From Planctomycetota bacterium (GTDB lineage Bacteria > Planctomycetota > MHYJ01 > JACQXL01): a stretch of DNA of 64,000 bases. The position numbers were made by a program, and so were the translations under genes. Positions 1-64,000 of this stretch are shown here, piece after piece. Within the stretch, counting starts at the first letter, position 1, and each line of letters opens with the position of its first letter. The stretch spans positions 434,001 to 498,000 of the forward strand of contig JACRIK010000003.1 of the NCBI GenBank assembly GCA_016235865.1, in the 5' to 3' direction. A model generated the notes under the pieces. The model saw only the letters and a program-made list of their open reading frames with translations. It did not search any database and was not told where the DNA came from.

Positions 1-468
1 GGCGTTGTTGGACAGATTGCTAATGCTCCGGATAATCCGGCTGAGCGCTTCTTCGTCCGTTTCAGTATTTAACGCCCTAAGTAGGTATGGCCGGGCTGTT
101 TCGTCTTTTATCATCCCCAATACCCACGCGGTATAAAACCGCTGGTTTTTGCTTTTGGGATTATTTAATGCCACGGTAACCAGATAATCAACGGCATTTT
201 TGTCGGTAAAATCGCCCAGTATCATCAGGGCGGATTCCCTGACCGGGGATTCTTCGTCGTCAAAAAGCGCCACCAGTATCATTGCCGCGTCTTTAGAGTT
301 GTGTGCTTTTAGCTTGTTAATTGCTTTGAGCCGATCCCAGTAATTAGCATATGACTTGTCCGCCAGGGTCTGCTTTATCTCGGATAAATCATCGGTTACG
401 CCGAAGAGAGAAAAAACAGCAACCATTAAGGATATACAAAACAGAAAGGTGTATTTGGATTTGGCCAC
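1..468 (-). CDS. HEAT-repeat protein, 3' part cut by window edge
   Basis: The frame is open from a GTG at 468 to base 1, so the C-terminus lies outside the window. The protein begins MAKSKYTFLFCISLMVAV, a likely signal peptide. It continues with degenerate HEAT-type helical pairs (for example residues around DAAMILVALFDDEESPVRES and AVDYLVTVALNNP). A GGATGG ribosome-binding site precedes the GTG. It starts 26 bp after the WD40 gene on the same strand, so the two are probably co-transcribed. An exported scaffold role is inferred from the repeat fold; no enzymatic motif is visible. Confidence 0.75.
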   Translation of the reverse strand, partial: MAKSKYTFLFCISLMVAVFSLFGVTDDLSEIKQTLADKSYANYWDRLKAINKLKAHNSKDAAMILVALFDDEESPVRESALMILGDFTDKNAVDYLVTVALNNPKSKNQRFYTAWVLGMIKDETARPYLLRALNTETDEEALSRIIRSISNLSNNA

Positions 469-494
469 AAATTACCATCCTTTAGGGTGCGCGC

Positions 495-1523
495 TTACTT
501 ACCCGGGATAAACTCCCATATCTTGATACCGTAGTCGCTGGTGGCCAGATACCGGCCATCCGGGCTGAAGGCCAGGCCGTGCACCCAACTGGGCTGGTGT
601 ACCGTGATATTCTGGAGCCGCTTGCCAGTCGCGCTTTCCCATATCTTAGCCGTACCGTCCTCGGCGCCTGAAGCCAGCACCGTGCCGTCCGGACTGAAGG
701 CCACCACTCGAATCTGACCTTCGTGCCCTTGTAAGGTCCGGATTTCCTCTCCGGTTTCCACATTCCAGAGTTTTACAGTCTTGTCAAAACTGCCCGAGGC
801 AACCATCTTGCCATCTGGGCTGAAGGCCACGGTATAAGTCAGGTGCCTGTGCCCGGTCAGGGTATGCAGGCATTCACCGCTCTCGATATCCCAGATTTTC
901 ACGGTGTTGTCGTGGCTCCCTGAGGCGAGTAGTTTGTTGTCCGGGCTGAAGGCCAAGCCAAAAATATCTGCTGAATGACCCTGTAATATTTTAAGTTCTT
1001 TAGCCTCCAGCTGGCCACTTTTGGCCGTCGCGGTCGGCACGTCAAAGAGCGTGATGGTACAGGCCCTATCACCCGAAGCAAGCATCCGGCTATTCGGGCT
1101 GAAGGCCACGGACCAGACCTCGGCCGAAATCTTCAGACTAGTCAATATCTTATTCTTCATCGGGTCCCAGAGCTTGACAGTTCGGTCATCGCCACCAGAA
1201 GCAAGCATCTTGCCGTCCGGGCTAAAGACCACGGACCAGATAATATCCTTGTGCCCGGCCAAACGATTGAGCTCTAAGCCGCCGGTTACGTCCCATATCT
1301 TGATAACCTTTTCGTCGCTGGCCGAGGCCAAGGTCTTGCTGTCCGGAGCAAAAGCCAGAGAGCGAATCAGGAATTGATTACCCTTGATGGTCCGGATTTC
1401 CCGCCAGGTGCCGGATGAGGCGGGTTTTTTGTTATCCTTTGCCTGCGCGGCGCATTGGAGAACAAAAGCCGTAAATGACGCGAGAACAATTAAAAGACAA
1501 GTATAAAAATATGCTTTTCTCAT
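495..1523 (-). CDS. Exported WD40-repeat protein
   Basis: 342 residues. The N-terminal hydrophobic stretch (about residues 4-24, ending VLQCAAQ) looks like a signal peptide; the Cys is not in a good lipobox. From about residue 40 to the end there are roughly seven WD40 blades, recognisable by repeated FSPDGKxLASG and VKIWD/VKLWN motifs. This fits one seven-bladed beta-propeller outside the cytoplasm, probably used for protein-protein contacts. AGAGGTGATTT lies directly before the ATG at 1523. The gene is divergent from purQ and precedes the HEAT-repeat gene. The partner is unknown. Confidence 0.9.
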   Translation of the reverse strand: MRKAYFYTCLLIVLASFTAFVLQCAAQAKDNKKPASSGTWREIRTIKGNQFLIRSLAFAPDSKTLASASDEKVIKIWDVTGGLELNRLAGHKDIIWSVVFSPDGKMLASGGDDRTVKLWDPMKNKILTSLKISAEVWSVAFSPNSRMLASGDRACTITLFDVPTATAKSGQLEAKELKILQGHSADIFGLAFSPDNKLLASGSHDNTVKIWDIESGECLHTLTGHRHLTYTVAFSPDGKMVASGSFDKTVKLWNVETGEEIRTLQGHEGQIRVVAFSPDGTVLASGAEDGTAKIWESATGKRLQNITVHQPSWVHGLAFSPDGRYLATSDYGIKIWEFIPGK

Positions 1524-1617
1524 AAATCACCTCTTTTCACTAACGTTACAATTGTCTTTATGACACTTATACTACCACTCCATTCCTGCCAAGCAAGAAA
1601 ATTACATTCTATTATTA

Positions 1618-1646
1618 TTGATTTGGGATTTAACAAACGGTATAAT
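1618..1646 (+). promoter_or_regulatory. Sigma-70-like promoter of purQ (leaderless)
   Basis: A -35 box TTGATT (1618-1623), a 17-bp spacer and a perfect -10 TATAAT (1641-1646) are seen. The purQ ATG is at 1654, only 7 nt after the -10 box, so transcription should begin at or next to the A of ATG. There is no Shine-Dalgarno sequence. A TTG codon at 1618 opens a longer frame but coincides with the -35 box, which argues against its use. Confidence 0.7.
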
Positions 1647-1653
1647 CTTGATT

Positions 1654-2451
1654 ATGAAGCAGGTTAAGGTATTTATCCTGAGGGCGCCCGGGACTAATTG
1701 CGACATGGAGACCAGCGTGGCATTCCAAAAAGCCGGCGCTCAAGCAGACGCCTTTCACATAAACGAATGGATTAACAACCCGTCTTTAATACACCAATAC
1801 CAAATCCTGGCCCTGCCGGGCGGGTTCTCATACGGAGACGATATCGGCTCGGGAACCGTCCTGGGCAATGAAATCACCCAGCGCCTGATTAGCGAACTCA
1901 ACCTGTTTGTAAAGGACGGAAAGTTAATCATCGGTATCTGTAACGGATTCCAGGTGCTGGTCAAAACCGGCTTTTTGCCGGGATTGCCCGCCCGCGCGGA
2001 AAAGCCGGTCCGCGAGGCATCTCTTTTTACCAACGACTCAGCCCGCTACGAAGACCGCTGGGTTTACCTGAGGAAATACTCCCAAAAATGCGTCTTCACT
2101 AAAAATATGCCTCAGGAAACCGTCTACCTGCCGGTGGCGCACGGCGAGGGTAAATTCATCACTCGTGACAAAGAAACCCTCGATAGGATTATTGCCAATG
2201 ACCAGGTGGTCTTTAGATATTGCGATGACAAGGGCAAACCCTCGCGCCGGTATCCCTTGAATCCCAACGGAGCCATGGACAATATTGCGGCGGTTTGCGA
2301 TACCACAGGCCGGATTATGGGAATGATGCCCCATCCGGAGCGGTTCCAGGATGTTACCAATCACCCGCGCTGGACCAGAAAAAAACCCGATTTTCCGCAC
2401 GGTATGCTTATTTTCCAAAATGCGGTTGACCACGTGAAAAATACCTTATAA
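1654..2451 (+). CDS. purQ: Phosphoribosylformylglycinamidine synthase, glutaminase subunit
   Basis: 265 residues from the ATG at 1654. It is a class I glutamine amidotransferase that supplies ammonia to PurL for FGAM synthesis in the purine pathway. Visible motifs are APGTNCDMET near the N-terminus, GFSYGDD, the nucleophile elbow GICNGFQVL containing the catalytic Cys, and the C-terminal PHPE with the catalytic His. It is longer than the roughly 225-residue Bacillus form; the extra C-terminal segment resembles the glutaminase domain of large one-piece PurL. purE follows after 9 bp. The chosen start fits the promoter, which implies a leaderless message. Confidence 0.93.
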   Translation: MKQVKVFILRAPGTNCDMETSVAFQKAGAQADAFHINEWINNPSLIHQYQILALPGGFSYGDDIGSGTVLGNEITQRLISELNLFVKDGKLIIGICNGFQVLVKTGFLPGLPARAEKPVREASLFTNDSARYEDRWVYLRKYSQKCVFTKNMPQETVYLPVAHGEGKFITRDKETLDRIIANDQVVFRYCDDKGKPSRRYPLNPNGAMDNIAAVCDTTGRIMGMMPHPERFQDVTNHPRWTRKKPDFPHGMLIFQNAVDHVKNTL

Positions 2452-2460
2452 GGAGGAATT

Positions 2461-2934
2461 ATGTCAAGCGTAATTATTATCATGGGTTCCAAGGGCGACC
2501 TGGAACATTCGCAGAAAATTGCCGGAATGGTCAAGAAAATGGGCGTGGAGTGTGCGATGCGGATTGCCTCGGCCCATAAAGTGCCGCTCAAAGCATTAGA
2601 TATTGTCAAGCAATACGAAAACGAAGAGGTGGTTTTTATCACGGTGGCCGGACGGAGCAATGCGTTGAGCGGATTTGTGGATGCCAATACGCCCAGGCCG
2701 GTTATCGCCTGCCCGCCCTACAGCGATAAATTCGGCGGCAAAGACATTTTTTCCACCATTAGAATGCCTTCGGGCGTCTGTCCGATGCTGGTTTTAGAAC
2801 CCGAAGAAGCCGGCTTGGCCGCCATGAAAATCTTAGCCCTGAACAACAAAACTCTCACCAAAAAGATAGAGGACTACCAGAAATCAAAAAAGGACGAGAT
2901 AGAAAAAGCGGATAAGGAACTTACCAGGACTTAA
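2461..2934 (+). CDS. purE: Class II (CO2-using) AIR carboxylase PurE
   Basis: 157 residues. MGSKGDLEHSQKI and the SAHK motif mark the PurE fold, which makes CAIR in purine synthesis. The central part reads VAGRSNALSGFVDANTPRP, then IACPPYSDKFGGKD, then RMPSG and VLEPEEA. This matches the class II type of animal PAICS (VAGRSN, NT..PVI.CPP, R.PSG, VL.PE), not the class I bacterial N5-CAIR mutase. Class II enzymes carboxylate AIR directly with CO2 and need no PurK; none is seen here. AGGAGG precedes the ATG, and the gene lies 9 bp after purQ. The C-terminal tail is a charged helix. Confidence 0.9.
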   Translation: MSSVIIIMGSKGDLEHSQKIAGMVKKMGVECAMRIASAHKVPLKALDIVKQYENEEVVFITVAGRSNALSGFVDANTPRPVIACPPYSDKFGGKDIFSTIRMPSGVCPMLVLEPEEAGLAAMKILALNNKTLTKKIEDYQKSKKDEIEKADKELTRT

Positions 2935-2985
2935 AAAGACAGGGATGTTTCATTTTTTATCTCTCCTTTATTATCTTTTTACTGT

Positions 2986-3465
2986 ATGCCCGACAAACTC
3001 CCGATGACCGCTGATGGCCTGAAGAAACTGCAGTCCAAACTTGAGCAGTTGACCAACCAGGCCCGTCCGGCCGTGGAAAAACGCCTGGGTGAAGCCCGGG
3101 ATTTGGGCGACCTTTCTGAAAACGCCGAGTTCTCATCAGCCCGCGAGGAACTCTGGCGCGTGGACCGGCAGATTGCCGAATTAAAAGACCAATTGAACCG
3201 TTCGGAAATCATTACCTCTAAACAGATTGATAAAAACATCATTGCCTTCGGCGCCCGTGTTAAGGTCAAGGATATCGATACTGCGGAAGAAGAGATATAC
3301 CTGCTGGTTGGCGAAGGCGAATCAAACCTGGCAGAAAACAAGATTGCCGTCACCACTCCGATTGGCCAAGGACTGCTGGGTCATAAAGTCGGTGACAAGG
3401 TAAAGATTCCGGTCCCGGCCGGCATGCTCTCATACCAAATCATTGAGATACGTTACGATTTGTAG
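2986..3465 (+). CDS. greA: Transcript cleavage factor GreA/GreB family
   Basis: 159 residues, the usual length. The N-terminal coiled coil carries the acidic tip GDLSENAEFSSAREE, which reaches into the RNA polymerase secondary channel. The C-terminal FKBP-like domain ends PIGQGLLGHKVGDKVKIPVP. The role is to rescue backtracked polymerase by stimulating transcript cleavage. No clear Shine-Dalgarno site precedes the ATG at 2986. A TATTAT at 2969-2974 lies 11 nt upstream, so a very short leader is possible. It converges on aroDE. Confidence 0.92.
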   Translation: MPDKLPMTADGLKKLQSKLEQLTNQARPAVEKRLGEARDLGDLSENAEFSSAREELWRVDRQIAELKDQLNRSEIITSKQIDKNIIAFGARVKVKDIDTAEEEIYLLVGEGESNLAENKIAVTTPIGQGLLGHKVGDKVKIPVPAGMLSYQIIEIRYDL

Positions 3466-3478
3466 TGCTGCGCCATGG

Positions 3479-4948
3479 TTAGAACCTGCCGGTAAAACAT
3501 TCTAACTGCTTAAACGCCTGAGCCAGAAACATCTTTAAACCATTAACAGTTATGCATCCCTTGCTTCGGGCGTCTTTTATTAATCTGGTCTGGGCCGGGT
3601 TGTAGATGGTATCAAAAACTATCATCCCCTTTTTCAGACAGGATTTGGGCACCGGGCTTTTGCCGATATCAGGTATCATGCCTACAGGCGTAGCGTTAAT
3701 AAAAATCTTATCGACCCCAGATCCTTTGCAGTGTTGAGGCAAACGTCTTAAGGATGGGGCGCCTTTACCGGAATTCCTGGAGAAGACAACGGTCTTTATC
3801 CCAGAATGCCTCAGGGCATAAACAATCGCCCTTGAAGCGCCTCCTTTACCCAGAATAAGCGCTTTCCGGTCTTTAAGTAATTTCCGTAAGGGCAACAACG
3901 ATTCTATTATGCCGATCCAGTCAGTATTGGTCCCGGCAAGTTCCTTCCCCTTGCGATAAAGAGTGTTTATAGCGCCGATTTCCTTTGCGCTCCGGCTTAA
4001 CTTATCTGCCACTTTCATAGCCCTGATTTTATGAGGACTGGTAATGCTAAAACCGGCCGGCTTAAGAAACGATTTTACCAATGAAAAATCCCTTAAAAAA
4101 CACTTCGGTTCTATAGCAAAGGGAAGATAAACCGCGTTGATACCACCCGCCCTAAACAAGGAGTTAAATAAAAACGGGCTGCGAGAATGCCCGATCGGGT
4201 ATCCTAAAAGCCCGAAGATTTTTGTATTCGGGCTGATGGAATCCGCCCGGTAAAGATATTTCATCTGCGCAAACGAAATCTGACCTTCGGCGGTTTCTCC
4301 ACCGTCTTGATATGAGGCGTAGGTCAAAAACAGACCGAATTTCCTGTAAAGGATGCGGCTGATAACGCCTTTCTCTCCCATGCAAAAGGCAATAAGCTTA
4401 GGACGGCCTCGGGGTTTTATTCTCTGCGCCAGCCTGAATATCTTAAAATTATCCCTGAAATCACCGGCGTAGGTAACGATTTTAACCGCATCCGGCGTGT
4501 ATGCAGCAATCCTCTTGTAAATCGCTTCCAGATTATCAGGCGTCCGGCGGTAATTATGATACGCGAGAATCGTTTTGGTTTTGCAGCGCCGGCTGAAATC
4601 AATCAATGCCTTTACCGCCCCGGGAATCTTCAGCGATTCAGGAATATCTATCGTAACGTATTTAAACCTGCCTGAAATAATGGCGTCTGATAAGAGCCTC
4701 ACTCTTTCCGCCTCGGTGCCGTTAAAGCAGCCGCCGTTTGCTTTGGCATAGCAGGTGAAAATAAGCGGCCGGGTGACTTTCTGCTTAAGAAGGAGCGATA
4801 ACGAAAAATCTCGGATGAGATCGGCTCTAATCTCAACGAGATCAATTGCTTTTGTGGCGCGCCTAAGATTCTTCAGCAATTCACGCATGGAACCCGGCCC
4901 ATATGCATCTGGGCCGGACGACCAACCGCCGAACGGAACGCAAATCAT
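3479..4948 (-). CDS. aroDE: Bifunctional 3-dehydroquinate dehydratase/shikimate dehydrogenase
   Basis: 489 residues carrying two consecutive shikimate-pathway enzymes. Residues about 1-225 are type I dehydroquinate dehydratase, with His131 (LAYHNY) and the Schiff-base Lys156 (AVKIVTYA). Residues about 243-489 are shikimate dehydrogenase, with YPIGHSRSP (250-258), SITSPHK with the catalytic Lys307, NTDW (341-344) and the NADP loop GKGGASRA (367-374). The same order is known in plants and some PVC bacteria. The start overlaps the L,D-transpeptidase stop by 4 bp, so the two are translationally coupled. All key residues are present, so both activities are expected. Confidence 0.93.
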   Translation of the reverse strand: MICVPFGGWSSGPDAYGPGSMRELLKNLRRATKAIDLVEIRADLIRDFSLSLLLKQKVTRPLIFTCYAKANGGCFNGTEAERVRLLSDAIISGRFKYVTIDIPESLKIPGAVKALIDFSRRCKTKTILAYHNYRRTPDNLEAIYKRIAAYTPDAVKIVTYAGDFRDNFKIFRLAQRIKPRGRPKLIAFCMGEKGVISRILYRKFGLFLTYASYQDGGETAEGQISFAQMKYLYRADSISPNTKIFGLLGYPIGHSRSPFLFNSLFRAGGINAVYLPFAIEPKCFLRDFSLVKSFLKPAGFSITSPHKIRAMKVADKLSRSAKEIGAINTLYRKGKELAGTNTDWIGIIESLLPLRKLLKDRKALILGKGGASRAIVYALRHSGIKTVVFSRNSGKGAPSLRRLPQHCKGSGVDKIFINATPVGMIPDIGKSPVPKSCLKKGMIVFDTIYNPAQTRLIKDARSKGCITVNGLKMFLAQAFKQLECFTGRF

Positions 4949-6147
4949 TCCTCAATCACCACCTTGGCGCCCTGGGAAATCAGGTCGTAAACCTCTTCCA
5001 CTTCTGTATTGTACATCCGGATGCAACCGTTGGATATCTTCTTTCCGATATTTTCCGGCGCAGTTGTGCCGTGGATGCCCAAGGCCGGGCTTTCCTTGAA
5101 CCCCATCCATCTGGTGCCCAGAACATTGCGGCTGTCGCCGTAAGGAACCTCCTCTTTGCGCCCATCCTCGGTCTTTTTATACCAAGTCGGATGAATCGTC
5201 TTGGTACCGACAGTGTATATCCCGGCCGGCGTGTCGCAATTCTTGGTCGGGTCGCCTACGCTTATCCGGTATTCCTTTATAAAATCGTTATTGATATAAA
5301 GCGTCAGGGTTAGGGTGGTTTTGCTGACCTTGGCCCATATCGGCCCGGTCAGAATCTTTAGTTTGTCATTGGGAAAGATATTGTGGGTTTTAAGGCCGTT
5401 AATCCGCCTGATATGCCCCAGGGCAATTTCTCCGCTGCCCGTCTCAACCTTATATTGCTTACTGATATTGGTAAGGTTATCGCCCGGCTTTACCGTGTAA
5501 ACCGTGCTGTCCGGCGTGGGGAACGGGGAAAACACCAACTTTTTATTCAGTTCGCTCAGCCGGTTTCTAATCTCCGATGTCTTTTCCTTGGTGATATTGC
5601 TTTTCAAGGCCAGCGAATAGGCGTTCCGCGCTTTGTATTCCCGGTTCGGCTCGTCAGCCAGCGAAAGATAATAATCGCCCAGTTCTACACCGGCCTCGCG
5701 GGCGCCCTGGCTGTCCGGAAATTTGGTCTGTGCCATTTCCAGATACTTGAGTTTCTCCGACTTATTCTTGCTGCGTTTACCGATTTGATAATAAGCGTCG
5801 CCGCAATAAACGCTGGCCGGATGTTCCTTAATCAATCTTTCCCAGATTTTCAGCGCCTTATCGGTCTTTTCCAGTTTCTCATAAGACCAGCCGATATAAT
5901 CAAGATACTTGTCAGCTCCGGACGGATTTTCAGTTATCTCGTCCTCAAGCCGATTAATGGCGTCCTTGTATTTCCCCTGTTCGTAAAGAGTAATCCCGCC
6001 GGTCTTCGGCTGGACCGGCTCCTGCGGCTGGGTTGCCTGCGGCCCGGTCACCGGTGGCGGGGCGGTCTGCTGACGCGGTTTCCAAACCTTGGCATAAAGC
6101 AGGTAGGCGGCGACAACCAGGATAACGAAAAATATAAACTTCTTCAT
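4945..6147 (-). CDS. LysM/TPR L,D-transpeptidase (YkuD family)
   Basis: 400 residues. A signal anchor (residues 4-18) is followed by a Pro/Gln-rich linker, TPR-like helices (about 50-200), a LysM peptidoglycan-binding domain (about 216-266, YTVKPGDNL) and a YkuD catalytic domain (about 271-398). The active-site signature HGTTAPENIG...SNGCIRM gives His359 and Cys375. It should form 3-3 peptidoglycan cross-links or attach proteins to the wall outside the membrane, which implies this organism makes peptidoglycan. GAAAGGAAAG precedes the ATG. It is the upstream partner of aroDE. Confidence 0.92.
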   Translation of the reverse strand: MKKFIFFVILVVAAYLLYAKVWKPRQQTAPPPVTGPQATQPQEPVQPKTGGITLYEQGKYKDAINRLEDEITENPSGADKYLDYIGWSYEKLEKTDKALKIWERLIKEHPASVYCGDAYYQIGKRSKNKSEKLKYLEMAQTKFPDSQGAREAGVELGDYYLSLADEPNREYKARNAYSLALKSNITKEKTSEIRNRLSELNKKLVFSPFPTPDSTVYTVKPGDNLTNISKQYKVETGSGEIALGHIRRINGLKTHNIFPNDKLKILTGPIWAKVSKTTLTLTLYINNDFIKEYRISVGDPTKNCDTPAGIYTVGTKTIHPTWYKKTEDGRKEEVPYGDSRNVLGTRWMGFKESPALGIHGTTAPENIGKKISNGCIRMYNTEVEEVYDLISQGAKVVIEE

Positions 6148-6235
6148 AACTTTCCTTTCGCTTAAATTTGTCGGTTACTTAAATATTATCGGCTAAATAC
6201 GGGTGCCGCTTTAGGGCTAATTCGGGCAGAAAATC

Positions 6236-6952
6236 CTATTTGTCCGGCGGTTTTTCCGGAGAGGAAATATTTGGGGTGGGCGATGTCTTTTCCGCCTTGG
6301 AAAGCAGTCGCTTGGTCATTTCTTTGGCAAACAGCAAAATGGTCACAAAGAATATTAAAAAAGCCAGAAAGACTATTATCCGTTTTCCTAAAGTTGGCTC
6401 TTCATCTATAGCCTCATCTGCCGTGGTGGTCTTTGATAGCTGAGAACCTTTGGGAGTTCCGGAAGCCGCAGGTGCCGGCTTCCCGGCGCCCGGCGCTGCT
6501 TTACCTTCCGCTTTCGTGGATGCCACCTCCTGAATAGCCCTCTGAAGCGCATTGCTGGACAATTTGGCCGGCTCGGCTGTGATGGTCTTGTCATCCGATG
6601 CCATTTTCAGCGTCTCTGACTGACCGGCTGGTTGAGCCGGCGCCGGAGCAGATTCCGCTGCCATCTCGCTGTAAGTCAGGGTGGTCCGGCCGATGACAAT
6701 CCGGTCCTTGTCGATTAGCTTGCGCCGCGAGACCTTTTCGCCATTGACGATAATGCCGTTGCGGCTACCCATATCAACCAGCATGAAGGAACCATCCGGC
6801 TCCCGGGTGACTTTGGCGTGCTGCCTTGAGGCGCGCGGGTCGTCGATGAAGATGCTGTTGGCCTTTTCCCGGCCGATAATCCCCTCGGCGCCCAGGGTTA
6901 CCGTCCGCTCGCCGGCGCTTTGTCCTTCGGTTACGATAATTAAACAAGGCAT
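6236..6952 (-). CDS. FHA-domain protein with C-terminal membrane anchor
   Basis: 238 residues. An FHA domain (about 22-95) shows GREKAN, RASRQHA and GSRNGI, the residues that read phosphothreonine. A long Ala/Pro-rich linker follows, then one membrane helix (about 198-216), placing the FHA domain in the cytoplasm. The likely role is to recruit proteins phosphorylated by Ser/Thr kinases. Upstream on the minus strand, TTGACT (6981-6986) and TATTTA (6958-6963) are 17 bp apart. The -10 is 5 nt from the ATG and there is no Shine-Dalgarno, so it may be leaderless, though the -10 is weak. Confidence 0.87.
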   Translation of the reverse strand: MPCLIIVTEGQSAGERTVTLGAEGIIGREKANSIFIDDPRASRQHAKVTREPDGSFMLVDMGSRNGIIVNGEKVSRRKLIDKDRIVIGRTTLTYSEMAAESAPAPAQPAGQSETLKMASDDKTITAEPAKLSSNALQRAIQEVASTKAEGKAAPGAGKPAPAASGTPKGSQLSKTTTADEAIDEEPTLGKRIIVFLAFLIFFVTILLFAKEMTKRLLSKAEKTSPTPNISSPEKPPDK

Positions 6953-7062
6953 AACGTTAAATAATCAATACTACCTAAAAAGTCAAGGAAAATACTGTGC
7001 AGAAACAATAAAGTATCACTTTGGCAATGTCTTAAGCGATTTAATGCGATTTCTTTCCCACA

Positions 7063-7372
7063 CCTGTGCAGATTGATACCCGTAGTGCTGCGGACTAACA
7101 TTCGCATCCCTGTAGACTAACACCCGTATTCCTGTGGACTAACACTCTTAGTCCTGCGGAGTCAGGTTCGTATGCCTGTGGATTAACACCCTTAGCCCTG
7201 CGGAGTCAGATTCGTATTCCTGTGGATTAACACTCTTGGTCCTGCGAAGTCAGGTTCGTATCCTTGTAGATTAACACTCGTATCCCTGTGGACTAATACC
7301 CGTATACCTGTGGATTAAGCCCCTTATACCTGTAGAATAAGGGTCATATTCCGCACCCTTCACAGATAGTGG
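7063..7372. repeat. 22-bp-phased degenerate tandem array 1
   Basis: From 7087 to 7351 there are twelve consecutive steps of exactly 22 bp. Unit starts are 7087, 7109, 7131, 7153, 7175, 7197, 7219, 7241, 7263, 7285, 7307, 7329 and 7351. Most begin CCTGTGGA or CCTGCGGA followed by TTAACAC or GTCAG. An extra unit lies at 7063, 24 bp earlier. The units at 7131-7262 form three copies of a 44-bp dimer. The core TGTGGATTA is one mismatch from an inverted DnaA box. The array occupies the gap between the FHA gene and parB, and G-rich DNA (7373-7420) follows it. Units diverge while the spacing stays fixed. Confidence 0.9.
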
Positions 7373-7428
7373 GCAGGGGATATACGGTTAGGGGGGTAGT
7401 GGGGAGGGGGTGGGGAGTGGTTCAGATA

Positions 7429-7444
7429 TGTTTCTCGTGGAACT
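7429..7444. promoter_or_regulatory. Candidate parS centromere site
   Basis: TGTTTCTCGTGGAACT matches the widely conserved parS consensus TGTTTCACGTGAAACA at 13 of 16 positions. It lies 31 bp beyond the parB stop codon, where ParB-loading sites are often found. Two direct copies of GGTGAGAAACA follow at about 7454-7475 and could be half-sites. It is degenerate for a parS, so a stronger site elsewhere is possible. Confidence 0.5.
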
Positions 7445-7475
7445 ATGCTTTTTGGTGAGAAACAGGTGAGAAACA

Positions 7476-8510
7476 CTACTTTACCTGGTCTAGTTTATCC
7501 AGTATCCTCTGAAAGTCATCCAGGGAGTAGAATGATATAAATATCCTACCCTGCTTGTTATCCTGGGTATAGACACTGACCTTGGTATTAAACTTGCTCA
7601 TCAGGCGCTCTTCTATGTCCCTGACATGGGGGTCTGTAGCCGGAGAGACCTGGGTAGCTCCGTCAAGAGTACCCGGCTTACGCCTCTTGAGCCACCTGAT
7701 GATATACTCCAGGCGCCGGACCGACATACCCTCCCTCTTTATCCTCTGGCAGATCTTTATCTGCAGGGTCGGGTCATTTATGGCCAACAACCCTCTGGCA
7801 TGGGTGGTCGAAATGGTCTCCCTAGCCAGCTCATCCTGGACCTCAGAAGGCAGGTCCAGCAGCCGGATGAAGTTAGCCACCGTAGCCCGGTCCAGGCAGA
7901 CCCGACCGGCGATTTCCTCCTGGGTCAGGTTAAAGAAATTCATCAGCTCCTTATAGGCCCGGGCTCGTTCGATCGGATTAAGGTCCTTGCGCTGGGTGTT
8001 TTCTATCAAAGCCCATTCCAGCATCTTCTGGTCATCCACATCCTTGACAATCACCGGTACCGATCCGACCTTCAGCTCCACGCAGGCCCGCCAGCGCCTC
8101 TCGCCGGCCACAATCTCATAATAATTGACGGCCTGCCCGGATTTGGTCGGGGATTTCCGGACCAGTATCGGCTGGAGCACCCCGGCTGATTTGATGGACT
8201 CCATCAGGTCTGAAAGCGCAGTCTTATCAAAGGTCTTCCGGGGTTGGAAACGATTGGGAATCAGCTGGTCCGTGCGCAACATCAGAACGCCGTCGGAAGA
8301 AGCCGCCGGTTGAATGGCCGGCTCCGGCCGGGGCGGAACAAAACGCTCGCTCGGCGGGCTGATCCCGATATTCATCGGGACGCTAACAATCTGCTCCGGT
8401 TTGGCCGGAACAACCGCCAGTTTGGTTTCCGGAACCGCTTCTTGCTTCTGGGCCGGCTCGTCAAATCCGGCAAATAACCGGTCCAGTCCGCGGCCTAATT
8501 TCTTTTCCAT
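7476..8510 (-). CDS. parB: Chromosome-partitioning protein ParB
   Basis: 344 residues. The N-terminus MEKKLGRGLDRLFAG is the usual ParA-contact peptide. The CTPase/ParB domain carries GERRWRA (136-142) and ENTQRKDLNPIERA (170-183). A helix-turn-helix (about 195-215) reads parS, and a C-terminal dimer domain ends the protein. It loads at parS and slides as a CTP clamp for origin segregation. The linker (about 20-75) includes a segment encoded by a palindromic repeat (8363-8380), absent from typical ParB. It starts 2 bp after the parA stop. Confidence 0.95.
   Translation of the reverse strand: MEKKLGRGLDRLFAGFDEPAQKQEAVPETKLAVVPAKPEQIVSVPMNIGISPPSERFVPPRPEPAIQPAASSDGVLMLRTDQLIPNRFQPRKTFDKTALSDLMESIKSAGVLQPILVRKSPTKSGQAVNYYEIVAGERRWRACVELKVGSVPVIVKDVDDQKMLEWALIENTQRKDLNPIERARAYKELMNFFNLTQEEIAGRVCLDRATVANFIRLLDLPSEVQDELARETISTTHARGLLAINDPTLQIKICQRIKREGMSVRRLEYIIRWLKRRKPGTLDGATQVSPATDPHVRDIEERLMSKFNTKVSVYTQDNKQGRIFISFYSLDDFQRILDKLDQVK
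8363..8380. repeat. Palindrome inside the parB linker
   Basis: TCCCGATATTCATCGGGA has 7-bp perfect arms (TCCCGAT/ATCGGGA). It encodes part of the variable linker (VPMNIGI). Similar palindromes occur at 12757-12773, 13401-13418, 20217-20234 and 61502-61519, so this appears to be a member of a dispersed family that landed in frame. Confidence 0.65.
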
Positions 8511-8512
8511 AT

Positions 8513-9277
8513 TTAACTGCGTTTACCGTATAATATTTCCCGGGTTAATTCCACGTAACCGCTTGTTCCCCTTGATGTTATGTCATACTCAATGGCCGGC
8601 TTGCCAAAGCTGCTCGCCTCGGAAACCGCCACATCGCGCGGTATAATCGCCTTATAAATCTTGTCCGGGAAATGATTTTTTATCTCCTCGAACACCTCTT
8701 TATTATACTGCAGGGAATTATCATACATCGTCAGGACAATGCCTTCAATAAAAAGCGCCGGATTTGAGTCCTTTTTCACCGTCTCGATAATCCGCATAAT
8801 CTGGCTCAGGCCCTCCATGGCAAAATACTCGCACTGAATCGGAATCAGCACCGAGTTGGCCGCGTTCAGGGCGTTGATGGGAATCCGGCCGAAGGCCGGC
8901 GGGCAGTCCATTATCACGAAATCATATTCCCGGCCCAATGACAGCAGCGAGGTCTTCAATCTCTGCGTGCCCATCACCCCGGTCAGCAGCCGGTGTTCCA
9001 GCATGGCCACCATGGGCGATGACGGCATGACCGATAACTTGGCATGGTATTCGGTCTGCTTGATGGATTCCGGCTTGACAATCCCTTCCAGCAGCGCCTG
9101 ATAGGTGCCGAAGAACCTATCCGGCGCGATATTCAGCCCGCTGGTGGCGTTGGCCTGCGGGTCTAAATCAACCAGCAGGGTGTTCTTCTCGGCCAGGGCC
9201 AGGCAATAGGCCAGGTTTATGGCCGTGGTGGTCTTGCCCACCCCGCCCTTTTGGTTGGCAATGGCGATTGATTTCAT
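8513..9277 (-). CDS. parA: Chromosome-partitioning ATPase ParA (Soj)
   Basis: 254 residues, normal length for chromosomal ParA. The deviant Walker [10 protein letters not shown] (10-18) and the MDCPPAFG motif are present. The ATPase forms a nucleoid gradient that moves ParB-parS complexes. It lies directly upstream of parB in one operon, roughly 26 kb from dnaA, which fits an origin-proximal parABS locus. No convincing Shine-Dalgarno site precedes the ATG at 9277 (the upstream sequence reads CGCTGTATTTA), so initiation may be leaderless or weak. Confidence 0.95.
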
Positions 9278-9394
9278 TAAATACAGCGATTAGATGTTAG
9301 TGATCAGATACTAGTGATTCTTACGATGGTCTTTCACTATTATCCTGTCGCTCGTATCTTATCACTCTTAACTGGCGGGGTCAACAAAAATATC

Positions 9395-9422
9395 TTGACT
9401 CCGCTTGGAATATTGTTATAGT
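9395..9422 (+). promoter_or_regulatory. Sigma-70-like promoter of clpC
   Basis: TTGACT (9395-9400), a 16-bp spacer and TATAGT (9417-9422) are seen. The clpC ATG follows at 9451 with GAAAGGATTC as ribosome-binding site. No CtsR or CIRCE-type operator is visible around it. Confidence 0.65.
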
Positions 9423-9450
9423 TATAGAAATTAAAGAAAGGATTCAATCT

Positions 9451-11976
<2,526 letters not shown>

Positions 11977-12043
11977 CAGCATAGAGCACAGAGCGTAGGG
12001 TGTTTAGCTATATGCTCCATGCTCTAAGCCCTACGCTGATAAG
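11977..12043 (+). repeat. Hairpin of the GCTCTAxGCT repeat type between clpC and the GGDEF gene
   Basis: AGCGTAGGG near 11993 pairs with CCCTACGCT near 12029, enclosing repeats of TGCTC. A similar stretch (GCTATAAGCTC...GCTCTACGCT) occurs at about 59825-59850. It could terminate or stabilise the clpC message, but it lacks a T-run. Confidence 0.45.
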
Positions 12044-13354
12044 ATGCTCAAACAGCTTATATTGGTCTCCTTAATCATCTTCATTCCGCTGGCCACCCTG
12101 GTGCTGGCCGCGGTCTACCATTTCTCGCCGGCCTATCTGAACAACTCCTATTTCGGCGGGTTCCCGGCGCTGCTGACCGCCTTCAGCTCACTCTGCGCCA
12201 TCTACTGCGTCTGCCTGATTGCCCTGGCCTTCTTTATCAACGACCGGAACAAGGCGCTCTCGGCCAAGAATCAGGCCGCGGCCAAAGGACACGAGGACCT
12301 GGCCCGGGAGAACAAGACCCTGTCCGCCAAGGTCGACCTGCTCTCGGCCACCCGCGAGATATCGCTCATCATCACCCACGAGGTCGACTTCCAGAAAATA
12401 CTGGGCAAGTCCCTGGAAATCATCGCCCAGATGATAAATCCCAAGGAATCCGGGAGTGAAATCACCCTGTTCCTTAAAGACGAGATATCCGGCCGGCTCA
12501 GCCCCCAGGCCCAACGCAAAGGCGCGGCCATTGTCTTTGAGGATGATCTGTCAAACCAGCTTGACTGGCGCAATGTCAACGAATCACTGGAACACAGCCG
12601 GCTGTTCTTCTCGGCCGACGGCGAGATGCTGGACTTCACCATCCCGCTGGTGGCCGACCGGGACACGGTCGGGGTGTTAAAGGCCAAAATCCCGGCTGGC
12701 GCCGTGGCGTCATATGCGGAGTCGCAACCCCCGCCAGTTGGCGGGAATAAACTCCGTCCCGATAATTTCGGGGAGGATTACATCAAACACATGCAGGATA
12801 ATTTAATGGAGTTAGCGCGTGTTTTAGCCCTGGCCGTCAAGACGCCGATGCTCTATAACCGGGCCATTACCGACGGCCTGACCGGTCTCTATACCAAACG
12901 CCACCTCTTCAACGAACTGCCGGTCTATATGGAAATCTCCCGCCGGCACGACACCAAGCTCTCCTTTGTCATGTTTGACATCGACCACTTCAAAAAGGTC
13001 AACGACACCTACGGGCACCTGACCGGCGACGCGGTGCTAAAAGGCGTATCCGAAACCCTCAAGGCAACCTTAAGGGCAACGTCCACCGCTTATCGGTATG
13101 GCGGAGAGGAAATCGCCATCATCCTGCCGCTCTCATCCAGGGACGACGCCAAGGTCTTTGCCGAACGCCTGCGCAAGAAGATAGAATCGCAGTCATTTGC
13201 TTCCCAGTCCGGACAGAAACTCAAGGTCACCATCAGCTTAGGCGCGGCCGAATACTCACCCAAAATGGCCGATTTCAAGGAACTCATCTCCCAGGCCGAC
13301 ACGGCCTTATATAGAGCTAAGCAAGGTGGCCGTAATCAGACCATAGTAATATAA
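12044..13354 (+). CDS. Membrane diguanylate cyclase (GGDEF)
   Basis: 436 residues. Two N-terminal membrane helices (about 4-25 and 38-64) precede a coiled coil, a GAF-like sensor region (about 100-265) and a C-terminal GGDEF domain (about 275-436). The active site reads GGEEI, compatible with c-di-GMP synthesis from two GTP. No RxxD inhibitory site is seen five residues upstream, so product inhibition may be absent. The sensor contains an insertion (about 229-244, PPPVGGNKLRPDNFGED) encoded by two back-to-back palindromes, so it is probably repeat-derived. Confidence 0.88.
   Translation: MLKQLILVSLIIFIPLATLVLAAVYHFSPAYLNNSYFGGFPALLTAFSSLCAIYCVCLIALAFFINDRNKALSAKNQAAAKGHEDLARENKTLSAKVDLLSATREISLIITHEVDFQKILGKSLEIIAQMINPKESGSEITLFLKDEISGRLSPQAQRKGAAIVFEDDLSNQLDWRNVNESLEHSRLFFSADGEMLDFTIPLVADRDTVGVLKAKIPAGAVASYAESQPPPVGGNKLRPDNFGEDYIKHMQDNLMELARVLALAVKTPMLYNRAITDGLTGLYTKRHLFNELPVYMEISRRHDTKLSFVMFDIDHFKKVNDTYGHLTGDAVLKGVSETLKATLRATSTAYRYGGEEIAIILPLSSRDDAKVFAERLRKKIESQSFASQSGQKLKVTISLGAAEYSPKMADFKELISQADTALYRAKQGGRNQTIVI
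12729..12773. repeat. Two palindromes inserted in the GGDEF gene
   Basis: CCCGCCAGTTGGCGGG (12730-12745) and TCCCGATAATTTCGGGG (12757-12773) sit side by side in the sensor-domain coding region. They resemble intergenic palindromes elsewhere in the window and fall in a low-conservation linker. Confidence 0.6.
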
Positions 13355-13600
13355 GATTAAGGGCTCTGGCCGGCCCTTTGCAAAGTAAGGGTCGGGAGCA
13401 CCCCGAAAGCTTTCGGGGAGCGCACTGGGCACTCGCAACTCGAGCTACTGCGAAGAGACCAGAAACAATGAACTATCAGCGAACTGCGAGACCACGAGCG
13501 AAGCGAAGTGAGCTAAGCAACCGGAGCGCACGGAAAAGTAAATACGCAGCGAAAGGGTGTCACCGGAGAAAACCCAAAGGCCGCAGCCGGGTGTCCCAGG
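13355..13600 (+). repeat. Dispersed repeat with CCCCGAAAGCTTTCGGGG palindrome; possible structured RNA
   Basis: Non-coding, purine-rich DNA. GGCCCTTTGC...GGTCGGGAGCA (about 13373-13400) recurs inverted at 61651-61679, and the 18-bp perfect palindrome at 13401-13418 recurs at 61502-61519. Further hairpins and a GAGCGAAGCGAAGTGAGC stretch follow (about 13497-13514). I checked for RNase P, tmRNA, SRP RNA and cobalamin-riboswitch signatures and found none. An open frame here (13378-13608) has only low-complexity basic sequence and is not credible. Confidence 0.5.
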
Positions 13601-13613
13601 ATAATTAATTTCC

Positions 13614-13641
13614 TTGACTTTACCGGCTGAAAAAGTATACT
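13614..13641 (+). promoter_or_regulatory. Promoter of the small-protein/nucleotidyltransferase pair (leaderless)
   Basis: TTGACT (13614-13619), a 16-bp spacer and TATACT (13636-13641) are seen. The ATG at 13648 begins 6 nt after the -10 box and there is no Shine-Dalgarno sequence, so the message is predicted to be leaderless. Confidence 0.7.
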
Positions 13642-13647
13642 AATCAT

Positions 13648-13848
13648 ATGCCTGACAAGAAAAAAACCGCCATATTAAAACTCAGACGGGATAATCCCGA
13701 GAAGGAACTCGATTTTGAGCTGGCCTACCAGCGTTCCCTGACCGTCCAGGAGCGGTTCCGGATGATGTTCCGCCGCTCCCGCACTATCGCCCGCACCTTA
13801 TTAAAAAATGGATATATCAGACCTTTTGAAATCACTAAACGCACATAA
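13648..13848 (+). CDS. Small protein paired with nucleotidyltransferase (possible antitoxin)
   Basis: 66 residues, basic, with LDFELAYQRSLTVQERF and an arginine-rich helix. I recall small proteins of this pattern (FEL.Y..SL.VEERF) encoded directly upstream of nucleotidyltransferase genes, but no function is established to my knowledge. The frame overlaps the next gene by 41 bp, so the two are co-expressed. A toxin-antitoxin or substrate-adaptor role is inferred from this arrangement only. Confidence 0.7.
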   Translation: MPDKKKTAILKLRRDNPEKELDFELAYQRSLTVQERFRMMFRRSRTIARTLLKNGYIRPFEITKRT

Positions 13849-14251
13849 AGTGCGCTATGTGGTCATCGGCGCCACTGCCTTTCCGGTCTATGGCTACTCG
13901 CGGGCCACCATGGATATCGATATTTTCATTAAGCCGACCCGGTCTAACGCCCAGGCCACGCTCCGGGCCCTGAAATCATTCGGCTACGATACCTCAGACC
14001 TGTCTCTGGCCGATATGCTGACCAAAAAAGTCCTGATCAGACAATATCTGGTGGAAACCGATATCCATCCCTTTGTCAAGGGGATTTCCTTTGAGCAGGT
14101 TTGGAAAAATCGGGTGGAGCATAAAATCGGCAAGACCACGGCCTGCTTTGCCGGATTAGATGATTTGATACAGATGAAGAAATCAGCCGGCCGGGCCAAA
14201 GACAAAGAAGACCTCAAGGTGCTCAAGAAACTAAAGACCAAGCCAATCTAA
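13808..14251 (+). CDS. Nucleotidyltransferase-fold protein (AbiEii/MNT-like)
   Basis: 147 residues. The motif VVIGATAFPVYGYSRATMD followed by IDIFI gives the Gly-rich loop and the metal-binding Asp-x-Asp of the polymerase-beta-like nucleotidyltransferase superfamily. A later acidic position (VETDIHPF) may complete the metal site. Such proteins include type IV and MNT-type toxins that add nucleotides to tRNA or to partner proteins. The start lies inside the 66-residue gene. A gene-free repeat zone follows. Confidence 0.8.
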   Translation: MDISDLLKSLNAHKVRYVVIGATAFPVYGYSRATMDIDIFIKPTRSNAQATLRALKSFGYDTSDLSLADMLTKKVLIRQYLVETDIHPFVKGISFEQVWKNRVEHKIGKTTACFAGLDDLIQMKKSAGRAKDKEDLKVLKKLKTKPI

Positions 14252-15007
14252 TAATCATACCGCGGGGACACACACCAGCTAAACGCAAGGATAGAAAATA
14301 CAGTATGCAGTATACAGGATAAAGCAATACCCCCTCACCCCGCAGCAGGATACCTAAACTATCCCTTAGTGGAGCCCCTCCCCTACCCCCTAAAACCGAT
14401 ATTTTACCCCTAAAATAGGGGGGGGGATACCCCCCCCCAGGTATCCCACCCTTACCCCCCGGTTATCCCTTCCCCCCCCCCTACTACATATCCCCCAGTA
14501 GGGTATTACATATCCCATAGAGGGGTATTGCATATCCCGTAGAGGAGTATTACACTAGTAATTGCAGGGTATTACACTACGGATTGAGGGGTAATTGATA
14601 TCCCTCTTGAACGACAGGTTATCCCTAATGGGATAGATATCCGTAAATTTCTCCTTGACATAAGGGCGGGGTGCTGGATTGTGTCGCATAGAGCGTATAG
14701 TAAAAATGCGGAGTTCGTAAACTCAAAGTGCGAGTAAAAATCCCCCTCACCCGGCCCTCTCCCTCAAGGGGAGAGGGTTAGGGGGCAGGTATTCTTTGTG
14801 CCTTAGTGTCTTTTGAGCGCCATAAGCCCAGTGGGTCGGCACAATCGTCAACACCCACTAAGCGCACCGGGTACATGTTACGTTTAATCCGTATGTGGTC
14901 GGCCATATAACCTAACGTAAAGACGGAAGAACCAAGGAACGTAAGGACGAAGTACACAAATTACGTAGATGAACGCTGATGATTCTTTGTGTCTTAGTGG
15001 CGAAAGA
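14252..15007. other. Gene-free repeat zone
   Basis: No credible gene or RNA gene seen. It contains the 22-bp array 2 (14329-14614), a CCCTCTCCC...GGGAGAGGG hairpin (about 14755-14777), and two direct copies of ATTCTTTGTGYCTTAGTG (about 14790 and 14980). It also holds a GGAAGAACC/ACGTAAGGACG-type repeat (about 14926-14953) similar to one inside the Ser/Thr kinase gene at 50.05 kb. Confidence 0.7.
14329..14614. repeat. 22-bp-phased degenerate tandem array 2 with G/C runs
   Basis: Exact 22-bp steps are seen at 14417, 14439, 14461, 14483, 14505, 14527, 14549, 14571 and 14593. Central units begin ACTACATATCCC, ATTACATATCCC, ATTGCATATCCC or ATTACACTA and end in GGGT. The unit at 14417-14438 is a complete palindrome: A, nine G, ATA, nine C. 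Left of it (14329-14416) the phase is plausible but the sequence is C-rich and less clear. The DNA could form G-quadruplex or cruciform structures. Confidence 0.8.
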
Positions 15008-16276
15008 TTATTTCTTGTATTTTCCGACGCACAGGGTGGCATTATGCCCGCCGAAGCCGAAGGAGTTGGACAGGGCCGCGTTGACCTCCATCTTGCGCGA
15101 CTGGTTGGGCACGTAGTCCAGGTCACAGTCCGGGTCCGGGGTCTCGTAATTGATGGTCGGATGGACGATGTTGTCCCGGATGCTCAGGACCACGGCCAGG
15201 AGTTCCACCGCGCCGGAGCCACCCAATAAATGGCCTAACATTGATTTGGTGGAGCTGATGGCCAGTTTCCGGGCGTGCGCGCCGAATAACTTCTTTATCG
15301 CCTTGGTCTCAGTCAGGTCGTTGTAAGCGGTCGAGGTGCCGTGGGCGTTGATATATGAAACCTGTTCGGGTTTGAGCCCGGCATCGTCCAAAGCCAGTTT
15401 CATGGTCATCATGGCGCCGTCGCCCTCGGGGTCAGGGGCGGTGATGTGATAGCCGTCGTCGTTCATGCCGAAGCCGAGCATCTCGGCGTGGATTCTGGCG
15501 CCGCGGGCTTGGGCGTGCTCCAGGGTTTCGAATATGAATACTCCGGACCCTTCACCCATGACGAATCCGTCCCGGTTCTTGTCAAAGGGCCGGGATGCTT
15601 TTTCCGGGACGTCGTTGCGGGTGGAGAGCGCTTTTAATGATGCGAATCCGGCCATGCCCAGGCCGGTAATGGCCGCCTCAGAGCCGCCGGTGATAATCAT
15701 GTCAGCCAGTCCCATCTGGATAATCTTGAAGGCCACGCCGATGGCGTGGTTGGACGAGGCGCAGGCGCTGGCCACGGAGAAATTCGGGCCCTTGAGACCG
15801 TAGTGGATGGCCACCTGGCCGGACGCGGAATTCATCATGACCTTAGGGATGGTAAAGGGCGAGACCCGGGACGGCCCCTTTTGGATTAGCCTGGTCTGCT
15901 GTTCCCCGAACTCGACAAATCCACCCACCCCGGAGCCGATGATGCAGCCGACCCGGTGCGGGTTTTCCCTGGTAAAATCGACGCCCGCGTCCTTGACGGC
16001 CTGGATGGCCGCCACCAGTCCGAACTGGGCGAACCGGTCCAGGCGCTTGGCCTGGGGCACCGGGAAATAATTGTCCGTATTGAAATTCTTGACCTCGCAG
16101 GCGAAGTTGACGTCAAAGCCGGTGGTGTCAAAGGCCGTAATCTTGGCCGCGCCGCTTTTGCCGGCCAGCAGCGCCTGCCAGGTCTCCTCGGCCGTATGGC
16201 CCAGCGAAGTCACCCCGCCCAGGCCGGTGATAACAACCCTTTGCTTAGATTCGCTCCGCTCAATACAAGTTTGCAT
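15008..16276 (-). CDS. fabF: 3-oxoacyl-[ACP] synthase II
   Basis: 422 residues. The condensing enzyme of fatty-acid elongation: the catalytic Cys lies in SVASACASSNHAIG, and the two His residues in NAHGTSTAYND and SMLGHLLGGSG. The ATG at 16276 is chosen because GGAG lies 6 nt upstream; a GTG at 16303 opens a longer frame but has no such site. The first residues (MQTCIERSESKQ) come from a GAGCGGAGCGAAT-type dispersed repeat, so the conserved protein begins at about residue 11. acpP lies just upstream on the same strand. Confidence 0.94.
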   Translation of the reverse strand: MQTCIERSESKQRVVITGLGGVTSLGHTAEETWQALLAGKSGAAKITAFDTTGFDVNFACEVKNFNTDNYFPVPQAKRLDRFAQFGLVAAIQAVKDAGVDFTRENPHRVGCIIGSGVGGFVEFGEQQTRLIQKGPSRVSPFTIPKVMMNSASGQVAIHYGLKGPNFSVASACASSNHAIGVAFKIIQMGLADMIITGGSEAAITGLGMAGFASLKALSTRNDVPEKASRPFDKNRDGFVMGEGSGVFIFETLEHAQARGARIHAEMLGFGMNDDGYHITAPDPEGDGAMMTMKLALDDAGLKPEQVSYINAHGTSTAYNDLTETKAIKKLFGAHARKLAISSTKSMLGHLLGGSGAVELLAVVLSIRDNIVHPTINYETPDPDCDLDYVPNQSRKMEVNAALSNSFGFGGHNATLCVGKYKK

Positions 16277-16315
16277 TTTACTCCACCCCGTTACAAATCG
16301 CACTAAAACAGATAA

Positions 16316-16350
16316 GGGGTATTCCCCGCTGTAACGCCGGAGAATACCCC
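16316..16350 (-). terminator. Hairpin between acpP and fabF
   Basis: GGGGTATTC (16316-16324) pairs with GAATACCCC (16342-16350), with a further short inner pairing. It follows the acpP stop by 9 nt and precedes fabF, so it may set the ratio of the very abundant ACP to FabF by partial termination. The downstream T-run is weak. Confidence 0.55.
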
Positions 16351-16359
16351 TATATAATT

Positions 16360-16614
16360 TTATACCTTGGTAGCCAGGGCGCCTTCGATGTATTTTACCG
16401 CGTCGCCCACGGTCTGGATTTTCTCCGCCTCTTCATCCGGGATGGACAGGCCGAACGATTCTTCCATTTCCATAATCAGTTCCACCTGGTCCAGGGAATC
16501 GGCGCCTAAATCGTTGACGAATGACGTTCCGATCGAAACCTTTTCCTTGGCCACGCCCAACTGCTTGCAGATAATCTCCGTTACCTTGTCTTGTATTTCC
16601 TGCTTTGTTGGCAT
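16360..16614 (-). CDS. acpP: Acyl carrier protein
   Basis: 84 residues, acidic and helical. Ser40 in GADSLD is the 4'-phosphopantetheine attachment site, followed by the usual [19 protein letters not shown] helix. It carries growing acyl chains in type II fatty-acid synthesis, consistent with fabF downstream. GGAGGAGAGAAG precedes the ATG. An inverted-repeat element fills the upstream gap. Confidence 0.96.
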
Positions 16615-16697
16615 CTTCTCTCCTCCTTTTTCAGTTACAATAAGTAGATTCGCCTTGGCTCACTATAAACCGTTAATAACTGGTTTTTACGGGTCAA

Positions 16698-16820
16698 CCC
16701 CGTTAGAGATAGGCCATCCCTTCGGGATGGCCGTGTATTACGTATTTTTCTTATAATACAAGTTGTCGCCTGATTTTGTCGTATAATTCCGATTACTAAT
16801 AGCAATCATCTCTAACGGGG
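16698..16820. repeat. CCCCG-type inverted-repeat element 1
   Basis: CCCCGTTAGAGAT (16698-16710) and ATCTCTAACGGGG (16808-16820) are perfect 13-bp inverted arms about 97 bp apart. Inside lies a perfect hairpin, GGCCATCCC TTC GGGATGGCC (about 16712-16732). It fills the gap between the biotin carrier gene and acpP. Confidence 0.75.
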
Positions 16821-16864
16821 TCAAGGTTTTTGGCAAATTTTATATAAAAACGGGGTTGGCTTGA

Positions 16865-17077
16865 TTATTCAATGACCATCAGGACGGTTTCGGTATCTAC
16901 GACCTGGCCTTCTTTTACCTTTACTTCCTTGACCGTGCCAGCGGCGGGCGCGGGCATATCCATTTCCATCTTCATGGCTTCAAAGACGAGGAGGGACTGG
17001 TTTTCGGCCACCTGGGCGCCGACGGCCACGTTGATTTTCACGATCTTACCGCCGATCGGGGGTCTGACATCTGCCAT
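16865..17077 (-). CDS. Stand-alone biotin/lipoyl carrier protein
   Basis: 70 residues, a single biotinyl domain and nothing else. EAMKME places the biotinylated Lys at residue 36. A Gly-rich hammerhead (GTVKEVKVKEGQVV) completes the fold. It resembles carrier subunits of biotin-dependent decarboxylases and carboxylases more than AccB, which has a long N-terminal extension. The partner carboxylase is not in the window, so acetyl-CoA carboxylase cannot be separated from other biotin enzymes. It is flanked on both sides by inverted-repeat elements. Confidence 0.88.
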   Translation of the reverse strand: MADVRPPIGGKIVKINVAVGAQVAENQSLLVFEAMKMEMDMPAPAAGTVKEVKVKEGQVVDTETVLMVIE

Positions 17078-17105
17078 ATTCTGTTTACTCCTTATCCCGC
17101 CCTTG

Positions 17106-17185
17106 CCCCGTTAGAGGCGAACACAACCAAACAAATACCCTTATGCCTGACTTTAACGCCTCGCTAGCGAACGCTTCTAACGGGG
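17106..17185. repeat. CCCCG-type inverted-repeat element 2
   Basis: CCCCGTTAGAGGCG (17106-17119) pairs with CGCTTCTAACGGGG (17172-17185) at 13 of 14 positions. It shares the CCCCGTTAGA arm with elements 1 and, with one change, 5. It lies just upstream of the biotin carrier gene. Confidence 0.7.
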
Positions 17186-17292
17186 TTTGCAGGATGATTG
17201 ATTAACTGTATCTTAATAAGGTATCCCGGGCAAGTATTTTCGGTATTTATTTCCAAGCCGGGGATTCTATTTTTTACCGGCCATCAGGTCAA

Positions 17293-17387
17293 CCCCGCAC
17301 ATAACAGACAGGACACCCCAAAATCCTGCTTTTTCCGCCCTGAATGCTTTTTATTGCGTGGTTTTCTAACACTATTTATGTGCGGGG
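17293..17387. repeat. CCCCG-type inverted-repeat element 3 overlapping a gene end
   Basis: CCCCGCACATAA (17293-17304) and TTATGTGCGGGG (17376-17387) are perfect 12-bp arms. The right arm encodes the last residues (DPAHK) of the glycosyltransferase, whose stop is at 17372. The left arm is identical to that of element 4. Confidence 0.75.
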
Positions 17388-18571
17388 TCAACATATTGCT
17401 CAATAATTTTTCCCACCATATGCCGGGCGTCGAAATTGGGGAAGATGAGTTTTTGGCCGTTCGCTCCCATCTGCCGGGCCTGGTCCGGGTTTTTCAGCAG
17501 GAAGATAATGGCCTGGGCCATCTGGTCCAGGGATTCCTTGGTCTGCTTGGCCGAGACCGGGGCCGGTATCAGGAATCCGGTTTGGGAGCTGATAACCAGT
17601 TCCCGGGCGCCGTCCACGTCGAATGACACCACCGGCTTGCCCAGTGAAAACGACTGCGGAATGGTCCGGGCCAGGCCTTCCCTTAATGACGGATGGACCA
17701 GAATGTCAATGGCCTGAATCATGGAGGGAATCCGGTCCGGCGGGACCAGCCCGGTGAAGACAAACCAATCCTCCAGTCCCCGGCCATTGATCTCCCTTTT
17801 TATCCGGCCGCTTAACGACCCGTCGCCCACGAACAGGAATTTCACCTCGGGCACGGCGCGGATAATCCGGACGGCGATTTGCAGGACATATTCGTGGCCC
17901 TTGAGCGGGAACAGCCGGGCAATCGTGCCGACCACCTTATGGCGGCTTTCCAATCCCAGCCGGCGCCGAACTGTTTCCTGGGACTCCGTCACCTTGAATT
18001 TATCCAGTTCCAGGGCGCTGTAGATGGTGGTGTATTTTTCGGGCGTGCCGATACCGGCCTTGAGCGACTGGGCGGTCATGGCGTCAGCCACGCTGATGAA
18101 TTTGCTGGTCACCCAAGAAGCGGTCTTTTCCGCCAGGATGTAGAGGAAATTAACCAGCTTATTCTGGTAGGGATAAAACGACAGCCCGTGCAGGGTATGG
18201 ACGATAATCTTGACGCCGGACAGGAATGCGGCCCAGCGGCCCAGGATGCCGGCCTTGGCGCTGTGGGTATGGACGATATCGGGCTTCAGGCGGCGCATCA
18301 GGATAAGCAGTTTGATAAAGGCGATGATTTCCAGGAAGGGATTGATATTCCGGCGCAGCTCCGGGACGATAATCAGTTCCACGCCGCTGTCCTTGACCCG
18401 CTTGATAAGCTCGCCCTCCGGGCCCAGGGCCGGGCCGGAAATCAGGACCACCTTGTATTCCGGGCGGGTCTGCAGACCCTCCACGGTCAGGATGGTGTTT
18501 TCCTGCGCGCCGCCCAGAATCAGCCGGGTGATGATGTGGACCACGGTTATCGGAGCATCTTTTTTTATCAT
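17372..18571 (-). CDS. GT4-family glycosyltransferase
   Basis: 399 residues, GT-B fold. The N-terminal acceptor domain has GGAQENT and HTHSAKAGILGRWA. The C-terminal donor domain has LFPLKGHEYVL, VGDGSL and a HPSLREGLARTIPQSFSLGKPVV motif typical of GT4 retaining enzymes. It is expected to transfer a sugar from a nucleotide donor to a lipid-linked or surface glycan at the inner face of the membrane. The substrate cannot be told. It is divergent from rlmN. The last residues derive from an inverted-repeat arm. Confidence 0.9.
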   Translation of the reverse strand: MIKKDAPITVVHIITRLILGGAQENTILTVEGLQTRPEYKVVLISGPALGPEGELIKRVKDSGVELIIVPELRRNINPFLEIIAFIKLLILMRRLKPDIVHTHSAKAGILGRWAAFLSGVKIIVHTLHGLSFYPYQNKLVNFLYILAEKTASWVTSKFISVADAMTAQSLKAGIGTPEKYTTIYSALELDKFKVTESQETVRRRLGLESRHKVVGTIARLFPLKGHEYVLQIAVRIIRAVPEVKFLFVGDGSLSGRIKREINGRGLEDWFVFTGLVPPDRIPSMIQAIDILVHPSLREGLARTIPQSFSLGKPVVSFDVDGARELVISSQTGFLIPAPVSAKQTKESLDQMAQAIIFLLKNPDQARQMGANGQKLIFPNFDARHMVGKIIEQYVDPAHK

Positions 18572-18645
18572 TTACTATAACTTTATCGGTATTTTTGTAT
18601 AATAACAAGAGTAATCGCAGTCAATTATTTGAGGGTTATTCCGTT

Positions 18646-19668
18646 ATGCGTTCTATCAAACAACTGTCATTAAAGGAACTCAAGGCCTGGCTTAAGGATA
18701 ACCAGGAGCCGGCCTATCGGGCCGAACAGATATTCCACTGGCTTTATTCGGATGGTGTGCGCGGTTTTGACGGAATGACCAACCTGTCCGCGCCCTTGCG
18801 GGAAAAACTGGCCGGGCAGTTTGACATCTCGCCGCTTAAATTGAGCAACAAACTGGTGTCATTTATCGATAACACCGAGAAATACCTGCTGGAACTGCCG
18901 GACGGCCGGACCATCGAGAGCGTGGTCATGCCATACCCAAGGCGCTGCACCATCTGCATCTCTACCCAGGTGGGTTGCCGGTTCCACTGCGTCTTCTGCG
19001 CCAGCGGAAAAAAGGGACTGATTCGCAATCTGGCCGTAGACGAGATACTGGAGCAGGTTGTTCTGGGCAAGCAGGAAGACCACCAGATTACCCACATCGT
19101 GTTCATGGGCATGGGCGAGCCGCTGGATAACCTGGATAATGTCATCAAGGCCATCGGGGTGTTTAATGACCCGAACGCCTTTAATATCGGGGCCCGCCGG
19201 ATGACCATCTCGACCTGCGGAATTCCGTCCGGAATCCGGAAACTGATGAGCCTGCACCTGCAGGTGGAATTGTCGGTCTCGTTACACGCGGCCAACGATG
19301 CGCTGCGCTCCCGGCTGATGCCGATAAACAAGCAATACCCGCTGAAATCACTGATAAGGGAATTGAAGGAATATATCAAGCAGACCAACCGCCAGGTGAC
19401 CTTTGAATATATCATGATCGACAAACTTAACTCATCCGATAAGGATGCGCTGGAGCTGGCCCGGCTGCTCAAGGGGATGGAATGCAAGGTTAACCTGATT
19501 CCGTTTAACACCACCAGCGCGGCCCGGGATTTTAAGCCGCCCATCGCATCGGAAATAAAGCGGTTTCAGAAGACCTTAGCGACCGAGGGCGTAAAGAATA
19601 CCCTGCGCGATTCCCGGGGCGCGGATATCCAGGGCGCCTGCGGGCAATTGAGCTTGTCAACCAGATGA
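18646..19668 (+). CDS. rlmN: 23S rRNA/tRNA adenine-C2 methyltransferase RlmN
   Basis: 340 residues from the ATG at 18646. A longer frame from 18595 adds 17 residues without conservation; GAGGG precedes the chosen start by 11 nt. The radical-SAM motif CRFHCVFC binds the 4Fe-4S cluster. The C-terminal ACGQL holds the Cys that resolves the methyl-adduct, and the loop Cys pattern CTICISTQVG is typical. It methylates A2503 of 23S rRNA and A37 of some tRNAs. A TATAAT at 18598-18603 probably belongs to its promoter. Confidence 0.94.
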   Translation: MRSIKQLSLKELKAWLKDNQEPAYRAEQIFHWLYSDGVRGFDGMTNLSAPLREKLAGQFDISPLKLSNKLVSFIDNTEKYLLELPDGRTIESVVMPYPRRCTICISTQVGCRFHCVFCASGKKGLIRNLAVDEILEQVVLGKQEDHQITHIVFMGMGEPLDNLDNVIKAIGVFNDPNAFNIGARRMTISTCGIPSGIRKLMSLHLQVELSVSLHAANDALRSRLMPINKQYPLKSLIRELKEYIKQTNRQVTFEYIMIDKLNSSDKDALELARLLKGMECKVNLIPFNTTSAARDFKPPIASEIKRFQKTLATEGVKNTLRDSRGADIQGACGQLSLSTR

Positions 19669-19672
19669 TGAA

Positions 19673-19766
19673 CCCCGCACATAAGCTTGTGCAGTAGCAG
19701 TGGTAACGGATTTGTGACAAGCGACTATTAGAAATATTTATTGAAAGCGTAAATTTATGAGCGGGG
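19673..19766. repeat. CCCCG-type inverted-repeat element 4 containing the ruvX start
   Basis: CCCCGCACATAA (19673-19684) pairs with TTATGAGCGGGG (19755-19766) at 11 of 12 positions. The ruvX ATG at 19757 is inside the right arm, so folding of the RNA could hide it. The left arm begins 5 bp after the rlmN stop. Confidence 0.75.
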
Positions 19767-20275
19767 TAAAGATATTAGGCATCGATTACGGCAAGAAGCG
19801 CATCGGACTGGCTATCAGCGTGCCGGGCACCAGTTTCGCCGTGGGCTATAAGATTCTGGAGGTTGATCCGGCCGAACCGCCGGTTTCGGTGATAGAAAAT
19901 ATCCGGGAGATTGTCGGCAAGGAGCACATCTCAGCGCTGGTCATCGGGCTGCCCAAGCAATTTGACAATACGCTGGGCATCGCCGGCAAAGAGGTGATGC
20001 GCTTTGCCGATGAGGTTAAGAAAAATATTGCCGTTCCGGTGGTCATGTGGGATGAAAGACTGACCTCCAAGCAGGCCGAGGTGTTATTGCGGGATGTCAA
20101 CATGTCGCATAAGGACAAGCGCGAGCAGGTTAATGTCACGGCGGCCCAGGTGATGCTTCAAAGCTACCTGGACGCCCAAGCCAGCCGGGTCCCGGCCGAC
20201 GCACCCGAAGGGACCGCCCCGAAAGCATTCGGGGAACCCGAACCGAATGAAAAGGAACATGAGTCACCCCATTAG
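19757..20275 (+). CDS. ruvX: YqgF/RuvX-family putative Holliday-junction resolvase
   Basis: 172 residues. An RNase H-like fold with GIDYGKKRIGLAIS and DERLTSKQAE, the conserved acidic sites of YqgF. E. coli RuvX acts in 16S rRNA 5' maturation and resembles resolvases. The usual length is about 140; the C-terminal extension after about residue 143 (PADAPEGTAPKAFGEPEPN...) is encoded by palindromic repeats including CCCCGAAAGCATTCGGGG (20217-20234). No Shine-Dalgarno is seen; the start codon is in the right arm of inverted-repeat element 4 and the stop is in the left arm of element 5. Confidence 0.88.
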   Translation: MSGVKILGIDYGKKRIGLAISVPGTSFAVGYKILEVDPAEPPVSVIENIREIVGKEHISALVIGLPKQFDNTLGIAGKEVMRFADEVKKNIAVPVVMWDERLTSKQAEVLLRDVNMSHKDKREQVNVTAAQVMLQSYLDAQASRVPADAPEGTAPKAFGEPEPNEKEHESPH

Positions 20276-20346
20276 AAGTGACAATAGCGGAGAGAAAATG
20301 ATGGCACAAAGATTTAAACCTGATATTACGGACACTTCTAACGGGG
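20267..20346. repeat. CCCCG-type inverted-repeat element 5 across ruvX stop and next start
   Basis: CCCCATTAGAAGTG (20267-20280) pairs with CACTTCTAACGGGG (20333-20346) at 13 of 14 positions. The ruvX stop (20273-20275) is in the left arm. The methyltransferase start (20298) is in the loop, and the right arm encodes part of its N-terminus. Confidence 0.72.
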
Positions 20347-21029
20347 TAAACGATTACCAGCAGGTAAAAAAGAGTTATCAATCAGCTGATTTGGCCAACC
20401 GCTACGATAAAAAGCGGTTCAAGGAATCGGCCCGCAAGCAATTGCTCAACCGCCAGCTGATGACCGCCCTGACCGGCGTGTTAAATTACGCCGGAACAAA
20501 CGGCTGCCGGATTGATTCGGTGCTGGACATGCCCTGCGGGACCGGCCGGGCGTTTTCCACGCTGCTGAATAAGGGCATCAGGTTTATCGGGGCGGATATC
20601 TCCCTGGAAATGATGCTCCAATCGCGGTCTATCCCGGACGCCAAGGATGCGCCGCTGGTCCAGTGCGACGGAGCCCGGATGCCGTTCAAGAACGGTAGTT
20701 TCGACGCCATCGCTTCCCTGCGTTTCCTAACCACGTTTATTCCGCAGGAGGCGCGGGCGCCGATTTTCCGGGAGATGAGCCGGGTCAGCCGGGGCTGGGT
20801 CATAATCGAGTGCCGGCACGAAAATATCCTGAGCATTGTGGGCGAATGGATATTCCAAAACATCCTGCGCCGGCCGCCCAGGTTCAATTATTTCTCGCGG
20901 GACGCCATCAAACAGGAGCTGGAACAAGCCGGGATAAAACTAGAAAAGGTTTACTGCCCTTACGGCTTGTCCTCAAACAAATGGCTGCTGCTCGGGCGGG
21001 TGATGCCCGGCTGCTGTAATAAAACATGA
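20298..21029 (+). CDS. Class I SAM-dependent methyltransferase
   Basis: 243 residues. Motif I VLDMPCGTGRAF binds SAM, followed by FIGADISLEMM and DGARMPFKNGSFD, as in type-11 methyltransferases. The substrate is unknown. The ATG at 20298 is used because GGAG lies 6 nt upstream; a start at 20247 would overlap ruvX by 29 bp. Residues about 12-17 are encoded by an inverted-repeat arm. The last codon overlaps the next gene (ATGA), so a membrane or envelope substrate is plausible from context, but this is inference. Confidence 0.85.
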   Translation: MMAQRFKPDITDTSNGVNDYQQVKKSYQSADLANRYDKKRFKESARKQLLNRQLMTALTGVLNYAGTNGCRIDSVLDMPCGTGRAFSTLLNKGIRFIGADISLEMMLQSRSIPDAKDAPLVQCDGARMPFKNGSFDAIASLRFLTTFIPQEARAPIFREMSRVSRGWVIIECRHENILSIVGEWIFQNILRRPPRFNYFSRDAIKQELEQAGIKLEKVYCPYGLSSNKWLLLGRVMPGCCNKT

Positions 21030-23068
21030 ACGCCTTTAGCAATAAGATAAAATGGCGCCACGTGTTTATAAATAACGCCCTGCCCAAACAGTTCAAGATA
21101 AGCGCCATAGCCATCTTCGGCCTGTTAGTCTGCTACGCCCTGCTGCGCCTGGGGTTTTTCCTGGCCAATCGCGGGTTCTTTGTTGATGTCAGCGCCGGTG
21201 AAATTCTGTGGTCTTTTATCTACGGCCTGCGGTTTGACATCTCGGCTCTGCTGATGATTAACGGCGCGCTGTTATTATTGTATAACTTCCCGGGCAACCC
21301 GGCGGCGCGCTGGCCCTGGTTCAGATTGGGATTGCTTCTGCTTTTCTGGCTGGCCAATCTGGTATTTATCGGGCTTAACCTGTCCGATTACATCTATTTT
21401 CCGACCATCCAGCGCCGGCTGATGTCAGAAATCTACACCATCCTGCCGGACATTCTGCGCATGCTGCCTTCGACGCTCCTGGAATACTATTATATGGTCC
21501 TGTTGCTGCTGGCCGGCGGCGCCGGATTTGTATTCGCGAGTTTGTGGTTATTCCGAAAGGCGGATAAGTTATTTGCCTACAGCCCCAATATCTTAAAGGA
21601 AAGCGCCTGGCTGGTTGTGATAATATTGCTGCTGATGCTGGGAATCCGGGGCGGCCTGCAATCCCGGCCCATCCGCCCGGCCCACGCATTTTTTTCGGCC
21701 AACCGCAGCACCGGATACCTGACCCTGAATTCCTCTTTCACCATCTTAAGAAGCCTGACCCAGACCAACCTGCCCAGTTACAAACTCATGCCCGCAGACG
21801 AGGCGCTGAAGACCGTGCAGGCCATGCTCAAGGCCGATAACGAGCAGATACTCGACCCGCAATATCCGTTCCTGAGACAGCGGTCATCGGCCGGCCACCC
21901 CGGGAAACCCAATGTAGTGGTGTTTATTTTGGAGAGTTGGACAGCCGATTATTGCCAGAGCGTTTCCGGACAGTCAACAGCCATGCCGTTCTTCGACAGC
22001 CTGACTGACCAGGGCATGCTCTTCACCAATTTCCTGGCCAACGGCCAGCGTTCGATTATCGCCCAGACGTCAATCCTGACGTCCATTCCGGGGTTTTTCT
22101 CGACCAATCTGCGCGGGTCTAAAAAGGTCATGATCGGCTCGCAATCCGAGATGAACCGGTTTCTGGGTTTGGGAACCATTCTGATGAAAGAAGGCTACGC
22201 CACCTCGTTCCATCACGGAGCCAAGACCGGCTCGATGGGTTTTGACGCCTATTCCAGGCTGGCCGGATTTTCCAATTATTACGGCAAGGAGGATTACCCA
22301 AACCTGACCGCCAGCGCCACGGACGGCACCTGGGGCGTCTGGGATGAGGAATTTTTCCTGGATTCCCTGCGCCGGATGGACGGATTCAAAGAGCCGTTCT
22401 GTTCGGTGGTGTTCTCGCTGACCTCGCACGACCCGTTCCCGATTCCGGAGCGCCGGCAATCCCTGTTCAGCCAATATTCCAATGAAACCAAATTCCAGCG
22501 GGTGCTCCGCTATACCGATTATTCGCTCCAGCAATTCTTTAACGCGGCCCAAAATAAACCCTGGTTCAAGAATACGATATTTATCATCACCGGCGACCAC
22601 ACCAATTATTCCCGGCCCAATATCCTGCGTTCGTATTATCACGTCCCGCTCCTGATTTACGCGCCCGGTATTATCAAGCCCCAACGCTGTAACCAGATTG
22701 GCTCGCAGGTGGATATTCTGCCCACCATCCTGGACCTGTTGTCGATTCCCACCGTCCACGCCTCAATGGGCCGCTCGCTCCTGGACACAACCAAGACCCA
22801 TTATGCCGTGATGACCGAAGGCGCGTATTGCGTTATATTTGACGACTGCTTTGTCCTGCTGGACGACCTGGAAAAGACCACCGGGCTGTTTGATTATCAC
22901 GCCGACCCTTATCTTAAGGATAACCTGCTGACCCGGGATCCGGAAACGGCCCGGAAATTAAAGCATCATCTCTACGCCTATATCCAGGAGGTGACCTACG
23001 CCATAACCAATGATAAGGTCTGCCGGGACGAGGATATTAAAATCAATAAGCCGGAAGGAACCAAATGA
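21026..23068 (+). CDS. LtaS-like membrane sulfatase/phosphotransferase
   Basis: 680 residues. About five N-terminal membrane helices (residues about 15-200) precede an extracytoplasmic alkaline-phosphatase-fold domain (about 290-640). Metal-site motifs are ILESWTADYC, a nucleophile region NGQRSIIAQTS and FIITGDHTNYS, the layout of lipoteichoic-acid synthase and related enzymes. It probably moves a phospho-alcohol or sulfate group on an envelope glycan. True LTA is unlikely in a diderm, so the substrate is open. It overlaps both neighbours by 4 bp (ATGA), in a tight operon with the methyltransferase and the phosphoesterase. Confidence 0.87.
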   Translation: MNAFSNKIKWRHVFINNALPKQFKISAIAIFGLLVCYALLRLGFFLANRGFFVDVSAGEILWSFIYGLRFDISALLMINGALLLLYNFPGNPAARWPWFRLGLLLLFWLANLVFIGLNLSDYIYFPTIQRRLMSEIYTILPDILRMLPSTLLEYYYMVLLLLAGGAGFVFASLWLFRKADKLFAYSPNILKESAWLVVIILLLMLGIRGGLQSRPIRPAHAFFSANRSTGYLTLNSSFTILRSLTQTNLPSYKLMPADEALKTVQAMLKADNEQILDPQYPFLRQRSSAGHPGKPNVVVFILESWTADYCQSVSGQSTAMPFFDSLTDQGMLFTNFLANGQRSIIAQTSILTSIPGFFSTNLRGSKKVMIGSQSEMNRFLGLGTILMKEGYATSFHHGAKTGSMGFDAYSRLAGFSNYYGKEDYPNLTASATDGTWGVWDEEFFLDSLRRMDGFKEPFCSVVFSLTSHDPFPIPERRQSLFSQYSNETKFQRVLRYTDYSLQQFFNAAQNKPWFKNTIFIITGDHTNYSRPNILRSYYHVPLLIYAPGIIKPQRCNQIGSQVDILPTILDLLSIPTVHASMGRSLLDTTKTHYAVMTEGAYCVIFDDCFVLLDDLEKTTGLFDYHADPYLKDNLLTRDPETARKLKHHLYAYIQEVTYAITNDKVCRDEDIKINKPEGTK

Positions 23069-24141
23069 AGAATAAAAGATTACTCTGGCTGGGCCTTTTA
23101 ATATTTAACCTAATCGTTATTGCTTTTTTGCTGGCGGTAATTCACGTCCACTCTGACTATGCAAATACACCGCCTAATAATTTTATAGGGAACAACTCTT
23201 TTCATCAACCCATAAACTCAGGAGGCGGACATCCGTTTACATTCCTGGTCATCGGCGACAGCCGCGCCAAAAAGACCTCGGAACACCTGATAAAACTGGC
23301 CCGTGCCAAAGGTGAGCCGGCATTTATGGTTATGAACGGTGATTTTGTCTGGCGGCCGGGCATCTGGAACCACCGGTTCTTCCTGACCCGGATGCTCAAC
23401 GTAATCAAGCCGTCCTTCCCGGTCTTCCTGGTCCCGGGTAATCATGAAATCAGCGATTATGGCAATCCGGGAGACCCGGGAATGGAAAACCCCGAACGCC
23501 AGGTAACAAGCCAGGTTTATGAGATGCTCTACGGACCGAGGAATCTTGATTTCGTTTATAACAACTGCCTGTTTATCATCTGCGACGGAAGCGACCGCAG
23601 CCCGGTGAATTATCTTGATTATCTCCGGGATGTCTTGTCCAAAAAGGCATTGGGGAAAAAATATATCTTCGTCTTTACCCACTACCCGCCCAAAGGACTG
23701 GATGCCGTCATCAAAAAGGCCTGCCTGCCTGACGAGCAGGAATTCTTCGCCCTGATGGAACAATACAAGGTCAATTACTGCTTCTTCGGCCACCATCACG
23801 GCTACTGGAAGGGCGAGCGTAACAGCACGACCTACATCATCAGCGGCGGCGGCGGCACCCGGCTGGAGCCGCATATCCCGGACAAGCTCCATCATATCCT
23901 GCGGATGACCGTCGGTCCAGACAAGATTAGCGAAGAGAAGATTACCAGCCCGGCCCAAAGCAATCTGGGAAACTGGTTCGGGGAAACCGCCTTTACTTAT
24001 ATTTTCCCGGTTATCGATACGAACGGCTGGGCGCTTTATATCATTCTGGTTGTTTTCATGCTTGATAGCGGGATGGCGTTTTTCCTGTTCCGCAGGGCCG
24101 CCCCAAAACCACGGCTGGACGGCCTCAAGTCACCCGAATAA
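23065..24141 (+). CDS. Membrane-anchored calcineurin-like metallophosphoesterase
   Basis: 358 residues. An N-terminal helix (about 5-25) and a C-terminal helix (about 310-335) flank the catalytic domain. Metal-binding motifs appear in order: GDSRA, NGDFVW, GNHE, FTHYPP and GHHHGYW. With the preceding LtaS-like enzyme it suggests extracytoplasmic phosphate-ester chemistry on envelope material. The start overlaps the previous stop by 4 bp, and the next gene starts directly at its stop. Confidence 0.88.
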   Translation: MKNKRLLWLGLLIFNLIVIAFLLAVIHVHSDYANTPPNNFIGNNSFHQPINSGGGHPFTFLVIGDSRAKKTSEHLIKLARAKGEPAFMVMNGDFVWRPGIWNHRFFLTRMLNVIKPSFPVFLVPGNHEISDYGNPGDPGMENPERQVTSQVYEMLYGPRNLDFVYNNCLFIICDGSDRSPVNYLDYLRDVLSKKALGKKYIFVFTHYPPKGLDAVIKKACLPDEQEFFALMEQYKVNYCFFGHHHGYWKGERNSTTYIISGGGGTRLEPHIPDKLHHILRMTVGPDKISEEKITSPAQSNLGNWFGETAFTYIFPVIDTNGWALYIILVVFMLDSGMAFFLFRRAAPKPRLDGLKSPE

Positions 24142-24732
24142 ATGAATTATCTGTTCAAAACCAATTTCGGCTGGTGCGGGATTTCTGCGGATGAAAATGT
24201 TATCCGAAGAATCGTCCTGCCTTCGCATAATAAGCGCCTGGTATTGCAGAGACTGAATAAACCCAATCGCGTCCATAAAAATAATTCCGGTCTGGCGCCG
24301 GCGATAACCGGGCTGCTTAAAGACCTGATCCGGTATTTTAATGGAGAAAAGGTTGACTTCAATAACCCGGCAAGATATATAAGCGGTTTAACCGATGCGA
24401 GTGATTTTGAAAGGGCGGTATATCAGACTTTAATATCAATTCCTTACGGCCGGGTGAGGTCTTACCAATGGGTGGCGCAACGGGCCGGGCATCCCAAGGC
24501 CGGCCGGGCCGTGGGCAATGCCCTGGCTAAAAATCCGCTGCCCATTATCATACCCTGCCACCGGGTGATTAAATCAGACGACTCGCTGGGCAATTTCTCC
24601 GCGCTGGGCGGAACCGGGCTGAAGAAAAAACTCCTGGAGCTGGAGAAGGCGTTCCCGCCCCGTCCCGACGGGATCCCTGCCGAGAAAGGAATTCGGGGTG
24701 ACAAAGGAAAGGTATTAAGTTGCGTCATATGA
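24142..24732 (+). CDS. ogt: Methylated-DNA-protein cysteine methyltransferase
   Basis: 196 residues. The C-terminal domain has IPYGRVRSYQWVA and the active site PCHRVI, whose Cys accepts alkyl groups from O6-alkylguanine. The N-terminal domain is short and divergent, as in Ogt/MGT proteins. The tail after about residue 172 (PPRPDGIPAEKGIRGDKG) is encoded by repeat-like DNA with two imperfect palindromes. The ATG follows the previous TAA with no gap. Confidence 0.9.
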   Translation: MNYLFKTNFGWCGISADENVIRRIVLPSHNKRLVLQRLNKPNRVHKNNSGLAPAITGLLKDLIRYFNGEKVDFNNPARYISGLTDASDFERAVYQTLISIPYGRVRSYQWVAQRAGHPKAGRAVGNALAKNPLPIIIPCHRVIKSDDSLGNFSALGGTGLKKKLLELEKAFPPRPDGIPAEKGIRGDKGKVLSCVI

Positions 24733-24980
24733 TAAAGAAAGAAGTCCTGGATATCCTGGCCTGTCCGCTCTGCAAGGCGGACGTGAAATTAGAGGGACTG
24801 ACGCTGACCTGCGCCAATCCACAGTGCCTGTGCCGTTATCGGATAGAGGATGACATCCCGATAATGCTGATAGACGAGGCCGGACGCCCCTGCCCCAAGT
24901 GCGGCGCGCAGCGGGATTGGCTGGAAGAACAAAACCTGCTTAAATGCCCTAAGTGCGCTTGTGAATTAAGCGCTTCCTAA
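24729..24980 (+). CDS. Trm112/UPF0434-like protein with extra zinc ribbon
   Basis: 83 residues from the ATG at 24729, which overlaps the ogt stop (ATGA). The first part (IKKEVLDILACPLCKADV) is the Trm112/YcaR fold. A second Cys pair set, CPKCG...CPKC, forms an added zinc ribbon not found in YcaR. Trm112-type proteins activate methyltransferases or assist lipid A enzymes; the partner here is unknown. yidC follows 4 bp later. Confidence 0.82.
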   Translation: MIKKEVLDILACPLCKADVKLEGLTLTCANPQCLCRYRIEDDIPIMLIDEAGRPCPKCGAQRDWLEEQNLLKCPKCACELSAS

Positions 24981-24984
24981 AATT

Positions 24985-26769
24985 ATGGATAAACGAACTG
25001 TTTTATTTATTCTGCTCACGGTGGTTATCTGGTTTTTATATATCCAGTTCGTGGCGCCCCGGCCACAACCACCGGTTGTCACCAGAGAAATTACCGAAAA
25101 TGATACGGTTACGGCGGCGGGCGAAATGACGCCAACCCGGAAAGCGCTCATCTCCGCCCCGGAAAAAACCGGGACCGCCTTCCGCCAACCCGCCAATATC
25201 GAGCCCAGGCAAAAGGTGCTGGAGAATAATTATATCAAAGTAACCCTTTCCAATAAAGGCGCGGCTATAGAATCCCTCGTCCTCAAACAATACAAGTCGG
25301 CCCGGCTGGCCCTGTCATCAGAATCTTCCGGCCAATTATCCCTTATAAATACAGCCTACCCTTCTAAATACGCCCTTTCCCTCAAACATCTAAATTCCAC
25401 CGATGACCTCGAATCCGGGCTTTGGGAGGTGGTAACAGAAACCGCTTTTTCTGTAAAATTCCGTTATACGACACCGCAGGGACTAATTATTTATAAGTTA
25501 TTTTCCCTGGATAAATACAATTATGCCCTGGATTTCTCAATCAATCTGGAAAATATTTCCGGCAGCCCCATTACCTCAACCCTGCTCATCCAGGGCGTGG
25601 ACACCATGCCTCCAGAGTCATATAATGCAACGGATGTTACCGGATTATACTCCTATACCGACCCGCCGATTACGGATACCGTCCGGGGCGAAAAAACCGA
25701 CCTGAACGCCGAAGACGGGCAGATCAAATGGTATCTGGAACAGCCCGCCCCGTCTACGATGAAAAAGGACATGAAGAAAAAGAACAGCACATCCTTTACT
25801 TTGGTCCGGGGGCAAGATAATGTTTACTGGACCGGTATTACCAACAAATATTTTTCCTCTATTCTCGTACCGGCATCCGTAGCCGACATCAGCATCTACG
25901 GTTTTAACGTCCGTGAATGCCCGGCCTTACCCAATAATTCCAGCCCATATTCAAACCTGGACTTCTATATCCAGACCCGGGATTTCGTCCTTAATCCCAA
26001 AGAAGCGAAGAATCTGGATTTCCTGTTTTATGCCGGCCCGAAAAAAGCATCTGATTTGGCCGTGTTTTCCCATCTGGGATTCGATAAATTGCTGTCCTAC
26101 GGCTGGTTCGGGTTCATCAGCAAGCTTCTCCTTTTGATACTGGGCGGACTGTTCGGGCTCTTCAAGAATTACGGCATTGCGGTCATCTTCCTTACCATTG
26201 TGGTAAAGGTGCTTATGTTCCCGATTACTAAAAAGGGCCAGGTCTCCATGTATCACCTCCAGAAGCTCCAACCCCGCATCAAGGCCCTGCAGGAACAATA
26301 TAAAAACGACAAGCGCAGGTTTGGCGAGGAGCAGCTGAAGCTGTTTAAGGAGTTTGGGGTTAATCCATTGAGCGGCTGCCTGCCCATGCTCCTTCAGATA
26401 CCGGTCTTTATCGGCCTCTACTGGGCGCTGGCTCAGGCCATTGAATTGCGCCAGTCGCCCTTTATGCTCTGGATTACCGACCTGTCCCAGCCGGACCAGC
26501 TGTGCAAACTGCCGTTTCCGATTCTGGGCGCGCATTATCTCCACGTCCTGCCCCTGATTATGACCGTTTCCTGGCTGGTCCAGTCGCTCACCCAGCCCAA
26601 ATCGCCCGACCCGCAGGCCCGTCAACAGCAGAAGATGTTCCTGTTCATGCCCCTGGTTTTTGGCATCATGTTCTATAGCGTCCCTTCGGGCCTGACCCTG
26701 TACTGGTTCACTAGCACGCTCCTGGGCATCGCGGAACAAATCCTGATTAAGAAATATTATTTCAGATAA
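24985..26769 (+). CDS. yidC: Membrane protein insertase YidC
   Basis: 594 residues, the long Gram-negative type. There is one N-terminal membrane helix (about 6-22), a large periplasmic beta-domain (about 60-350) and the conserved five-helix Oxa1 core from about residue 375 (GLFKNYGIAVIFLTIVVKV, LFKEFGVNPLSGCLPMLLQIP). It inserts and folds inner-membrane proteins with or without SecYEG. The presence of a periplasmic domain supports a diderm envelope. Adjacent mnmE is common in bacteria, but rpmH, rnpA and jag are missing from the usual cluster. Confidence 0.96.
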   Translation: MDKRTVLFILLTVVIWFLYIQFVAPRPQPPVVTREITENDTVTAAGEMTPTRKALISAPEKTGTAFRQPANIEPRQKVLENNYIKVTLSNKGAAIESLVLKQYKSARLALSSESSGQLSLINTAYPSKYALSLKHLNSTDDLESGLWEVVTETAFSVKFRYTTPQGLIIYKLFSLDKYNYALDFSINLENISGSPITSTLLIQGVDTMPPESYNATDVTGLYSYTDPPITDTVRGEKTDLNAEDGQIKWYLEQPAPSTMKKDMKKKNSTSFTLVRGQDNVYWTGITNKYFSSILVPASVADISIYGFNVRECPALPNNSSPYSNLDFYIQTRDFVLNPKEAKNLDFLFYAGPKKASDLAVFSHLGFDKLLSYGWFGFISKLLLLILGGLFGLFKNYGIAVIFLTIVVKVLMFPITKKGQVSMYHLQKLQPRIKALQEQYKNDKRRFGEEQLKLFKEFGVNPLSGCLPMLLQIPVFIGLYWALAQAIELRQSPFMLWITDLSQPDQLCKLPFPILGAHYLHVLPLIMTVSWLVQSLTQPKSPDPQARQQQKMFLFMPLVFGIMFYSVPSGLTLYWFTSTLLGIAEQILIKKYYFR

Positions 26770-26822
26770 TAATTGGCAAGCGGATTAAGCGGATTTTTAC
26801 CCGGTAATCCGCTTACGTGTTT

Positions 26823-28163
26823 ATGGACGATACCATCATCGCCGTTTCCAGCCCGAGCGGGAATTCACTCAAAGGCATCATCCGCCTTTCCGGCAGCCGG
26901 GCATTCAGTCTGGTCCAAAGGGCTATCAATAAAAGGATCCTCTGGGAAAATATCTGGCGTTCTCTTGATGTCACCCTTAATATAAATCAATCAAAGATTC
27001 CGGCGACCCTGTTTCTGATGCCGGCGCCCCGCTCCTACACCCGCGAAGACGTGGTGGAAATCCATGTCCCGGGTTCAAGGATCCTACTGGAAATCCTGGT
27101 GGAATATTTTACCCGAAAAGGCGCCCGCCTGGCCCGGCCCGGCGAATTCACCCAACGCGCCTTTCTTAACGGACGGCTTAATCTAACCCAGGCCAAGGCG
27201 GTCTTGGATATCATCCACGCATCGTCCGAACAGGAACACCGCCTGGCCGTAAACCAACTGAATCAGTACGCCTTCCGCCATATTAAAGAAATAAACCAGC
27301 ACCTGCTTGAACTGGCTTGCCAAATAGAGCTGACGCTTGATTTCTCTGACCAGGGGGTGGAAATCATCCCGCCCCAGCAGATAAAAACATCCCTCAAACG
27401 CATTATCGCCGACATAAATAAAATCCTGCAGGAATCCTCCGGCCGTTCCGCAGGTGCGGACGGAATCTCTCTGGTTCTGTGCGGCCGGCCCAATACCGGG
27501 AAATCCAGTTTATTCAACTGCCTGGTCAAGGATCGGAGGAATATCGTCTCGCCGGTTCCCGGCACCACCCATGATTATATAGAAGGTACGTTCTCTTACA
27601 GAAATACCGAATTTAGGATATTTGATACGGCTGGGATAGACAGGCCAACAGCCGAAACGCCACTTCCAATGAGACAAGCAGATATTTATTTGTTAGTCAT
27701 TGACTCGTCTATCGGTGTAACCAAACAAGACCAGGCCACTCTCAAGCGCCTTAATCCATCCAAAACCATTTTGGTTGCTAATAAAACAGATTTATTCCCC
27801 AAGAATTCCACATTCCACATCCCGCATTCCGCATTTTATAAGTGTTCCGCCCGCACCGGCTCCGGCATTATTGCACTCAAAGACTCGCTCGTAAAAAAGA
27901 TCAAAGCCGCGCCGCCCGAACGCGCATCCAGCCGGACGCTCATTAACCTGCGCCGGCAGGAAACCCTGGTCTCCTGTCTGAAATCACTAAACCAGGCATT
28001 GACCGGGGTAAACAACCTGACCTCTTACGAATTCGTTGCGCTGGACCTGAAGGACGCGCTGGAACGATTAAATATGGCGCTGGGAGATTTCGCTGCCGGA
28101 AAACACTTGGCGGCTGACGACATCCTAAACAACATCTTCTCCGGATTTTGTATCGGAAAATAA
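26823..28163 (+). CDS. mnmE: tRNA modification GTPase MnmE
   Basis: 446 residues. The N-terminal folate-binding domain begins MDDTIIAVSSPSG. The GTPase has GRPNTGKSS, DTAGI and NKTD, and the C-terminus FCIGK retains the catalytic Cys. With MnmG it makes the cmnm5 modification of wobble uridines. The ATG at 26823 is preferred over the GTG at 26817 because it gives the usual N-terminus. Residues about 328-338 (STFHIPHSAFY) in the G domain are encoded by a TTCCGCA-type repeat, an apparent in-frame insertion between NKTD and the SAR (G5) motif. Confidence 0.94.
   Translation: MDDTIIAVSSPSGNSLKGIIRLSGSRAFSLVQRAINKRILWENIWRSLDVTLNINQSKIPATLFLMPAPRSYTREDVVEIHVPGSRILLEILVEYFTRKGARLARPGEFTQRAFLNGRLNLTQAKAVLDIIHASSEQEHRLAVNQLNQYAFRHIKEINQHLLELACQIELTLDFSDQGVEIIPPQQIKTSLKRIIADINKILQESSGRSAGADGISLVLCGRPNTGKSSLFNCLVKDRRNIVSPVPGTTHDYIEGTFSYRNTEFRIFDTAGIDRPTAETPLPMRQADIYLLVIDSSIGVTKQDQATLKRLNPSKTILVANKTDLFPKNSTFHIPHSAFYKCSARTGSGIIALKDSLVKKIKAAPPERASSRTLINLRRQETLVSCLKSLNQALTGVNNLTSYEFVALDLKDALERLNMALGDFAAGKHLAADDILNNIFSGFCIGK
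27804..27836. repeat. ATTCCGCA-type repeat inside mnmE
   Basis: Tandem degenerate copies of ATTCCACATTCC/GCATTCCGCATT lie within the coding frame. The same family occurs in leuS (45351-45383 and 45736-45770) and between genes at 58482-58512. Confidence 0.7.
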
Positions 28164-28370
28164 TTCGGCGGGGTGTCTCCATAATTTGGGGCTTCATTCC
28201 ACGGAGCTGATGTTGTATTTTTGGAGATTCGCCATCGCGGTCTCTGCGGAGTTTGAGATGTAAGCTGCGCGTGGTTGGGCACGGAGCATATTTATAAGAA
28301 AGCCAGGAAGGCCGGAGTTTCGCTGGGCGATCTCAGTAGGGTTTTTGGTTTCCCGGTTTCTTTATAGAAA
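28164..28370. other. Intergenic region between convergent genes
   Basis: No gene seen. ATTCGCCATCGCGGTCTCTG (about 28231-28250) resembles, inverted, a stretch near 51473-51494. GTTTCTTTATAGAAAC (about 28356-28371) can form a small hairpin at the end of the HEAT-protein gene. Confidence 0.5.
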
Positions 28371-29663
28371 CTACTTTCCTTCCTTGGCCTTTTCAATCTC
28401 CTCCGCCGGCACGCCGAGTTGTTGTAAGGCGTCTTGGGCGGCCTGGCGCACGTATTCATTTTTGTGGGTAAGCAGTTTTTTAATGTCCGGAATCGCTTCT
28501 TGGGCGTCAAGTTCCCCCAGGGCGTCAACCGCATCCTGGATGACCGTAATTTCTTTGTCTTTTAATAACCGGGTTATATCCGGTATGGCGGCCCTAATTT
28601 CAAGCTGGCAGAGTATGGAGGTCGCGCAGCTGCGCACGTCCGAATTTTTATCTTTTAATAACCCGGTTACTTCTGAAATATCCCGGTCGGAAAGGTAATT
28701 AAATTTAACCAGCGTATTGGCCGCTTTATACCTGACTGTCATTTCCCGGTCTTTTAACATCAGGATGATATTGGGAATCGCCTCCCGGGCTTTGAGTTCA
28801 TAAAGAATATTAATGACCTCAAGGCGCACCGCCGAATCTTCGTCGTTTAATAATCTGACCAGGTCCAGAATCAACTCCCGGGCCTTGAGCCGAATAATAG
28901 CCTGGGAGGCATAATAACGGTCTCCCATTTTCTTGCTTTTTAGCAATGTCAGGGCCTGCTTGGCGCTCAGGTTGGCCCGAGGGTCTTCCTGACGCTGCCT
29001 GGACCAGTTGAAAGTATCCCAGTTCTGGACCGGCTTTTTTGGTTGTTCATCCTCCAAATTAAATTCGGGAATCAGCATAAGTATCAGCAGTCCGAGCGCA
29101 AGAAGGAATATCTCAAACATCAGGGCCAGCACTCCGACAATCATCCAGGCGGAGAAGAAACCCCGTTCTTTTTTACCGGGTTGAACTACACGCCAATATG
29201 AATTGAGCGTTTGCTGGATCAGTATCATGGGAATGACATTGAGGATAAACAGAAAGCTTAAGTCAGTACCCAGAATCAGGGTTCCGACATAGTTTACTAC
29301 GAGAATGTTGATAACAATTATCATTATTATGCACAGTCCCGGTGAATGGGTCTTCTGTATCTTGGCCATTTTGGCCATACTTTTGATATTGCTGAACTGC
29401 TCGGAAAGAAGTATCAAATTGTATATCGGAACTATCAGGCCGACGGTGCGCCAGCCCGGGCGGATGCGCGAATAAAGTTTGTGCGTCTTAATCTGCTTCC
29501 AGTTCCGGTAGCACCAATAAATAAAATAAAGTCCAAGAGTGGCGAGGTAGAATACCACCAGGTGCGAGATGGGCAGGACAGGGGAATATTGGTTGGCTTG
29601 GGCGTCCGGCCGGTAGGACGCGGCCAGCGGAGGCGCCTGAGTTACGGATTTCGCTTCTTCCAT
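28371..29663 (-). CDS. Membrane protein with HEAT repeats (DUF4234-like N-terminus)
   Basis: 430 residues. The N-terminal part has about four membrane helices (about 32-215) and the motif GLYFIYWCYRNWKQIK typical of DUF4234-type proteins. From about residue 250 the cytoplasmic C-terminus is a run of PBS-lyase-type HEAT repeats (for example AIPDIxxLLKDKxxxVRxxA). A membrane-tethered scaffold is inferred. It shares the HEAT theme with the gene at the left edge. It converges with mnmE and is divergent from the bioF-like gene. Confidence 0.85.
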   Translation of the reverse strand: MEEAKSVTQAPPLAASYRPDAQANQYSPVLPISHLVVFYLATLGLYFIYWCYRNWKQIKTHKLYSRIRPGWRTVGLIVPIYNLILLSEQFSNIKSMAKMAKIQKTHSPGLCIIMIIVINILVVNYVGTLILGTDLSFLFILNVIPMILIQQTLNSYWRVVQPGKKERGFFSAWMIVGVLALMFEIFLLALGLLILMLIPEFNLEDEQPKKPVQNWDTFNWSRQRQEDPRANLSAKQALTLLKSKKMGDRYYASQAIIRLKARELILDLVRLLNDEDSAVRLEVINILYELKAREAIPNIILMLKDREMTVRYKAANTLVKFNYLSDRDISEVTGLLKDKNSDVRSCATSILCQLEIRAAIPDITRLLKDKEITVIQDAVDALGELDAQEAIPDIKKLLTHKNEYVRQAAQDALQQLGVPAEEIEKAKEGK

Positions 29664-29735
29664 ACTAACGGCTGTTTACCAAATCCGGCCGGGATTGTCA
29701 AGGTTACCGGGATGCGGGATAATTAAACATGATTG

Positions 29736-29763
29736 TTGATTTTCCCTGTTGTTATGCTATGCT
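29736..29763 (+). promoter_or_regulatory. Promoter of the bioF-like gene (leaderless)
   Basis: TTGATT (29736-29741), a 16-bp spacer and TATGCT (29758-29763) are seen. The ATG at 29771 follows 7 nt later without a Shine-Dalgarno site. A second TATGCT at 29753-29758 overlaps it. Confidence 0.55.
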
Positions 29764-29770
29764 CTGGCAT

Positions 29771-30928
29771 ATGCTAAATTTTTTTAAATCAGGGCTAGCT
29801 GAGCTGAACCGGGAGGGACTGTTGCGCAAACCAAGGGTGATTTCGGCCATTGACGGCACGCGGGTTAAGATAGACGGTAAATGGCTGGTTTCGTTCTGCT
29901 CCAATGATTATCTGGGCCTGGCCCAGCATCCAGCCTTGAAGCGAGCGATGATTGAGGCAACCAAAAAATTCGGGACCGGGGCCGGCGCGGCCCGCCTGTT
30001 GTCCGGAACCACCGCCCTGCACCAGGAACTGGAACAAAAGATTGCTAAGTTCAAGCATGTGGACGACGCCTTACTTTTTACCTCCGGCTATGCGACTAAT
30101 TTGGGTGTGATTACCACGCTCATTAATAGGAATGATATAATTTTCTGCGATGAATTGAATCATGCCAGCTTGGTGGATTCAGCTCGTCTGACCAAGGCCC
30201 AGCTCCATATTTATCGCCATCGCGATATGGCGCATTTGGAGTCACTCTTGAAACGCGTATCACGCATCCCTCATCGCGCATCCCGTTATATTATTTCGGA
30301 CGCTATCTTCAGCATGGACGGAGACGGCGCGCCGCTAAAGGAGATGGTCCGTCTGGCTAAAAAGTATAGGGCATATACACTTGTGGACGAGGCGCACGGC
30401 ACCGGAGTCTTTGGCAAAACCGGACGGGGCTGGTGCGAAGAATTGGGGCTGGAAAAAAAGATAGCTGTTATCATCGGCACGGCCAGTAAGGCGCTGGGTT
30501 CGCTGGGTGGTTTTGTGGCCGGTCCGCAGGCTCTGATAGATTATATCCGGAACAAGTCCCGGCCGTTCATTTTCACCACGGCCCTGCCTCCGGGCACCTG
30601 CGCGGCGACTATTACAGCCCTGAAGATACTGCGCCAAGAACCAAACTTAAGAAAACGGCTCTGGGCCAATACGGATTATATCAAGTCGCGGCTGGAAGAA
30701 ATGGAATTCAATCTCAGAGGCTCAGTTTCTTCGATTATCCCGATAATGATCGGCGATACGAAACAGACCGTGGTTATTTCCCAAATGCTTTGGAATAAAG
30801 GGTTTTATGTGCCGGCCATCCGACCGCCCACCGTGCCCCAGGGCCAGAGCCGGCTGCGCCTGACCATCACGGCCATGCATACCAGAGAACAAATGGATGG
30901 GCTGTTAAGAGAGCTAAGCAAAGCGTGA
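29771..30928 (+). CDS. bioF: PLP-dependent 8-amino-7-oxononanoate synthase / oxoamine synthase
   Basis: 385 residues. Alpha-oxoamine synthase family: CSNDYLGLAQHP, the GAARLLSGT loop, DEAHGTGVFGKTGRG, and the PLP Lys in GTASKALGSLGG. BioF condenses pimeloyl-ACP with alanine in biotin synthesis; glycine C-acetyltransferase is the main alternative. No other biotin gene is nearby, though a biotin carrier is encoded at 16.9 kb. The ATG at 29771 fits the conserved N-terminus; the frame also opens upstream at 29729. Residues about 163-171 (RVSRIPHRA) look repeat-derived (CGCATCCCTCATCGCGCATC). Confidence 0.85.
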   Translation: MLNFFKSGLAELNREGLLRKPRVISAIDGTRVKIDGKWLVSFCSNDYLGLAQHPALKRAMIEATKKFGTGAGAARLLSGTTALHQELEQKIAKFKHVDDALLFTSGYATNLGVITTLINRNDIIFCDELNHASLVDSARLTKAQLHIYRHRDMAHLESLLKRVSRIPHRASRYIISDAIFSMDGDGAPLKEMVRLAKKYRAYTLVDEAHGTGVFGKTGRGWCEELGLEKKIAVIIGTASKALGSLGGFVAGPQALIDYIRNKSRPFIFTTALPPGTCAATITALKILRQEPNLRKRLWANTDYIKSRLEEMEFNLRGSVSSIIPIMIGDTKQTVVISQMLWNKGFYVPAIRPPTVPQGQSRLRLTITAMHTREQMDGLLRELSKA

Positions 30929-31067
30929 CCACGAGCACCGAAGGGGCGGAACGCATTAGGACGCAGATTTTCGCAGATAAATACTGACAATAATTTACAT
31001 CCTGAAAATCCTCTAAATCAGCGTGCATCCGCGTTCTATGCTGTTAAATTTGCGCACGGAAATGAGA

Positions 31068-31097
31068 AAGCCCCCCGCCCGGACGGGCGGGGGGCTT
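31068..31097 (-). terminator. Strong terminator of the lipoprotein gene
   Basis: AAGCCCCCCGCCC (31068-31080) and GGGCGGGGGGCTT (31085-31097) form a perfect 13-bp stem with a 4-nt loop. Read on the minus strand it is followed by TCTCATTTCC, and it lies 14 bp beyond the lipoprotein stop. It can also stop transcripts arriving from the bioF-like gene. Confidence 0.85.
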
Positions 31098-31110
31098 ATG
31101 GGTTTGGGAT

Positions 31111-32061
31111 TTACTTTGATACGCCGAAGTCGACTACTTCCATGACTACCTTGCCCGCCATTTCCTTGCGGACTTCGAAGCCCGGAACGTCGTCGCTGGT
31201 CCATGCCTTGACCAAGGTCGCGGCATTACCCATAGTGTATGTTTTTTCCAGACAGGTGCAATTTACCTTTTTACCTGCCACGTCGAGGGTTGCCGGTGTG
31301 CCCTGGTTTTTAGGCACCAGCACCGGTTGTAAGGACACTTCCTGGGTGGATTTCTTCTCCCATTTTTCGCCTTCCAGCTGGGAAATCTCTATGGTAGCCT
31401 TTTCCTTGGTGGCGTCCACTACGGTGTATTTCTGCTGGATTTCCTTTTGGTCTTCGGGGTTGAGAATTTTGTATTGAACCCAGGAACCTTTGCCGAATTT
31501 GGCCCAGGCGTTTTTGGGTTCGGTCACCTCTGCCAGAGTAGGCGTCTTGCCTTCCAGCCCGAAGTCAACCGCCTGCCAAACAACCTTGCCGCCCATCTCG
31601 CGCTGAACCAGTCCGCCCGGAATCTCGTCGCACATCCAAGCCTTCATGGTGGTGGATGTTTCGTTCATCTTGTAGGTCATATCCGCCACTTTGCAGGAAA
31701 CCCCCTTGGCGCCGACCTTGACGGTTTCGGTGGTGCTGGGCTTGCTGGCCGGTTTGGCTAACGGGAACAGGGATACCTTTTCCATCCCAATCTTGTCCCA
31801 TTTGTCGTTCACCTTTACGGCCGTAACGACAACCGCCTCGCCCCGCGCGATTTGATGGATGGATTGCCTGTATTCGTTGGCGCTGCCATCCATCGGATTA
31901 ACCACCTGGTATTGAACCCAGGCCCCTTCGTTGAATCCGGCCCAGGGCGCTTTTACCTGGTTCGGTCCGGGCGTCAGTGTTATTTCACCCGGCATCTTGG
32001 CCGACTGGCAGCCGACAACCAGCAATGCGATAAACATGCTGAGTATAAGCCAGTTTTTCAT
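31111..32061 (-). CDS. Lipoprotein with internal duplication
   Basis: 316 residues. The signal MKNWLILSMFIALLVVGC ends in a good lipobox (VVGC), so it should be lipid-anchored. The mature part is two homologous halves of about 130 residues. Each starts AWxxFxxGxWVQYxxxNPxD and ends with a KAWxxDxxPG...VxxEMxGKVVxxxVDFG motif. The function is unknown; similar duplicated modules are seen in secreted planctomycete proteins, but I cannot name a family. The ATG at 32061 has GGGGGTGAG upstream; a GTG at 32070 would overlap that site. Confidence 0.85.
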   Translation of the reverse strand: MKNWLILSMFIALLVVGCQSAKMPGEITLTPGPNQVKAPWAGFNEGAWVQYQVVNPMDGSANEYRQSIHQIARGEAVVVTAVKVNDKWDKIGMEKVSLFPLAKPASKPSTTETVKVGAKGVSCKVADMTYKMNETSTTMKAWMCDEIPGGLVQREMGGKVVWQAVDFGLEGKTPTLAEVTEPKNAWAKFGKGSWVQYKILNPEDQKEIQQKYTVVDATKEKATIEISQLEGEKWEKKSTQEVSLQPVLVPKNQGTPATLDVAGKKVNCTCLEKTYTMGNAATLVKAWTSDDVPGFEVRKEMAGKVVMEVVDFGVSK

Positions 32062-32088
32062 TATTCTCACCCCCTTTCATCTTGACGG

Positions 32089-32117
32089 ATTATACGCATA
32101 ATACGCGACTAAATCAA
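32089..32117 (-). promoter_or_regulatory. Promoter of the lipoprotein gene
   Basis: Read on the minus strand: TTGATT (32117-32112), a 17-bp spacer and TATAAT (32094-32089). It is back-to-back with the PilZ promoter. Confidence 0.75.
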
Positions 32118-32134
32118 GTATTTACGCAAAATTG

Positions 32135-32163
32135 TTGACTTTTCCTCCGTAACGAGTTATATT
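32135..32163 (+). promoter_or_regulatory. Promoter of the PilZ gene
   Basis: TTGACT (32135-32140), a 17-bp spacer and TATATT (32158-32163) are followed by AGGAGAG before the ATG at 32187, so this mRNA does have a leader. Confidence 0.75.
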
Positions 32164-32186
32164 GCGGAAAAAGGAGAGTTATTATT

Positions 32187-32690
32187 ATGCCTAAGATAAA
32201 AAACAATAAACGCAAGGAGTTGAGGTTTTCCATCCAGGATGGCAAGGCGCAGATGGAAAGTAACGGTGGCATTTTCGCCTTCCTGACCGGCGCGCCGGCG
32301 GCACTGCCCATTGTCAACCTGAGCACCACGGGCTTGCGGCTGCTGTCCAAGAAAAAAATGGCGGTGGGCGACAAGCTGTCGCTTAATATCATGATACCAT
32401 TGCTTGGCGCCAAGCCGTTAAAACTGGCGGGTTCAGTGGCCTGGGTCAAGACCTTTGCCATATTCGACGAGTACATGGTCGGGGTCAAGTTCGCCGAGTT
32501 GAGAGGCGATACCCGTAAACGCCTGCAGAACCTGGCAGATTTCCTGGGCACCCGCATCCAACCAAATCGCACGATTGTCTTTAAGGAAATGAAAAAAAAG
32601 GCCAATTCCTGCGTGGTCTGCCAGTTCGCCGACAAGCAGCAGAAGGGTTCGCCTACTTTCAAGATAACATCAAGCATGCCCGGACTGTAG
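32187..32690 (+). CDS. PilZ-domain c-di-GMP-binding protein
   Basis: 167 residues. The N-terminal KRKELRF gives the RxxxR-type motif and NLSTTGLRLLS the (D/N)xSxxG motif, together the c-di-GMP-binding signature. VGDKLSLNI and VGVKFAEL complete the PilZ barrel. It is likely a cytoplasmic c-di-GMP effector; two GGDEF genes are encoded within 20 kb. The C-terminal tail has a CVVC pair of unknown role. Confidence 0.87.
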   Translation: MPKIKNNKRKELRFSIQDGKAQMESNGGIFAFLTGAPAALPIVNLSTTGLRLLSKKKMAVGDKLSLNIMIPLLGAKPLKLAGSVAWVKTFAIFDEYMVGVKFAELRGDTRKRLQNLADFLGTRIQPNRTIVFKEMKKKANSCVVCQFADKQQKGSPTFKITSSMPGL

Positions 32691-32760
32691 CCGGGGCATT
32701 CTGCTAGGATTGCTTAACAGCGCGTAGCCCAGCCATTCGGCGGGATAACTCACAAATAGC

Positions 32761-33357
32761 TTACTTCGTTCGTACTGCAAGTAATAAATCCACGCCTAAT
32801 TCCCCGAAGAGCCGGTACAATTCAATCATCGGTAGGCCGAGGACGTTGTAAAAAGATCCTTGGACGTCATCGAAGATGAACGAGCCCGGACCTTCTATGG
32901 AAAAACCGCCGGCCTTGTCCAAGGGGCCGGCCACCCGCATAAACCTACCGGCCATGCCCGGGGTTATCTTTTTCACCTTTACTTTTGAGTCAACGACGGA
33001 CTTAACCTCTTTTCCGGTAACGGCGTTTATGACACACAGCCCGGTATAGACGCCGATGGTCCGGCCGGAGAATTCCATAAGCAGGCGTCGGGCCTCGGCC
33101 TTATCGCGGGGCTTACCGATAAGTTTCCGGCCGGACTGTACAATAGTATCGGCGCCGATGACAAAACCCTTTTTGACCCGCCGGGCCACGGCCCGAGCCT
33201 TCAGACCGGCGTTAAACCTGGCGTTATATGCGGGTGTCCTTTTCCGGTCCATCACCTCTCGGGCGTTGCTGACCACGATTTTATGGGTGATGCCGCATTC
33301 GGCCAATATCTGCGAGCGCCGGGGCGATGCTGAGGCCAGAATAATCAGAGGCATCAT
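32761..33357 (-). CDS. maf: Maf-family nucleotide pyrophosphatase
   Basis: 198 residues, the usual length. It begins LILASASPRRSQIL, the Maf signature. It continues with IGADTIV and the acidic DKAGGFSIEG. Maf proteins hydrolyse non-canonical or excess NTPs (dTTP/UTP or m7GTP) to monophosphates. The exact substrate class cannot be read with confidence. No Shine-Dalgarno is visible before ATGATG at 33357. Confidence 0.92.
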   Translation of the reverse strand: MMPLIILASASPRRSQILAECGITHKIVVSNAREVMDRKRTPAYNARFNAGLKARAVARRVKKGFVIGADTIVQSGRKLIGKPRDKAEARRLLMEFSGRTIGVYTGLCVINAVTGKEVKSVVDSKVKVKKITPGMAGRFMRVAGPLDKAGGFSIEGPGSFIFDDVQGSFYNVLGLPMIELYRLFGELGVDLLLAVRTK

Positions 33358-33379
33358 ACAATAATTATGTACAAGTTTA

Positions 33380-33408
33380 TTGTTTACCAGGGATTTGTTT
33401 GATATTAT
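33380..33408 (+). promoter_or_regulatory. Promoter of the PAS-GGDEF gene
   Basis: TTGTTT (33380-33385), a 17-bp spacer and TATTAT (33403-33408) are seen. The ATG at 33453 has GAGAGG upstream. Confidence 0.6.
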
Positions 33409-33452
33409 AAATTACCTTGCGGATAAATCAACATTAATGAGAGGTTTGCCTG

Positions 33453-34382
33453 ATGTCAGTAAACGAGTTTTACCGAGCGCTGCTGGATAACCTGAATGAC
33501 GGGGTGTATTTTACTGATTCCAACCGGAAGATAACCTATTTCAACCGGGCCGCCGAGAAAATCACCGGCTATATGGGTTCGGAGGTGATCGGGTCCCATT
33601 GTTCCGATAATATTTTGGTCCACGTCAACAACAAAGGCGAAAACCTCTGTTCAGGCTGCTGCCCCCTGGCCGAGTCCATCAATCAAGGCACGATCAAAGA
33701 AGACAGAATTTTCCTGCATCATAAAGACGGGCATCGGGTTCCGGTGCTGGTCCGGATTGTCCCGCTCAAGGACACGCTGGGTAAAATTACCGGTGCGGCC
33801 GAAATATTCAGCGACATCTCGCCCAAGGCGGAACTGATGCAGCAAATTGATGAGTTACAGAAGCAGGCGCTGGTTGATCCGCTGACTGCGACCGGTAACC
33901 GGCGCTATGCGGATATCGACCTGCGAATAAAATTAGACCAGATGATCCGGTACGGCTGGAAATTCGGGGTCATCTTCGCCGACGTGGACTCGCTCAAAAA
34001 GATAAACGACCAATCCGGCCATGAAGCCGGCGACCGGGCATTGAAGATGGTGGCCCAGACGTTGTTAAACGGAGTCCGGGCTTCGGATCTGGTCTGCCGC
34101 TGGGGCGGAGACGAATTTATCGCCCTGATCACTAATGTCACACCGGAGTTGCTTTATGTCATGAGCGACCGACTCCGGGCCATGGTAGAACAGTCGTTTA
34201 TCGCCACGAAATCAAATATCATCCGAACCACGGTGTCCATCGGCGCCACCCTGGCCCAGGCCGATGATACCCCGGAAACGCTGATTAAGCGGGCGGACCG
34301 CCTGCTCTACCTGAGCAAACAGGCTGGCCGGAACCACACCTCCACTGATTTGCTGGAAAAAGAGTCGCCGGCGGGCAGATAA
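33453..34382 (+). CDS. PAS-GGDEF diguanylate cyclase-like protein
   Basis: 309 residues, soluble. A PAS domain (about 5-130: NLNDGVYFTDSNRKITYFN) includes a Cys-rich segment SHCSDN...CSGCCPL that may bind metal or sense redox. A coiled linker leads to a GGDEF domain (about 140-300) with active site GGDEFI. It should make c-di-GMP under control of the PAS ligand. The K+ channel gene follows 5 bp downstream in the same direction. Confidence 0.9.
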   Translation: MSVNEFYRALLDNLNDGVYFTDSNRKITYFNRAAEKITGYMGSEVIGSHCSDNILVHVNNKGENLCSGCCPLAESINQGTIKEDRIFLHHKDGHRVPVLVRIVPLKDTLGKITGAAEIFSDISPKAELMQQIDELQKQALVDPLTATGNRRYADIDLRIKLDQMIRYGWKFGVIFADVDSLKKINDQSGHEAGDRALKMVAQTLLNGVRASDLVCRWGGDEFIALITNVTPELLYVMSDRLRAMVEQSFIATKSNIIRTTVSIGATLAQADDTPETLIKRADRLLYLSKQAGRNHTSTDLLEKESPAGR

Positions 34383-34387
34383 TAACC

Positions 34388-35398
34388 ATGTTTTTGCGCA
34401 GACGAATTGTTATTGGGGTGTTGCTACTATTGTTCATCCTGGCTTTCGGCACCACCGGCTACTGGATTATCAGCGGTAACTTACTGGATGCGGTTTATAT
34501 GACGGTGATTACCGCGGCTACGGTCGGCTACGGCGAGGTGATAGACCTGTCCCATAACCCGGCCGGCCGGATATTCACCATCATATTTATCATTCTTTCC
34601 CTGGGTGTTATTGCGGCCGTGACTTCCATCCTGGCCGCATCCATTTTAGAAATAGAATTAAGCGGATTTTTAAGGAGGCGCAAGATGAATAAGGAAGTCG
34701 ACCGGCTGAGCAACCATTATATTGTCTGCGGGGCAGGCGAAACCGGGATTCATATCATCCAGGAACTGGCTAAGACCATGAAACAGTTTGTGGTGGTGGA
34801 ACGCAGCCAAGAGCGGCTGGATAAACTGGCGGCAACCGTCCCGAACATGATTTATCTTGCTGGCGATGCCACGGATGACGAGGTATTGCTGGCGGCCGGG
34901 GTGGAGCGGGCTCAGGGCGTCTTTGCCGTGCTGCCGGCAGATAAGGACAACCTTTACATTACGGTCATGACCAAACAGTATAACAAGAACACCCGGATTG
35001 TGGCCCTGGGCATAGAAGATAAAGCTATCAACAAGCTCAAGACGGCCGGCGCGGATACGGTGGTTTCGGCCTCGGTCATTGGGGGCTTGCGGATTGCCTC
35101 GGAAATGATACGGCCGTCGGCCGTAAAATTTCTGGATACAATGTTGCGTCAGACTTCTGGCACTTATCGGATAGAAGAAATAACCATTACTTCTGCCGCG
35201 ACTATCGTAAATAAAAGACTGGCTGACGTTCCCCTGCGGGACCGGTTCGGGCTTTTGGTACTGGCCATCATATCCGAGGGCGACAACATGCTTTATAACC
35301 CCCCAGCCGATACGGTCATAAAAGAGGGATCCATTTTTGTAATAATGGGTGATGTTCACAACATCCAAAAGGCCAGGGGATATATCTCGCCCGGTTAG
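34388..35398 (+). CDS. K+ channel with RCK/TrkA domains
   Basis: 336 residues. Two membrane helices flank a pore loop with selectivity filter TVGYGE (residues about 45-50). A cytoplasmic RCK-N domain (about 110-230, YIVCGAGETGIHIIQEL) binds a nucleotide, and an RCK-C domain ends the protein. This is a MthK-like tetrameric channel for potassium flux across the inner membrane. It lies 5 bp after the PAS-GGDEF gene, so c-di-GMP and ion homeostasis may be co-regulated (inference). Confidence 0.9.
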   Translation: MFLRRRIVIGVLLLLFILAFGTTGYWIISGNLLDAVYMTVITAATVGYGEVIDLSHNPAGRIFTIIFIILSLGVIAAVTSILAASILEIELSGFLRRRKMNKEVDRLSNHYIVCGAGETGIHIIQELAKTMKQFVVVERSQERLDKLAATVPNMIYLAGDATDDEVLLAAGVERAQGVFAVLPADKDNLYITVMTKQYNKNTRIVALGIEDKAINKLKTAGADTVVSASVIGGLRIASEMIRPSAVKFLDTMLRQTSGTYRIEEITITSAATIVNKRLADVPLRDRFGLLVLAIISEGDNMLYNPPADTVIKEGSIFVIMGDVHNIQKARGYISPG

Positions 35399-35463
35399 AA
35401 AGTCCGCCAAAAGCGCAAGGCTTATGGCCCAATAATTTTCTAACAGGGCAGGCAGGATTTTAC

Positions 35464-35493
35464 TTGTCTCGGTCCGGGATATTATTATATAAT
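35464..35493 (+). promoter_or_regulatory. Candidate dnaA promoter
   Basis: TTGTCT (35464-35469), an 18-bp spacer and TATAAT (35488-35493) are seen. The dnaA ATG follows at 35537 with GAAAGGCGAC as ribosome-binding site. Confidence 0.6.
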
Positions 35494-35536
35494 ACGGGTC
35501 TGTCTTATCCTGAAAAATGGGACTGAAAGGCGACAA

Positions 35537-36940
35537 ATGGCTTTTGATAATGAATTAAAACAGCAGGTCTTGGAAAAACTCAGGCCGTCAATCGGCGACA
35601 TCTGGCTGAAAGAGCTTAAGTTCATCGAGGAGCCGGCCGGAACTCTGAAGATACCCCTGCCCAATGTTTTTTACGTGGATTACTATAAAAAGAACTTTCT
35701 CGCCCTAATAGAACAAACGGTATCCGAAGTAGCCGGCAAGAATTATACTATAACATTCGTCGCTCCGCCTGAACAGGGACGGCTGTTTCCGGATGTGCTG
35801 GCCCGCCAGAACGGCGCCGGGCTGGCGTCGAAAGACAAGACCGGATACAGGGGAAAGGAATCGCCTGCTGCCACTTCTGCTAGCAAGCCGGCGGGAAAGA
35901 ACGATTTTACCCTGAACGAGAATTACACCTTTGATAAATTCGTAGTGGGCTTGTGCAACCGTATGGCGCATGCGGCGGCCCAGGCCGTCGCAGTGAATCC
36001 CGGCAAGGCCTATAATCCGATATTTATTCACGGCGGAGTGGGGTTGGGCAAAACCCATCTCCTACAGGCCATCTGCCATCAGGTGCTAGCTCAGCGTCCT
36101 GATTTTTCTATTTATTACCGATCGGGCGAGGGGTTTGTCAACGACTATATTACGGCCGTAAAGAATAACGGGTTTGAGAAATTCCGCCAGTTGTGCCGAT
36201 CAAAGGATATAATGATAATCGACGACATCCATTTCCTGGGTTCGGGTGAAAAAGCGGCCAGCCAGGAAGAATTCTTTCATACCTTTAACGCCCTGCATAA
36301 TAACCAAAAGCAGATTATTCTTTCCAGCGACTCGCCGCCCAAGGAAATTCCGCTGTTACAGGACCGCCTAGTTTCTCGGTTTAACTGGGGCATGGTGGCC
36401 CGACTGGAGACGCCTGACTTTGAGACCCGGGCGGCAATCCTTAGGCGGAAGGCTGATGGTTATAAAATTGCGTTTCCTGAAGACGTGATTAATTTCATCG
36501 CTGAAGTTATTGATACCAATATCCGCGACCTGGAAGGGGCGTTAATCAGGGTTATCGGCCTGTCCCGCAGCTCCAACCAAAAACCGTCGGTTAGCCTGGC
36601 TACCGAGGCGCTCAAAGATATTGTCGGCGCTTCTTCCCGGCGGATAAAGGTAGCAAACATAATCGATACCATCGCCGGTTATTTTAACCTTTCCGCCTCG
36701 GACCTGCAGTCCAAAACGCGGCTGAAGTCGGTTTCCCTGGCCCGGCAAATCGGCTTTTATCTGACCAGGCAATTAAAGCCGGACTTGTCGCTTGAGGAAA
36801 TCGGGGCGTCGTTCGGCGGCCGGGAGCATTCTACGGTATTGCTGGCTATAGAAAAAATTCGTAAGCGGCTCCAGAAGGATGCCCAGTTCAGGGAAACCGT
36901 GAATCTCCTTATGGCTGAGGTCAGGAAGAAATCGGGGTAG
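35537..36940 (+). CDS. dnaA: Chromosomal replication initiator DnaA
   Basis: 467 residues. Domain I (1-80), a variable linker, the AAA+ domain III with GGVGLGKTHLLQAI and IDDIHFLG, and the C-terminal DNA-binding domain IV with the signature GGREHSTVLLAIEKI. It binds DnaA boxes and melts the origin. It is followed by a non-coding stretch with DnaA-box-like sites and then dnaN, the classical origin arrangement. Confidence 0.97.
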   Translation: MAFDNELKQQVLEKLRPSIGDIWLKELKFIEEPAGTLKIPLPNVFYVDYYKKNFLALIEQTVSEVAGKNYTITFVAPPEQGRLFPDVLARQNGAGLASKDKTGYRGKESPAATSASKPAGKNDFTLNENYTFDKFVVGLCNRMAHAAAQAVAVNPGKAYNPIFIHGGVGLGKTHLLQAICHQVLAQRPDFSIYYRSGEGFVNDYITAVKNNGFEKFRQLCRSKDIMIIDDIHFLGSGEKAASQEEFFHTFNALHNNQKQIILSSDSPPKEIPLLQDRLVSRFNWGMVARLETPDFETRAAILRRKADGYKIAFPEDVINFIAEVIDTNIRDLEGALIRVIGLSRSSNQKPSVSLATEALKDIVGASSRRIKVANIIDTIAGYFNLSASDLQSKTRLKSVSLARQIGFYLTRQLKPDLSLEEIGASFGGREHSTVLLAIEKIRKRLQKDAQFRETVNLLMAEVRKKSG

Positions 36941-37232
36941 TTTTTGTTGCTTCCGTGTCTAAAAAATGTTATTATTAGGGCTGATTTTCGAGACTAACCG
37001 GGTTGGTTTAGCGTAGGGGTAAATAATCCCCTTAAAGGATAGGGTTATCAACCGATTATAATAAGGTTTTCCACCGCTTATCTACAGTCCGCCTAGATGC
37101 ATCGGTGGGTTAACTAAAGGACGGACCAGCGGTTATATTGGTTTTGCGAGGTTATCAACACCCTGGTAGGCAGATACTAAGACGAATACTAAATATATAT
37201 TAGTTTATTAGATGTATTAGAAGGAGTATTAA
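36941..37232. other. Candidate replication origin (oriC) between dnaA and dnaN
   Basis: 292 bp without a gene. DnaA-box-like nonamers: TTATCAACC (37045-37053, two mismatches), TTATCTACA (37078-37086, one mismatch) and TTATCAACA (37152-37160, one mismatch from TTATCCACA). A weaker TTTTCCACC lies at 37068-37076. An A+T-rich stretch (about 37188-37215) just before dnaN could be the unwinding element. AGAAGGAG precedes the dnaN ATG. Confidence 0.65.
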
Positions 37233-38345
37233 ATGAGGATTATATGCAATAAAAATTTATTATTAAAGGTATTTCAGTTCGTTAGCCCGATAGTTCCGAC
37301 TAAAAGCTCAATGCCGGTATTACAGAACATAAAGTTAACTGCGGACGATAAAACCCTGTTTCTTTCCGCTACGGATTTAGAAGTAGGTGTTCAATACCCG
37401 GTTCCGGCGGAAATAAAGGAAAAAGGGACTATAATTATTCCCAATAACAGGTTGGGTGGAATCCTGCGGGAAACAGCGGATGAGCAAATAACCATCGACG
37501 GCGCAGGCGGAACCGCTAATATCAAAACCAAGGCCAGCAAATACAAGATAATGTGCATGGACGCGGCGGAATATCCGGATTTCCCGGCCTTCAACGAAAA
37601 GAAAGCCATAACCATGAAGGCATCCGGATTAAAAGAGATGGTGTGCAAGACCACGTTTGCGACATCGCAGGAGATAACCCGCTATGCCCTGACCGGGATT
37701 CTGATGGAGATAAAAAAGAAAGAACTCCGGATGGTGGCCAGCGACGGCAAGCGGTTGGCATACATCAAGCGCAGGTCCGAACAGGAAGTAACCACGGATA
37801 TCAAGGTGATTGTTTCGCCAAAATCATTGAATCTTCTGGAACGGATCATAGAAGACGAAGAACAAGTGGTGAAAATAGAAACGGATGAAACGCAATTCAA
37901 GGTCATGATTCCGCAGAAAGACCAGAAGGGCATAATCCTTTTCTCCCGCCTGATAGAAGGAACATTCCCGGATTACGAAAGCGTCATCCCGCCGGAAAGC
38001 GACAAGAAAATAGAGATGGCTGCCGGGGACCTGTTATCGGCGATGAGGCAGGTGGCGCTGGTTACCACAGATAAATTCAAGGCGACGCAGATATCCATGG
38101 AAAAGGACAAGATGACGCTTCTGACCAGAACCCAGGATGTCGGCGAGGCGACCGTAGAGCTGCCCATAAAATACCCCGGCGAAACGTTCAAGATAACCTT
38201 TAATCCGGAGTTTTTTATAGACGCGCTCCGAATTATCGGCGACGACACAATAACCTTGGGGCTGAAAGACAAGACATCCCCGGCCGTAATAAAACAGGGC
38301 AAGGATTATGTTTATATCGTAATGCCGCTGACGATAGAGATGTAG
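37233..38345 (+). CDS. dnaN: DNA polymerase III beta clamp
   Basis: 370 residues, the normal length. Three clamp folds are present, with SSMPVLQNIKL, ASDGKRLAYIKRRSE and the C-terminal YVYIVMPLTIE. It encircles DNA as a dimer and tethers the polymerase. It lies downstream of dnaA across the candidate origin and upstream of the DUF4190-type, dciA-like and gyrB genes in one direction. Confidence 0.96.
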   Translation: MRIICNKNLLLKVFQFVSPIVPTKSSMPVLQNIKLTADDKTLFLSATDLEVGVQYPVPAEIKEKGTIIIPNNRLGGILRETADEQITIDGAGGTANIKTKASKYKIMCMDAAEYPDFPAFNEKKAITMKASGLKEMVCKTTFATSQEITRYALTGILMEIKKKELRMVASDGKRLAYIKRRSEQEVTTDIKVIVSPKSLNLLERIIEDEEQVVKIETDETQFKVMIPQKDQKGIILFSRLIEGTFPDYESVIPPESDKKIEMAAGDLLSAMRQVALVTTDKFKATQISMEKDKMTLLTRTQDVGEATVELPIKYPGETFKITFNPEFFIDALRIIGDDTITLGLKDKTSPAVIKQGKDYVYIVMPLTIEM

Positions 38346-38355
38346 AGAGAAATAT

Positions 38356-39315
38356 ATGACAGAGGAAAATACGGTTCAGGCGGAACCTAATACGCCTTCC
38401 GGCGAAACGGGAACAAGCAAATCCGCCATCTGGAGCCTAATTTGCGGAATCCTGTCGTTTTTATGCCTGCCCGCGTTTCCGGCAATTATACTCGGCATCG
38501 TTGCGCTGGTAGCTATCAGTAACAGCACGGGGAAGCTGAAAGGAACCGGGCTGGCTATTACAGGGATGATAATGGCCGTTGTCATGCCGATAATCATGAC
38601 TTTTTTTATTATTCCCCTTATTTCTATCGCAGCCGCCATTATTATTCCCAACGTCCTGACTTCCCGTCCGAATTATACGCCGCCTGATACCTGGACACCG
38701 GGAGACGAAGTTCCCCGGGTTGAACCCGACGAGAGTTTATTAAGCCGACAGATACCGGCCAACGAATCCGCGGCCATTGCGTCGTTAAGATTGCTTGCAA
38801 CCGCCGAAGCGCTCTGGCGCCAACAAGACCCGGACGGTAACGGCATAAAGGATTATTGGACCTACGATATTTCCTGTTTTTACCGGATGTATCGGGCTGA
38901 CAATACAACCAAGATTGCTTTTATCGCCATGGATTTAGCCCGGGCCGATGTCAATACCGCAGAGACGGGTGATTTCGGGACAATCCCGGCTATAGAAGAC
39001 TGGGTTGATATGCCGTTGAGTCCGAAGAGCGGATATTATTTCCAGGCAATGGAATTAGATGAAAACGGCGAGCCGTATAACCAGGTTGAGGTTGGAGATA
39101 CCAAGATAAAGGCCGCCAATCAGACTAAATTCGGATTTGTGGCATATCCGGCTGAACACGGCAAGACCGGCCGGCGGACATTTATCGTGAACGAACAAGG
39201 AACGATTTACGCCATAGACGTTAATCCGGATGTTTACGGCGTAGCCCTGCAATGGCCCGGCAGCGACGACCCCAAGGACCCCTATCGAAAATCCGAGTGG
39301 GCGACGGCAGATTAA
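38356..39315 (+). CDS. DUF4190-type membrane protein with extracytoplasmic domain
   Basis: 319 residues. Two membrane helices (about 24-52 and 60-95) around GLAITGMIMAVVMP resemble DUF4190. The rest is exported and begins with NESAAIASLRLLATAEALWR, which resembles planctomycete pilin-like or DUF2950-type domains, then DGNGIKDYWTYDISC. The function is unknown. Its position inside the dnaN-gyrB run is unusual. Spacing is 10 bp from dnaN and 1 bp to the next gene, so it is co-transcribed. Confidence 0.82.
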   Translation: MTEENTVQAEPNTPSGETGTSKSAIWSLICGILSFLCLPAFPAIILGIVALVAISNSTGKLKGTGLAITGMIMAVVMPIIMTFFIIPLISIAAAIIIPNVLTSRPNYTPPDTWTPGDEVPRVEPDESLLSRQIPANESAAIASLRLLATAEALWRQQDPDGNGIKDYWTYDISCFYRMYRADNTTKIAFIAMDLARADVNTAETGDFGTIPAIEDWVDMPLSPKSGYYFQAMELDENGEPYNQVEVGDTKIKAANQTKFGFVAYPAEHGKTGRRTFIVNEQGTIYAIDVNPDVYGVALQWPGSDDPKDPYRKSEWATAD

Positions 39316-39316
39316 G

Positions 39317-42215
<2,899 letters not shown>

Positions 42216-42216
<1 letters not shown>

Positions 42217-42725
42217 TGTTACAAAGCGACCACAAGAAGCACGCGGCGCAGCAGACCCTGGCCCTCAACATCGCCGTCATTATCACCTCGGACACCCGGA
42301 CCGATAAGACCGACAAAACCGGTAATGTCCTCACCGGCATCCTCCAGAACGCCGGGCATAAATGCGTCTTGAGAAAAATAGTCCGAAATAATCTGGCTCT
42401 TATTCGCTCCGAGGTGAAAAAGGCATTAAAGACTGCGGATCTGGTCATTACCAGTGGCGGCACCGGCTGCGGAAAGAAAGACCTGACCATAGACGCCGTG
42501 AGCGCGTTGATAACCAGGAAGCTGGAGGGCTTCGGCGAGATATTCCGGCTGCTGAGTTTCGGCGAAATCGGCTCGTCGGCCATAATGAGCCGGGCCATGC
42601 TCGGGATCACCAGGGACAGCAAGCTCATCTGCGCCCTGCCCGGCTCGCCCAATGCTGTTTCTATGGCCCTGAATAAATTATTATTGCCTGAGCTGGCCCA
42701 TATCTGCTGGGAATTGAATAGATGA
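42216..42725 (+). CDS. moaB: Molybdopterin adenylyltransferase/MoaB-type protein
   Basis: 169 residues. A MogA/MoaB fold with ITSDTR, VITSGGTGCGKKDLT and ALPGSPNAV, the MPT-binding loops. It adenylates or binds molybdopterin before metal insertion in Moco synthesis. No other moa or moe gene is in the window. Its ATG shares a base with the gyrB stop (TAATG), so it is translationally coupled to gyrB, an odd pairing. The N-terminal 15 residues are not conserved. Confidence 0.88.
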
Positions 42726-42760
42726 CCGCTCATGGATTTCATGTGGGATTTTACATAAAT

Positions 42761-42790
42761 GGTCATTCCCGCGCAGGCGGGAATCCAGAC
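42761..42790. repeat. GTCATTCCCGC...GCGGGAATCC hairpin (REP-like)
   Basis: TTCCCGC (42766-42772) and GCGGGAA pair across a short loop, followed by TCCAGAC. Two longer copies are at 44574-44643 and 62781-62852. Confidence 0.75.
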
Positions 42791-42830
42791 AGATTCGCAG
42801 GAGGGACATTTGGTATAGAGAGGACTTGAT

Positions 42831-43898
42831 ATGAACAAAGAAACAGTTGAGATGCTCCAGCGCCTGACCGATGTCAGCGGCGTGCCGGGTTATGAATCAG
42901 AGGTATCCGAGGTTATCCGCAAAGAATTAGCCGGCCTGGCCGCATTCTCCTACGACAAGCTGGGCAGCATTATCTGCGAGAAAAAGGGCACCAGCGCCGA
43001 ACCCAAAATCATGTTGCCCGGCCACATGGACGAGGTCGGTTTCATGGTTACTCGTATTACCGAAGAGGGCTTTATCAAATTCACCATGCTAGGCGGCTGG
43101 CTGACCCAGTATATGCTGGCACAGAGAGTAATTATCAAGACCGACAAGGGCGATATCCCGGGCATCATCGGCGCCAAGCCTATCCACATTATGACCGAAG
43201 AGGAACGCAAGAAAGTGCCGGATAAGAAAGACCTGTTCATTGATATCGGCGCCAGGGATGAAAAGGATGCGGCCAAAATCGGCGTCCGGCCCGGCGACCC
43301 GATTATCCCGGTTGCTCCTTTTACCCAGATGGCCAATCCGGATTATCTCCTGGCCAAGGCCTGGGACGATCGGCTGGGTTGCGCCCTGTTCATCGACGTG
43401 ATTAAAGCACTCAAGGGTAAAAAACATCCGAATACGGTCTATGGTGTAGGCACGGTCCAGGAAGAGGTAGGCACGCGCGGCGCCCACACCTCGGTGCGCA
43501 AAATTAATCCGGACGTGGCCTTGGTCTGCGAGGTCGGCATTGCCCAGGATGTGCCGGGCGGCGAAAAGAATCTGGGCGCCCTGGGAAAGGGGCCGCAGAT
43601 TACCATCTACGACCGGGGCATGATTCCCAATCTCGGCCTGCGCGATTTTATCATTGACACGGCCGAAAAGAATAAGATACCCTACCAGACACAGGCGCTG
43701 GAAGGCGGGGCAACGGACGGCGGACCGATTCACCTCAGCGCCCAGGGCGTACCCTGCATCTATCTGGGCGTCCCGACCCGCTATATCCACTGCCATTCCG
43801 GCATCATTCACAAGGGCGATTATGACAATACCGTCCGCCTGATAACCGAGGTGGTGCTGAAATTGGACGCCAAAACAGTAGGGCGTTTTACCAAATAA
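42831..43898 (+). CDS. M42-family metallo-aminopeptidase
   Basis: 355 residues. The M42 signature is clear: PGHMDEVGFMV (first metal His/Asp), AWDDRLGCAL (bridging Asp), VQEEVGTRGAHTS (catalytic Glu-Glu) and a late HCHSG-type motif (YIHCHSGIIH). These form large dodecameric cytosolic aminopeptidases; some are annotated as endoglucanases in error. It is a single gene with its own ribosome-binding site. A REP-like hairpin lies upstream. Confidence 0.93.
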   Translation: MNKETVEMLQRLTDVSGVPGYESEVSEVIRKELAGLAAFSYDKLGSIICEKKGTSAEPKIMLPGHMDEVGFMVTRITEEGFIKFTMLGGWLTQYMLAQRVIIKTDKGDIPGIIGAKPIHIMTEEERKKVPDKKDLFIDIGARDEKDAAKIGVRPGDPIIPVAPFTQMANPDYLLAKAWDDRLGCALFIDVIKALKGKKHPNTVYGVGTVQEEVGTRGAHTSVRKINPDVALVCEVGIAQDVPGGEKNLGALGKGPQITIYDRGMIPNLGLRDFIIDTAEKNKIPYQTQALEGGATDGGPIHLSAQGVPCIYLGVPTRYIHCHSGIIHKGDYDNTVRLITEVVLKLDAKTVGRFTK

Positions 43899-44022
43899 TA
43901 CTACTGTTTTCTCTGGATTCTACCGATAGAATATATTAATAGCTACAATATCTATACGGGAACCTGCCCGCATACAGCAGGTTTCTTTAACCGTTTATTT
44001 GTATGCAAGGAGGATAATATAT

Positions 44023-44445
44023 ATGGAACCAATGCCGATGGAAATGACCCCGGACCAGGCAGCCGCAGTCGGAGGTATCGTTGCCTTAATAAGCGGAGTT
44101 CTCCTGCTGGTATTCCTAGTGGCCTACATCCTTGGTAGTTTATGCGTGGCGAATATCGCCAAAAAGCTTGGTATGTCTTTTGGGTTAAGCTTTATTATGG
44201 CGATTATTCCCATCGTAAATTACGTCCTAATGGCGCAGATGGCCAAAAAGCCCCTGTGGTGGGTGATTCTGATGCTTATTCCGTTTGTAAATATAATCGT
44301 TTTAATCCTGGTCTGGATGGCTATAGCGGAAAATATGGGCAAGCCGTCATGGTGGGGTGTGATTATTATTCTGGTGCCGATAGTCAATCTGGTGTTCTTC
44401 CTGATGCTGACCTTTGCCCCGGCGCCGGTCGCTAAAAAGGCATAA
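44023..44445 (+). CDS. DUF5684-like small membrane protein
   Basis: 140 residues from the ATG at 44023, which has AAGGAGGA upstream; the frame opens earlier at 43999 without conservation. There are four membrane segments, including KPLWWVILMLIPFVNIIVL and KPSWWGVIIILVPIVNLVF, a duplicated W-W...P-VN pattern seen in DUF5684/DUF805-like proteins. The function is unknown. A clear terminator follows. Confidence 0.82.
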   Translation: MEPMPMEMTPDQAAAVGGIVALISGVLLLVFLVAYILGSLCVANIAKKLGMSFGLSFIMAIIPIVNYVLMAQMAKKPLWWVILMLIPFVNIIVLILVWMAIAENMGKPSWWGVIIILVPIVNLVFFLMLTFAPAPVAKKA

Positions 44446-44469
44446 GTCGGGCAACACGGTTTATTCCTA

Positions 44470-44507
44470 AAGGGGGCGTTGTCGCAAGATAGCGCCCCCT
44501 TATTTAT
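44470..44507 (+). terminator. Rho-independent terminator
   Basis: AAGGGGGCG (44470-44478) and CGCCCCCTT (44493-44501) form a 9-bp stem with a 14-nt loop followed by ATTTATT. It ends the small membrane-protein gene. Confidence 0.85.
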
Positions 44508-44573
44508 TCCCATCTCTTTATTGACCCGGCTGATAATGTGTGATATAAAAATTCGGTTCAACCCATCCCAAGC

Positions 44574-44643
44574 CGTCATTCCTGCGAAAGCAGGAATCTA
44601 GACCGCTTGGGATTACTGGATTCCCATTTCCATGGGAATGACA
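44574..44643. repeat. Composite REP-like element upstream of leuS
   Basis: Two hairpin halves in inverted orientation, GTCATTCCTGC...GCAGGAATC and GATTCCCAT...ATGGGAATGAC, separated by about 17 bp. Its right end supplies an ATG (44632) that extends the leuS reading frame artificially. Confidence 0.8.
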
Positions 44644-44655
44644 CAGGAAAAAGAT

Positions 44656-47181
44656 ATGTACGACTTTAAGACCATCGAATCCAAGTGGCGGAAATACTGG
44701 GAATCCCAGGGCGCCTATAAAACACCGGCCGGCCCTGACCCGGCCCGGAAATTCTATCTATTGGAGATGTTCGCCTATCCGTCCGGCGACCTGCACATCG
44801 GCCACTTCCGCAACTACACGGTCGGCGACGCCTACTGGCGCTACAAGAAGATGGCCGGCGCGGAAATCATGCATCCCTTTGGCTGGGATGCCTTTGGATT
44901 GCCGGCCGAGGAAGCGGCCATCAAGCAAAAACTCCACCCGCGCGACTGGACCGGCAAGAACATCGCTACTTCGCGCCAGACCCTCAAAGATTTAGGCATC
45001 AGTTACGACTGGGACCGCGAGGTTATCACCTATACGCCTGAATACTACAGATGGACCCAGTGGGTCTTTCTGCAGCTCTACAAAAAGGGACTGGCCTACC
45101 AGGCCGAGTCGGCCGTCAACTGGTGCCCGGCCTGCAAGACCGTCCTGGCCAATGAGCAGGTGTCAAGTGAAGGCGTCTGCTGGCGCTGTCAATCGACTGT
45201 TGCCAAGCGCAATCTCAAGCAGTGGTTCTTTAGGATTACCGACTACGCCCAGAAACTACTGGACGGACTGGATAAGCTCGAGCGCTGGCCCGAGAACATC
45301 AAGGCCATGCAAAGATACTGGATTGGCCGGAGCGAAGGCACGGAAATCCAATTCCGCATTCCGCAGTCCGAACTCCGAATTCCCGTGTTCACCACCCGGC
45401 CGGACACGATTTACGGCGTGACCTTTATGGCCATTGCCCCGGAGCATCCGCTGGTTAAGGAACTGACCACCCCGGCCCAGAAAAAGGCGGTTGATGAATA
45501 CATTGCCAAGGCATCGGCCAAATCCGAGATAGACCGGGCCGCGGTGGGCGAAAAGGACGGCGTCTTCACCGGCAGTTTTGCAACCAATCCGCTTTCCGGC
45601 GAGCAGGTCCAGCTCTGGGTGGCTGATTACGTGCTGCTCCATTACGGCACCGGCGTGGTCATGGGTGTCCCGGCCCACGACCAGCGCGACTTCCTGTTCG
45701 CTAAAAAATACGGCATTCCAATTAAGATTGTTATTACTCCGCACTCCGCACTCCACACTCCGAACTCTGAGGGTGAACTAACCGCCGCCTTTACCGAACC
45801 CGGCATCATGGTCAATAGTGCCCAATTCAACGGACTGCCTTCTGAGGACGGCATCAGCAAGATAAGTCAGCACATAGAAAAACAGAAACTGGGCAGCCGC
45901 AAGATATATTTCCGGCTCAAGGACTGGCTGCTCTCGCGCCAGCGCTATTGGGGCGCGCCGATTCCCATGATTCACTGCCCTAAATGCGGGCCCCAGCCTG
46001 TGCCGGAGTCCGATTTACCCGTGCTCCTGCCAGAGGTTAAGGACTATATCCCCAAGGGACGCTCGCCCCTGGCTGACGTGCCCGAGTTTATGAACGCCAA
46101 ATGCCCCAAGTGCAAAGGCCCGGCCCAGCGCGACCCGGACACCATGGACACCTTTGTCTGCTCATCCTGGTATCACCTGCGCTATGCCGACCCGCGCAAT
46201 ACCAAAGAACCGTTCACCAAGGAAGCGGTCAATAAATGGCTGCCGGTTGATCTGTATATCGGCGGGGCTGAACACGCCTGCGGGCATCTGATATATTTCC
46301 GGTTCATCACCAAGGTCCTGCATGATCTGGGCTATCTCAAGATTGACGAGCCGGTCAAACGGCTCTTTAACCACGGCATGGTCCTGGACGCCCAAGGTGA
46401 GGTCATGTCCAAATCCAAGGGCAACGCCGTCTCGCCCCGGGAAATCATCGAGGACTTCGGTGTGGACGCCGGCCGGCTGGCCATGTTCTTTGCCGCGCCG
46501 TCTGAAGCCGAGATACTCTGGAGCAAGAACGGCCTGATCGGCGCCCAGCGGTTCCTGAACCGGGTCCATCAGCTCGTCCTGGAGGTTGTCCAGTTCCCGG
46601 TGGACGATACCCGGGGCACCAAAAAGATGGTGGCTATGGCCGAGATGGACGAATTCTATGCTTGGGTACACCGGACGATTAAGCAGGTTACCGAAGACAT
46701 TGAGGCGCTGCATTATAATACCGCCCTGAGCGCCATAATGGAGCTGGTCAATCACCTCTATGAAGTCAAGGCATTGCTGAAACACCCGACCCGGGCCGCG
46801 GACTATGCGGCATTCAAAGGCCTGCTCCGTAAGGCAGTTGAGTCCGTGGTTATGCTCCTGTCGCCGCTGGCCCCGCATCTGGCTGAGGAAATGTGGTCGG
46901 TATTAGGCAAGAAAACCGGTATTCTAGCCGAACCCTGGCCCCAGTATAATCCGGCGGCGCTGAAACTGAAGCAGGTGGAATTGGCCATCCAGATAAACGG
47001 TAAGGTCCGGGCGCGCATCACCGTGGCCACCGACTCGGCCGAGGACGAGATAAAGAAGGTTGCCCTGGCCGACCCCAAGGTCAAAGAAATACTCCAGGGT
47101 CAAGAACCCAAAAAGGTCATCGTCATCCCCGGTCGGCTGGTAAATATAGTTTACACTGAGCGTAGCGAACGTGTCAGCTAA
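44656..47181 (+). CDS. leuS: Leucyl-tRNA synthetase
   Basis: 841 residues from the ATG at 44656, with AGGA 8 nt upstream; a start at 44632 lies in a repeat. The HIGH-type motif is PSGDLHIGHFRNY and the KMSKS motif is VMSKSKGNAV. The CP1 editing domain lies about 225-420, with zinc-like Cys pairs. Two segments look repeat-encoded: about residues 232-242 (FRIPQSELRIP) and 361-371 (TPHSALHTPNS), both near the edges of editing-domain elements. The last residues (TERSERVS) come from a GAGCGTAGCGAACG repeat. Function is expected to be intact. Confidence 0.96.
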   Translation: MYDFKTIESKWRKYWESQGAYKTPAGPDPARKFYLLEMFAYPSGDLHIGHFRNYTVGDAYWRYKKMAGAEIMHPFGWDAFGLPAEEAAIKQKLHPRDWTGKNIATSRQTLKDLGISYDWDREVITYTPEYYRWTQWVFLQLYKKGLAYQAESAVNWCPACKTVLANEQVSSEGVCWRCQSTVAKRNLKQWFFRITDYAQKLLDGLDKLERWPENIKAMQRYWIGRSEGTEIQFRIPQSELRIPVFTTRPDTIYGVTFMAIAPEHPLVKELTTPAQKKAVDEYIAKASAKSEIDRAAVGEKDGVFTGSFATNPLSGEQVQLWVADYVLLHYGTGVVMGVPAHDQRDFLFAKKYGIPIKIVITPHSALHTPNSEGELTAAFTEPGIMVNSAQFNGLPSEDGISKISQHIEKQKLGSRKIYFRLKDWLLSRQRYWGAPIPMIHCPKCGPQPVPESDLPVLLPEVKDYIPKGRSPLADVPEFMNAKCPKCKGPAQRDPDTMDTFVCSSWYHLRYADPRNTKEPFTKEAVNKWLPVDLYIGGAEHACGHLIYFRFITKVLHDLGYLKIDEPVKRLFNHGMVLDAQGEVMSKSKGNAVSPREIIEDFGVDAGRLAMFFAAPSEAEILWSKNGLIGAQRFLNRVHQLVLEVVQFPVDDTRGTKKMVAMAEMDEFYAWVHRTIKQVTEDIEALHYNTALSAIMELVNHLYEVKALLKHPTRAADYAAFKGLLRKAVESVVMLLSPLAPHLAEEMWSVLGKKTGILAEPWPQYNPAALKLKQVELAIQINGKVRARITVATDSAEDEIKKVALADPKVKEILQGQEPKKVIVIPGRLVNIVYTERSERVS
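45351..45383. repeat. TTCCGCA-type repeat inside leuS (copy 1)
   Basis: ATTCCGCATTCCGCAGTCCG with decaying copies to ACTCCGAATTCC; encodes FRIPQSELRIP in frame. Confidence 0.7.
45736..45770. repeat. TTCCGCA-type repeat inside leuS (copy 2)
   Basis: ACTCCGCACTCCGCACTCC and following CACTCCGAACTC; a 7-bp period; encodes TPHSALHTPNS in frame. Confidence 0.7.
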
Positions 47182-47323
47182 AAACCATTCTATCCGCTCT
47201 TATTCGCTGGACGCGGTTCCTTCGGATTCGTGTGATTCGTTCTTATTCGTGTCATTCGTGTTTCATCTTTCTTGCATCCCAGCCCGGGTTTTGGTATCGT
47301 GCCATTAGCAAGGAGGAACATAT

Positions 47324-48280
47324 ATGAAAAGGATATTTCCGGTCGCTATCATCGGTCTTGCGCTGGTCGTTATCGGTCTGTATTATGACTTCCAGCTCGA
47401 GTTCCGGGAACAGTCCGCCGGAAGTTTGCAGGACATCCTCACCCAACACCGCGGCCAGGTCCTGGTATTGTTGCTGGGCCGGGACGGCTGTCCGGGCACG
47501 GCCGCGGCCACAAAGGTCCTGGACGAATACGTTGCCACGCCATCAAAGGAAATTGATGTCATCCGCTTAGACGTGCCTCTGCCGGCAGAGGAGTTGAAAC
47601 TGTCCGGCAAATGGAGCCACAGATTTCACAGATTACTGGACCAGGACCGCCGGGTGGCCGATGAACTGGAATTCTTCTACTACCCGACGCTCTATGTCTT
47701 TGACCGCGAGGGGGAGAAACGCTTTGCCGGCGGATGCGACAAGGACAAGATTGGCTTGATGGTCAAGGAAATCCTGGCTGAACAGCCCGGGGAGAAAAAG
47801 AAGATTTATACCCTACCCCAGCCGGCCATCGGACAGGACGCTCCGGTATTCTTCGCGCGTCTGTTGACCGGTGAGTCGGTTAACCTGGAATGGTTAACCG
47901 GGCCAAAAGGGCTGTTGATATTCTTCTCGCGCACCTCCTGCCCGTTTTCTATGGAACAACTGCCCCTGGCCAAGACCCTGGTCGGGCAGATAGCCGGCAA
48001 TGGCGTCAAGGTGGTTATCGTCAATCAGGAGGAAAGCGCGGACAAGATTACTCCCATATACCAAAAGCACTGCGCCGAATTGCCCATCATCTGGGACAAG
48101 GACGGCGCCATCTGCCAGGCATTTGGCGTGGATGCCGTGCCCTTCTTCTTCCTGCTCAATCAGGACGGTAAAATAGTCCAGCGCCGGTCATTCACCTATG
48201 ACGCGGCCCTGAACGCGGTCGAGGTCATGCTGGGCATCAGCGCGGAAAAGAGCCGTTTGAAAACCAAATCCGCCGGCTGA
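47324..48280 (+). CDS. Exported tandem thioredoxin-fold/redoxin protein
   Basis: 318 residues. A signal anchor (about 4-20) is followed by a first thioredoxin-like domain (about 40-155) whose active-site region reads GRDGCPGT, then an AhpC/TSA-redoxin domain (about 165-308) with SRTSCPFS. Only one Cys is visible in each site. An extracytoplasmic redox or electron-transfer role is inferred. The segment WSHRFHRLL (about 98-106) is encoded by CCACAGATTTCACAGATTA, a dispersed repeat. AAGGAGGAA precedes the ATG. Confidence 0.82.
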   Translation: MKRIFPVAIIGLALVVIGLYYDFQLEFREQSAGSLQDILTQHRGQVLVLLLGRDGCPGTAAATKVLDEYVATPSKEIDVIRLDVPLPAEELKLSGKWSHRFHRLLDQDRRVADELEFFYYPTLYVFDREGEKRFAGGCDKDKIGLMVKEILAEQPGEKKKIYTLPQPAIGQDAPVFFARLLTGESVNLEWLTGPKGLLIFFSRTSCPFSMEQLPLAKTLVGQIAGNGVKVVIVNQEESADKITPIYQKHCAELPIIWDKDGAICQAFGVDAVPFFFLLNQDGKIVQRRSFTYDAALNAVEVMLGISAEKSRLKTKSAG

Positions 48281-48357
48281 CGGTAGGCTGTTAATAGGGA
48301 GTCCGGCGGATTCCCTGTATGATAATGCCTGAAAATTGAGAGTGACCGGAGGCGGTT

Positions 48358-49290
48358 ATGAAAAACGTAATCATAGAAGCTTCTATCGAAACCCTCAAGA
48401 AACAAATCCGCCTTAAGCCCAACCACGCCCAGTATCATTTTGACCTGGGATGTCTTTATAACGAAGCCGGCCAATACCAGGAGGCGATAAAGTGTTTTAC
48501 CCGGACCATCCAGCTTCACCCTGATTGGACAGCATGCCACCTGAATCTGGGCGTGATATACCGGAAATTAGGCGACCATCAGAAAGAAATTGAAAGTTTT
48601 AAAGAGGCGGTCCGGTTGATGCCCCGGGAGGAGGAAGCTCACAGAGGACTGGGCAACGCTTACCGGGACGCGGGCGAATACCAAAAGGCCATAGACAGCT
48701 ATGAACGGGCCGCGCTGCTCAAGCCCAATAGCGCCTATATCTATGACGGCCTGGGCCGGTGCTATTTCGAAATCCGCGACTATCACAAAGCGGCCGAATC
48801 TTACCGGGAATTCATCCGCCTTGAACCCGGTCACGCCGGAGCATCTTACGCCCTGGGCTGTGTTTATGACATAGCCGGTGACAAGACCAAAGCCGCGGAA
48901 AATTACCGGGAGGCGATACGGCTTGACCCTGGTGAGGTAAACGCGCATTACAACCTGGGGCTGATTCTGAGTCATCTGGAACAATACCCGGAAGCGCTGG
49001 AGCAATTCGAGCGGGCGCTCCGGCTCGACCCGGGCCGGGCTGCGGCGCACAATTGCCTGGGGCACACACATCTGCAAATGGACGAGCTGGAAGAAGCCAT
49101 AGAATGCTTCGAAGCGGCGATTTGCCTGGACCCGAACCTGACCAGCGCGCATTACAATCTGGGCGTGGCGTATGAAGACATGGATGAACTAGACAAAGCC
49201 ATTGCCTGTTACAAAGAAGCGCTCCGGATTGACCCTAATTATGAATACGCGCGGGCCGGTCTTAATAAACTCGAGAAACCCCCGGCTTGA
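48358..49290 (+). CDS. Tetratricopeptide-repeat protein
   Basis: 310 residues consisting almost wholly of about eight TPR units (34-residue period; for example YQEAIKCFTRTIQLHPDW and YPEALEQFERALRLDPG). There is no signal peptide, membrane segment or catalytic motif, so it is a cytoplasmic scaffold. It converges with the Ser/Thr kinase gene (the stops are adjacent), which also carries TPRs. The partner is unknown. Confidence 0.9.
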   Translation: MKNVIIEASIETLKKQIRLKPNHAQYHFDLGCLYNEAGQYQEAIKCFTRTIQLHPDWTACHLNLGVIYRKLGDHQKEIESFKEAVRLMPREEEAHRGLGNAYRDAGEYQKAIDSYERAALLKPNSAYIYDGLGRCYFEIRDYHKAAESYREFIRLEPGHAGASYALGCVYDIAGDKTKAAENYREAIRLDPGEVNAHYNLGLILSHLEQYPEALEQFERALRLDPGRAAAHNCLGHTHLQMDELEEAIECFEAAICLDPNLTSAHYNLGVAYEDMDELDKAIACYKEALRIDPNYEYARAGLNKLEKPPA

Positions 49291-50853
49291 TTATCTCTCC
49301 GTGTTTATCTGCTCGATCTGCTTGCGTTCTTTATCCGAAAGGGTTAGTTTATCCGGCGGGAGTTTGGCCAACGTGTCCTTGGCTTGTTTATAAAATGGCT
49401 GGGCGGTTCCATGATTTCCGATTGCCTCATAAGTAAGAGCAAGGTTATACAGATTTATTACTAACGCTTCTGAAATCTTTCCCGCCTTCTCATTTATGGT
49501 TATTGCTTCCTGGTAAAGAGTTATTGCCTTGTAATACTCCTTGAGCAAATAAAGTATCCCGGCCAGATTATTGCGAATAATGGCCTCTTCGTTATAGCCC
49601 TGTATAACGAGAGATAATGCCTGCGTGTAATAATCCTTTGACGCTGGATAATCGCCGGCTTCTAACCGCTCCTGTGCCAGATGATATAAACTCATGATGT
49701 ATTGCCTTGAAGGTGAGCCGTATATTTTCTTGTCTAATTCCAATGATTCGGCGTAATGGATGCTCGCCTCCCGGTAATTCTTGAGTTTAATGAATATCCC
49801 GGCCAGTATATCAATCGCATCCGGAGTGCGTGAGTTATGTTCGCCGAACCGCTTCTTTACTGCCTTAACATATTCTGTACCTACTTTTAGTGCTGATTCG
49901 TAATCGCCTTGTTTTAACAATGCGTCTAATTGCGGCTTTAATGTCTCTATAGTAACGCCGGGAGTATCCTGCCCGCGCATCTCGGGCTTGGGCGGATAAC
50001 GTTGGATGTCCAATTTCTGGAAGATGGGGCTATTGCTAACTGAAGAACGTAAGGACGGAGAAACTGAAGGACTACTTCCTGCGTTAATCGTTGGTTCTTC
50101 AGTTCTTCCGTTTTTTAGTCCTTTAGTTGGCGTCAACGCCTTGATAAATTCCTCCGCTGTCTGGAATCTGTCCTTCGGCTCTGGCGCCATTGCCTTACTA
50201 CAGATCTCATTCGCCGCATCGCCGGTAAACGGCGGTTGTTCGCCGGTCAACAGTTCCCTTAATACCACGCCGGTTGAATATATATCGCATCTATGGTCGT
50301 ATGGCTTACCGTCCAGGACCTCCGGCGCCATATAGTCCCGCGTGCCGGCAATGGTGGTCAGTTGCGTCACATAGCGCTGGGATTTAACCAGTCCGTAATC
50401 ACCTATCTTGACCTGATTGCCCTTAAGGAATATATTTTCCGGCTTGATGTCGCGATGCGCGCCGACCTTCTTATGCAACTCAGCCAGCCCTTCCAAAACC
50501 TGTCTGATAATCTCAAGTGCAATCTTGGGATCGGGCTTAATCTGAATCGTATCGCGTAAATCCTTGCCCCAGCATTCCATCACATAATAAACCCCGATAT
50601 CGTCATCCTCGCCCACCTCAAGGATTTTTATTAGGTTGGAATGGTTTATCACGTGGATGCTTTGAGCCGCCTTTATTTCAGCGGCTGATTCCTCAATAAT
50701 ATCCCGTTCAAAGAGTTTGATGACCACCGGCTTGCGGTCCTCTTTGCGGTTGGTCTTCCAGCACAAGACATTCTCGTGATTGGTGCGGAATACCTTACTG
50801 GGCTTGGAATAGCCGGGTATCTTCTTCCAGATTCGTTGCGGTATTTCTAACAT
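49291..50853 (-). CDS. Ser/Thr protein kinase with TPR domain, no clear P-loop
   Basis: 520 residues, no membrane helix. The kinase domain (about 15-240) has VIK with Lys46, AHRDIKPEN (132-140), DYG (152-154, in place of DFG) and APE (176-178). The Gly-rich GxGxxG loop is not recognisable at residues 13-35. The C-terminal half (about 305-500) is TPR repeats of the kinesin-light-chain type. The linker (about 246-276, Ser/Pro-rich) is encoded by a GAACGTAAGGACGGAG-type repeat found elsewhere. It probably acts upstream of the sigma-like gene in the same strand cluster. Confidence 0.9.
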   Translation of the reverse strand: MLEIPQRIWKKIPGYSKPSKVFRTNHENVLCWKTNRKEDRKPVVIKLFERDIIEESAAEIKAAQSIHVINHSNLIKILEVGEDDDIGVYYVMECWGKDLRDTIQIKPDPKIALEIIRQVLEGLAELHKKVGAHRDIKPENIFLKGNQVKIGDYGLVKSQRYVTQLTTIAGTRDYMAPEVLDGKPYDHRCDIYSTGVVLRELLTGEQPPFTGDAANEICSKAMAPEPKDRFQTAEEFIKALTPTKGLKNGRTEEPTINAGSSPSVSPSLRSSVSNSPIFQKLDIQRYPPKPEMRGQDTPGVTIETLKPQLDALLKQGDYESALKVGTEYVKAVKKRFGEHNSRTPDAIDILAGIFIKLKNYREASIHYAESLELDKKIYGSPSRQYIMSLYHLAQERLEAGDYPASKDYYTQALSLVIQGYNEEAIIRNNLAGILYLLKEYYKAITLYQEAITINEKAGKISEALVINLYNLALTYEAIGNHGTAQPFYKQAKDTLAKLPPDKLTLSDKERKQIEQINTER

Positions 50854-50882
50854 AAAATTACTTTGTACACGGATTTAGCAGA

Positions 50883-51386
50883 TTAAACTGATTCGGACTC
50901 ATTCCCAGTCAATTTGCTTAGGCATTTCTGTGCCATTTTATTATCAGGTTTAATTTCAAGCGCTTTGGTAAAATCTGTCAGTGCCAAATTAAGGTCACCT
51001 TTTAACCAATAATCGACACCCCTTCTAAGATATGCCATATCAATATCTGTGGGGTTTAACTCTATTTCTTTCGTATGATCAATAATTGCTTTGGCATAAT
51101 CCTTTTTATTGTAATAAGCATTCCCTCTGTTGCAATATGCATCTACACAATTCGGGTCAAGTTTAATGGCTTTTGTCCATTTAGAGATTGCCGCATTATA
51201 CTCTTTTTTCTCGTGATTATAGCCACCCCTGGTAATAAATGCGTTAACAAGGGCTTTTCTTATTCGTAAGTCTTTTGGCTTTGATGACTTCACAAACCTT
51301 TGATAAAGATAATCAACTTCTTTATCCGTAAGGCGTGTTAATTCACTGATATGTTTTCTGTCGGACTTATTATTCTTTTTAGTCAT
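50883..51386 (-). CDS. Small TPR protein
   Basis: 167 residues. A charged N-terminus (MTKKNNKSDRKHI) is followed by about three TPR units (AAISKWTKAIKLDPNCVDAY, AKAIIDHTKEIELNPTD and so on). The base composition looks more A+T-rich than the neighbouring genes. It sits 29 bp upstream of the kinase gene on the same strand, so the two may be co-transcribed. The function is unknown. Confidence 0.85.
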   Translation of the reverse strand: MTKKNNKSDRKHISELTRLTDKEVDYLYQRFVKSSKPKDLRIRKALVNAFITRGGYNHEKKEYNAAISKWTKAIKLDPNCVDAYCNRGNAYYNKKDYAKAIIDHTKEIELNPTDIDMAYLRRGVDYWLKGDLNLALTDFTKALEIKPDNKMAQKCLSKLTGNESESV

Positions 51387-51498
51387 AAAACTTTCGTATC
51401 TTTACGGTTAAATTATTCGTGTAATTCGTCTTTATTCGTCCCATTCGTGTTCCTCTTATCTGTGAACTCAGCAGAGACCGCGATAGCGAAATCTGTGG

Positions 51499-52209
51499 CT
51501 ACTTCTTCTTCGTCGTCCATTCGTGGAGTTTCCGCTTCAGTCCCCTGTCAAAGGATAAATCATTGTCCACATATTTGCCGTTCCGAATTAGTTCACGGAA
51601 TATGTGCTTGAGCATCTTGGCGGCCCGTTCGTATATCTTCCGAACCGACGCCTCTGAGGTTACGGACAACGTATAGGTGCGCTTTAATTCGTCGTAAATC
51701 TTGGTATAGGACGCCTTGTCAAAATGACGCCGGACCAGGACCTCGTATTTGACCTCGTCCTCGGCCTTGAGTTTTCTCAGCGCCTCGTTGACGAATTCCT
51801 TGGCGATTTCGTGGCGGAAGTTGATTTCAAAGCCCTGCTGGGACTGCTTGTTTTCAAAATATTCCAGCACGGCTTTTTGCTCCTTCTTGGCCGCGGATAA
51901 TAGTTTGCTTAAAGCCGGCAGGACTATCTTCTTGGTCAGGAACGAACGGAAATGGTATTGCGGGTCGTATTCATTAATCCTGATAAGCGCATCCTTGATG
52001 CAGTCATCCACGAATTCCCTTAAGGACAGCCCACCCAGCCATTTCTTGCCCAGGAGTAGTTCCAGCGGGTAAAACAGGGCATTGGAATACTTGAGCATGA
52101 CATAATCCAGGTGACGCTGTTTGAGCCGGCCTTCTTTGGCCGCCTTGATGACGGATTGCTTGCGTGGCGTGGTCTTGGTCCCGACCCTGATAAACCATCT
52201 TCGCTTCAT
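51499..52209 (-). CDS. Divergent RNA polymerase sigma-like protein
   Basis: 236 residues. The organisation suggests a sigma-70-family protein. A region-2-like segment (about 60-100, LREFVDDCIKDALIRINEYDP followed by FRSFLTKKIV) and a region-4-like helix-turn-helix (about 165-210, YTKIYDELKRTYTLSVTSEASVRKIYERAAK) are present. Planctomycetes have many such factors beside Ser/Thr kinases, and here the kinase lies about 650 bp downstream. Assignment rests on pattern, not strong motifs. Confidence 0.65.
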   Translation of the reverse strand: MKRRWFIRVGTKTTPRKQSVIKAAKEGRLKQRHLDYVMLKYSNALFYPLELLLGKKWLGGLSLREFVDDCIKDALIRINEYDPQYHFRSFLTKKIVLPALSKLLSAAKKEQKAVLEYFENKQSQQGFEINFRHEIAKEFVNEALRKLKAEDEVKYEVLVRRHFDKASYTKIYDELKRTYTLSVTSEASVRKIYERAAKMLKHIFRELIRNGKYVDNDLSFDRGLKRKLHEWTTKKK

Positions 52210-52219
52210 ATAAAACCTC

Positions 52220-52621
52220 CTATCTTGAAAGTTCTAATTTAGCGGGAGTTCCCCACCTGTAAGGGTGGGGGTGAGAGCAAGGACTCGCTTTTGCGAGTCG
52301 GGCTCTGCCCGAAGCCAATGATACCCCCGCTGTAAGGCGGGGGAGATTCATTTTATGCAGGCGAGAACGAATCGCGCCTGGCTTACGCTGGAATATCTCA
52401 GCCAAAGCGTTAACGCTTTTTCCCGCACGGTATTGTTTCTTTAATTGTTCATCCGCTTCCTTGGTCCATTTAGCGTATGCCTTGAGATATTTATTGCGTA
52501 TTTGCGCCACGCTATACTTCTTAGGTGGCTCTTCTTTCCGGACCGGGTCCGGAGCCCTTTTCGGCCTGCTTAAATCAGTGGCCAGCATATCCTCAAGGTC
52601 AAGCAGGAGCCTTCTTTTCAT
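52220..52621 (-). CDS. Small SANT/Myb-like helix-turn-helix protein
   Basis: 133 residues. The central segment KWTKEADEQLKKQYRAGKSV followed by NALAEIFQRKPGAIRSRLHKM is a Myb/SANT-like DNA-binding motif, as found near the ends of helicases and in small regulators. The C-terminal 35 residues (after about 98) are encoded by a row of hairpins (52246-52348) and are probably not conserved. It lies 10 bp upstream of the sigma-like gene, so it is likely co-transcribed and regulatory. Confidence 0.75.
   Translation of the reverse strand: MKRRLLLDLEDMLATDLSRPKRAPDPVRKEEPPKKYSVAQIRNKYLKAYAKWTKEADEQLKKQYRAGKSVNALAEIFQRKPGAIRSRLHKMNLPRLTAGVSLASGRARLAKASPCSHPHPYRWGTPAKLELSR
52243..52349. repeat. Cluster of four hairpins at the 3' end of the HTH gene
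   Basis: Four stems in about 105 bp: CCCCACC-TGTAA-GGGTGGGG (about 52246-52266), GACTCGCTTTTGCGAGTC (about 52282-52299), GGGCTCTGCCC (about 52300-52310), and ACCCCCGC-TGTAA-GGCGGGGG (about 52323-52346). The outer two share the TGTAA loop, suggesting one repeat family. Confidence 0.65.
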
Positions 52622-52634
52622 AATTATATGTTCT

Positions 52635-53201
52635 TTATAGCATACTCTTGACTAGCCGTATAGCCAAAAATAAACTATATGCGGACAGAATAAGAAGAAT
52701 GCCCAAAACACTTATCCCTAAAGAATATTGAATTATTAACGGCGTCAAAGCCAATGAAAGCAGAGTAATCCCAACTAGTATTAAAGTAAATATAACAAAA
52801 CTAATAATCTTTCCCTTAATATTCTTTTCATCTGTAAAAGAATTTTCTATACAAGGAATTACTTTTTGCATGGCGGTAATCCATCCTCCACCTGTATTTT
52901 TTGACATAACATCCTTTGCAGAATCAACGATTTGCTGAGGAGTGTAAGTGCAAACAGTTTTATTAACATAAAATCCAAGAGCTTCTCTCATAGAATCTGT
53001 TAATCGTTCTCTTTCATTTGAAATATATTGTAACTTAAATATTCCAACCATCCCTAATAAAGACACTAACGCAATAAATCCTTGGGCAATTGTGCTTGAT
53101 AGCCAAAAAAGATGGTTATCATTCACTGTCATCAATTGCGGGTAAAACCTATTTAACGCCACTGTCAACAATATTAATAACCCAATAATAAAATATTTCA
53201 T
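52635..53201 (-). CDS. Four-helix membrane protein of unknown function
   Basis: 188 residues. Predicted membrane segments lie at about 3-18, 32-58, 130-150 and 155-185, with a soluble domain between (about 60-125) containing REALGFYVNKTVCTYTPQQI. I do not recognise the family. The gene is A+T-rich compared with the flanking housekeeping genes and lies next to defence-type genes, which hints at acquisition. It ends 13 bp before the HTH gene on the same strand. Confidence 0.75.
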   Translation of the reverse strand: MKYFIIGLLILLTVALNRFYPQLMTVNDNHLFWLSSTIAQGFIALVSLLGMVGIFKLQYISNERERLTDSMREALGFYVNKTVCTYTPQQIVDSAKDVMSKNTGGGWITAMQKVIPCIENSFTDEKNIKGKIISFVIFTLILVGITLLSLALTPLIIQYSLGISVLGILLILSAYSLFLAIRLVKSML

Positions 53202-53298
53202 TTAGACCTCTTTCTATACGACTTACGTACAAAAGCTACCCAGCTCAGTTGTCGGAGTTATCAATCAACGTTTCAGAAATTCAGCGTAAACCGACCAA

Positions 53299-53626
53299 AC
53301 TGCCCGAATGAGCCGTTCAGCCCTACGGAGACAATCATTCAGGCCTGTGGTCTCAATCCTCAAGACCTGCGGAGACAGCCGTTCAGGCCTGCGGAGATAG
53401 TCATTCATACCTGCGGTCTTGGCCGTTAAGGCCTCCGGAGACAGCCCTTAAAGGGCGCGGAGCCAGTCCTTAATGCCTGCGGAGACGGCGTTTAATACCT
53501 GCGCCGAGAACCGTCCAGACCGCACCTGTCAGCCCTTAACACCCCCGTTCTGAACCGTTCAAACCTGCGGAACCAGGGGTATCTGGGGATGGGGGATACC
53601 CCCTGGCCCAGACCGGGATACCCCCG
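53299..53626. repeat. 22-bp-phased degenerate tandem array 3
   Basis: Exact 22-bp steps are seen at 53322, 53344, 53366, 53388, 53410, 53432, 53454, 53476, 53498, 53520, 53542 and 53564. Units mostly begin CCTGCGGAGACAG or CCTGTGGTCT. The array then passes into GGGATACCCCC copies at 53593 and 53615, again 22 bp apart. The unit head CCTGCGGAG is shared with array 1, and the GGGATACCCC palindrome with array 2. The whole 467-bp gap (53202-53668) has no gene. Confidence 0.9.
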
Positions 53627-53668
53627 TATCCGGGTAAATGAGGTAAAAACGAGGGTTGCAACCCCTCT

Positions 53669-54649
53669 TTATTTTACCTGTTTTGCTTCCTCCTTTTTGG
53701 CTTGGGGCCCCCAGCCGATGGTTGCCCCAATTCTATTGTACAATTGATTATATAAATCCGCCTCATCTTTCCAGTCAATATGTTTATACTGTCGGGTATC
53801 AAAGTGAGCATCTTTCATACAATCCTGACGACAGGTATATATAACCGGAATATCCAATCCTTGAGCAAATCCGGCCTCAAAATAAACCCCGCCTCTTTGC
53901 CCAGTAAAATCTGCTACCAGAAATCTGCTTCTTTTTATTTCGGCGATGATTTCATCGTCTATCTTGCCCAGAAATTCCTTTTTGTCTATCCTTCTGGGCT
54001 CATAACCGGCATCTGTTATTGCCTTTTGGAAACCATTTTTATAGACATTATCCATAGATGAATCAAACCACATAGCCACGAATCCCTGGCGGGATTCTGG
54101 ATTGACCTTATCCAATTCATAAATACGGTCAAACCCCTTGGCGGTTATGTATATTGTTCTTCTGGAACCTTGTCGCGTGGTTTCTCTCGTATAATCCAGT
54201 TCTTTTAAGGCCTCTAATACTGCCGTAAATTCTTGCATATTAACAGCATAAAAAATAGCTGGCAATTCATAATCAACAATAATTGGCTGTCCGAAATGCA
54301 TGGAAAGTTTCCCCAGGTTTTGTAAAGCCCGATTTAATTTCTTATCAACACGTTTAGGAAACTGGTCTAATATCTCGTCAATGGTAATGAACGGAATGCC
54401 GTTGAAATCATTCTGGGAGGGCTTCTTATCGGTTAATGCGAGAGGGCTTTTTTCCGTTAGATAGCGTGACATAAGATAAGAAGCAATGCGTGTTTTATCT
54501 TCTGGAGATATCGCTCCAAGCGAAATCTTAAATACGTCGCTCGCTAAATATTTTCCGCAACTATCACACTGATATACATAAACAGCCGTATCTGGCCATC
54601 TACGAGTTTCTTTAGTTTGCTGATTACAAAACAGGCAGTTTGTGCTCAT
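53669..54649 (-). CDS. Zn-ribbon protein with deoxyribosyltransferase/TIR-like C-terminal domain
   Basis: 326 residues. The N-terminus has CLFC and CDSC pairs (a zinc ribbon). A middle helical region is followed by a Rossmann-like domain (about 188-300) starting GFVAMWFDSSMDNVY. It has EIKRSRFLVADFTGQRGGVY and the motif FEAGFAQGLDIPVIY, as in nucleoside 2-deoxyribosyltransferase-like and TIR-like proteins, where the Glu is catalytic. Proteins of this type occur in anti-phage loci as NAD+ or nucleotide-degrading effectors. The abiE pair lies just upstream, on the same strand. Confidence 0.75.
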   Translation of the reverse strand: MSTNCLFCNQQTKETRRWPDTAVYVYQCDSCGKYLASDVFKISLGAISPEDKTRIASYLMSRYLTEKSPLALTDKKPSQNDFNGIPFITIDEILDQFPKRVDKKLNRALQNLGKLSMHFGQPIIVDYELPAIFYAVNMQEFTAVLEALKELDYTRETTRQGSRRTIYITAKGFDRIYELDKVNPESRQGFVAMWFDSSMDNVYKNGFQKAITDAGYEPRRIDKKEFLGKIDDEIIAEIKRSRFLVADFTGQRGGVYFEAGFAQGLDIPVIYTCRQDCMKDAHFDTRQYKHIDWKDEADLYNQLYNRIGATIGWGPQAKKEEAKQVK

Positions 54650-54661
54650 TATAAAAACTCC

Positions 54662-55603
54662 TTATTTCATATTTTTTAGTCGCCAGAGCAGGTTGGGATG
54701 TTTCAGGATATCAGACGTATATTTATATGTTCCAAAGAGCAGTTTGGGTTTAACCTGTTTCTTATAAAACCCATCTATAAACACTTTTTCATCTTTGTTA
54801 AATATCAGGATTGACTTGATGAATTGGTTGACGATTTTAATTGCCGTATCAAATTTGAGTTTCTCCGCCTCGCGAAGCAGCGGACGAACCATTTGTTCAA
54901 AGCCACGCTTGTTAATATCTGCGCCTTTGAATTTAATCAGTTTCCTGAAGTGTTCTTCTTCCGTACATCCGGTCCAAACCACGAGTTTCCTTAAAAGGTC
55001 TTTATCATACAGGACTATATTTTGCGCTATTTTATAAACATCATAAAAATCTCTTGGTTGCTGGCGATTCAGGAAGGTAACTATCTTGCTGGCAAGCAGT
55101 TCCTCCAAAACCAAGGTATAAACATTGAACTTAGGTATTACTTCAAATAGCTCGGTTTTGAAGGGCAGGCTTTTCTTCTCTAATATCGGTAGGCGGTCAA
55201 GCCAATTAATATCTGTCTTAACTTCCGCATTGCTACCCCAAAGGTTTGGATATTTAAGAATAAATTGATGGGAGGCGTGACCTCTATCCCTTCCTATAGA
55301 TTTATATCCTAATCCGGATACTAAATCATGGATTTCCTTAAGTAAAGCCGGTTTCTGCGCTTCCATTGCTTCTTTTTCCAACGCGCCAATAAAATCCAAG
55401 TCAATATCAACCGAGAGACGCGGAATATCTGAATGAATGAAGTTTAATGCCGTGCCGCCCCGGAGCAGGAATTTATCCCTTAAAACAGGCGATTCGGTTA
55501 TCCGTTTAAGCAGGACGGTCAGGCGCCAGACCTTTTCCAGATTGTCTTTTGCAAAGCCGGTCTGGGCCGACTTTTTCTCAAGATACTTTTTGTCTGGTTG
55601 CAT
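54662..55603 (-). CDS. abiEii: AbiEii-type nucleotidyltransferase toxin
   Basis: 313 residues from the ATG at 55603; a frame start at 55636 would overlap the antitoxin gene more. LLRGGTALNFIH and SVDIDLDFIG give the nucleotidyltransferase Gly motif and metal-binding Asp pair of the AbiEii/AbiGii family. Type IV toxins of this kind block growth, in some cases by adding nucleotides to tRNA. The coding region overlaps abiEi by 26 bp, the usual antitoxin-toxin order. Confidence 0.9.
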   Translation of the reverse strand: MQPDKKYLEKKSAQTGFAKDNLEKVWRLTVLLKRITESPVLRDKFLLRGGTALNFIHSDIPRLSVDIDLDFIGALEKEAMEAQKPALLKEIHDLVSGLGYKSIGRDRGHASHQFILKYPNLWGSNAEVKTDINWLDRLPILEKKSLPFKTELFEVIPKFNVYTLVLEELLASKIVTFLNRQQPRDFYDVYKIAQNIVLYDKDLLRKLVVWTGCTEEEHFRKLIKFKGADINKRGFEQMVRPLLREAEKLKFDTAIKIVNQFIKSILIFNKDEKVFIDGFYKKQVKPKLLFGTYKYTSDILKHPNLLWRLKNMK

Positions 55604-56876
55604 ATTGGTATTTGTTAACAAGGTATTCCGGGACAATCAGATTCCATTCTTTAATTTGTTCGCCTGTCCCGCGGGCAAGCTTGGGCGGCCAGTAATATTT
55701 CGCCCGGCTGATGTGTTTCTTTATATTATCGAACACCTCTGGCTCCACCTTCCAGTTAGTTTCAAACAACCTAAGTAAAAACCCGGTCTTGGCATAAAGC
55801 GCTTTTTCATTAAACCGAGCGAGATATTCAATTAATCGCTGTATATCTATAAAAGCGCCTTCTGCGGGAGATACAATGTTTTTGCCCACATTAGATAGCA
55901 CATATTGTAGGAGGTCGTTAAATTCTTTATAATTCAAAATCGTTTCGGCCAACGTTACTTGTGTCCCCTGGCCGTCGGAAGAATTATAAATGGGGCCCGC
56001 TGAAAGGATAAGCGGCAAAATACGTTTTATCCGTTGCGGGTCTTCGCTTAAGTCGTTAGCAATAACAATATAACTATGCTGTTGTTCGGGATTCTCTTTG
56101 TATTTCACTCTAAGATATTGATATATCTTTTCCGCTACCTTAATATCTTGTTGGGCTTCGGGCAACGGGCAATAAAACAGTCCTACTAAAGACAGCTCAT
56201 AGCCGTTTCTTCCTGGCTTGATAATTCCGCTGTTGACCAAATGGTTAATGTCTGGGATTCTGGTCTCCCAATCAGCCCGGAATTTATTAACCGTTGGTGC
56301 TTCATTCTGGTTAATGGTATGTTTGTATATGACGGCTAATAAATCTGTGCCGCGTAACCCTTCCAAGGAGCGAATAAGTTCGTCCACACCGCCGGCCAGG
56401 TCCGGCTGGCGTAGGCAATCCAGAATAGTGCGCTCTATATCCGTTACATTAATAACCTGTCCTTCGCGAATAAGGGTTGTGGCGCCAAATAGGTCTTTCG
56501 TGAATCGCCATTTGTATTCTATTCCTTGATGAGCAAACGAGACAAACCGGTGCGGAGAGGAAATATAGACCCGGTTAAAAACCGACTGACCGATGCCGTG
56601 TAATTCCAAGGCCGAATAATAAGAAATTGCATACGGTTCCGAGACCCGGCTGGCCACCAGGAATTTATCCGGCTGATAGTCCTTTCCGACAAACTCTATC
56701 GGCACCAGCGCATAAAGCCCCCGGCGAATCTTCTTAAGATAACCACCTTGATTTAATCTGGTCAATTCCTGGGCGGTTTGATATTTATCCTCTGTGACGG
56801 ATAAAGCATCATTGGTAGTTATTATTGCCTTGTCTTTTAACTTCTCGTATAGGTTAGGATAAAGTTTTGGTGACAT
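55578..56876 (-). CDS. abiEi: AbiEi-type antitoxin/transcriptional repressor
   Basis: 432 residues, longer than the roughly 200-residue streptococcal AbiEi. The N-terminus has a winged helix (about 15-65, ALSVTEDKYQTAQELTRLNQ). A central AbiEi antitoxin domain contains EPYAISYYSALELHGIG and TDIERTILDCLRQPDLAGG. The extra C-terminal region (about 215-432) is helical and of unknown role. It is expected to repress its own promoter and neutralise AbiEii. A strong promoter with a palindrome in its spacer lies 56 bp upstream. Confidence 0.9.
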   Translation of the reverse strand: MSPKLYPNLYEKLKDKAIITTNDALSVTEDKYQTAQELTRLNQGGYLKKIRRGLYALVPIEFVGKDYQPDKFLVASRVSEPYAISYYSALELHGIGQSVFNRVYISSPHRFVSFAHQGIEYKWRFTKDLFGATTLIREGQVINVTDIERTILDCLRQPDLAGGVDELIRSLEGLRGTDLLAVIYKHTINQNEAPTVNKFRADWETRIPDINHLVNSGIIKPGRNGYELSLVGLFYCPLPEAQQDIKVAEKIYQYLRVKYKENPEQQHSYIVIANDLSEDPQRIKRILPLILSAGPIYNSSDGQGTQVTLAETILNYKEFNDLLQYVLSNVGKNIVSPAEGAFIDIQRLIEYLARFNEKALYAKTGFLLRLFETNWKVEPEVFDNIKKHISRAKYYWPPKLARGTGEQIKEWNLIVPEYLVNKYQYATRQKVS

Positions 56877-56931
56877 ATAATATAGTTGTTAATAACGCAT
56901 TTAATTATACATATAAACCACTCTTGGGTGC

Positions 56932-56960
56932 ATTATAAACAACTGTTAGTTGTTTGTCAA
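56932..56960 (-). promoter_or_regulatory. Consensus abiE promoter with operator palindrome in the spacer
   Basis: On the minus strand: a perfect -35 TTGACA (56960-56955), a 17-bp spacer and a perfect -10 TATAAT (56937-56932). The whole spacer is the palindrome AACAACTGTTAGTTGTT (56938-56954; arms of 7). Further half-sites are AGTTGTT (56884-56890) and AACAACT (57002-57008). A repressor bound there would block RNA polymerase, as expected for AbiEi autoregulation. Confidence 0.85.
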
Positions 56961-57000
56961 GCATTTTATTATACATTATTTGATAAATTTACTGCATTAA

Positions 57001-57678
57001 GAACAACTGGATTCTTCAATATTTGAAAAAGTCAACATAGCTTATTAGTAGTACTAAACACCTCCGGCCATGTTTGGAAGGCGTTTTTTCCTAAAACACC
57101 ATATTTTCTCATATAGTAAAATAGGCGTTTTAAGGAAAATAATGCCCTTATCGTGCTTATTGTCAACATAAAACAGGGGTTTTGTCAACATAATCCCGGT
57201 TTGTTGTCAACATAAACGGCTAAAGCCCCATTTTGGCAACCTTGCTTGCCAAAAAAGGCCTCGTTTGGCAAGCGTCCTTGCCAAAATCAGCTAAACATAC
57301 CTCTAAATCAAGCAGGGTTGACTTGTAATACCAGAAGTTCACCTAAGTCAACCTGCCTTATCTTAGCAGGCACTTCTGTGTCGATCTGCTTGCACTGAGC
57401 GTAGCGAATGTGTGGTTCTACCTATTTTATCTGAATTCCCATTTTAGGTGTCACAAAACGCCCCTTGGCTGAATGAGAGGGTGAGAGAGGAGGACGTTAA
57501 AGGTCCTGTGCAGGCCGGCCGGCAGGGACCGATGACGGACTCCAACTTTCCTCCCTAACCCATGCGGGTGGGGAGAACCTCATTAACCTTAGGGCAAGGT
57601 AATCCCGCCATTCGGCGGGATGTAAGAGTTTGTAACTCGCTTCGCTCTAACAAACGCTAACAAAGGGGGTGATAAAAT
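57001..57678. other. Gene-free repeat and hairpin region upstream of the tail-like genes
   Basis: No gene seen. It includes 22-bp array 4 (57160-57225) and TTGGCAA/TTGCCAA inverted pairs (57233-57252 and 57265-57284, a 32-bp repeat). A row of hairpins follows at about 57504-57665: GGTCCTG/CAGGGACC, ATCCCGCC/GGCGGGAT and GTTTGT/ACAAAC. AGGGGGTGAT then precedes the next ATG. Confidence 0.7.
57160..57225. repeat. 22-bp-phased array 4 (three units)
   Basis: TTGTCAACATAA begins at 57160, 57182 and 57204, exactly 22 bp apart, while the second half of each unit differs. It is too short to judge the phase further, but it repeats the 22-bp period of arrays 1-3. Confidence 0.7.
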
Positions 57679-58476
57679 ATGGCAACCAAAGTATCTGGTG
57701 TAAGGTTGGTAATACCCGAAACCAATCCTCCGGCTGACTATATGGCTGAACAGTGGCGCGATTCCCTGAAGAATAACGCTATGCGTATCAACCAGAAACG
57801 CCAGCAGGCGGTTCCGGACGAGGGTAAATTCCAGACCAAACTGGCTGCACCGTCAGGACTTGAATGGGCTAAGGTGATGGACCCGACTTACCGCTCCAAG
57901 AGCGAGTTGAGCGCGGATGACATCAGGACGGCCCAGATGAGAAACCTGATGGATGCCTTCAGCAAGTGGGAATTGGGTCTTGCCTACGCATTTGAGACCG
58001 TGGACGGCGTGGAAGCCAAACGGTTCAAGGATGCGGTTGACAATAAATCCGATTCCTGGGCTGACGGAGTAACCAGGAAGACGCTTCGTTTCACCGGCGA
58101 CAAGGTCAGGGGCAGGGGCGCGGCACCTATCGCGGCCTACTGGCTGGCCGGTGACAAGCGGGTGGGCGAGATGCTTCGGGCTGGCGATACGGTTACTACA
58201 GGCGGACCAATCAACGTGGCTAAGGTCGGATTCAGGACATTCCTGAAGACCGGCTTGGTGCAGAGATTGATTCAGTCCGGAGTGGTGATTGTCCGTTCGG
58301 GTTATGACCCGGCCGTGATTGGCGCGCAGAATGGCTTTATCAACGAGTTCTTGAAAGGCGTTCAGGATGCGGCATTCGCGGAGTTCCAGCCGCTGCTTCT
58401 CCCGGACAAATCCTTCTGCCGTTATGAACTGACTGACGGGGTGCTTTACCTCAACATTCAGGTAGTAACGCCGTAG
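57679..58476 (+). CDS. Hypothetical protein, possibly phage-structure related
   Basis: 265 residues, unrecognised. There is no signal peptide or membrane helix. It has an acidic/Gly-rich middle and ends in a beta-rich segment (RYELTDGVLYLNIQVVTP). A strong AGGGGGTGAT ribosome-binding site precedes the ATG. The next gene, 160 bp downstream on the same strand, is tail-fibre-like, so a structural or virion-related origin is possible, but this is inference from position alone. Confidence 0.7.
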   Translation: MATKVSGVRLVIPETNPPADYMAEQWRDSLKNNAMRINQKRQQAVPDEGKFQTKLAAPSGLEWAKVMDPTYRSKSELSADDIRTAQMRNLMDAFSKWELGLAYAFETVDGVEAKRFKDAVDNKSDSWADGVTRKTLRFTGDKVRGRGAAPIAAYWLAGDKRVGEMLRAGDTVTTGGPINVAKVGFRTFLKTGLVQRLIQSGVVIVRSGYDPAVIGAQNGFINEFLKGVQDAAFAEFQPLLLPDKSFCRYELTDGVLYLNIQVVTP

Positions 58477-58481
58477 GATAA

Positions 58482-58512
58482 ATGCGGAATGCGGAGTGTG
58501 GAGTTCGGAATT
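58482..58512. repeat. TTCCGCA-type repeat, intergenic copy
   Basis: ATGCGGAATGCGGAGTGTGG and following GAGTTCGGAATT is the reverse of the repeats found inside leuS and mnmE. Confidence 0.7.
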
Positions 58513-58636
58513 GTTTCGGGCTCCACCTCCGCTCCGCATAACCCATACAGGATAAACGAAAGAACGGACAAACCAAGAAACCGAGGAACATGTTCTCCCG
58601 TTCTTTAGTTCTTCAGTAAATATTGGAGATATTTTT

Positions 58637-59596
58637 ATGTCAGACACATTAAAACCATTATCCGTAAAGACGGAACATCTGGCTACCAAATCAGTAACCA
58701 GCGAGAAGATTGCGGAGAAGGCCATAGAAAACAGGCACATCAAGGAAGGCACGGTCACGCCTGATAAGATGACATTTACGCCGGTAAGCCGGCCGATTTC
58801 GCCGCCGATTGATTCGGCCGAGATTAAAGACGGCGCGATTAAGACCGATGAGCTTGCCGGTAACGCAGTCACGGCTGATAAAATTGCGCCTAACGCCATC
58901 ACTGCTGAGAAGATACTGAATGGTGCAGTTACCAGTGAAAAGATTCGTGACGGCGCCATTACCAAGGAAAAGATGGCTGACGGGATTATCGGAACAGCCG
59001 AGATAATTGACGGGTCAATCACTTCAGCCAAGTTAGCCGGCAATTCCGTAACCGCTGCGAAAATCGCATCTAACGCCGTAGGTTCTTCAGAGATTCAAAA
59101 TGGCGCGGTGACACCGGCCAAGCTGTCGTTCTCGGTGCCGAGCCGACCGTTAACTCCGCCGGTTACTACAGCAGAAATCGGTGATGGACAAGTGACACAG
59201 GCCAAACTGGCACCCGGCGTAGGCGGCGGAGATACGCTAACTATGTTCCCAACGCCCCAGACCGCCCTGGACCAAGGCGGGATTATTGCCACGACCGTAC
59301 CGGCCAGCGTTGACCTTTCCGCAATCATCCCGGTAGGCACCAAGGGCGTGATTGTCTCCATCGCCTGTATTACCCAGGGTTATACCGATGGCGGGATGAT
59401 GGCATACATCTTCCGTCAGTTGGGCGCGGAATATGCCCTGCAAGTCGGGGCTCCGGCAATTAACGCTCCGGGGATTAGTAACGGTGGCTCAGTCCTGATG
59501 CCGGTGGCAGCTGATAGGACGTTGCTTTGGCAAGCTTATGTAGCTGGGAATAACTCAACGGAACTCGTAATTTATATCCTCGGATATATAATGTAG
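58637..59596 (+). CDS. Tail-fibre-like repeat protein
   Basis: 319 residues. Residues about 1-200 are a run of short degenerate repeats of the form (A/G)xxxAxKIxDGAITxxKL (for example SEKIRDGAITKEKMADGII), typical of trimeric phage tail-fibre shafts. The remaining about 115 residues form a distinct, probably globular tip (about 205-319). This architecture suggests a receptor-binding fibre of a phage remnant, tailocin or secreted adhesin. No capsid, terminase or integrase gene accompanies it. A hairpin terminator follows. Confidence 0.75.
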   Translation: MSDTLKPLSVKTEHLATKSVTSEKIAEKAIENRHIKEGTVTPDKMTFTPVSRPISPPIDSAEIKDGAIKTDELAGNAVTADKIAPNAITAEKILNGAVTSEKIRDGAITKEKMADGIIGTAEIIDGSITSAKLAGNSVTAAKIASNAVGSSEIQNGAVTPAKLSFSVPSRPLTPPVTTAEIGDGQVTQAKLAPGVGGGDTLTMFPTPQTALDQGGIIATTVPASVDLSAIIPVGTKGVIVSIACITQGYTDGGMMAYIFRQLGAEYALQVGAPAINAPGISNGGSVLMPVAADRTLLWQAYVAGNNSTELVIYILGYIM

Positions 59597-59617
59597 CCCC
59601 GGCAAAGACTGCCGGGG
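59597..59617 (+). terminator. Hairpin after the tail-fibre-like gene
   Basis: CCCCGGC (59597-59603) and GCCGGGG (59611-59617) form a 7-bp stem overlapping the region just after the stop codon; TCTAACTC follows, so the T-run is weak. Confidence 0.6.
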
Positions 59618-59624
59618 TCTAACT

Positions 59625-59785
59625 CACTGTAACGACCTTCGGTCTAACAGTGAGTAAGAGGTACGTGGTGTAGCAACCACAGATGACACAGATGGCTCAG
59701 ATTAATCGGTGTCAGTACCCGGTGCGCCGCCTGCGGCGTACTGCCGACCAGTGCTTTGCACAGGGCAGTGAAATCTGTGGTGCAG
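59625..59785. repeat. Nested hairpins between the tail-fibre-like gene and gdhA
   Basis: ACTCACTGT/ACAGTGAGT flank a short loop (about 59621-59655). CCACAGAT (about 59679) and ATCTGTGG (about 59773) are 8-bp arms of a larger fold that encloses CGCCGCCTGCGGCG (about 59731-59744). The CACAGATGACACAGATGG type recurs in the redoxin gene. Confidence 0.55.
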
Positions 59786-59791
59786 AAACGA

Positions 59792-59823
59792 AAGCGCCCC
59801 CTGATTTTCATCAGGAGGCGCTT
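59792..59823 (-). terminator. Terminator of gdhA
   Basis: AAGCGCCCCCTGA (59792-59804) and TCAGGAGGCGCTT (59811-59823) form a 13-position stem with one mismatch. On the minus strand it lies about 33 bp after the gdhA stop and is followed by TCGTTTCT. Confidence 0.75.
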
Positions 59824-59855
59824 CTTGCTATAAGCTCTTTGCTCTACGCTATTCG

Positions 59856-61196
59856 TTAGACCACCCCCTGGTCCATCATTGAATCCGCCACCTTGACGAA
59901 TCCGCCGATGTTAGCGCCGCTGACGTAATTGATGAACTTGCCTTCCGTGCCGTACTTGACGCAGGTGGCATGGATGTCCTTCATGATGTTGTGCAGTTTC
60001 TCGTCCACCTCTTCGCGGGTCCAGGACAGCCGGAGCGAGTTCTGTGACATTTCCAGGCCGCTGGTGGCTACGCCGCCGGCATTGGCCGCCTTGGCCGGTC
60101 CGTAGAGGATTTTGGCATCGAGATAGGCGTTGATGGCGTCGATGTTGCTGGGCATATTGGCGCCTTCGGCCACGCACATACAGCCGTTCTTGATGAGCAG
60201 TTTGGCTTCGTCGCCGTCAATCTCGTTCTGGGTGGCGCAGGGCAGCGCCACGTCGCACTTGATGCCCCAGGGCTTTTTGCCGGCCAGATACTTGGCGCCG
60301 AACTTGTCCGCGTATTCCTTGATTCGGCCCCGCTTGACGTTCTTCAACTCCATGACAAAGGCCAGTTTTTCCTTGGTCATGCCCTTTTCATCATAAACCG
60401 TGCCGTCTGAGTCGGACATGGATACGACCTTGCCGCCCATTTCCATGGCTTTTTCAGCCGCGTACTGGGAGACATTACCTGAGCCGGAGATGACCACGGT
60501 CTTGCCTTTGAGCGTTTCCTTGCGGGTCTTGAGCATCTCGTCCACGAAATAAAGCACGCCGTAGCCGGTGGCTTCCGGACGAATCAGCGAGCCGCCCCAG
60601 TTCCGGCCCTTGCCGGTTAAGACGCCGGTGAATTCGTTGCGCAGGCGCTTATACTGCCCGAACAGGAAGCCGATTTCCCGGCCGCCCACGCCGATGTCGC
60701 CGGCCGGAACATCAGTATCCGGGCCGATGTGGCGGAAGAGTTCGCTCATAAACGACTGGCAGAAGTGCATGACTTCGTTGTCCGACTTGCCCTTGGGGTC
60801 GAAATCCGAGCCGCCCTTGCCGCCGCCCATGGGCAGCGTGGTCAGTGAGTTTTTAAAGACCTGTTCAAATGCCAGGAATTTGAGGATGCCCAGGTTGACC
60901 GATGGGTGCAGGCGCAGGCCGCCCTTGTAGGGGCCGATGGCGCTGTTCATCTCAATCCTGAACCCGCGGTTGACCTGGACCTCGCCCTGGTCGTTAACCC
61001 AGGGTACCCGGAACATCATGACCCGTTCGGGCTCGACGATTCTTTCCAGAATCTTGGCTTTTTGGTATTTGGGGTTCTTTTCTATGAAGGGCATGATTGA
61101 TGAGAGCACCTCATAGACCGCCTGGTGGAACTCTGTTTCCGAGGGGTTCTTGGCCTTGACCCTGTCCATAAATTGCGTTAGGTTGTTTCCGGCCAT
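59856..61196 (-). CDS. gdhA: NADP-type glutamate dehydrogenase
   Basis: 446 residues from the ATG at 61196, matching the E. coli length; a frame start at 61250 also has a ribosome-binding site but adds an unconserved 18-residue tail. The substrate loop has PMGGGKGGSDFDPKGKS with the catalytic Lys, then PAGDIGVGGREIGFL. The dinucleotide motif GSGNVSQYAAEK follows, and SDSDG at the coenzyme site suggests NADP use. It assimilates ammonium into glutamate in the cytoplasm. The predicted promoter lies about 235 bp upstream, giving a long leader. Confidence 0.95.
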   Translation of the reverse strand: MAGNNLTQFMDRVKAKNPSETEFHQAVYEVLSSIMPFIEKNPKYQKAKILERIVEPERVMMFRVPWVNDQGEVQVNRGFRIEMNSAIGPYKGGLRLHPSVNLGILKFLAFEQVFKNSLTTLPMGGGKGGSDFDPKGKSDNEVMHFCQSFMSELFRHIGPDTDVPAGDIGVGGREIGFLFGQYKRLRNEFTGVLTGKGRNWGGSLIRPEATGYGVLYFVDEMLKTRKETLKGKTVVISGSGNVSQYAAEKAMEMGGKVVSMSDSDGTVYDEKGMTKEKLAFVMELKNVKRGRIKEYADKFGAKYLAGKKPWGIKCDVALPCATQNEIDGDEAKLLIKNGCMCVAEGANMPSNIDAINAYLDAKILYGPAKAANAGGVATSGLEMSQNSLRLSWTREEVDEKLHNIMKDIHATCVKYGTEGKFINYVSGANIGGFVKVADSMMDQGVV

Positions 61197-61340
61197 ATTG
61201 GTATCCTTTCTGTTTTCCTTTCGGACCGATTTCTCCATTGTCTGCGGCATTTGCTGGTCCTTTCTATGGTTAAGTTATGATAGTTAGTATATTATTTCAC
61301 GAGGTTGCGGTTCCCACAGGAACTAAGCGAAGCGTGAATC

Positions 61341-61680
61341 CGAGCATTCAGCCAGCGGCTGAAGCGCAGGTCAACCCGGTGGCTCATGGCGCTTTTGGCA
61401 TACTTGTTTTCTCCGTCTAAAGGGACTGTTACTATAACACGGAAACCGGAAAAGTCAAGAAATAATTGGGGAAAATATTAACACGAATAAAACGAATAGC
61501 ACCCCGAAAGCTTTCGGGGTGGGATTCGCCTTTATTCGCTGGACGCGGTCTCTTCGGAGTGTACCCGGAGCGCTGTCCCCGTTCCGTTCCGTCGGTACTC
61601 GCGACCAATTCCACGATTCACATCGTGGAACAGGGCAGCCACTGGCTGAATGCTCCCGACCATTGCTGCGCAAAGGGCGC
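61341..61680. repeat. Inverted repeat pair around the gdhA promoter
   Basis: GAGCATTCAGCCAGCGGCTG (61343-61362) and its inverted relative AGCCACTGGCTGAATGCTC (about 61636-61654) enclose the gdhA promoter. They also enclose ACGAATAAAACGAATAGC (about 61483-61500), the palindrome CCCCGAAAGCTTTCGGGG (61502-61519) and CGCTGGACGCGGTCTCTTCG (61537-61556). The last resembles 47207-47226. No gene is seen in this 484-bp gap. Confidence 0.6.
61431..61458 (-). promoter_or_regulatory. Candidate gdhA promoter
   Basis: On the minus strand: TTGACT (61458-61453), a 16-bp spacer and TATAGT (61436-61431). The implied leader is about 230 nt and contains repeat-derived hairpins. Confidence 0.55.
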
Positions 61681-62706
61681 TTAGTGCGTGTTAGAATGGA
61701 TTAAATCCAGCTCGGCCGCGGCATCGGCGATGAATTGGCTGATGATTTCCTTAATGGGTTTGATATCCTTGACCAGTCCGACGCTCTGGCCGGCCATGAG
61801 CGAGCCGCGTTTGACGTCGCCATCCACCACGGCCTTTTTTAGGGCGCCCATCCAGAACCGTTCCACCTCAAACTGCGCTTCCTTGCGGGAGATGGCGCCG
61901 GCTTCCAGTTTCTTAATCAGTTCCATCTGGAGTTTTCCGAAGGCGATTGTGCCTTCGTTATACAGGGCCCGGACTGAGACCACCGGCAGGGCCGAATCAA
62001 ACTGGGGCGTGGCCATGGCATCCCGGGCCTTGGCGCGCAGGAACGCCTCCTTGAATTCCGGATGCGCCTGGCATTCCGGCGACATGACGAACCGGGTGCC
62101 CATCTGGATGCCGGATGCGCCCATCAACAGCAGGTGGGCCATCATTTGGCCGGTGGCAATGCCGCCGGCCGCGAAGATAGGCAGCTGGTCCTTGAACTTG
62201 AAGAGCACCTCCTGCAAGAGGACAATCAGCGAGACCGGGCCGATATGGCCGCCGGATTCGCTGCCTTCGAGCATCAGGCCGTCCGTGCCGTATTTTATCA
62301 TCCGTTCGGCGATGGAATCGGTCGAGGCAAAGCAGATGACCTTGGCGCCGGAGTCCTTGGCCTGCTGGATTTCCTCGGTGCGCGGGAAACTACCGGCAAA
62401 GATGATAAAGGGCGCCTTCTTGCGGCAGGCCAGCTCCAGGTGCGCCGGGTAGTTCGGGGCAATGGTGATGAGATTGACTCCAAATGGTTTCTTAGTTAGG
62501 GTGCGGGTGTCGTCAATATCCTTAGCCAGCAGTTCCGTGGGCATATTGCCGCCGGCCAGGACGCCGAAGGCGCCGGCATTGCAGACCGTGGCCACCAGGT
62601 GCGGGGTCGAGACCCAGGTCATGGCCCCGCAGATGATCGGATAGTCCACGCCCAGGAATTCCCGGCCCTTGCGCCATAATTGATTAATCCGCTTGGTATC
62701 TGTCAT
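61681..62706 (-). CDS. FMN-dependent FabK/nitronate monooxygenase-family enzyme
   Basis: 341 residues, TIM-barrel flavoprotein. Motifs are DYPIICGAMTWVSTPHLVATV, KPFGVNL, the phosphate-binding ESGGHIGPVS and AAGGIATG. The family includes enoyl-ACP reductase II (FabK) and nitronate monooxygenase, which cannot be separated by eye. FabK would fit the fatty-acid genes at 15-16.6 kb and no other enoyl reductase is seen, but they are 45 kb apart. It lies between gdhA and the lipid kinase on the same strand, and a composite REP-like element lies upstream. Confidence 0.87.
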   Translation of the reverse strand: MTDTKRINQLWRKGREFLGVDYPIICGAMTWVSTPHLVATVCNAGAFGVLAGGNMPTELLAKDIDDTRTLTKKPFGVNLITIAPNYPAHLELACRKKAPFIIFAGSFPRTEEIQQAKDSGAKVICFASTDSIAERMIKYGTDGLMLEGSESGGHIGPVSLIVLLQEVLFKFKDQLPIFAAGGIATGQMMAHLLLMGASGIQMGTRFVMSPECQAHPEFKEAFLRAKARDAMATPQFDSALPVVSVRALYNEGTIAFGKLQMELIKKLEAGAISRKEAQFEVERFWMGALKKAVVDGDVKRGSLMAGQSVGLVKDIKPIKEIISQFIADAAAELDLIHSNTH

Positions 62707-62780
62707 ATGAACGGCATGATAGATTATTCGGCTGACGGATTCAAGAGAATTAACATTAAATTGTCAATACCATCTTTTAT

Positions 62781-62852
62781 TGTCATTTCCGCGTAGGCGG
62801 GAATCCAGGTACGTGCGGATAATCTTGGATTCCTGCTTTCGCAGGAATGACA
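62781..62852. repeat. Composite REP-like element upstream of the FabK/NMO-type gene
   Basis: TGTCATTTCCGC...GCGGGAATCC and GGATTCCTGC...GCAGGAATGACA form two hairpins in inverted order, as at 44574-44643. Confidence 0.8.
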
Positions 62853-62890
62853 CACGCGGGGCGGGAACGAAAAACAGGTAAGCGGGGTTC

Positions 62891-62937
62891 ACCCCCACAC
62901 CAATGTATTTCTCACATTAAGGCATTGGTGTGGGGGT
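62891..62937 (-). terminator. 15-bp stem whose loop contains the lipid-kinase stop codon
   Basis: ACCCCCACACCAATG (62891-62905) and CATTGGTGTGGGGGT (62923-62937) are perfect inverted arms with a 17-nt loop. The TAA of the lipid kinase gene (62917-62919) is in the loop, and one arm encodes the last residues (TPTPM). There is no T-run, so it may protect the 3' end rather than terminate. Confidence 0.7.
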
Positions 62938-63849
62938 AAACATCCGTACGGCCTGGGGAACGATTTCTATCTCAGCCGGCAGGTAGCCGCAGAAGTCGCC
63001 GTCCACCTGGAGGGCCACGGTTTCTTGGGAGGTGACAACTACTTTGTTTACCCGCTGATGCCCGGCTGAGGCGAGCGAACCATTGCCCAGAAAGGCCAGG
63101 GTGTAATAGAGCAGGATGCTCAAGGACGATTTACCGGTGAACCAGCAGGCGTCCAGCGCGCCGTCATTATGGATGGCTTGGTTGACCAGAACAAACGGCC
63201 CGCCGTAACTGCGGACATTGGCAACCTGGACAAACGAGGCGTTTTCTGCGAGCGGTTTGCCGTCTGCAAGGATGTTTATCCGGGGCGCCTGATAGGAAAA
63301 GAGATGCCGAAGGGCAATCGGGAAATAACTGAACAGGTGCGCCTGCAATCTGGAGCCATCCTTACGCGACAGGTGGTATTTTTGGGCTACCTGGGCGTCA
63401 AAGCCGATGCCGGTCATGGAGATAAAATAGCGTCTCAGGTTTTCCTTTGGCAGAGTGACACAACCCAGGTCCAGTTGGCGTGATAAGTTATTCCGAAACA
63501 GGTGGATGAATTGCCTGATATTTCGTTTTAACCCGAGTTCCTTGGCAATGACGTTCCCGGAACCGAAGGGAATAAATCCCAGGGTCGGTCTAGTATCCGT
63601 ATTAAATTTGGTGTTTGATAAGAGCCCGTTGATGACCTCGTTAAGCGTGCCGTCCCCGCCCAGGCACAGGATGGACGTATTATCCTGATGTTCGGCGGCT
63701 ATTCGTGTAGCGTCTCCGGCCTTTTGGGTGGGCGCTACCTGGCAGTCTATCTGCTCTTTAACCAGGGCGTCTTTGAGGCGTTCTAGGAAGCGCATGGACC
63801 GGCCGCTGCCGGAAATCGGGTTGACGATAATCTTGAGTCTCATAACCAT
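62917..63849 (-). CDS. Diacylglycerol kinase-type lipid kinase
   Basis: 310 residues. NPISGSGRS near the N-terminus and GGDGTLNEVINGLL form the nucleotide-binding site of the DAGK catalytic family (YegS/DgkB/BmrU). GSGNVIAKELG and a C-terminal beta-domain with GPFVLVNQ...DGALD follow. It should phosphorylate diacylglycerol or a related lipid at the membrane surface. Which lipid is used cannot be told. A small gene enters divergently at 63897. Confidence 0.92.
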   Translation of the reverse strand: MVMRLKIIVNPISGSGRSMRFLERLKDALVKEQIDCQVAPTQKAGDATRIAAEHQDNTSILCLGGDGTLNEVINGLLSNTKFNTDTRPTLGFIPFGSGNVIAKELGLKRNIRQFIHLFRNNLSRQLDLGCVTLPKENLRRYFISMTGIGFDAQVAQKYHLSRKDGSRLQAHLFSYFPIALRHLFSYQAPRINILADGKPLAENASFVQVANVRSYGGPFVLVNQAIHNDGALDACWFTGKSSLSILLYYTLAFLGNGSLASAGHQRVNKVVVTSQETVALQVDGDFCGYLPAEIEIVPQAVRMFTPTPMP

Positions 63850-63896
63850 GCTGATAATTTATCAGAAATATCTGGATTTGCAATAAATTGTATGTT

Positions 63897-64000
63897 ATGA
63901 GTGGCGATATGAAGAAGTTGCGGGGCAAACAATCAGGCGAAAAGGATAAACCGGCGGCTGAAGCCGGCCAGCCGGTTATTATAGATGTGCCTAAGGGCAA
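63897..64000 (+). CDS. 5' end of an unidentified gene, cut by window edge
   Basis: An open frame from the ATG at 63897 runs to the window end (34 codons): MSGDMKKLRGKQSGEKDK then PAAEAGQPVIIDVPKG. It is basic and low-complexity at first, like the N-terminal tail of an RNA-binding or translation protein. No Shine-Dalgarno is seen; TAAATT (63884-63889) lies 7 nt before the ATG. Too short to name. Confidence 0.5.
   Translation, partial: MSGDMKKLRGKQSGEKDKPAAEAGQPVIIDVPKG

Follow-up and report, generated by a model that had tools for sequence, protein, structure and literature searches.

A G-capped 22-bp tandem array beside parB in a planctomycete genome is one copy of a dispersed, apparently undescribed element family

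The window, the whole stretch of DNA that was analysed (64,000 nt), is contig 3 (C3) 434001-498000 of a 2.67-Mb MAG that is 96% complete (G000). The relatives of its ParB assign it to Planctomycetota, near MAGs labelled Candidatus Brocadiia. The gap between parB and an FHA-domain gene contains an array of 22-bp units (array 1), followed by a G-rich block, a parS-like site and two 11-bp copies of GGTGAGAAACA, which by their sequence appear similar to parS half sites. The window also has two other arrays of the same class (Table 1). Two short period-22 stretches of 2-2.6 units each, at 57160-57216 (TTGTCAACATAAA...) and 37039-37081 (ATAAGGTTATCAACC...), are perhaps remnants or beginnings of arrays.

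Table 1. Features of the window (positions counted from its first base) and pairs or sets of element copies in the genome (G000).
Feature	Position	Strand	Remarks
FHA-domain gene	6236..6952	-	other side of array 1; gene start faces the array
Whole element including array 1	7038..7420	+	bounds set by homology to the sister copy C3:61162-61545
Array 1, 22-bp tandem array	7065..7350	+	13 exactly phased units; approximate consensus CCTGYGGAYTMACACYCGTATC
44-bp A-B-A-B-A-B dimer stretch in array 1	7131-7262		three A-B dimers, six units
G-rich block of the array 1 element	7373..7420	+	GCAGGGGATATACGGTTAGGGGGGTAGTGGGGAGGGGGTGGGGAGTGG; may form a G-quadruplex; most conserved part of the element
parS-like site	7429..7444	+	TGTTTCTCGTGGAACT; between parB and the G-rich block; 2 mismatches to TGTTTCWCGWGAAACA
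Two direct 11-bp copies of GGTGAGAAACA	7454..7475	+	just 3' of the parB stop codon
parB	7476..8510	-	ParB_N, HTH_ParB, ParB_C; array 1 is 3' of the gene
parA	8513..9277	-	AAA_31
Second 22-bp array, same class	14455..14602	+	G/C-tract block 14410-14480; no partner copy found
Third 22-bp array, same class	53304..53524	+	G/C block about 53572-53632; no partner copy found
Copies	199k/341k		91%
Copies	32k/537k		77%; C12 also a copy
Copies	159k/237k		70%
Copies	323k/C12		92%
Copies	126k/C27/C21		88%
Copies	368k/C12		79%
Copies	396k/C30		92%
Copies	269k/C21		70%
Copies	88k/C21		
Copies	347k/C12		
Copies	array behind parB2/C2		69%

The exact 22-bp phasing of array 1, described in the first-pass annotation, is real. 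The autocorrelation of 7063-7372 is 0.61 at lag 22, 0.69 at lag 44, 0.60 at lag 66 and 0.67 at lag 88, far above the highest value reached in 1000 Markov resamplings of the same stretch (0.38, at any lag from 8 to 119). TRF gives periods of 22, 44, 66 and 88, and a repeat search finds 11 registers at exact 22-bp spacing. The count of 13 units at this spacing and the 44-bp dimer repeated three times were both recovered. The units had been placed from 7087 to 7351; the recognisable ones start from 7065 to 7329, since the unit can be made out at 7065 but not at 7351. Array 1 is a minisatellite, with head-to-tail units of constant length that are non-coding (the gap is intergenic, and 22 is no multiple of 3). 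A CRISPR array was ruled out, as there are no spacers and the entire unit repeats.

The fixed spacing had also been likened to that of iterons or a nucleoprotein scaffold, and each consensus unit had been said to carry TGTGGATTA, one base from an inverted DnaA box. The latter was overstated, since exact copies occur in 3 of the 13 units. Although TAATCCACA, one base off a DnaA box, is present in 3/13 units, one-mismatch DnaA boxes show no excess in the window (50 vs 40 expected) and the other arrays of the class have other sequences; a replication origin with iterons or DnaA boxes has next to no chance of being the explanation. A transcribed structured RNA built of 22-nt modules is scarcely more probable. 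Some arrays (C12, 104k, 368k) do have hairpin-like or stably folding units; however, array 1 folds no better than its shuffles on either strand (z +1.3 and +0.35), ten tested stretches show no consistent sign, and there is no Rfam match within the window.

Array 1 belongs to an apparently undescribed family of composite non-coding elements that is specific to the clade. Each element consists of roughly 6-20 units of 22 bp with a conserved G-rich block at one end. The unit sequences drift apart, in most families until no similarity can be recognised, but the unit length stays at 22 and the total length changes by whole units. Over about 384 bp, array 1 and its block match C3:61162-61545 at 88% identity. 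This sister copy lies in the same orientation about 380 kb away beside unrelated genes, and the homology stops at the edges of the element. Throughout the genome, whole elements with 68-94% identity have been copied into unrelated gene contexts (Table 1), which is dispersal of the MITE type. Of the 14 families seeded on contig 3, nine are pairs of known members, two are trios and three are known from a single member; these counts are lower bounds, because some members turned up in passing. Most 22-bp arrays of G000 have one or two related copies, and pairs outnumber singletons, an excess not expected from a simple birth process. A mixture of strains was rejected as the source of the paired copies, as four pairs sit on the same contig. 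No copy of array 1 was found in 40 relatives.

The genome was sampled by stretches amounting to 605 kb (about 23%), with gene calls from a simple ORF picker; short-read assembly of repeats in the MAG may alter unit counts. This sample contains 28 strong non-coding tandem arrays, 27 of which have a period of 21 (six), 22 (19) or 44 (two); the last has a period of 10. All nine non-coding arrays in 416 kb of G005, from another family of the same order, have a period of 21 or 22. The same is true of 11/11 arrays in G003, another genus of the same family, with 44 counted and the sample partly chosen for arrays. In G024, a more distant member of the phylum, both arrays have a period of 21, and G031 has other periods. 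The phase claim survives in a broader form than first proposed, with a 21/22-bp period and unrelated units in other genera and another family. Non-coding 12-bp arrays in G001, of the same family (L275:5065-5291 and L059:1-111), are the sole other period in the family's small samples.

Arrays with a period of 21 form a second non-coding class, mostly without a G-rich block and with more indels (L027:9591-9857, L030:8862-9125, L034:10823-11611, L031:599-851). A 22-bp array is often no more than a few hundred bp away from them, and one pair (C3:293k and C2:111k) is 76% identical. Since 21-bp arrays also occur in the more distant G024 (L069:2187-2432 and L288:6385-6662, both non-coding), this type may be wider in distribution than the 22-bp type.

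Units of different arrays in G000 look mostly unrelated when set side by side. A single common 22-bp motif was apparent in the first circular-motif search; it was due to related copies and was gone after these were merged (score 92.5 vs 86.8, sd 3.7, for block shuffles). Dyad symmetry of the units is significant in few of 29 arrays. An eleven-base sub-period within the units is absent in autocorrelation and weak and unspecific in conservation profiles, and conservation along the 22-bp unit is weakly patchy.

At one end of nearly every 22-bp array stands a conserved G-rich block of the type GGGGGGAGGGGGTRG, in many cases accompanied by GTATAC or TAGTAC and a C-run. Searching for the GGGGGGAGGGGGTRG-type block alone, with one mismatch allowed, retrieved 18 sites in G000, of which 16 abut a 22-bp array. 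The corresponding figures are 5/6 sites in G003, 1/1 site, weakly, in G005, and none in G007 and G002. As a viral control, none of 120 IMG/VR contigs with an exact block match has a 21/22-bp array at the block. Predicted G-quadruplex motifs are found within 150 bp of 22-bp arrays in 11 of 42 cases, about 12 times the expectation (2.1% of the sequence). It is conceivable that the block itself makes the arrays: a G-quadruplex or hairpin would stall replication, slippage or repair with a 21-22 nt step would build the repeats, and the period would be a mutational signature. The direct contact of arrays with G-rich blocks and the period common to unrelated units are consistent with this. However, the copying of whole elements is evident and spares many arrays a de novo origin, and the 21-bp arrays mostly lack the block (G-quadruplex motif at 1/8). 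Slippage or repair at the block is improbable as the source of the arrays.

The spacing was proposed to be kept while the sequence drifts, and the copies agree with this. About 737 substitutions separate the copies in 14 homologous comparisons within G000, with no net non-unit length change; 11 of the comparisons are without gaps, and in the other three the gaps are all small and seem to offset one another inside the array. One copy is short by exactly four units. The two copy comparisons in G003 are messier than those in G000. A census of the 22-bp class (54 arrays, 586 units) gives 2571 differences from consensus and 22 indel runs, which fall in 10 of the 54 arrays, compared with 36 indel runs per 793 differences in the 21-bp class. 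Bacterial indel mutations amount to perhaps a tenth of substitutions, so dozens of indels would be expected if the arrays were neutral. Since the copies carry hundreds of substitutions and essentially no net phase change, the claim of a conserved phase gains support. The results support a constraint on the spacing of 22-bp arrays, to which homogenisation within arrays could contribute.

The reading favoured here, tentatively and at slightly less than an even chance, is that the arrays are minisatellite elements that disperse, and that a protein bound along them with a periodicity of two helical turns keeps their spacing fixed. The two-turn spacing would be under purifying selection because copies of the protein would sit in a row along one face of the array DNA, giving a local nucleoprotein scaffold, and the G-rich block may be the end at which nucleation or mobilisation takes place. 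Against this reading, no motif is common to the units once related arrays are merged, so that no sequence-specific protein could recognise every array, and conservation along the unit is weakly patchy. The positions of arrays, parB excepted, are mostly not conserved between genera, so individual arrays seem to be dispensable. The periods (27/28 and 9/9), the retrieval of arrays by the block, the excess of G-quadruplex motifs, the copying of whole elements and the rarity of indels count for this reading. Homogenisation within arrays counts against it, as this could remove units of odd length without selection.

The main rival is a selfish or neutral mobile minisatellite of the BrickBuilt kind, spread by transposition in trans, with units that turn over by slippage and unequal exchange; the 22-bp unit length would persist by descent and homogenisation alone, and the element would have no host function. 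It would account for the sharp homology boundaries, the sister copies in unrelated contexts, the variation in array position between genera, and the degenerate end units, which are like those of ordinary satellites. The arrays are located in gaps and, counted per intergenic base, favour no gap orientation; a preference for convergent gaps shows up when gene pairs are counted instead (p about 1e-4). However, neutral drift should yield periods of 19, 20, 23 and 24 as well, and 21/22 is fixed across families despite unrelated units. There is also no high-copy family, most having two members, and no terminal inverted repeats or target-site duplications are apparent at the boundaries in the copy alignments. 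A purely neutral or selfish element is possible but doubtful; slippage at the G-rich block ranks after it, and a scaffold specific to ParB comes third.

The association with parB and a parS-like site noted for array 1 is real and recurs at other parB loci. A 22-bp array lies just 3' of parB at five loci: array 1, L051 (parB2 of G000), and L046, L050 and L098 (parB2-type genes of G003, G007 and a groundwater contig). In all five, the G-rich block separates the array from parB. Palindromes of 16 bp with a central ACGT occur 10-26 bp past the array in L051 (TGTGCTACGTAGCACA), L046 (TGTTGGACGTCAAACA) and L098 (TGTCTGACGTCAGACA and TGTTTAACGTTAAACA), and none of this type was found elsewhere in the sampled 605 kb. 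With the site of the window, parS-like sites accompany these arrays wherever the sequence is available. Of the array-flanking genes for which relatives were sampled, parB alone has an array again in the relatives. The parS-like site of the window is 9 bp from the G-rich block, and the genome has only one further site of this kind; its similarity to parS alone is not significant, because a reversed control pattern matches more often than the parS-like pattern.

The second parB of G000 (L051:1495-2382) has no parA beside it and adjoins a D-Ala-D-Ala ligase gene. Behind its array, the palindrome at L051:2725-2740 is perfect over 16 bp, and the gene possibly encodes a paralogous ParB with its own parS variant. 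L098 (JACQXV010000038.1) is a 3.9-kb contig with a planctomycete-like parB, a 22-bp array and palindromes; it is filed under a Woesearchaeota MAG and is probably misbinned.

These loci could represent an extended partition centromere as in sopABC of plasmid F, where ParB would bind or spread along the array. Every unit of sopC holds a ParB-binding inverted repeat. Array 1 is like sopC in its tandem arrangement and in its place, immediately 3' of parB with parS-like sites nearby. However, the units here contain no parS, the parS-like matches lie outside the arrays, and more than 20 sampled arrays of the class are away from parB. No array is found beside another parB2 of G003 or beside parB1 of G005, G006 and G007. 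The latter are the gaps orthologous to that of array 1, whose comparison the first-pass annotation had named as its own test, and its locus-specific claim fails there. Since most arrays are not near parB and the parB1 gap of these three genomes holds no array, a device specific to parAB is unsupported, and an extended ParB centromere is highly improbable. The parB link is real but partial, and it is not a general explanation of the arrays. If protein binding does maintain the spacing, copies beside parB and parS might, as a weaker suggestion, be kept because the scaffold helps the partition complex.

BrickBuilt is a minisatellite-bearing MITE of Porphyromonas gingivalis (PMC4596501). Like BrickBuilt, the elements described here are non-coding, intergenic and dispersed, with fixed-length tandem units near two helical turns (23 nt in BrickBuilt) and a non-repetitive end segment (PMC4596501). 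BrickBuilt has one unit sequence in all copies, two distinct flanks and terminal inverted repeats (PMC4596501), whereas the unit sequences here vary between elements, the shared cap is a G-rich block, most families are pairs and terminal inverted repeats were not seen. The arrays also fall within the 10-200 nt range of the tandem repeats in the prokaryotic satellite survey of Subirana and Messeguer, which includes transposed families in Leptospira and Methanocella (PMC6749651). The surveyed satellites have group medians of 0-3 per Mb and many of those with long units are coding (PMC6749651), whereas a laxer detector finds about 45 arrays per Mb in G000, almost all of them non-coding and with a period of 21/22. 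A text search of that survey found no mention of a 21/22-nt class (PMC6749651). A literature search found no description of such arrays in Planctomycetota.

Intergenic repeats of bacteria usually have a common sequence and a varying period. The arrays described here reverse this pattern, as the period is common and the sequence varies across genera and families. In its most extended form, the proposal is an undescribed class of chromosomal element in an order of Planctomycetota, with selection on the 22-bp spacing and not on the unit sequence. Its members would form a sequence-tolerant, phase-reading, chromosome-organising scaffold that is nucleated by the G-rich block, occurs largely as sister pairs and is recruited beside parS; as a whole this is rather unlikely to hold. 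If selection on spacing is true, the arrays would point to a DNA-binding system that reads helical phase and not sequence. If the period is instead a mutational signature, they would reveal a process that makes repeats next to G-rich blocks in a fixed step of 21/22 nt. Either reading can be tested, and parB and parS, to which some of the arrays are tied, are a place to begin.

Follow-up and report, generated by a model that had tools for sequence, protein, structure and literature searches.

Five short inverted repeats lie at successive gene junctions within a 64,000-nucleotide stretch of a Planctomycetota bacterium genome (the window). A first-pass annotation proposed two readings for them, either mobile palindromic elements or long-range RNA hairpins regulating the coupling of genes. 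The locus therefore raises the question which of the two the repeats are, and what moves them if they are mobile.

Results

All five inverted pairs were found again where the first-pass annotation had placed them. When the whole window was scanned for CCCC..GGGG pairs of 60–130 bp in which 11 or more positions pair, exactly these five came up, while 200 dinucleotide-preserving shuffles contained 0.075 such pairs on average and two at most. The elements, which carry no strand, are as follows.

16698–16820: element 1, 123 bp, long type, TIR CCCCGTTAGAGAT, between acpP and a biotinyl-domain ORF; 13/13 arm pairs
16712–16732: subterminal hairpin of the long type, 9 bp with a 3-nt loop, one base inside the left arm of element 1, from the fold
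17106–17185: element 2, 80 bp, short type, upstream of the biotinyl-domain ORF; 13/14 arm pairs; flanks CTTG/TTTG
17293–17387: element 3, 95 bp, CACATAA type; 12/12 arm pairs; flanking repeats at 17289–17292 and 17388–17391
19673–19766: element 4, 94 bp, CACATAA type, between rlmN and ruvX; 11/12 arm pairs; flanks TGAA/TAAA
20267–20346: element 5, 80 bp, short type, left arm CCCCA; 13/14 arm pairs; flanks GTCA/TAAA

Elements 1, 2 and 5 share the arm type CCCC(G/A)TTAGA, elements 3 and 4 the arm type CCCCGCACATAA. Both arm types are real; their joint change, which had been read as covariation, reflects two TIR families rather than one RNA. The first-pass annotation had overlooked 4-bp direct repeats flanking the elements. 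A perfect target-site duplication (TSD), TCAA/TCAA, encloses element 1 (16694–16697 and 16821–16824) as well as element 3, the flanks of elements 2 and 4 match at 3/4 positions, and no TSD remains at element 5.

The following genes of the window are touched by elements.

17372–18571, minus strand: glycosyltransferase ORF (Pfam Glycos_transf_1), C-terminus ..DPAHK and stop encoded by element 3
18643–19668, plus strand: rlmN (Pfam RlmN_N and Radical_SAM), stop at 19666–19668 directly before the element 4 target repeat
19757–20275, plus strand: ruvX (Pfam RuvX), ATG in the element 4 right arm, stop TAG in the element 5 left arm
20247–21029, plus strand: methyltransferase ORF (Pfam Methyltransf_25), open through element 5

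In line with the earlier observation that several elements cover start or stop codons, this is the case for elements 3, 4 and 5. Hereby, element 3 provides the last codons of the minus-strand glycosyltransferase ORF, whose stop lies 13 nt into the element, and element 5 is open over its whole length as the methyltransferase N-terminus (peptide HPIR...TSNGV).

The genome-wide search suggested by the first-pass annotation revealed further copies. The stretches of the same genome that were examined hold at least 47 elements of three types, and the exact arm-pair searches gave 16 + 12 pairs; reversed-pattern controls gave zero here and in every other pair search. The CCCCGTTAGA type is shared by 12 or more named bacterial groups, many of them distantly related and uncultured, and a scan of species genomes found at least 117 stretches with elements, all taxon counts of carriers being lower bounds. 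Lengths range from 59 to 123 bp in a set of 152 elements and reach 158 bp among other copies. The interiors have almost no sequence in common: only three pairs among the 47 elements of the own genome share 18–25 nt, and 48 elements of the 152-element set show some match among the compared sequences, several of these being the same locus twice. Near-identical copies are present in some genomes, namely five in one Jorgensenbacteria genome and most of about 20 sampled places in one Stahlbacteria genome, so replicative spread does happen. Across 400 kb of the own contig, a general search for TIRs of any type with 4-bp repeats stayed at control level (two matches, one of them known, versus 0–3 in offset controls); thus, other end types were not discovered in this way.

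Identical 4-bp flanks with the consensus TNNA border 80 of the 148 CCCCGTTAGA-type elements for which both flanks are available (about 10 expected by chance), and direct repeats of 2, 3 or 6 bp show no excess. Among the remaining 68, 24 are one base off (9.5 expected) and 22 share no more than one base. In the own genome, a perfect 4-bp TSD is found at 11/13 elements of the CACATAA type, 9/16 of the long and 5/18 of the short type. Clear evidence for insertion comes from the lipoyl-synthase gene lipA of genome G068, in which an element lies between TTCA and TTCA, while eight aligned relatives have a single copy of the target; seven blastn pairs break with an overlap of exactly 4 bases. These empty sites demonstrate insertion with a 4-bp TSD. 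Together with the copies found genome-wide and across phyla, they support the reading of the palindromic elements as mobile. Since they combine TIRs and a TSD with a short length and the lack of a transposase gene, we regard them with considerable confidence as non-autonomous, MITE-like mobile elements.

Some elements lie inside genes, including the coding sequence of essential ones. With at least 60 open codons required on both sides, 20 of 28 elements are in frame, and 21 of these 28 intragenic elements have a length of 2 modulo 3, compared to 26 of 75 outside genes, where no such bias exists; this comparison is based on open reading runs and not on curated genes. In-gene elements thus mostly keep the frame, i.e. 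adding 4 to their length gives a multiple of 3, and encode the peptide xPVR...SNGV. In glycyl-tRNA synthetase (GlyRS) and HypD, the PDB matches split exactly at the element, and, as described for the Rickettsia elements, conserved protein genes including those of GlyRS, HypD and LipA carry in-frame insertions.

The search pattern fixes 10 bp per end, hence the conservation of those 10 bp reflects row selection. Beyond them, arm positions 11, 12 and 13 are complementary in 145, 134 and 121 of 152 elements, with background reached from position 14. In the 62–74-bp class two internal hairpins are seen, with 95.1% of cells paired and 99 double changes versus 26.7 in shuffles; alignment A1 consists of 8/9 G073 and 18/25 G002 elements picked for two visible hairpins, and three rows visibly misaligned in the hairpins were kept. 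Covariation is accordingly present at arm positions 11–13 and, within one size class, also in the internal hairpins. Most of the other long copies have, judged by eye, a hairpin beside one TIR, as element 1 does. The TCTAAC/GTTAGA ends prompted integron attC to be considered as a possible relative.

Neither a transposase gene within any copy nor an autonomous element with the same exact 10-bp ends was found in the loci examined or in the whole-genome lists of G000, G060, G064 and G065. Pairs spaced 300–6000 bp with matching repeats were detected at loci L059, L090, L068 and L118. As autonomous partners, L059 was rejected for the ribosomal-protein genes inside, L090 for its ABC-transporter genes and L068 for consisting of two small elements, and the same holds for a 1,044-bp pair at L188 that lacks matching repeats and encloses metabolic ORFs and further elements. 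Transposons of the IS1380/piggyBac type have ends beginning with CC(C) and a 4-bp TTAA-like duplication. The present elements are alike in both respects; unlike them, however, they occur where the transposase domain PF13701 is missing, namely in five of six carrier genomes of the order (G000, G003, G005, G006, G007), which rejects IS1380 as a necessary mobiliser.

Discussion

The mobile unit is a short DNA, mostly of 60–130 bp, whose fixed inverted ends span about 13 bp and consist of CCCCGTTAGA followed by three variable, mutually complementary bases, or of CCCCGCACATAA in the second family. It inserts as a whole into a TNNA target, duplicates those 4 bp and is often located at stop and start codons. 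An enzyme supplied in trans would move it by means of a cut staggered by 4 bp. That enzyme would most likely be a DDE-type transposase, a class assignment for which the 4-bp duplication is the sole guide and which we favor without being sure of it. Movement might equally well be mainly of the cut-and-paste kind as not; if so, every jump would create a fresh target repeat, and the interior would go on drifting. Slightly short of an even chance is given to the idea that the fold of the ends, plus the T shape with two inner hairpins in the short class, is recognised or needed.

The fold need not be read by any enzyme or RNA: the elements could be mobile as described while template switching during replication, i.e. 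palindrome correction, maintains paired arms and hairpins, and such repair could yield covariation without fold recognition. This explanation is a serious contender, albeit one we tend to doubt. It agrees with the preponderance of double changes, few G-T intermediates being seen (8 one-sided cells versus 99 double), with one orthologous pair in which the flanks TTCA/TTCA became TTTA/TGAA, towards complementarity, and with one Stahlbacteria family whose palindromes extend 10 bp past the TIR. Such an extension is, however, rejected as a general rule, since no excess exists and flanks without a TSD are complementary no more often than by chance (4 versus 5.0 expected). Template switching also leaves the existence of two hairpins of set size unexplained, and between lipA orthologues the arms changed at 1/26 positions, the interior at 11/36.

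Alternatively, an HUH (Y1) transposase of the RAYT/IS200 type, working on the folded single strand, could use the elements as REP-like substrates. The covarying interiors would suit such an enzyme, and Y1_Tnp (PF01797) is present in all 13 element-bearing genomes searched, some of them below 1 Mb, and in the own genome. Y1 enzymes are not known to produce target duplications of a fixed 4 bp, and the one observed here speaks against them. Within the phylum, the domain occurs in 6/6 element-positive versus 29/53 element-negative genomes (Fisher p 0.07). Arm-like sequences appear at 7 of the 32 scanned RAYT loci, a count that includes one place twice, but never as a pair flanking the RAYT gene, and the two RAYTs of the own genome have different ends, GGGGACAGACC. 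According to PMC3733652, RAYTs mobilise non-autonomous palindromes in trans, namely the REP elements of the GTAG and CGTC super-families, sometimes across many phyla. The present elements resemble these in being folded palindromes, presumably moved in trans, that occur in many phyla; in contrast, REPs are hairpins of 20–40 bp with an unpaired tetranucleotide at one end, whereas the elements measure 60–130 bp and have symmetrical ends and a 4-bp duplication. The link to Y1/RAYT enzymes is weak, and we consider it unlikely that they mobilise the elements.

Far less probable still are fixed RNA elements, i.e. long-range hairpins within operon mRNAs by which neighbouring genes would be controlled in their coupling, stability or termination and for which mobility would be unimportant. 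Their location at gene junctions and the covariation of arms and inner hairpins would fit, as would the better folding of the window elements compared to shuffles (z from -2.4 to -7.1; -7.05 for element 1), for much of which the arms alone account. This is opposed by the 4-bp duplications and empty sites, by the insertions within the reading frames of single genes (GlyRS, HypD, LipA) and by the lack of any Rfam match in window positions 14500–22500 up to E 1 or in 8 loci at gathering scores. Moreover, the rlmN-ruvX element is missing there in five relatives (L271–L275; 5/7 rlmN loci from relatives examined), so the use of that junction is not conserved. Of the two readings in the first-pass annotation, mobility is thus supported, while a control of coupling by hairpins is conceivable. 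Under the mobile-element reading, the positions at gene junctions would mostly reflect tolerance, as a gene can survive an insertion whose ends carry a stop codon or sense codons in frame. An origin of the pattern by chance, or as an artefact of assembly or binning, can be dismissed. Some records may be mislabelled, most of them being metagenome bins, but the excess over the shuffles (5 versus 0.075), the empty reversed-pattern controls and the aligned genes in which orthologous sites are empty or filled refute such an origin.

Like bacterial MITEs such as ERIC, RUP and Correia/NEMIS, the elements are short and geneless, have TIRs and a target duplication, and occur both between and within genes. 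Those MITEs share their interior within a genome and duplicate TA, whereas the present elements share only their ends and duplicate a 4-bp TNNA target; a parent IS was not found. The Rickettsia and Wolbachia palindromic elements, as described in PMC2229807 and PMC10969869, are likewise short palindromic repeats with TIRs (about 12 bp) located in frame in conserved protein genes and in intergenic regions. Compared by these descriptions, the Rickettsia elements (RPEs) are known from one bacterial order, while at least 12 named groups share the present ends around unrelated interiors. The RPE target duplication is entered as '?' in a table of PMC2229807, unlike the 4-bp duplication and empty sites shown here.

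In conclusion, we infer trans-mobilised mini-transposons akin to the protein-coding Rickettsia palindromic elements but far wider in spread, which probably move by cut-and-paste. Tentatively, and at rather long reach, they may form an old family of folded mini-transposons that spans at least a dozen bacterial groups from groundwater and anoxic water. A host-borne, undescribed transposase would read only the 10-bp end and the fold (paired arm positions; a T-shaped three-way junction in the short class). Being blind to the interior sequence, it would make the elements couriers that keep supplying essential proteins with new random in-frame xPVR...SNGV peptides and gene borders with new start and stop codons. 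In-frame mobile palindromes, which the cited literature describes for Rickettsia and Wolbachia, are hereby extended to many uncultured groups with a proven target duplication. The elements account for a recurring peptide pattern in the proteins of such genomes, and annotators should be aware that N-termini and extra loops may come from them. They also pose a testable question, namely what enzyme mobilises DNA units whose interiors may vary freely in sequence while their fold is constrained.

Elements in the window and in their own genome

Five inverted pairs at successive gene junctions had been proposed in the first-pass annotation, and all of them were recovered at exactly these positions (complementary arm positions in parentheses):

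16698-16820: element 1 (13/13)
17106-17185: element 2 (13/14)
17293-17387: element 3, supplying the end of the glycosyltransferase gene (12/12)
19673-19766: element 4, supplying the ruvX start (11/12)
20267-20346: element 5, supplying the ruvX end and also open as methyltransferase N-terminus (13/14)

Neighboring genes are fabF, acpP, a biotinyl-domain ORF, the glycosyltransferase, rlmN, ruvX, the methyltransferase and a sulfatase. Hereby, ORF reading bears out for elements 3, 4 and 5 that start or stop codons are covered. Elements 1-5 are the sole CCCC..GGGG pairs in the window with at least 11 paired positions and a length of 60-130 bp, compared to a mean of 0.075 and a maximum of 2 in 200 dinucleotide shuffles. 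At 62893-62935, the inverted pair CCCCACACCAATG (perfect over 13 bp, loop of 17 nt) is shorter than the element family and is perhaps a terminator or another repeat.

The search of the whole genome for further copies (GCA_016235865.1; 2.67 Mb, 38 contigs) yielded exact pairs, 16 of CCCCGTTAGA (spaced by 40-70 bp) and 12 of CCCCGCACAT; reversed-pattern controls of both gave 0 matches in this genome. Additional pairs of about 100-160 bp emerged from a single-arm listing. The stretches examined contain 47 elements: the short type (about 80 bp) is represented by 18, the long type (102-158 bp) by 16 and the CACATAA type (80-100 bp) by 13. Of these, 5, 9 and 11, respectively (25/47 in total), are flanked by perfect 4-bp direct repeats. 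TCAA/TTGA is the preferred target of the long and CACATAA types. In most long copies, element 1 included, a hairpin adjoins one arm as judged by eye. Only 3 pairs among the 47 elements have an interior stretch in common (18-25 nt).

Spread across bacteria

Pairs of CCCCGTTAGA with 40-70-bp spacing occur in 6 of 59 genomes (own and relatives), all six from the same order. A scan with one genome per species gave at least 117 stretches with elements. Among the matches listed, record titles name Patescibacteria, Planctomycetes (including Phycisphaerae and Brocadiaceae), Omnitrophota, Deltaproteobacteria, Nitrospirae, Nitrospinota, Cloacimonadota, KSB1, Elusimicrobia, Stahlbacteria/WOR-3, Ratteibacteria and Bacteroidetes, mostly as metagenome bins; two viral contigs have one element.

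Several individual loci deserve mention. A Stahlbacteria genome (G060, loci L178-L197) holds many near-identical 64-bp copies whose palindrome reaches about 10 bp past the usual end (GCCCRATTTA...TGAATYGGGC), including a compensated A-T/G-C change. One element is nested within another of the same family (L001, 1427-1611), and one directly follows the rplV stop, before rpsC, in an Omnitrophota ribosomal-protein operon (L059, 4798-4857). Palindromic repeats of other kinds follow rlmN in two relatives, namely GTCATTGCGAGG...CTCGCAATGAC (L271, 1203-1330) and GTCATTCTGAG...GAATCTC (L273, 2540-2628); they may be further cross-phylum repeat families.

Target-site duplication and empty sites

Identical 4-bp repeats lie beside the arms in 80 of the 148 elements with both flanks (re-paired flanks: mean 10.0, maximum 18). 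Repeats of 2, 3 or 6 bp show no excess, and 5-bp repeats number 5. The target is TNNA, with T in first place in 146/164 strand readings. Among the 68/148 elements whose repeat is imperfect or absent, a single mismatch is seen in 24, compared to 9.5 expected, which fits decay of target repeats.

A Phycisphaerae lipoyl-synthase gene (locus L141, genome G068) contains an element of 62 bp that is flanked on both sides by TTCA. Its protein matches 57 of 60 genomes, and most of these matches are interrupted at residues 127/149, where the inserted peptide begins and ends. At the DNA level, 7 relatives break with exactly 4-base overlap, and the alignment shows a single target copy in 8 relatives. The sister genome G098 has an element at the same position with 12 differences in 62 bp, only 1 of them among the 26 arm positions, where it restores a pair; its flanks are now TTTA/TGAA. 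Genome-wide copies, 4-bp target duplication and empty sites thus bear out the reading as mobile palindromic elements.

Insertion into coding sequence

Both arms are open to translation, with CCC GTT AGA encoding PVR and TCT AAC GGG GT encoding SNGV. Among 28 elements with 60 or more open codons on both sides, 20 keep the frame and the length of 21 is 2 mod 3 (p 8e-6), so that length + 4 is divisible by 3, compared to 26/75 in a set with fewer than 30 open codons (p 0.81). Host proteins, judged from sequence, include SecA, dihydroorotate dehydrogenase, HypD, HypE, GlyRS, CarB and LipA. In both GlyRS and HypD, the match to a solved structure is interrupted precisely at the element: GlyRS residues 205/229 join chain positions 239/237, and HypD residues 185/215 join 189/191. 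At L068, two elements (5845-5909 and 6383-6447) lie in two pseudopilin-like ORFs, each at the site for prepilin peptidase; their right end reads LTG ahead of FTLVE, so that the glycine before the cut is re-created.

Fold and covariation

Arm positions 11-13 are variable, yet 145, 134 and 121 of the 152 elements, respectively, keep complementarity there, and from position 14 onward pairing is at background. Many interiors of the 62-74-bp class form two hairpins; a fold z below -2 is found for 15/29 elements of 65-68 bp vs only 8/60 of 77-82 bp. When 26 chosen rows from two genomes are scored against a T-shaped structure, 95.1% of cells are paired and double changes number 99, compared to 78.9% and 26.7 in shuffles; the covariation score is 0.395, compared to 0.102 in shuffles and 0.106 in the best slid control. 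RNAalifold, unaided, arrives at nearly the same fold. Such covariation can arise when a folded strand is selected for, or when template switching corrects palindromes. For the alternative first-pass proposal, long-range RNA hairpins controlling gene coupling, the covariation computed in the short class speaks in favor, an Rfam search of the elements gave no family match, and control of coupling is possible.

Mobilization

The constant duplication length of 4 bp suggests a DDE-type staggered cut. The combination of ends that stay intact, target repeats that are renewed and interiors that are unrelated fits cut-and-paste, in which the target repeat would be renewed at each jump, selection would hold the ends and the interior would drift; amplification is also visible in some genomes. 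No transposase-carrying copy was found in the loci examined or in whole-genome listings of four genomes read for exact 10-bp ends. Mobilization by a Y1/RAYT transposase would accord with the presence of such genes in 13/13 carriers, but they also occur in 29/53 non-carriers of the phylum (Fisher p 0.07) and are not flanked by pairs of element ends. An IS1380 transposase, missing from five of the order's carriers, was rejected as a necessary mobilizer.

Two RAYT (Y1_Tnp) genes of the own genome (L169, 1389-2160; L170, 156-930) lie between long inverted ends GGGGACAGACCACATATTTT..., L170 having partial downstream copies; this is a mobile unit separate from the elements.

Relation to known elements

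Passages of two papers describe Rickettsia palindromic elements of 105-146 bp with a 12-bp TIR, which enter conserved genes in frame and whose target duplication is listed as '?' (PMC2229807, PMC10969869); passages of a third cover REP super-families and RAYTs with flanking repeats or long TIRs (PMC3733652). Within the open-access literature, queries for CCCCGTTAGA, TCTAACGGGG and NPVRN returned only papers with titles on other subjects, and a combined-topic search nothing describing the family.

In conclusion, the kind is already known, i.e. small inverted-repeat elements tolerating or entering coding frames. Relative to the open-access literature, the variant is new in that its ends are common to many groups, its interiors are free, its short class is folded and no parent transposon was found in the loci and genome listings read. 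These are real, mobile elements with a wide distribution, and RNA control may arise as a side effect.

Follow-up and report, generated by a model that had tools for sequence, protein, structure and literature searches.

The abiE locus and its promoter

The minus strand of the window, by which we mean the whole 64-kb stretch of planctomycete DNA analysed here, carries an AbiEi-family gene recognised by PADLOC and, adjoining it downstream and overlapping its end, a DUF1814 nucleotidyltransferase gene (PF08843), for which an ATG at 55603 offers an alternative start (Table 1). Judged from its genes, abiEi-abiEii is a predicted type IV toxin-antitoxin pair, the type to which AbiE belongs in that the antitoxin counteracts a bacteriostatic toxin that it does not contact directly. 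A further gene on the same strand (53669-54649) begins 12 bp past abiEii and may be a third member of the operon; its C-terminal part matches a PADLOC model of a TIR-type effector (1.3e-10).

The N-terminal part of the AbiEi protein (residues about 8-183) is AbiEi-like, and in studied relatives this domain is a winged helix, while the product as a whole had no Pfam match. Relatives are usually 270-280 aa long and are without the insert in the C-terminal part, which spans about residues 193-340 (~150 aa), is common to L006/L035 only among the aligned proteins and has no Pfam match either. An AlphaFold2 model of AbiEi built from two sequences was poor (mean pLDDT 42.7) and did not confirm the winged-helix fold, and the family profile matched the S. 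agalactiae AbiEi structure 6y8q weakly (E 0.068). The closest AbiEi homolog (G146/L006, 38% over residues 35-430) is encoded in a genome of the same class as the source genome.

Table 1 Positions of genes, promoter elements and predicted operator parts at the abiE locus
Feature	Positions in window	Strand	From abiEi ATG	Content or match
abiEii, predicted nucleotidyltransferase toxin	54662..55636	-		324 aa from TTG; Pfam PF08843 4.1e-29; PADLOC PDLC02305 3e-80
abiEi, predicted antitoxin/autorepressor	55578..56876	-		432 aa; PADLOC AbiEi PDLC02269 6.8e-49, residues 8-175
Gene-proximal operator unit (predicted)	56884..56944		-68..-8	61 bp; converging half-sites a and b
Half-site a	56884..56899	+		AGTTGTTAATAACGCA
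Half-site b	56929..56944	-		AGTTGTTTATAATGCA; holds the -10 box
-10 box	56932..56937	-	-61..-56	TATAAT
Spacer, junction of the two units	56938..56954	-		17 bp, AACAACT-AAC-AGTTGTT
Upstream operator unit (predicted)	56948..57008		-132..-72	61 bp; converging half-sites c and d
Half-site c	56948..56963	+		AGTTGTTTGTCAAGCA; holds the -35 box on the opposite strand
-35 box	56955..56960	-	-84..-79	TTGACA
Half-site d	56993..57008	-		AGTTGTTCTTAATGCA

Upstream of abiEi, the minus strand contains the promoter TTGACA-17-TATAAT (56960..56932; -84 to -56 bp from the ATG), which matches the consensus at 12/12 positions and agrees in letters and coordinates with what a sequence-only reading had reported. 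This promoter type is real in the source genome, because 33 exact copies of TTGACA-16..18-TATAAT occur there, as against 4 of the reversed pattern. The same reading had described the spacer as the palindrome AACAACT-GTT-AGTTGTT, and an exact match at 56938-56954 bore this out, with a central triplet that reads AAC on the minus strand and GTT on the plus strand. AACAACTNNNAGTTGTT was found without mismatch at this sole place in the window, and exactly at one place in the whole source genome (2,670,679 bases). Transcription is expected to start at about 56925, downstream of the palindrome, and a transcript hairpin or attenuator was therefore rejected as the palindrome's role.

Two tandem units meet in the promoter spacer

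The arms of the palindrome recur on both sides of it: AGTTGTT has further copies at 56884-56890 and, inverted, at 57002-57008, and the four places at 56884, 56938, 56948 and 57002 account for 4 of the 10 occurrences of AACAACT on both strands of the window. Each AGTTGTT opens a 16-nt half-site, AGTTGTTnnTnAnGCA, in which repeat analysis and alignment showed 12/16 columns to be alike in all four copies. The half-sites follow one another along the plus strand as a(+), b(-), c(+) and d(-), with the AGTTGTT ends facing outward in each unit, and form two tandem 61-bp units with a gap of 3 bp and a period of 64 bp, so that the block measures 125 bp (-132..-8). Taken as ~23-bp boxes, inverted repeats overlap the abiEi promoter, and the 61-bp units with their converging half-sites span both the -35 and the -10 box. 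Because all four AGTTGTT copies extend into half-sites arranged in this way, the spacer palindrome is, by its anatomy, the back-to-back junction of two predicted operator units and not a single operator. The two flanking half-sites of the sequence-only reading are indeed present at 56884 and 57002, but as the far ends of the two units.

On its own, a perfect 7-bp inverted repeat is unremarkable, with 99 in the window and 0.7 expected per 400 bp of comparably AT-rich sequence. When an equidistant outer pair of the same 7-mer is added, the expectation becomes 1.7e-6 per 400 bp in a rough first-order estimate made post hoc, and on this four-copy expectation we rejected a chance palindrome. Among nine further columns, five are alike in all four half-sites (binomial tail 1.6e-6, likewise post hoc), and exact AGTTGTT-N6-GCA occurs 10 times in the source genome, four of them inside the block.

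Published AbiE operators have a similar plan

Repression by an antitoxin of its own operon, through repeats lying over the promoter, is a well-known idea. S. agalactiae AbiEi binds TGTTGCTTTTA-N27-TAAAAGCAACA, which has the -35 inside, and represses; extended, this operator becomes a pair of 23-bp repeats separated by 3 bp (PMC3985639). The AbiEi of S. suis also has two such repeats, IR1 and IR2, as its binding sites (PMC11062541). Four 23-bp repeats within -1..-131, with 13 bp within pairs and 4 bp between pairs, are bound by M. tuberculosis Rv2827c, and this binding is negatively co-operative and tightest at the outermost boxes, IR1 and IR4 (PMC7319586).

The planctomycete block has the four-repeat arrangement of the Rv2827c type: drawn as 23-bp boxes, it comprises two repeat pairs with 15 bp within and 3 bp between them, against 13 and 4 bp in Rv2827c, a comparison of geometry (PMC7319586). 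The block and its counterpart before Rv2827c-Rv2826c both have four boxes in two pairs over ~120 bp, overlap the promoter and end near the start codon, whereas the promoter is predicted within the gene-proximal pair IR3-IR4 in Rv2827c and lies across the pair junction in the planctomycete (PMC7319586). With S. agalactiae abiE, the block shares outward-facing box ends and a promoter within the repeats, and it differs in having two 61-bp units instead of one 49-bp unit and in that the S. agalactiae box itself supplies the -35, TTGCTT (PMC3985639). The S. agalactiae 11-mer TGTTGCTTTTA agrees with half-sites a-d at 7, 8, 7 and 8 of 11 positions in the same register and orientation; as background, among 1582 places in the intergenic region, 20 have 7 or more matches and 3 have 8 or more. 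In the open literature, searched by titles and abstract openings, we found no publication on this planctomycete AbiE operator. The kind of operator is already known, and the promoter placed across a unit junction is a modest variation of it.

Planctomycete relatives share geometry more than letters

Relatives were gathered by protein similarity alone. Of 294 genomes in the phylum, 42 had an AbiEi match, and an extra search that started from the L014 protein matched 7 genomes out of 298, 4 of its 7 loci being new and usable. L058, whose start codon could not be placed, was excluded from the counts, L056 is the same as L014 and L061 the same as L008 and each was counted once, and the relatives' start codons were picked by eye except in L059, L060 and L062. 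A short-peptide scan for close relatives gave the G146 contig as its sole hit among genome contigs and no hit among viral contigs. Matches in plasmid and phage collections (53 records and 1 record) were all partial, each with less than 80% of the AbiEi protein covered.

A four-arm arrangement beyond shuffles (p<=0.033) was found in 11/30 AbiEi upstream regions, our own locus among the 11, versus 4/46 control upstreams (Fisher 0.004), the controls all being taken from the window, where some ORFs are perhaps not genes, and compared with 60 shuffles each as against 200 for the AbiEi regions. The other 19 of the 30 had no four-arm arrangement by this test. Upstream of the closest protein relative, L006, no such block was found (four-arm p 0.46). 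That region has, at about -40 to -12, TTGACC-17-TATACT with a short 11-bp palindrome, TAGATAATCTA, in the spacer. In another AbiEi group (L019, L020 and L021), two short inverted repeats recur with a period of 73-74 bp, about one helical turn longer than in our block; those of L019 and L020 have GTGCC-type boxes.

With boxes anchored by hand, 61-bp units were seen in L014, L057, L059, L060 and L062, while L010, L016 and L008 showed weaker ones. Exact ACTTGA...TCAAGT pairs measured 61 bp end to end in 6 of 11 combinations, in 4 of 16 upstream regions, and the other 5 cross from one unit to another or involve an additional box. The hand-anchored gene-proximal units extend from -70/-71 to -10/-11 in 7/8 relatives, compared with -68 to -8 in our block, and in L057 the units start at -134 and -70, giving the same period of 64 as ours, with one of the four half-sites degenerate. 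The first five loci are thus like ours in having 61-bp units, which end at about -10 in 4/5, and unlike it in the box (ACTTGA against AGTTGTT), in the 3 to 21 bp between units and in a -35 that lies inside the box wherever it is recognisable. In several relatives the best -35 is TTGACA or TTGATT in the left box, at -68 in L008, L010, L016 and, as judged by eye, L057, and at -59 in L014; ours, at -84, is 16 bp further upstream than in several of them.

The geometry is common to the relatives and the letters mostly are not, because a matrix made from 28 half-sites of the relatives does not single out our half-sites, which rank 22, 47, 98 and 272 of 1556. The claim of 61 bp rests on the anchored boxes: an unanchored scan of unit length over 16 relatives peaked at 57-59, with 61 ranking fifth, a histogram of short inverted pairs peaked at 25-29, and a k-mer clustering test did not single out 61 bp.

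A model of AbiEi autorepression

On these comparisons, the 125-bp block is very probably the operator-promoter of the abiEi-abiEii operon, in which AbiEi would fill the four half-sites AGTTGTTnnTnAnGCA of the two 61-bp units and regulate its own operon negatively. Autorepression by AbiEi at the block is well supported by analogy, because the same gene pair and the same operator plan are found in experimentally studied systems. In the model we propose, the N-terminal domain of AbiEi, the presumed binder, would occupy four half-sites in two tandem units with the promoter laid across their 3-bp junction, such that the -35 falls inside the upstream unit and the -10 inside the gene-proximal unit, which would cover the -10 and the sequence on down to -8. 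Filling either unit would hide one core promoter element and so turn the operon off, which would give a graded negative autoregulation. Half-sites a and d would presumably be filled first, because in Rv2827c the outermost boxes IR1 and IR4 bind tightest (PMC7319586). Autoregulation by AbiEi, as the sequence-only reading had it, stands as the best explanation, with a gene pair and an operator plan as in two studied systems, and its anatomy needs correcting in one respect, the spacer being a unit junction; polymerase would be excluded by filling of the units over the -35 and the -10, and not by one protein bound in the spacer.

The older picture, in which one AbiEi dimer sits on the 17-bp spacer palindrome and excludes polymerase, with the outer copies as auxiliary half-sites, is unlikely. 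It can point to a central palindrome that is perfect over its 7-bp arms and placed between -35 and -10, but the likeness of the half-sites continues past the spacer into the hexamers (12/16 columns), and the boxes of S. agalactiae and of the relatives converge over 49 or 61 bp instead of standing back to back. We consider it very unlikely that the four sites serve a regulator other than AbiEi: AbiEi is assigned to them by analogy and their letters differ from those of the relatives' boxes, yet the block is single in the genome, lies directly before abiEi and has the plan published for AbiEi proteins. Scarcely credible, finally, is a passive remnant with no regulatory role, left by a 64-bp tandem duplication or by one end of some mobile element. 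The direct repeat at 64 bp (40/61 identical between the units) and other repeats close by at 57157-57216 would fit such an origin, but identity between the units is higher in the half-sites (26/32) than in the centres (14/29), and tandem duplication does not create inverted symmetry inside each unit; on this symmetry, and with the nearby 22-bp repeats tandem nowhere else in the genome, a mobile-element remnant was rejected.

Autorepression by AbiEi through two units would carry the four-box AbiE operator, known from M. tuberculosis Rv2827c, into a further phylum, here in combination with a clean consensus promoter. We tentatively raise the possibility, which we think rather doubtful, of a junction-type AbiE operator, in which tandem units of a fixed 61 bp stand with the promoter 16 bp upstream, each over a different core element and either sufficient alone, and in which a pair of AbiEi molecules measures 61 bp, at least in planctomycetes. 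If so, one unit would be enough for shut-off, unlike in relatives whose box supplies the -35, and the recurring 61 bp would be the distance that the AbiEi pair measures, in planctomycetes at least. The locus would make a simple system, since the units, one over the -35 and the other over the -10, are separable by mutation, which would make it easier to distinguish positive and negative co-operativity in the binding of AbiEi.

Repeats upstream of the block

Further upstream, at 57157-57216, GTCAACATAA (TATGTTGACA on the minus strand) is repeated at 22-bp spacing, with a fourth, shorter copy at 57031, and no other tandem of GTCAACATAA was found in the source genome; these repeats are perhaps sites of another regulator. 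Several clustered copies of TTTGGCA/TTGGCAA inverted repeats lie at 57230-57290.
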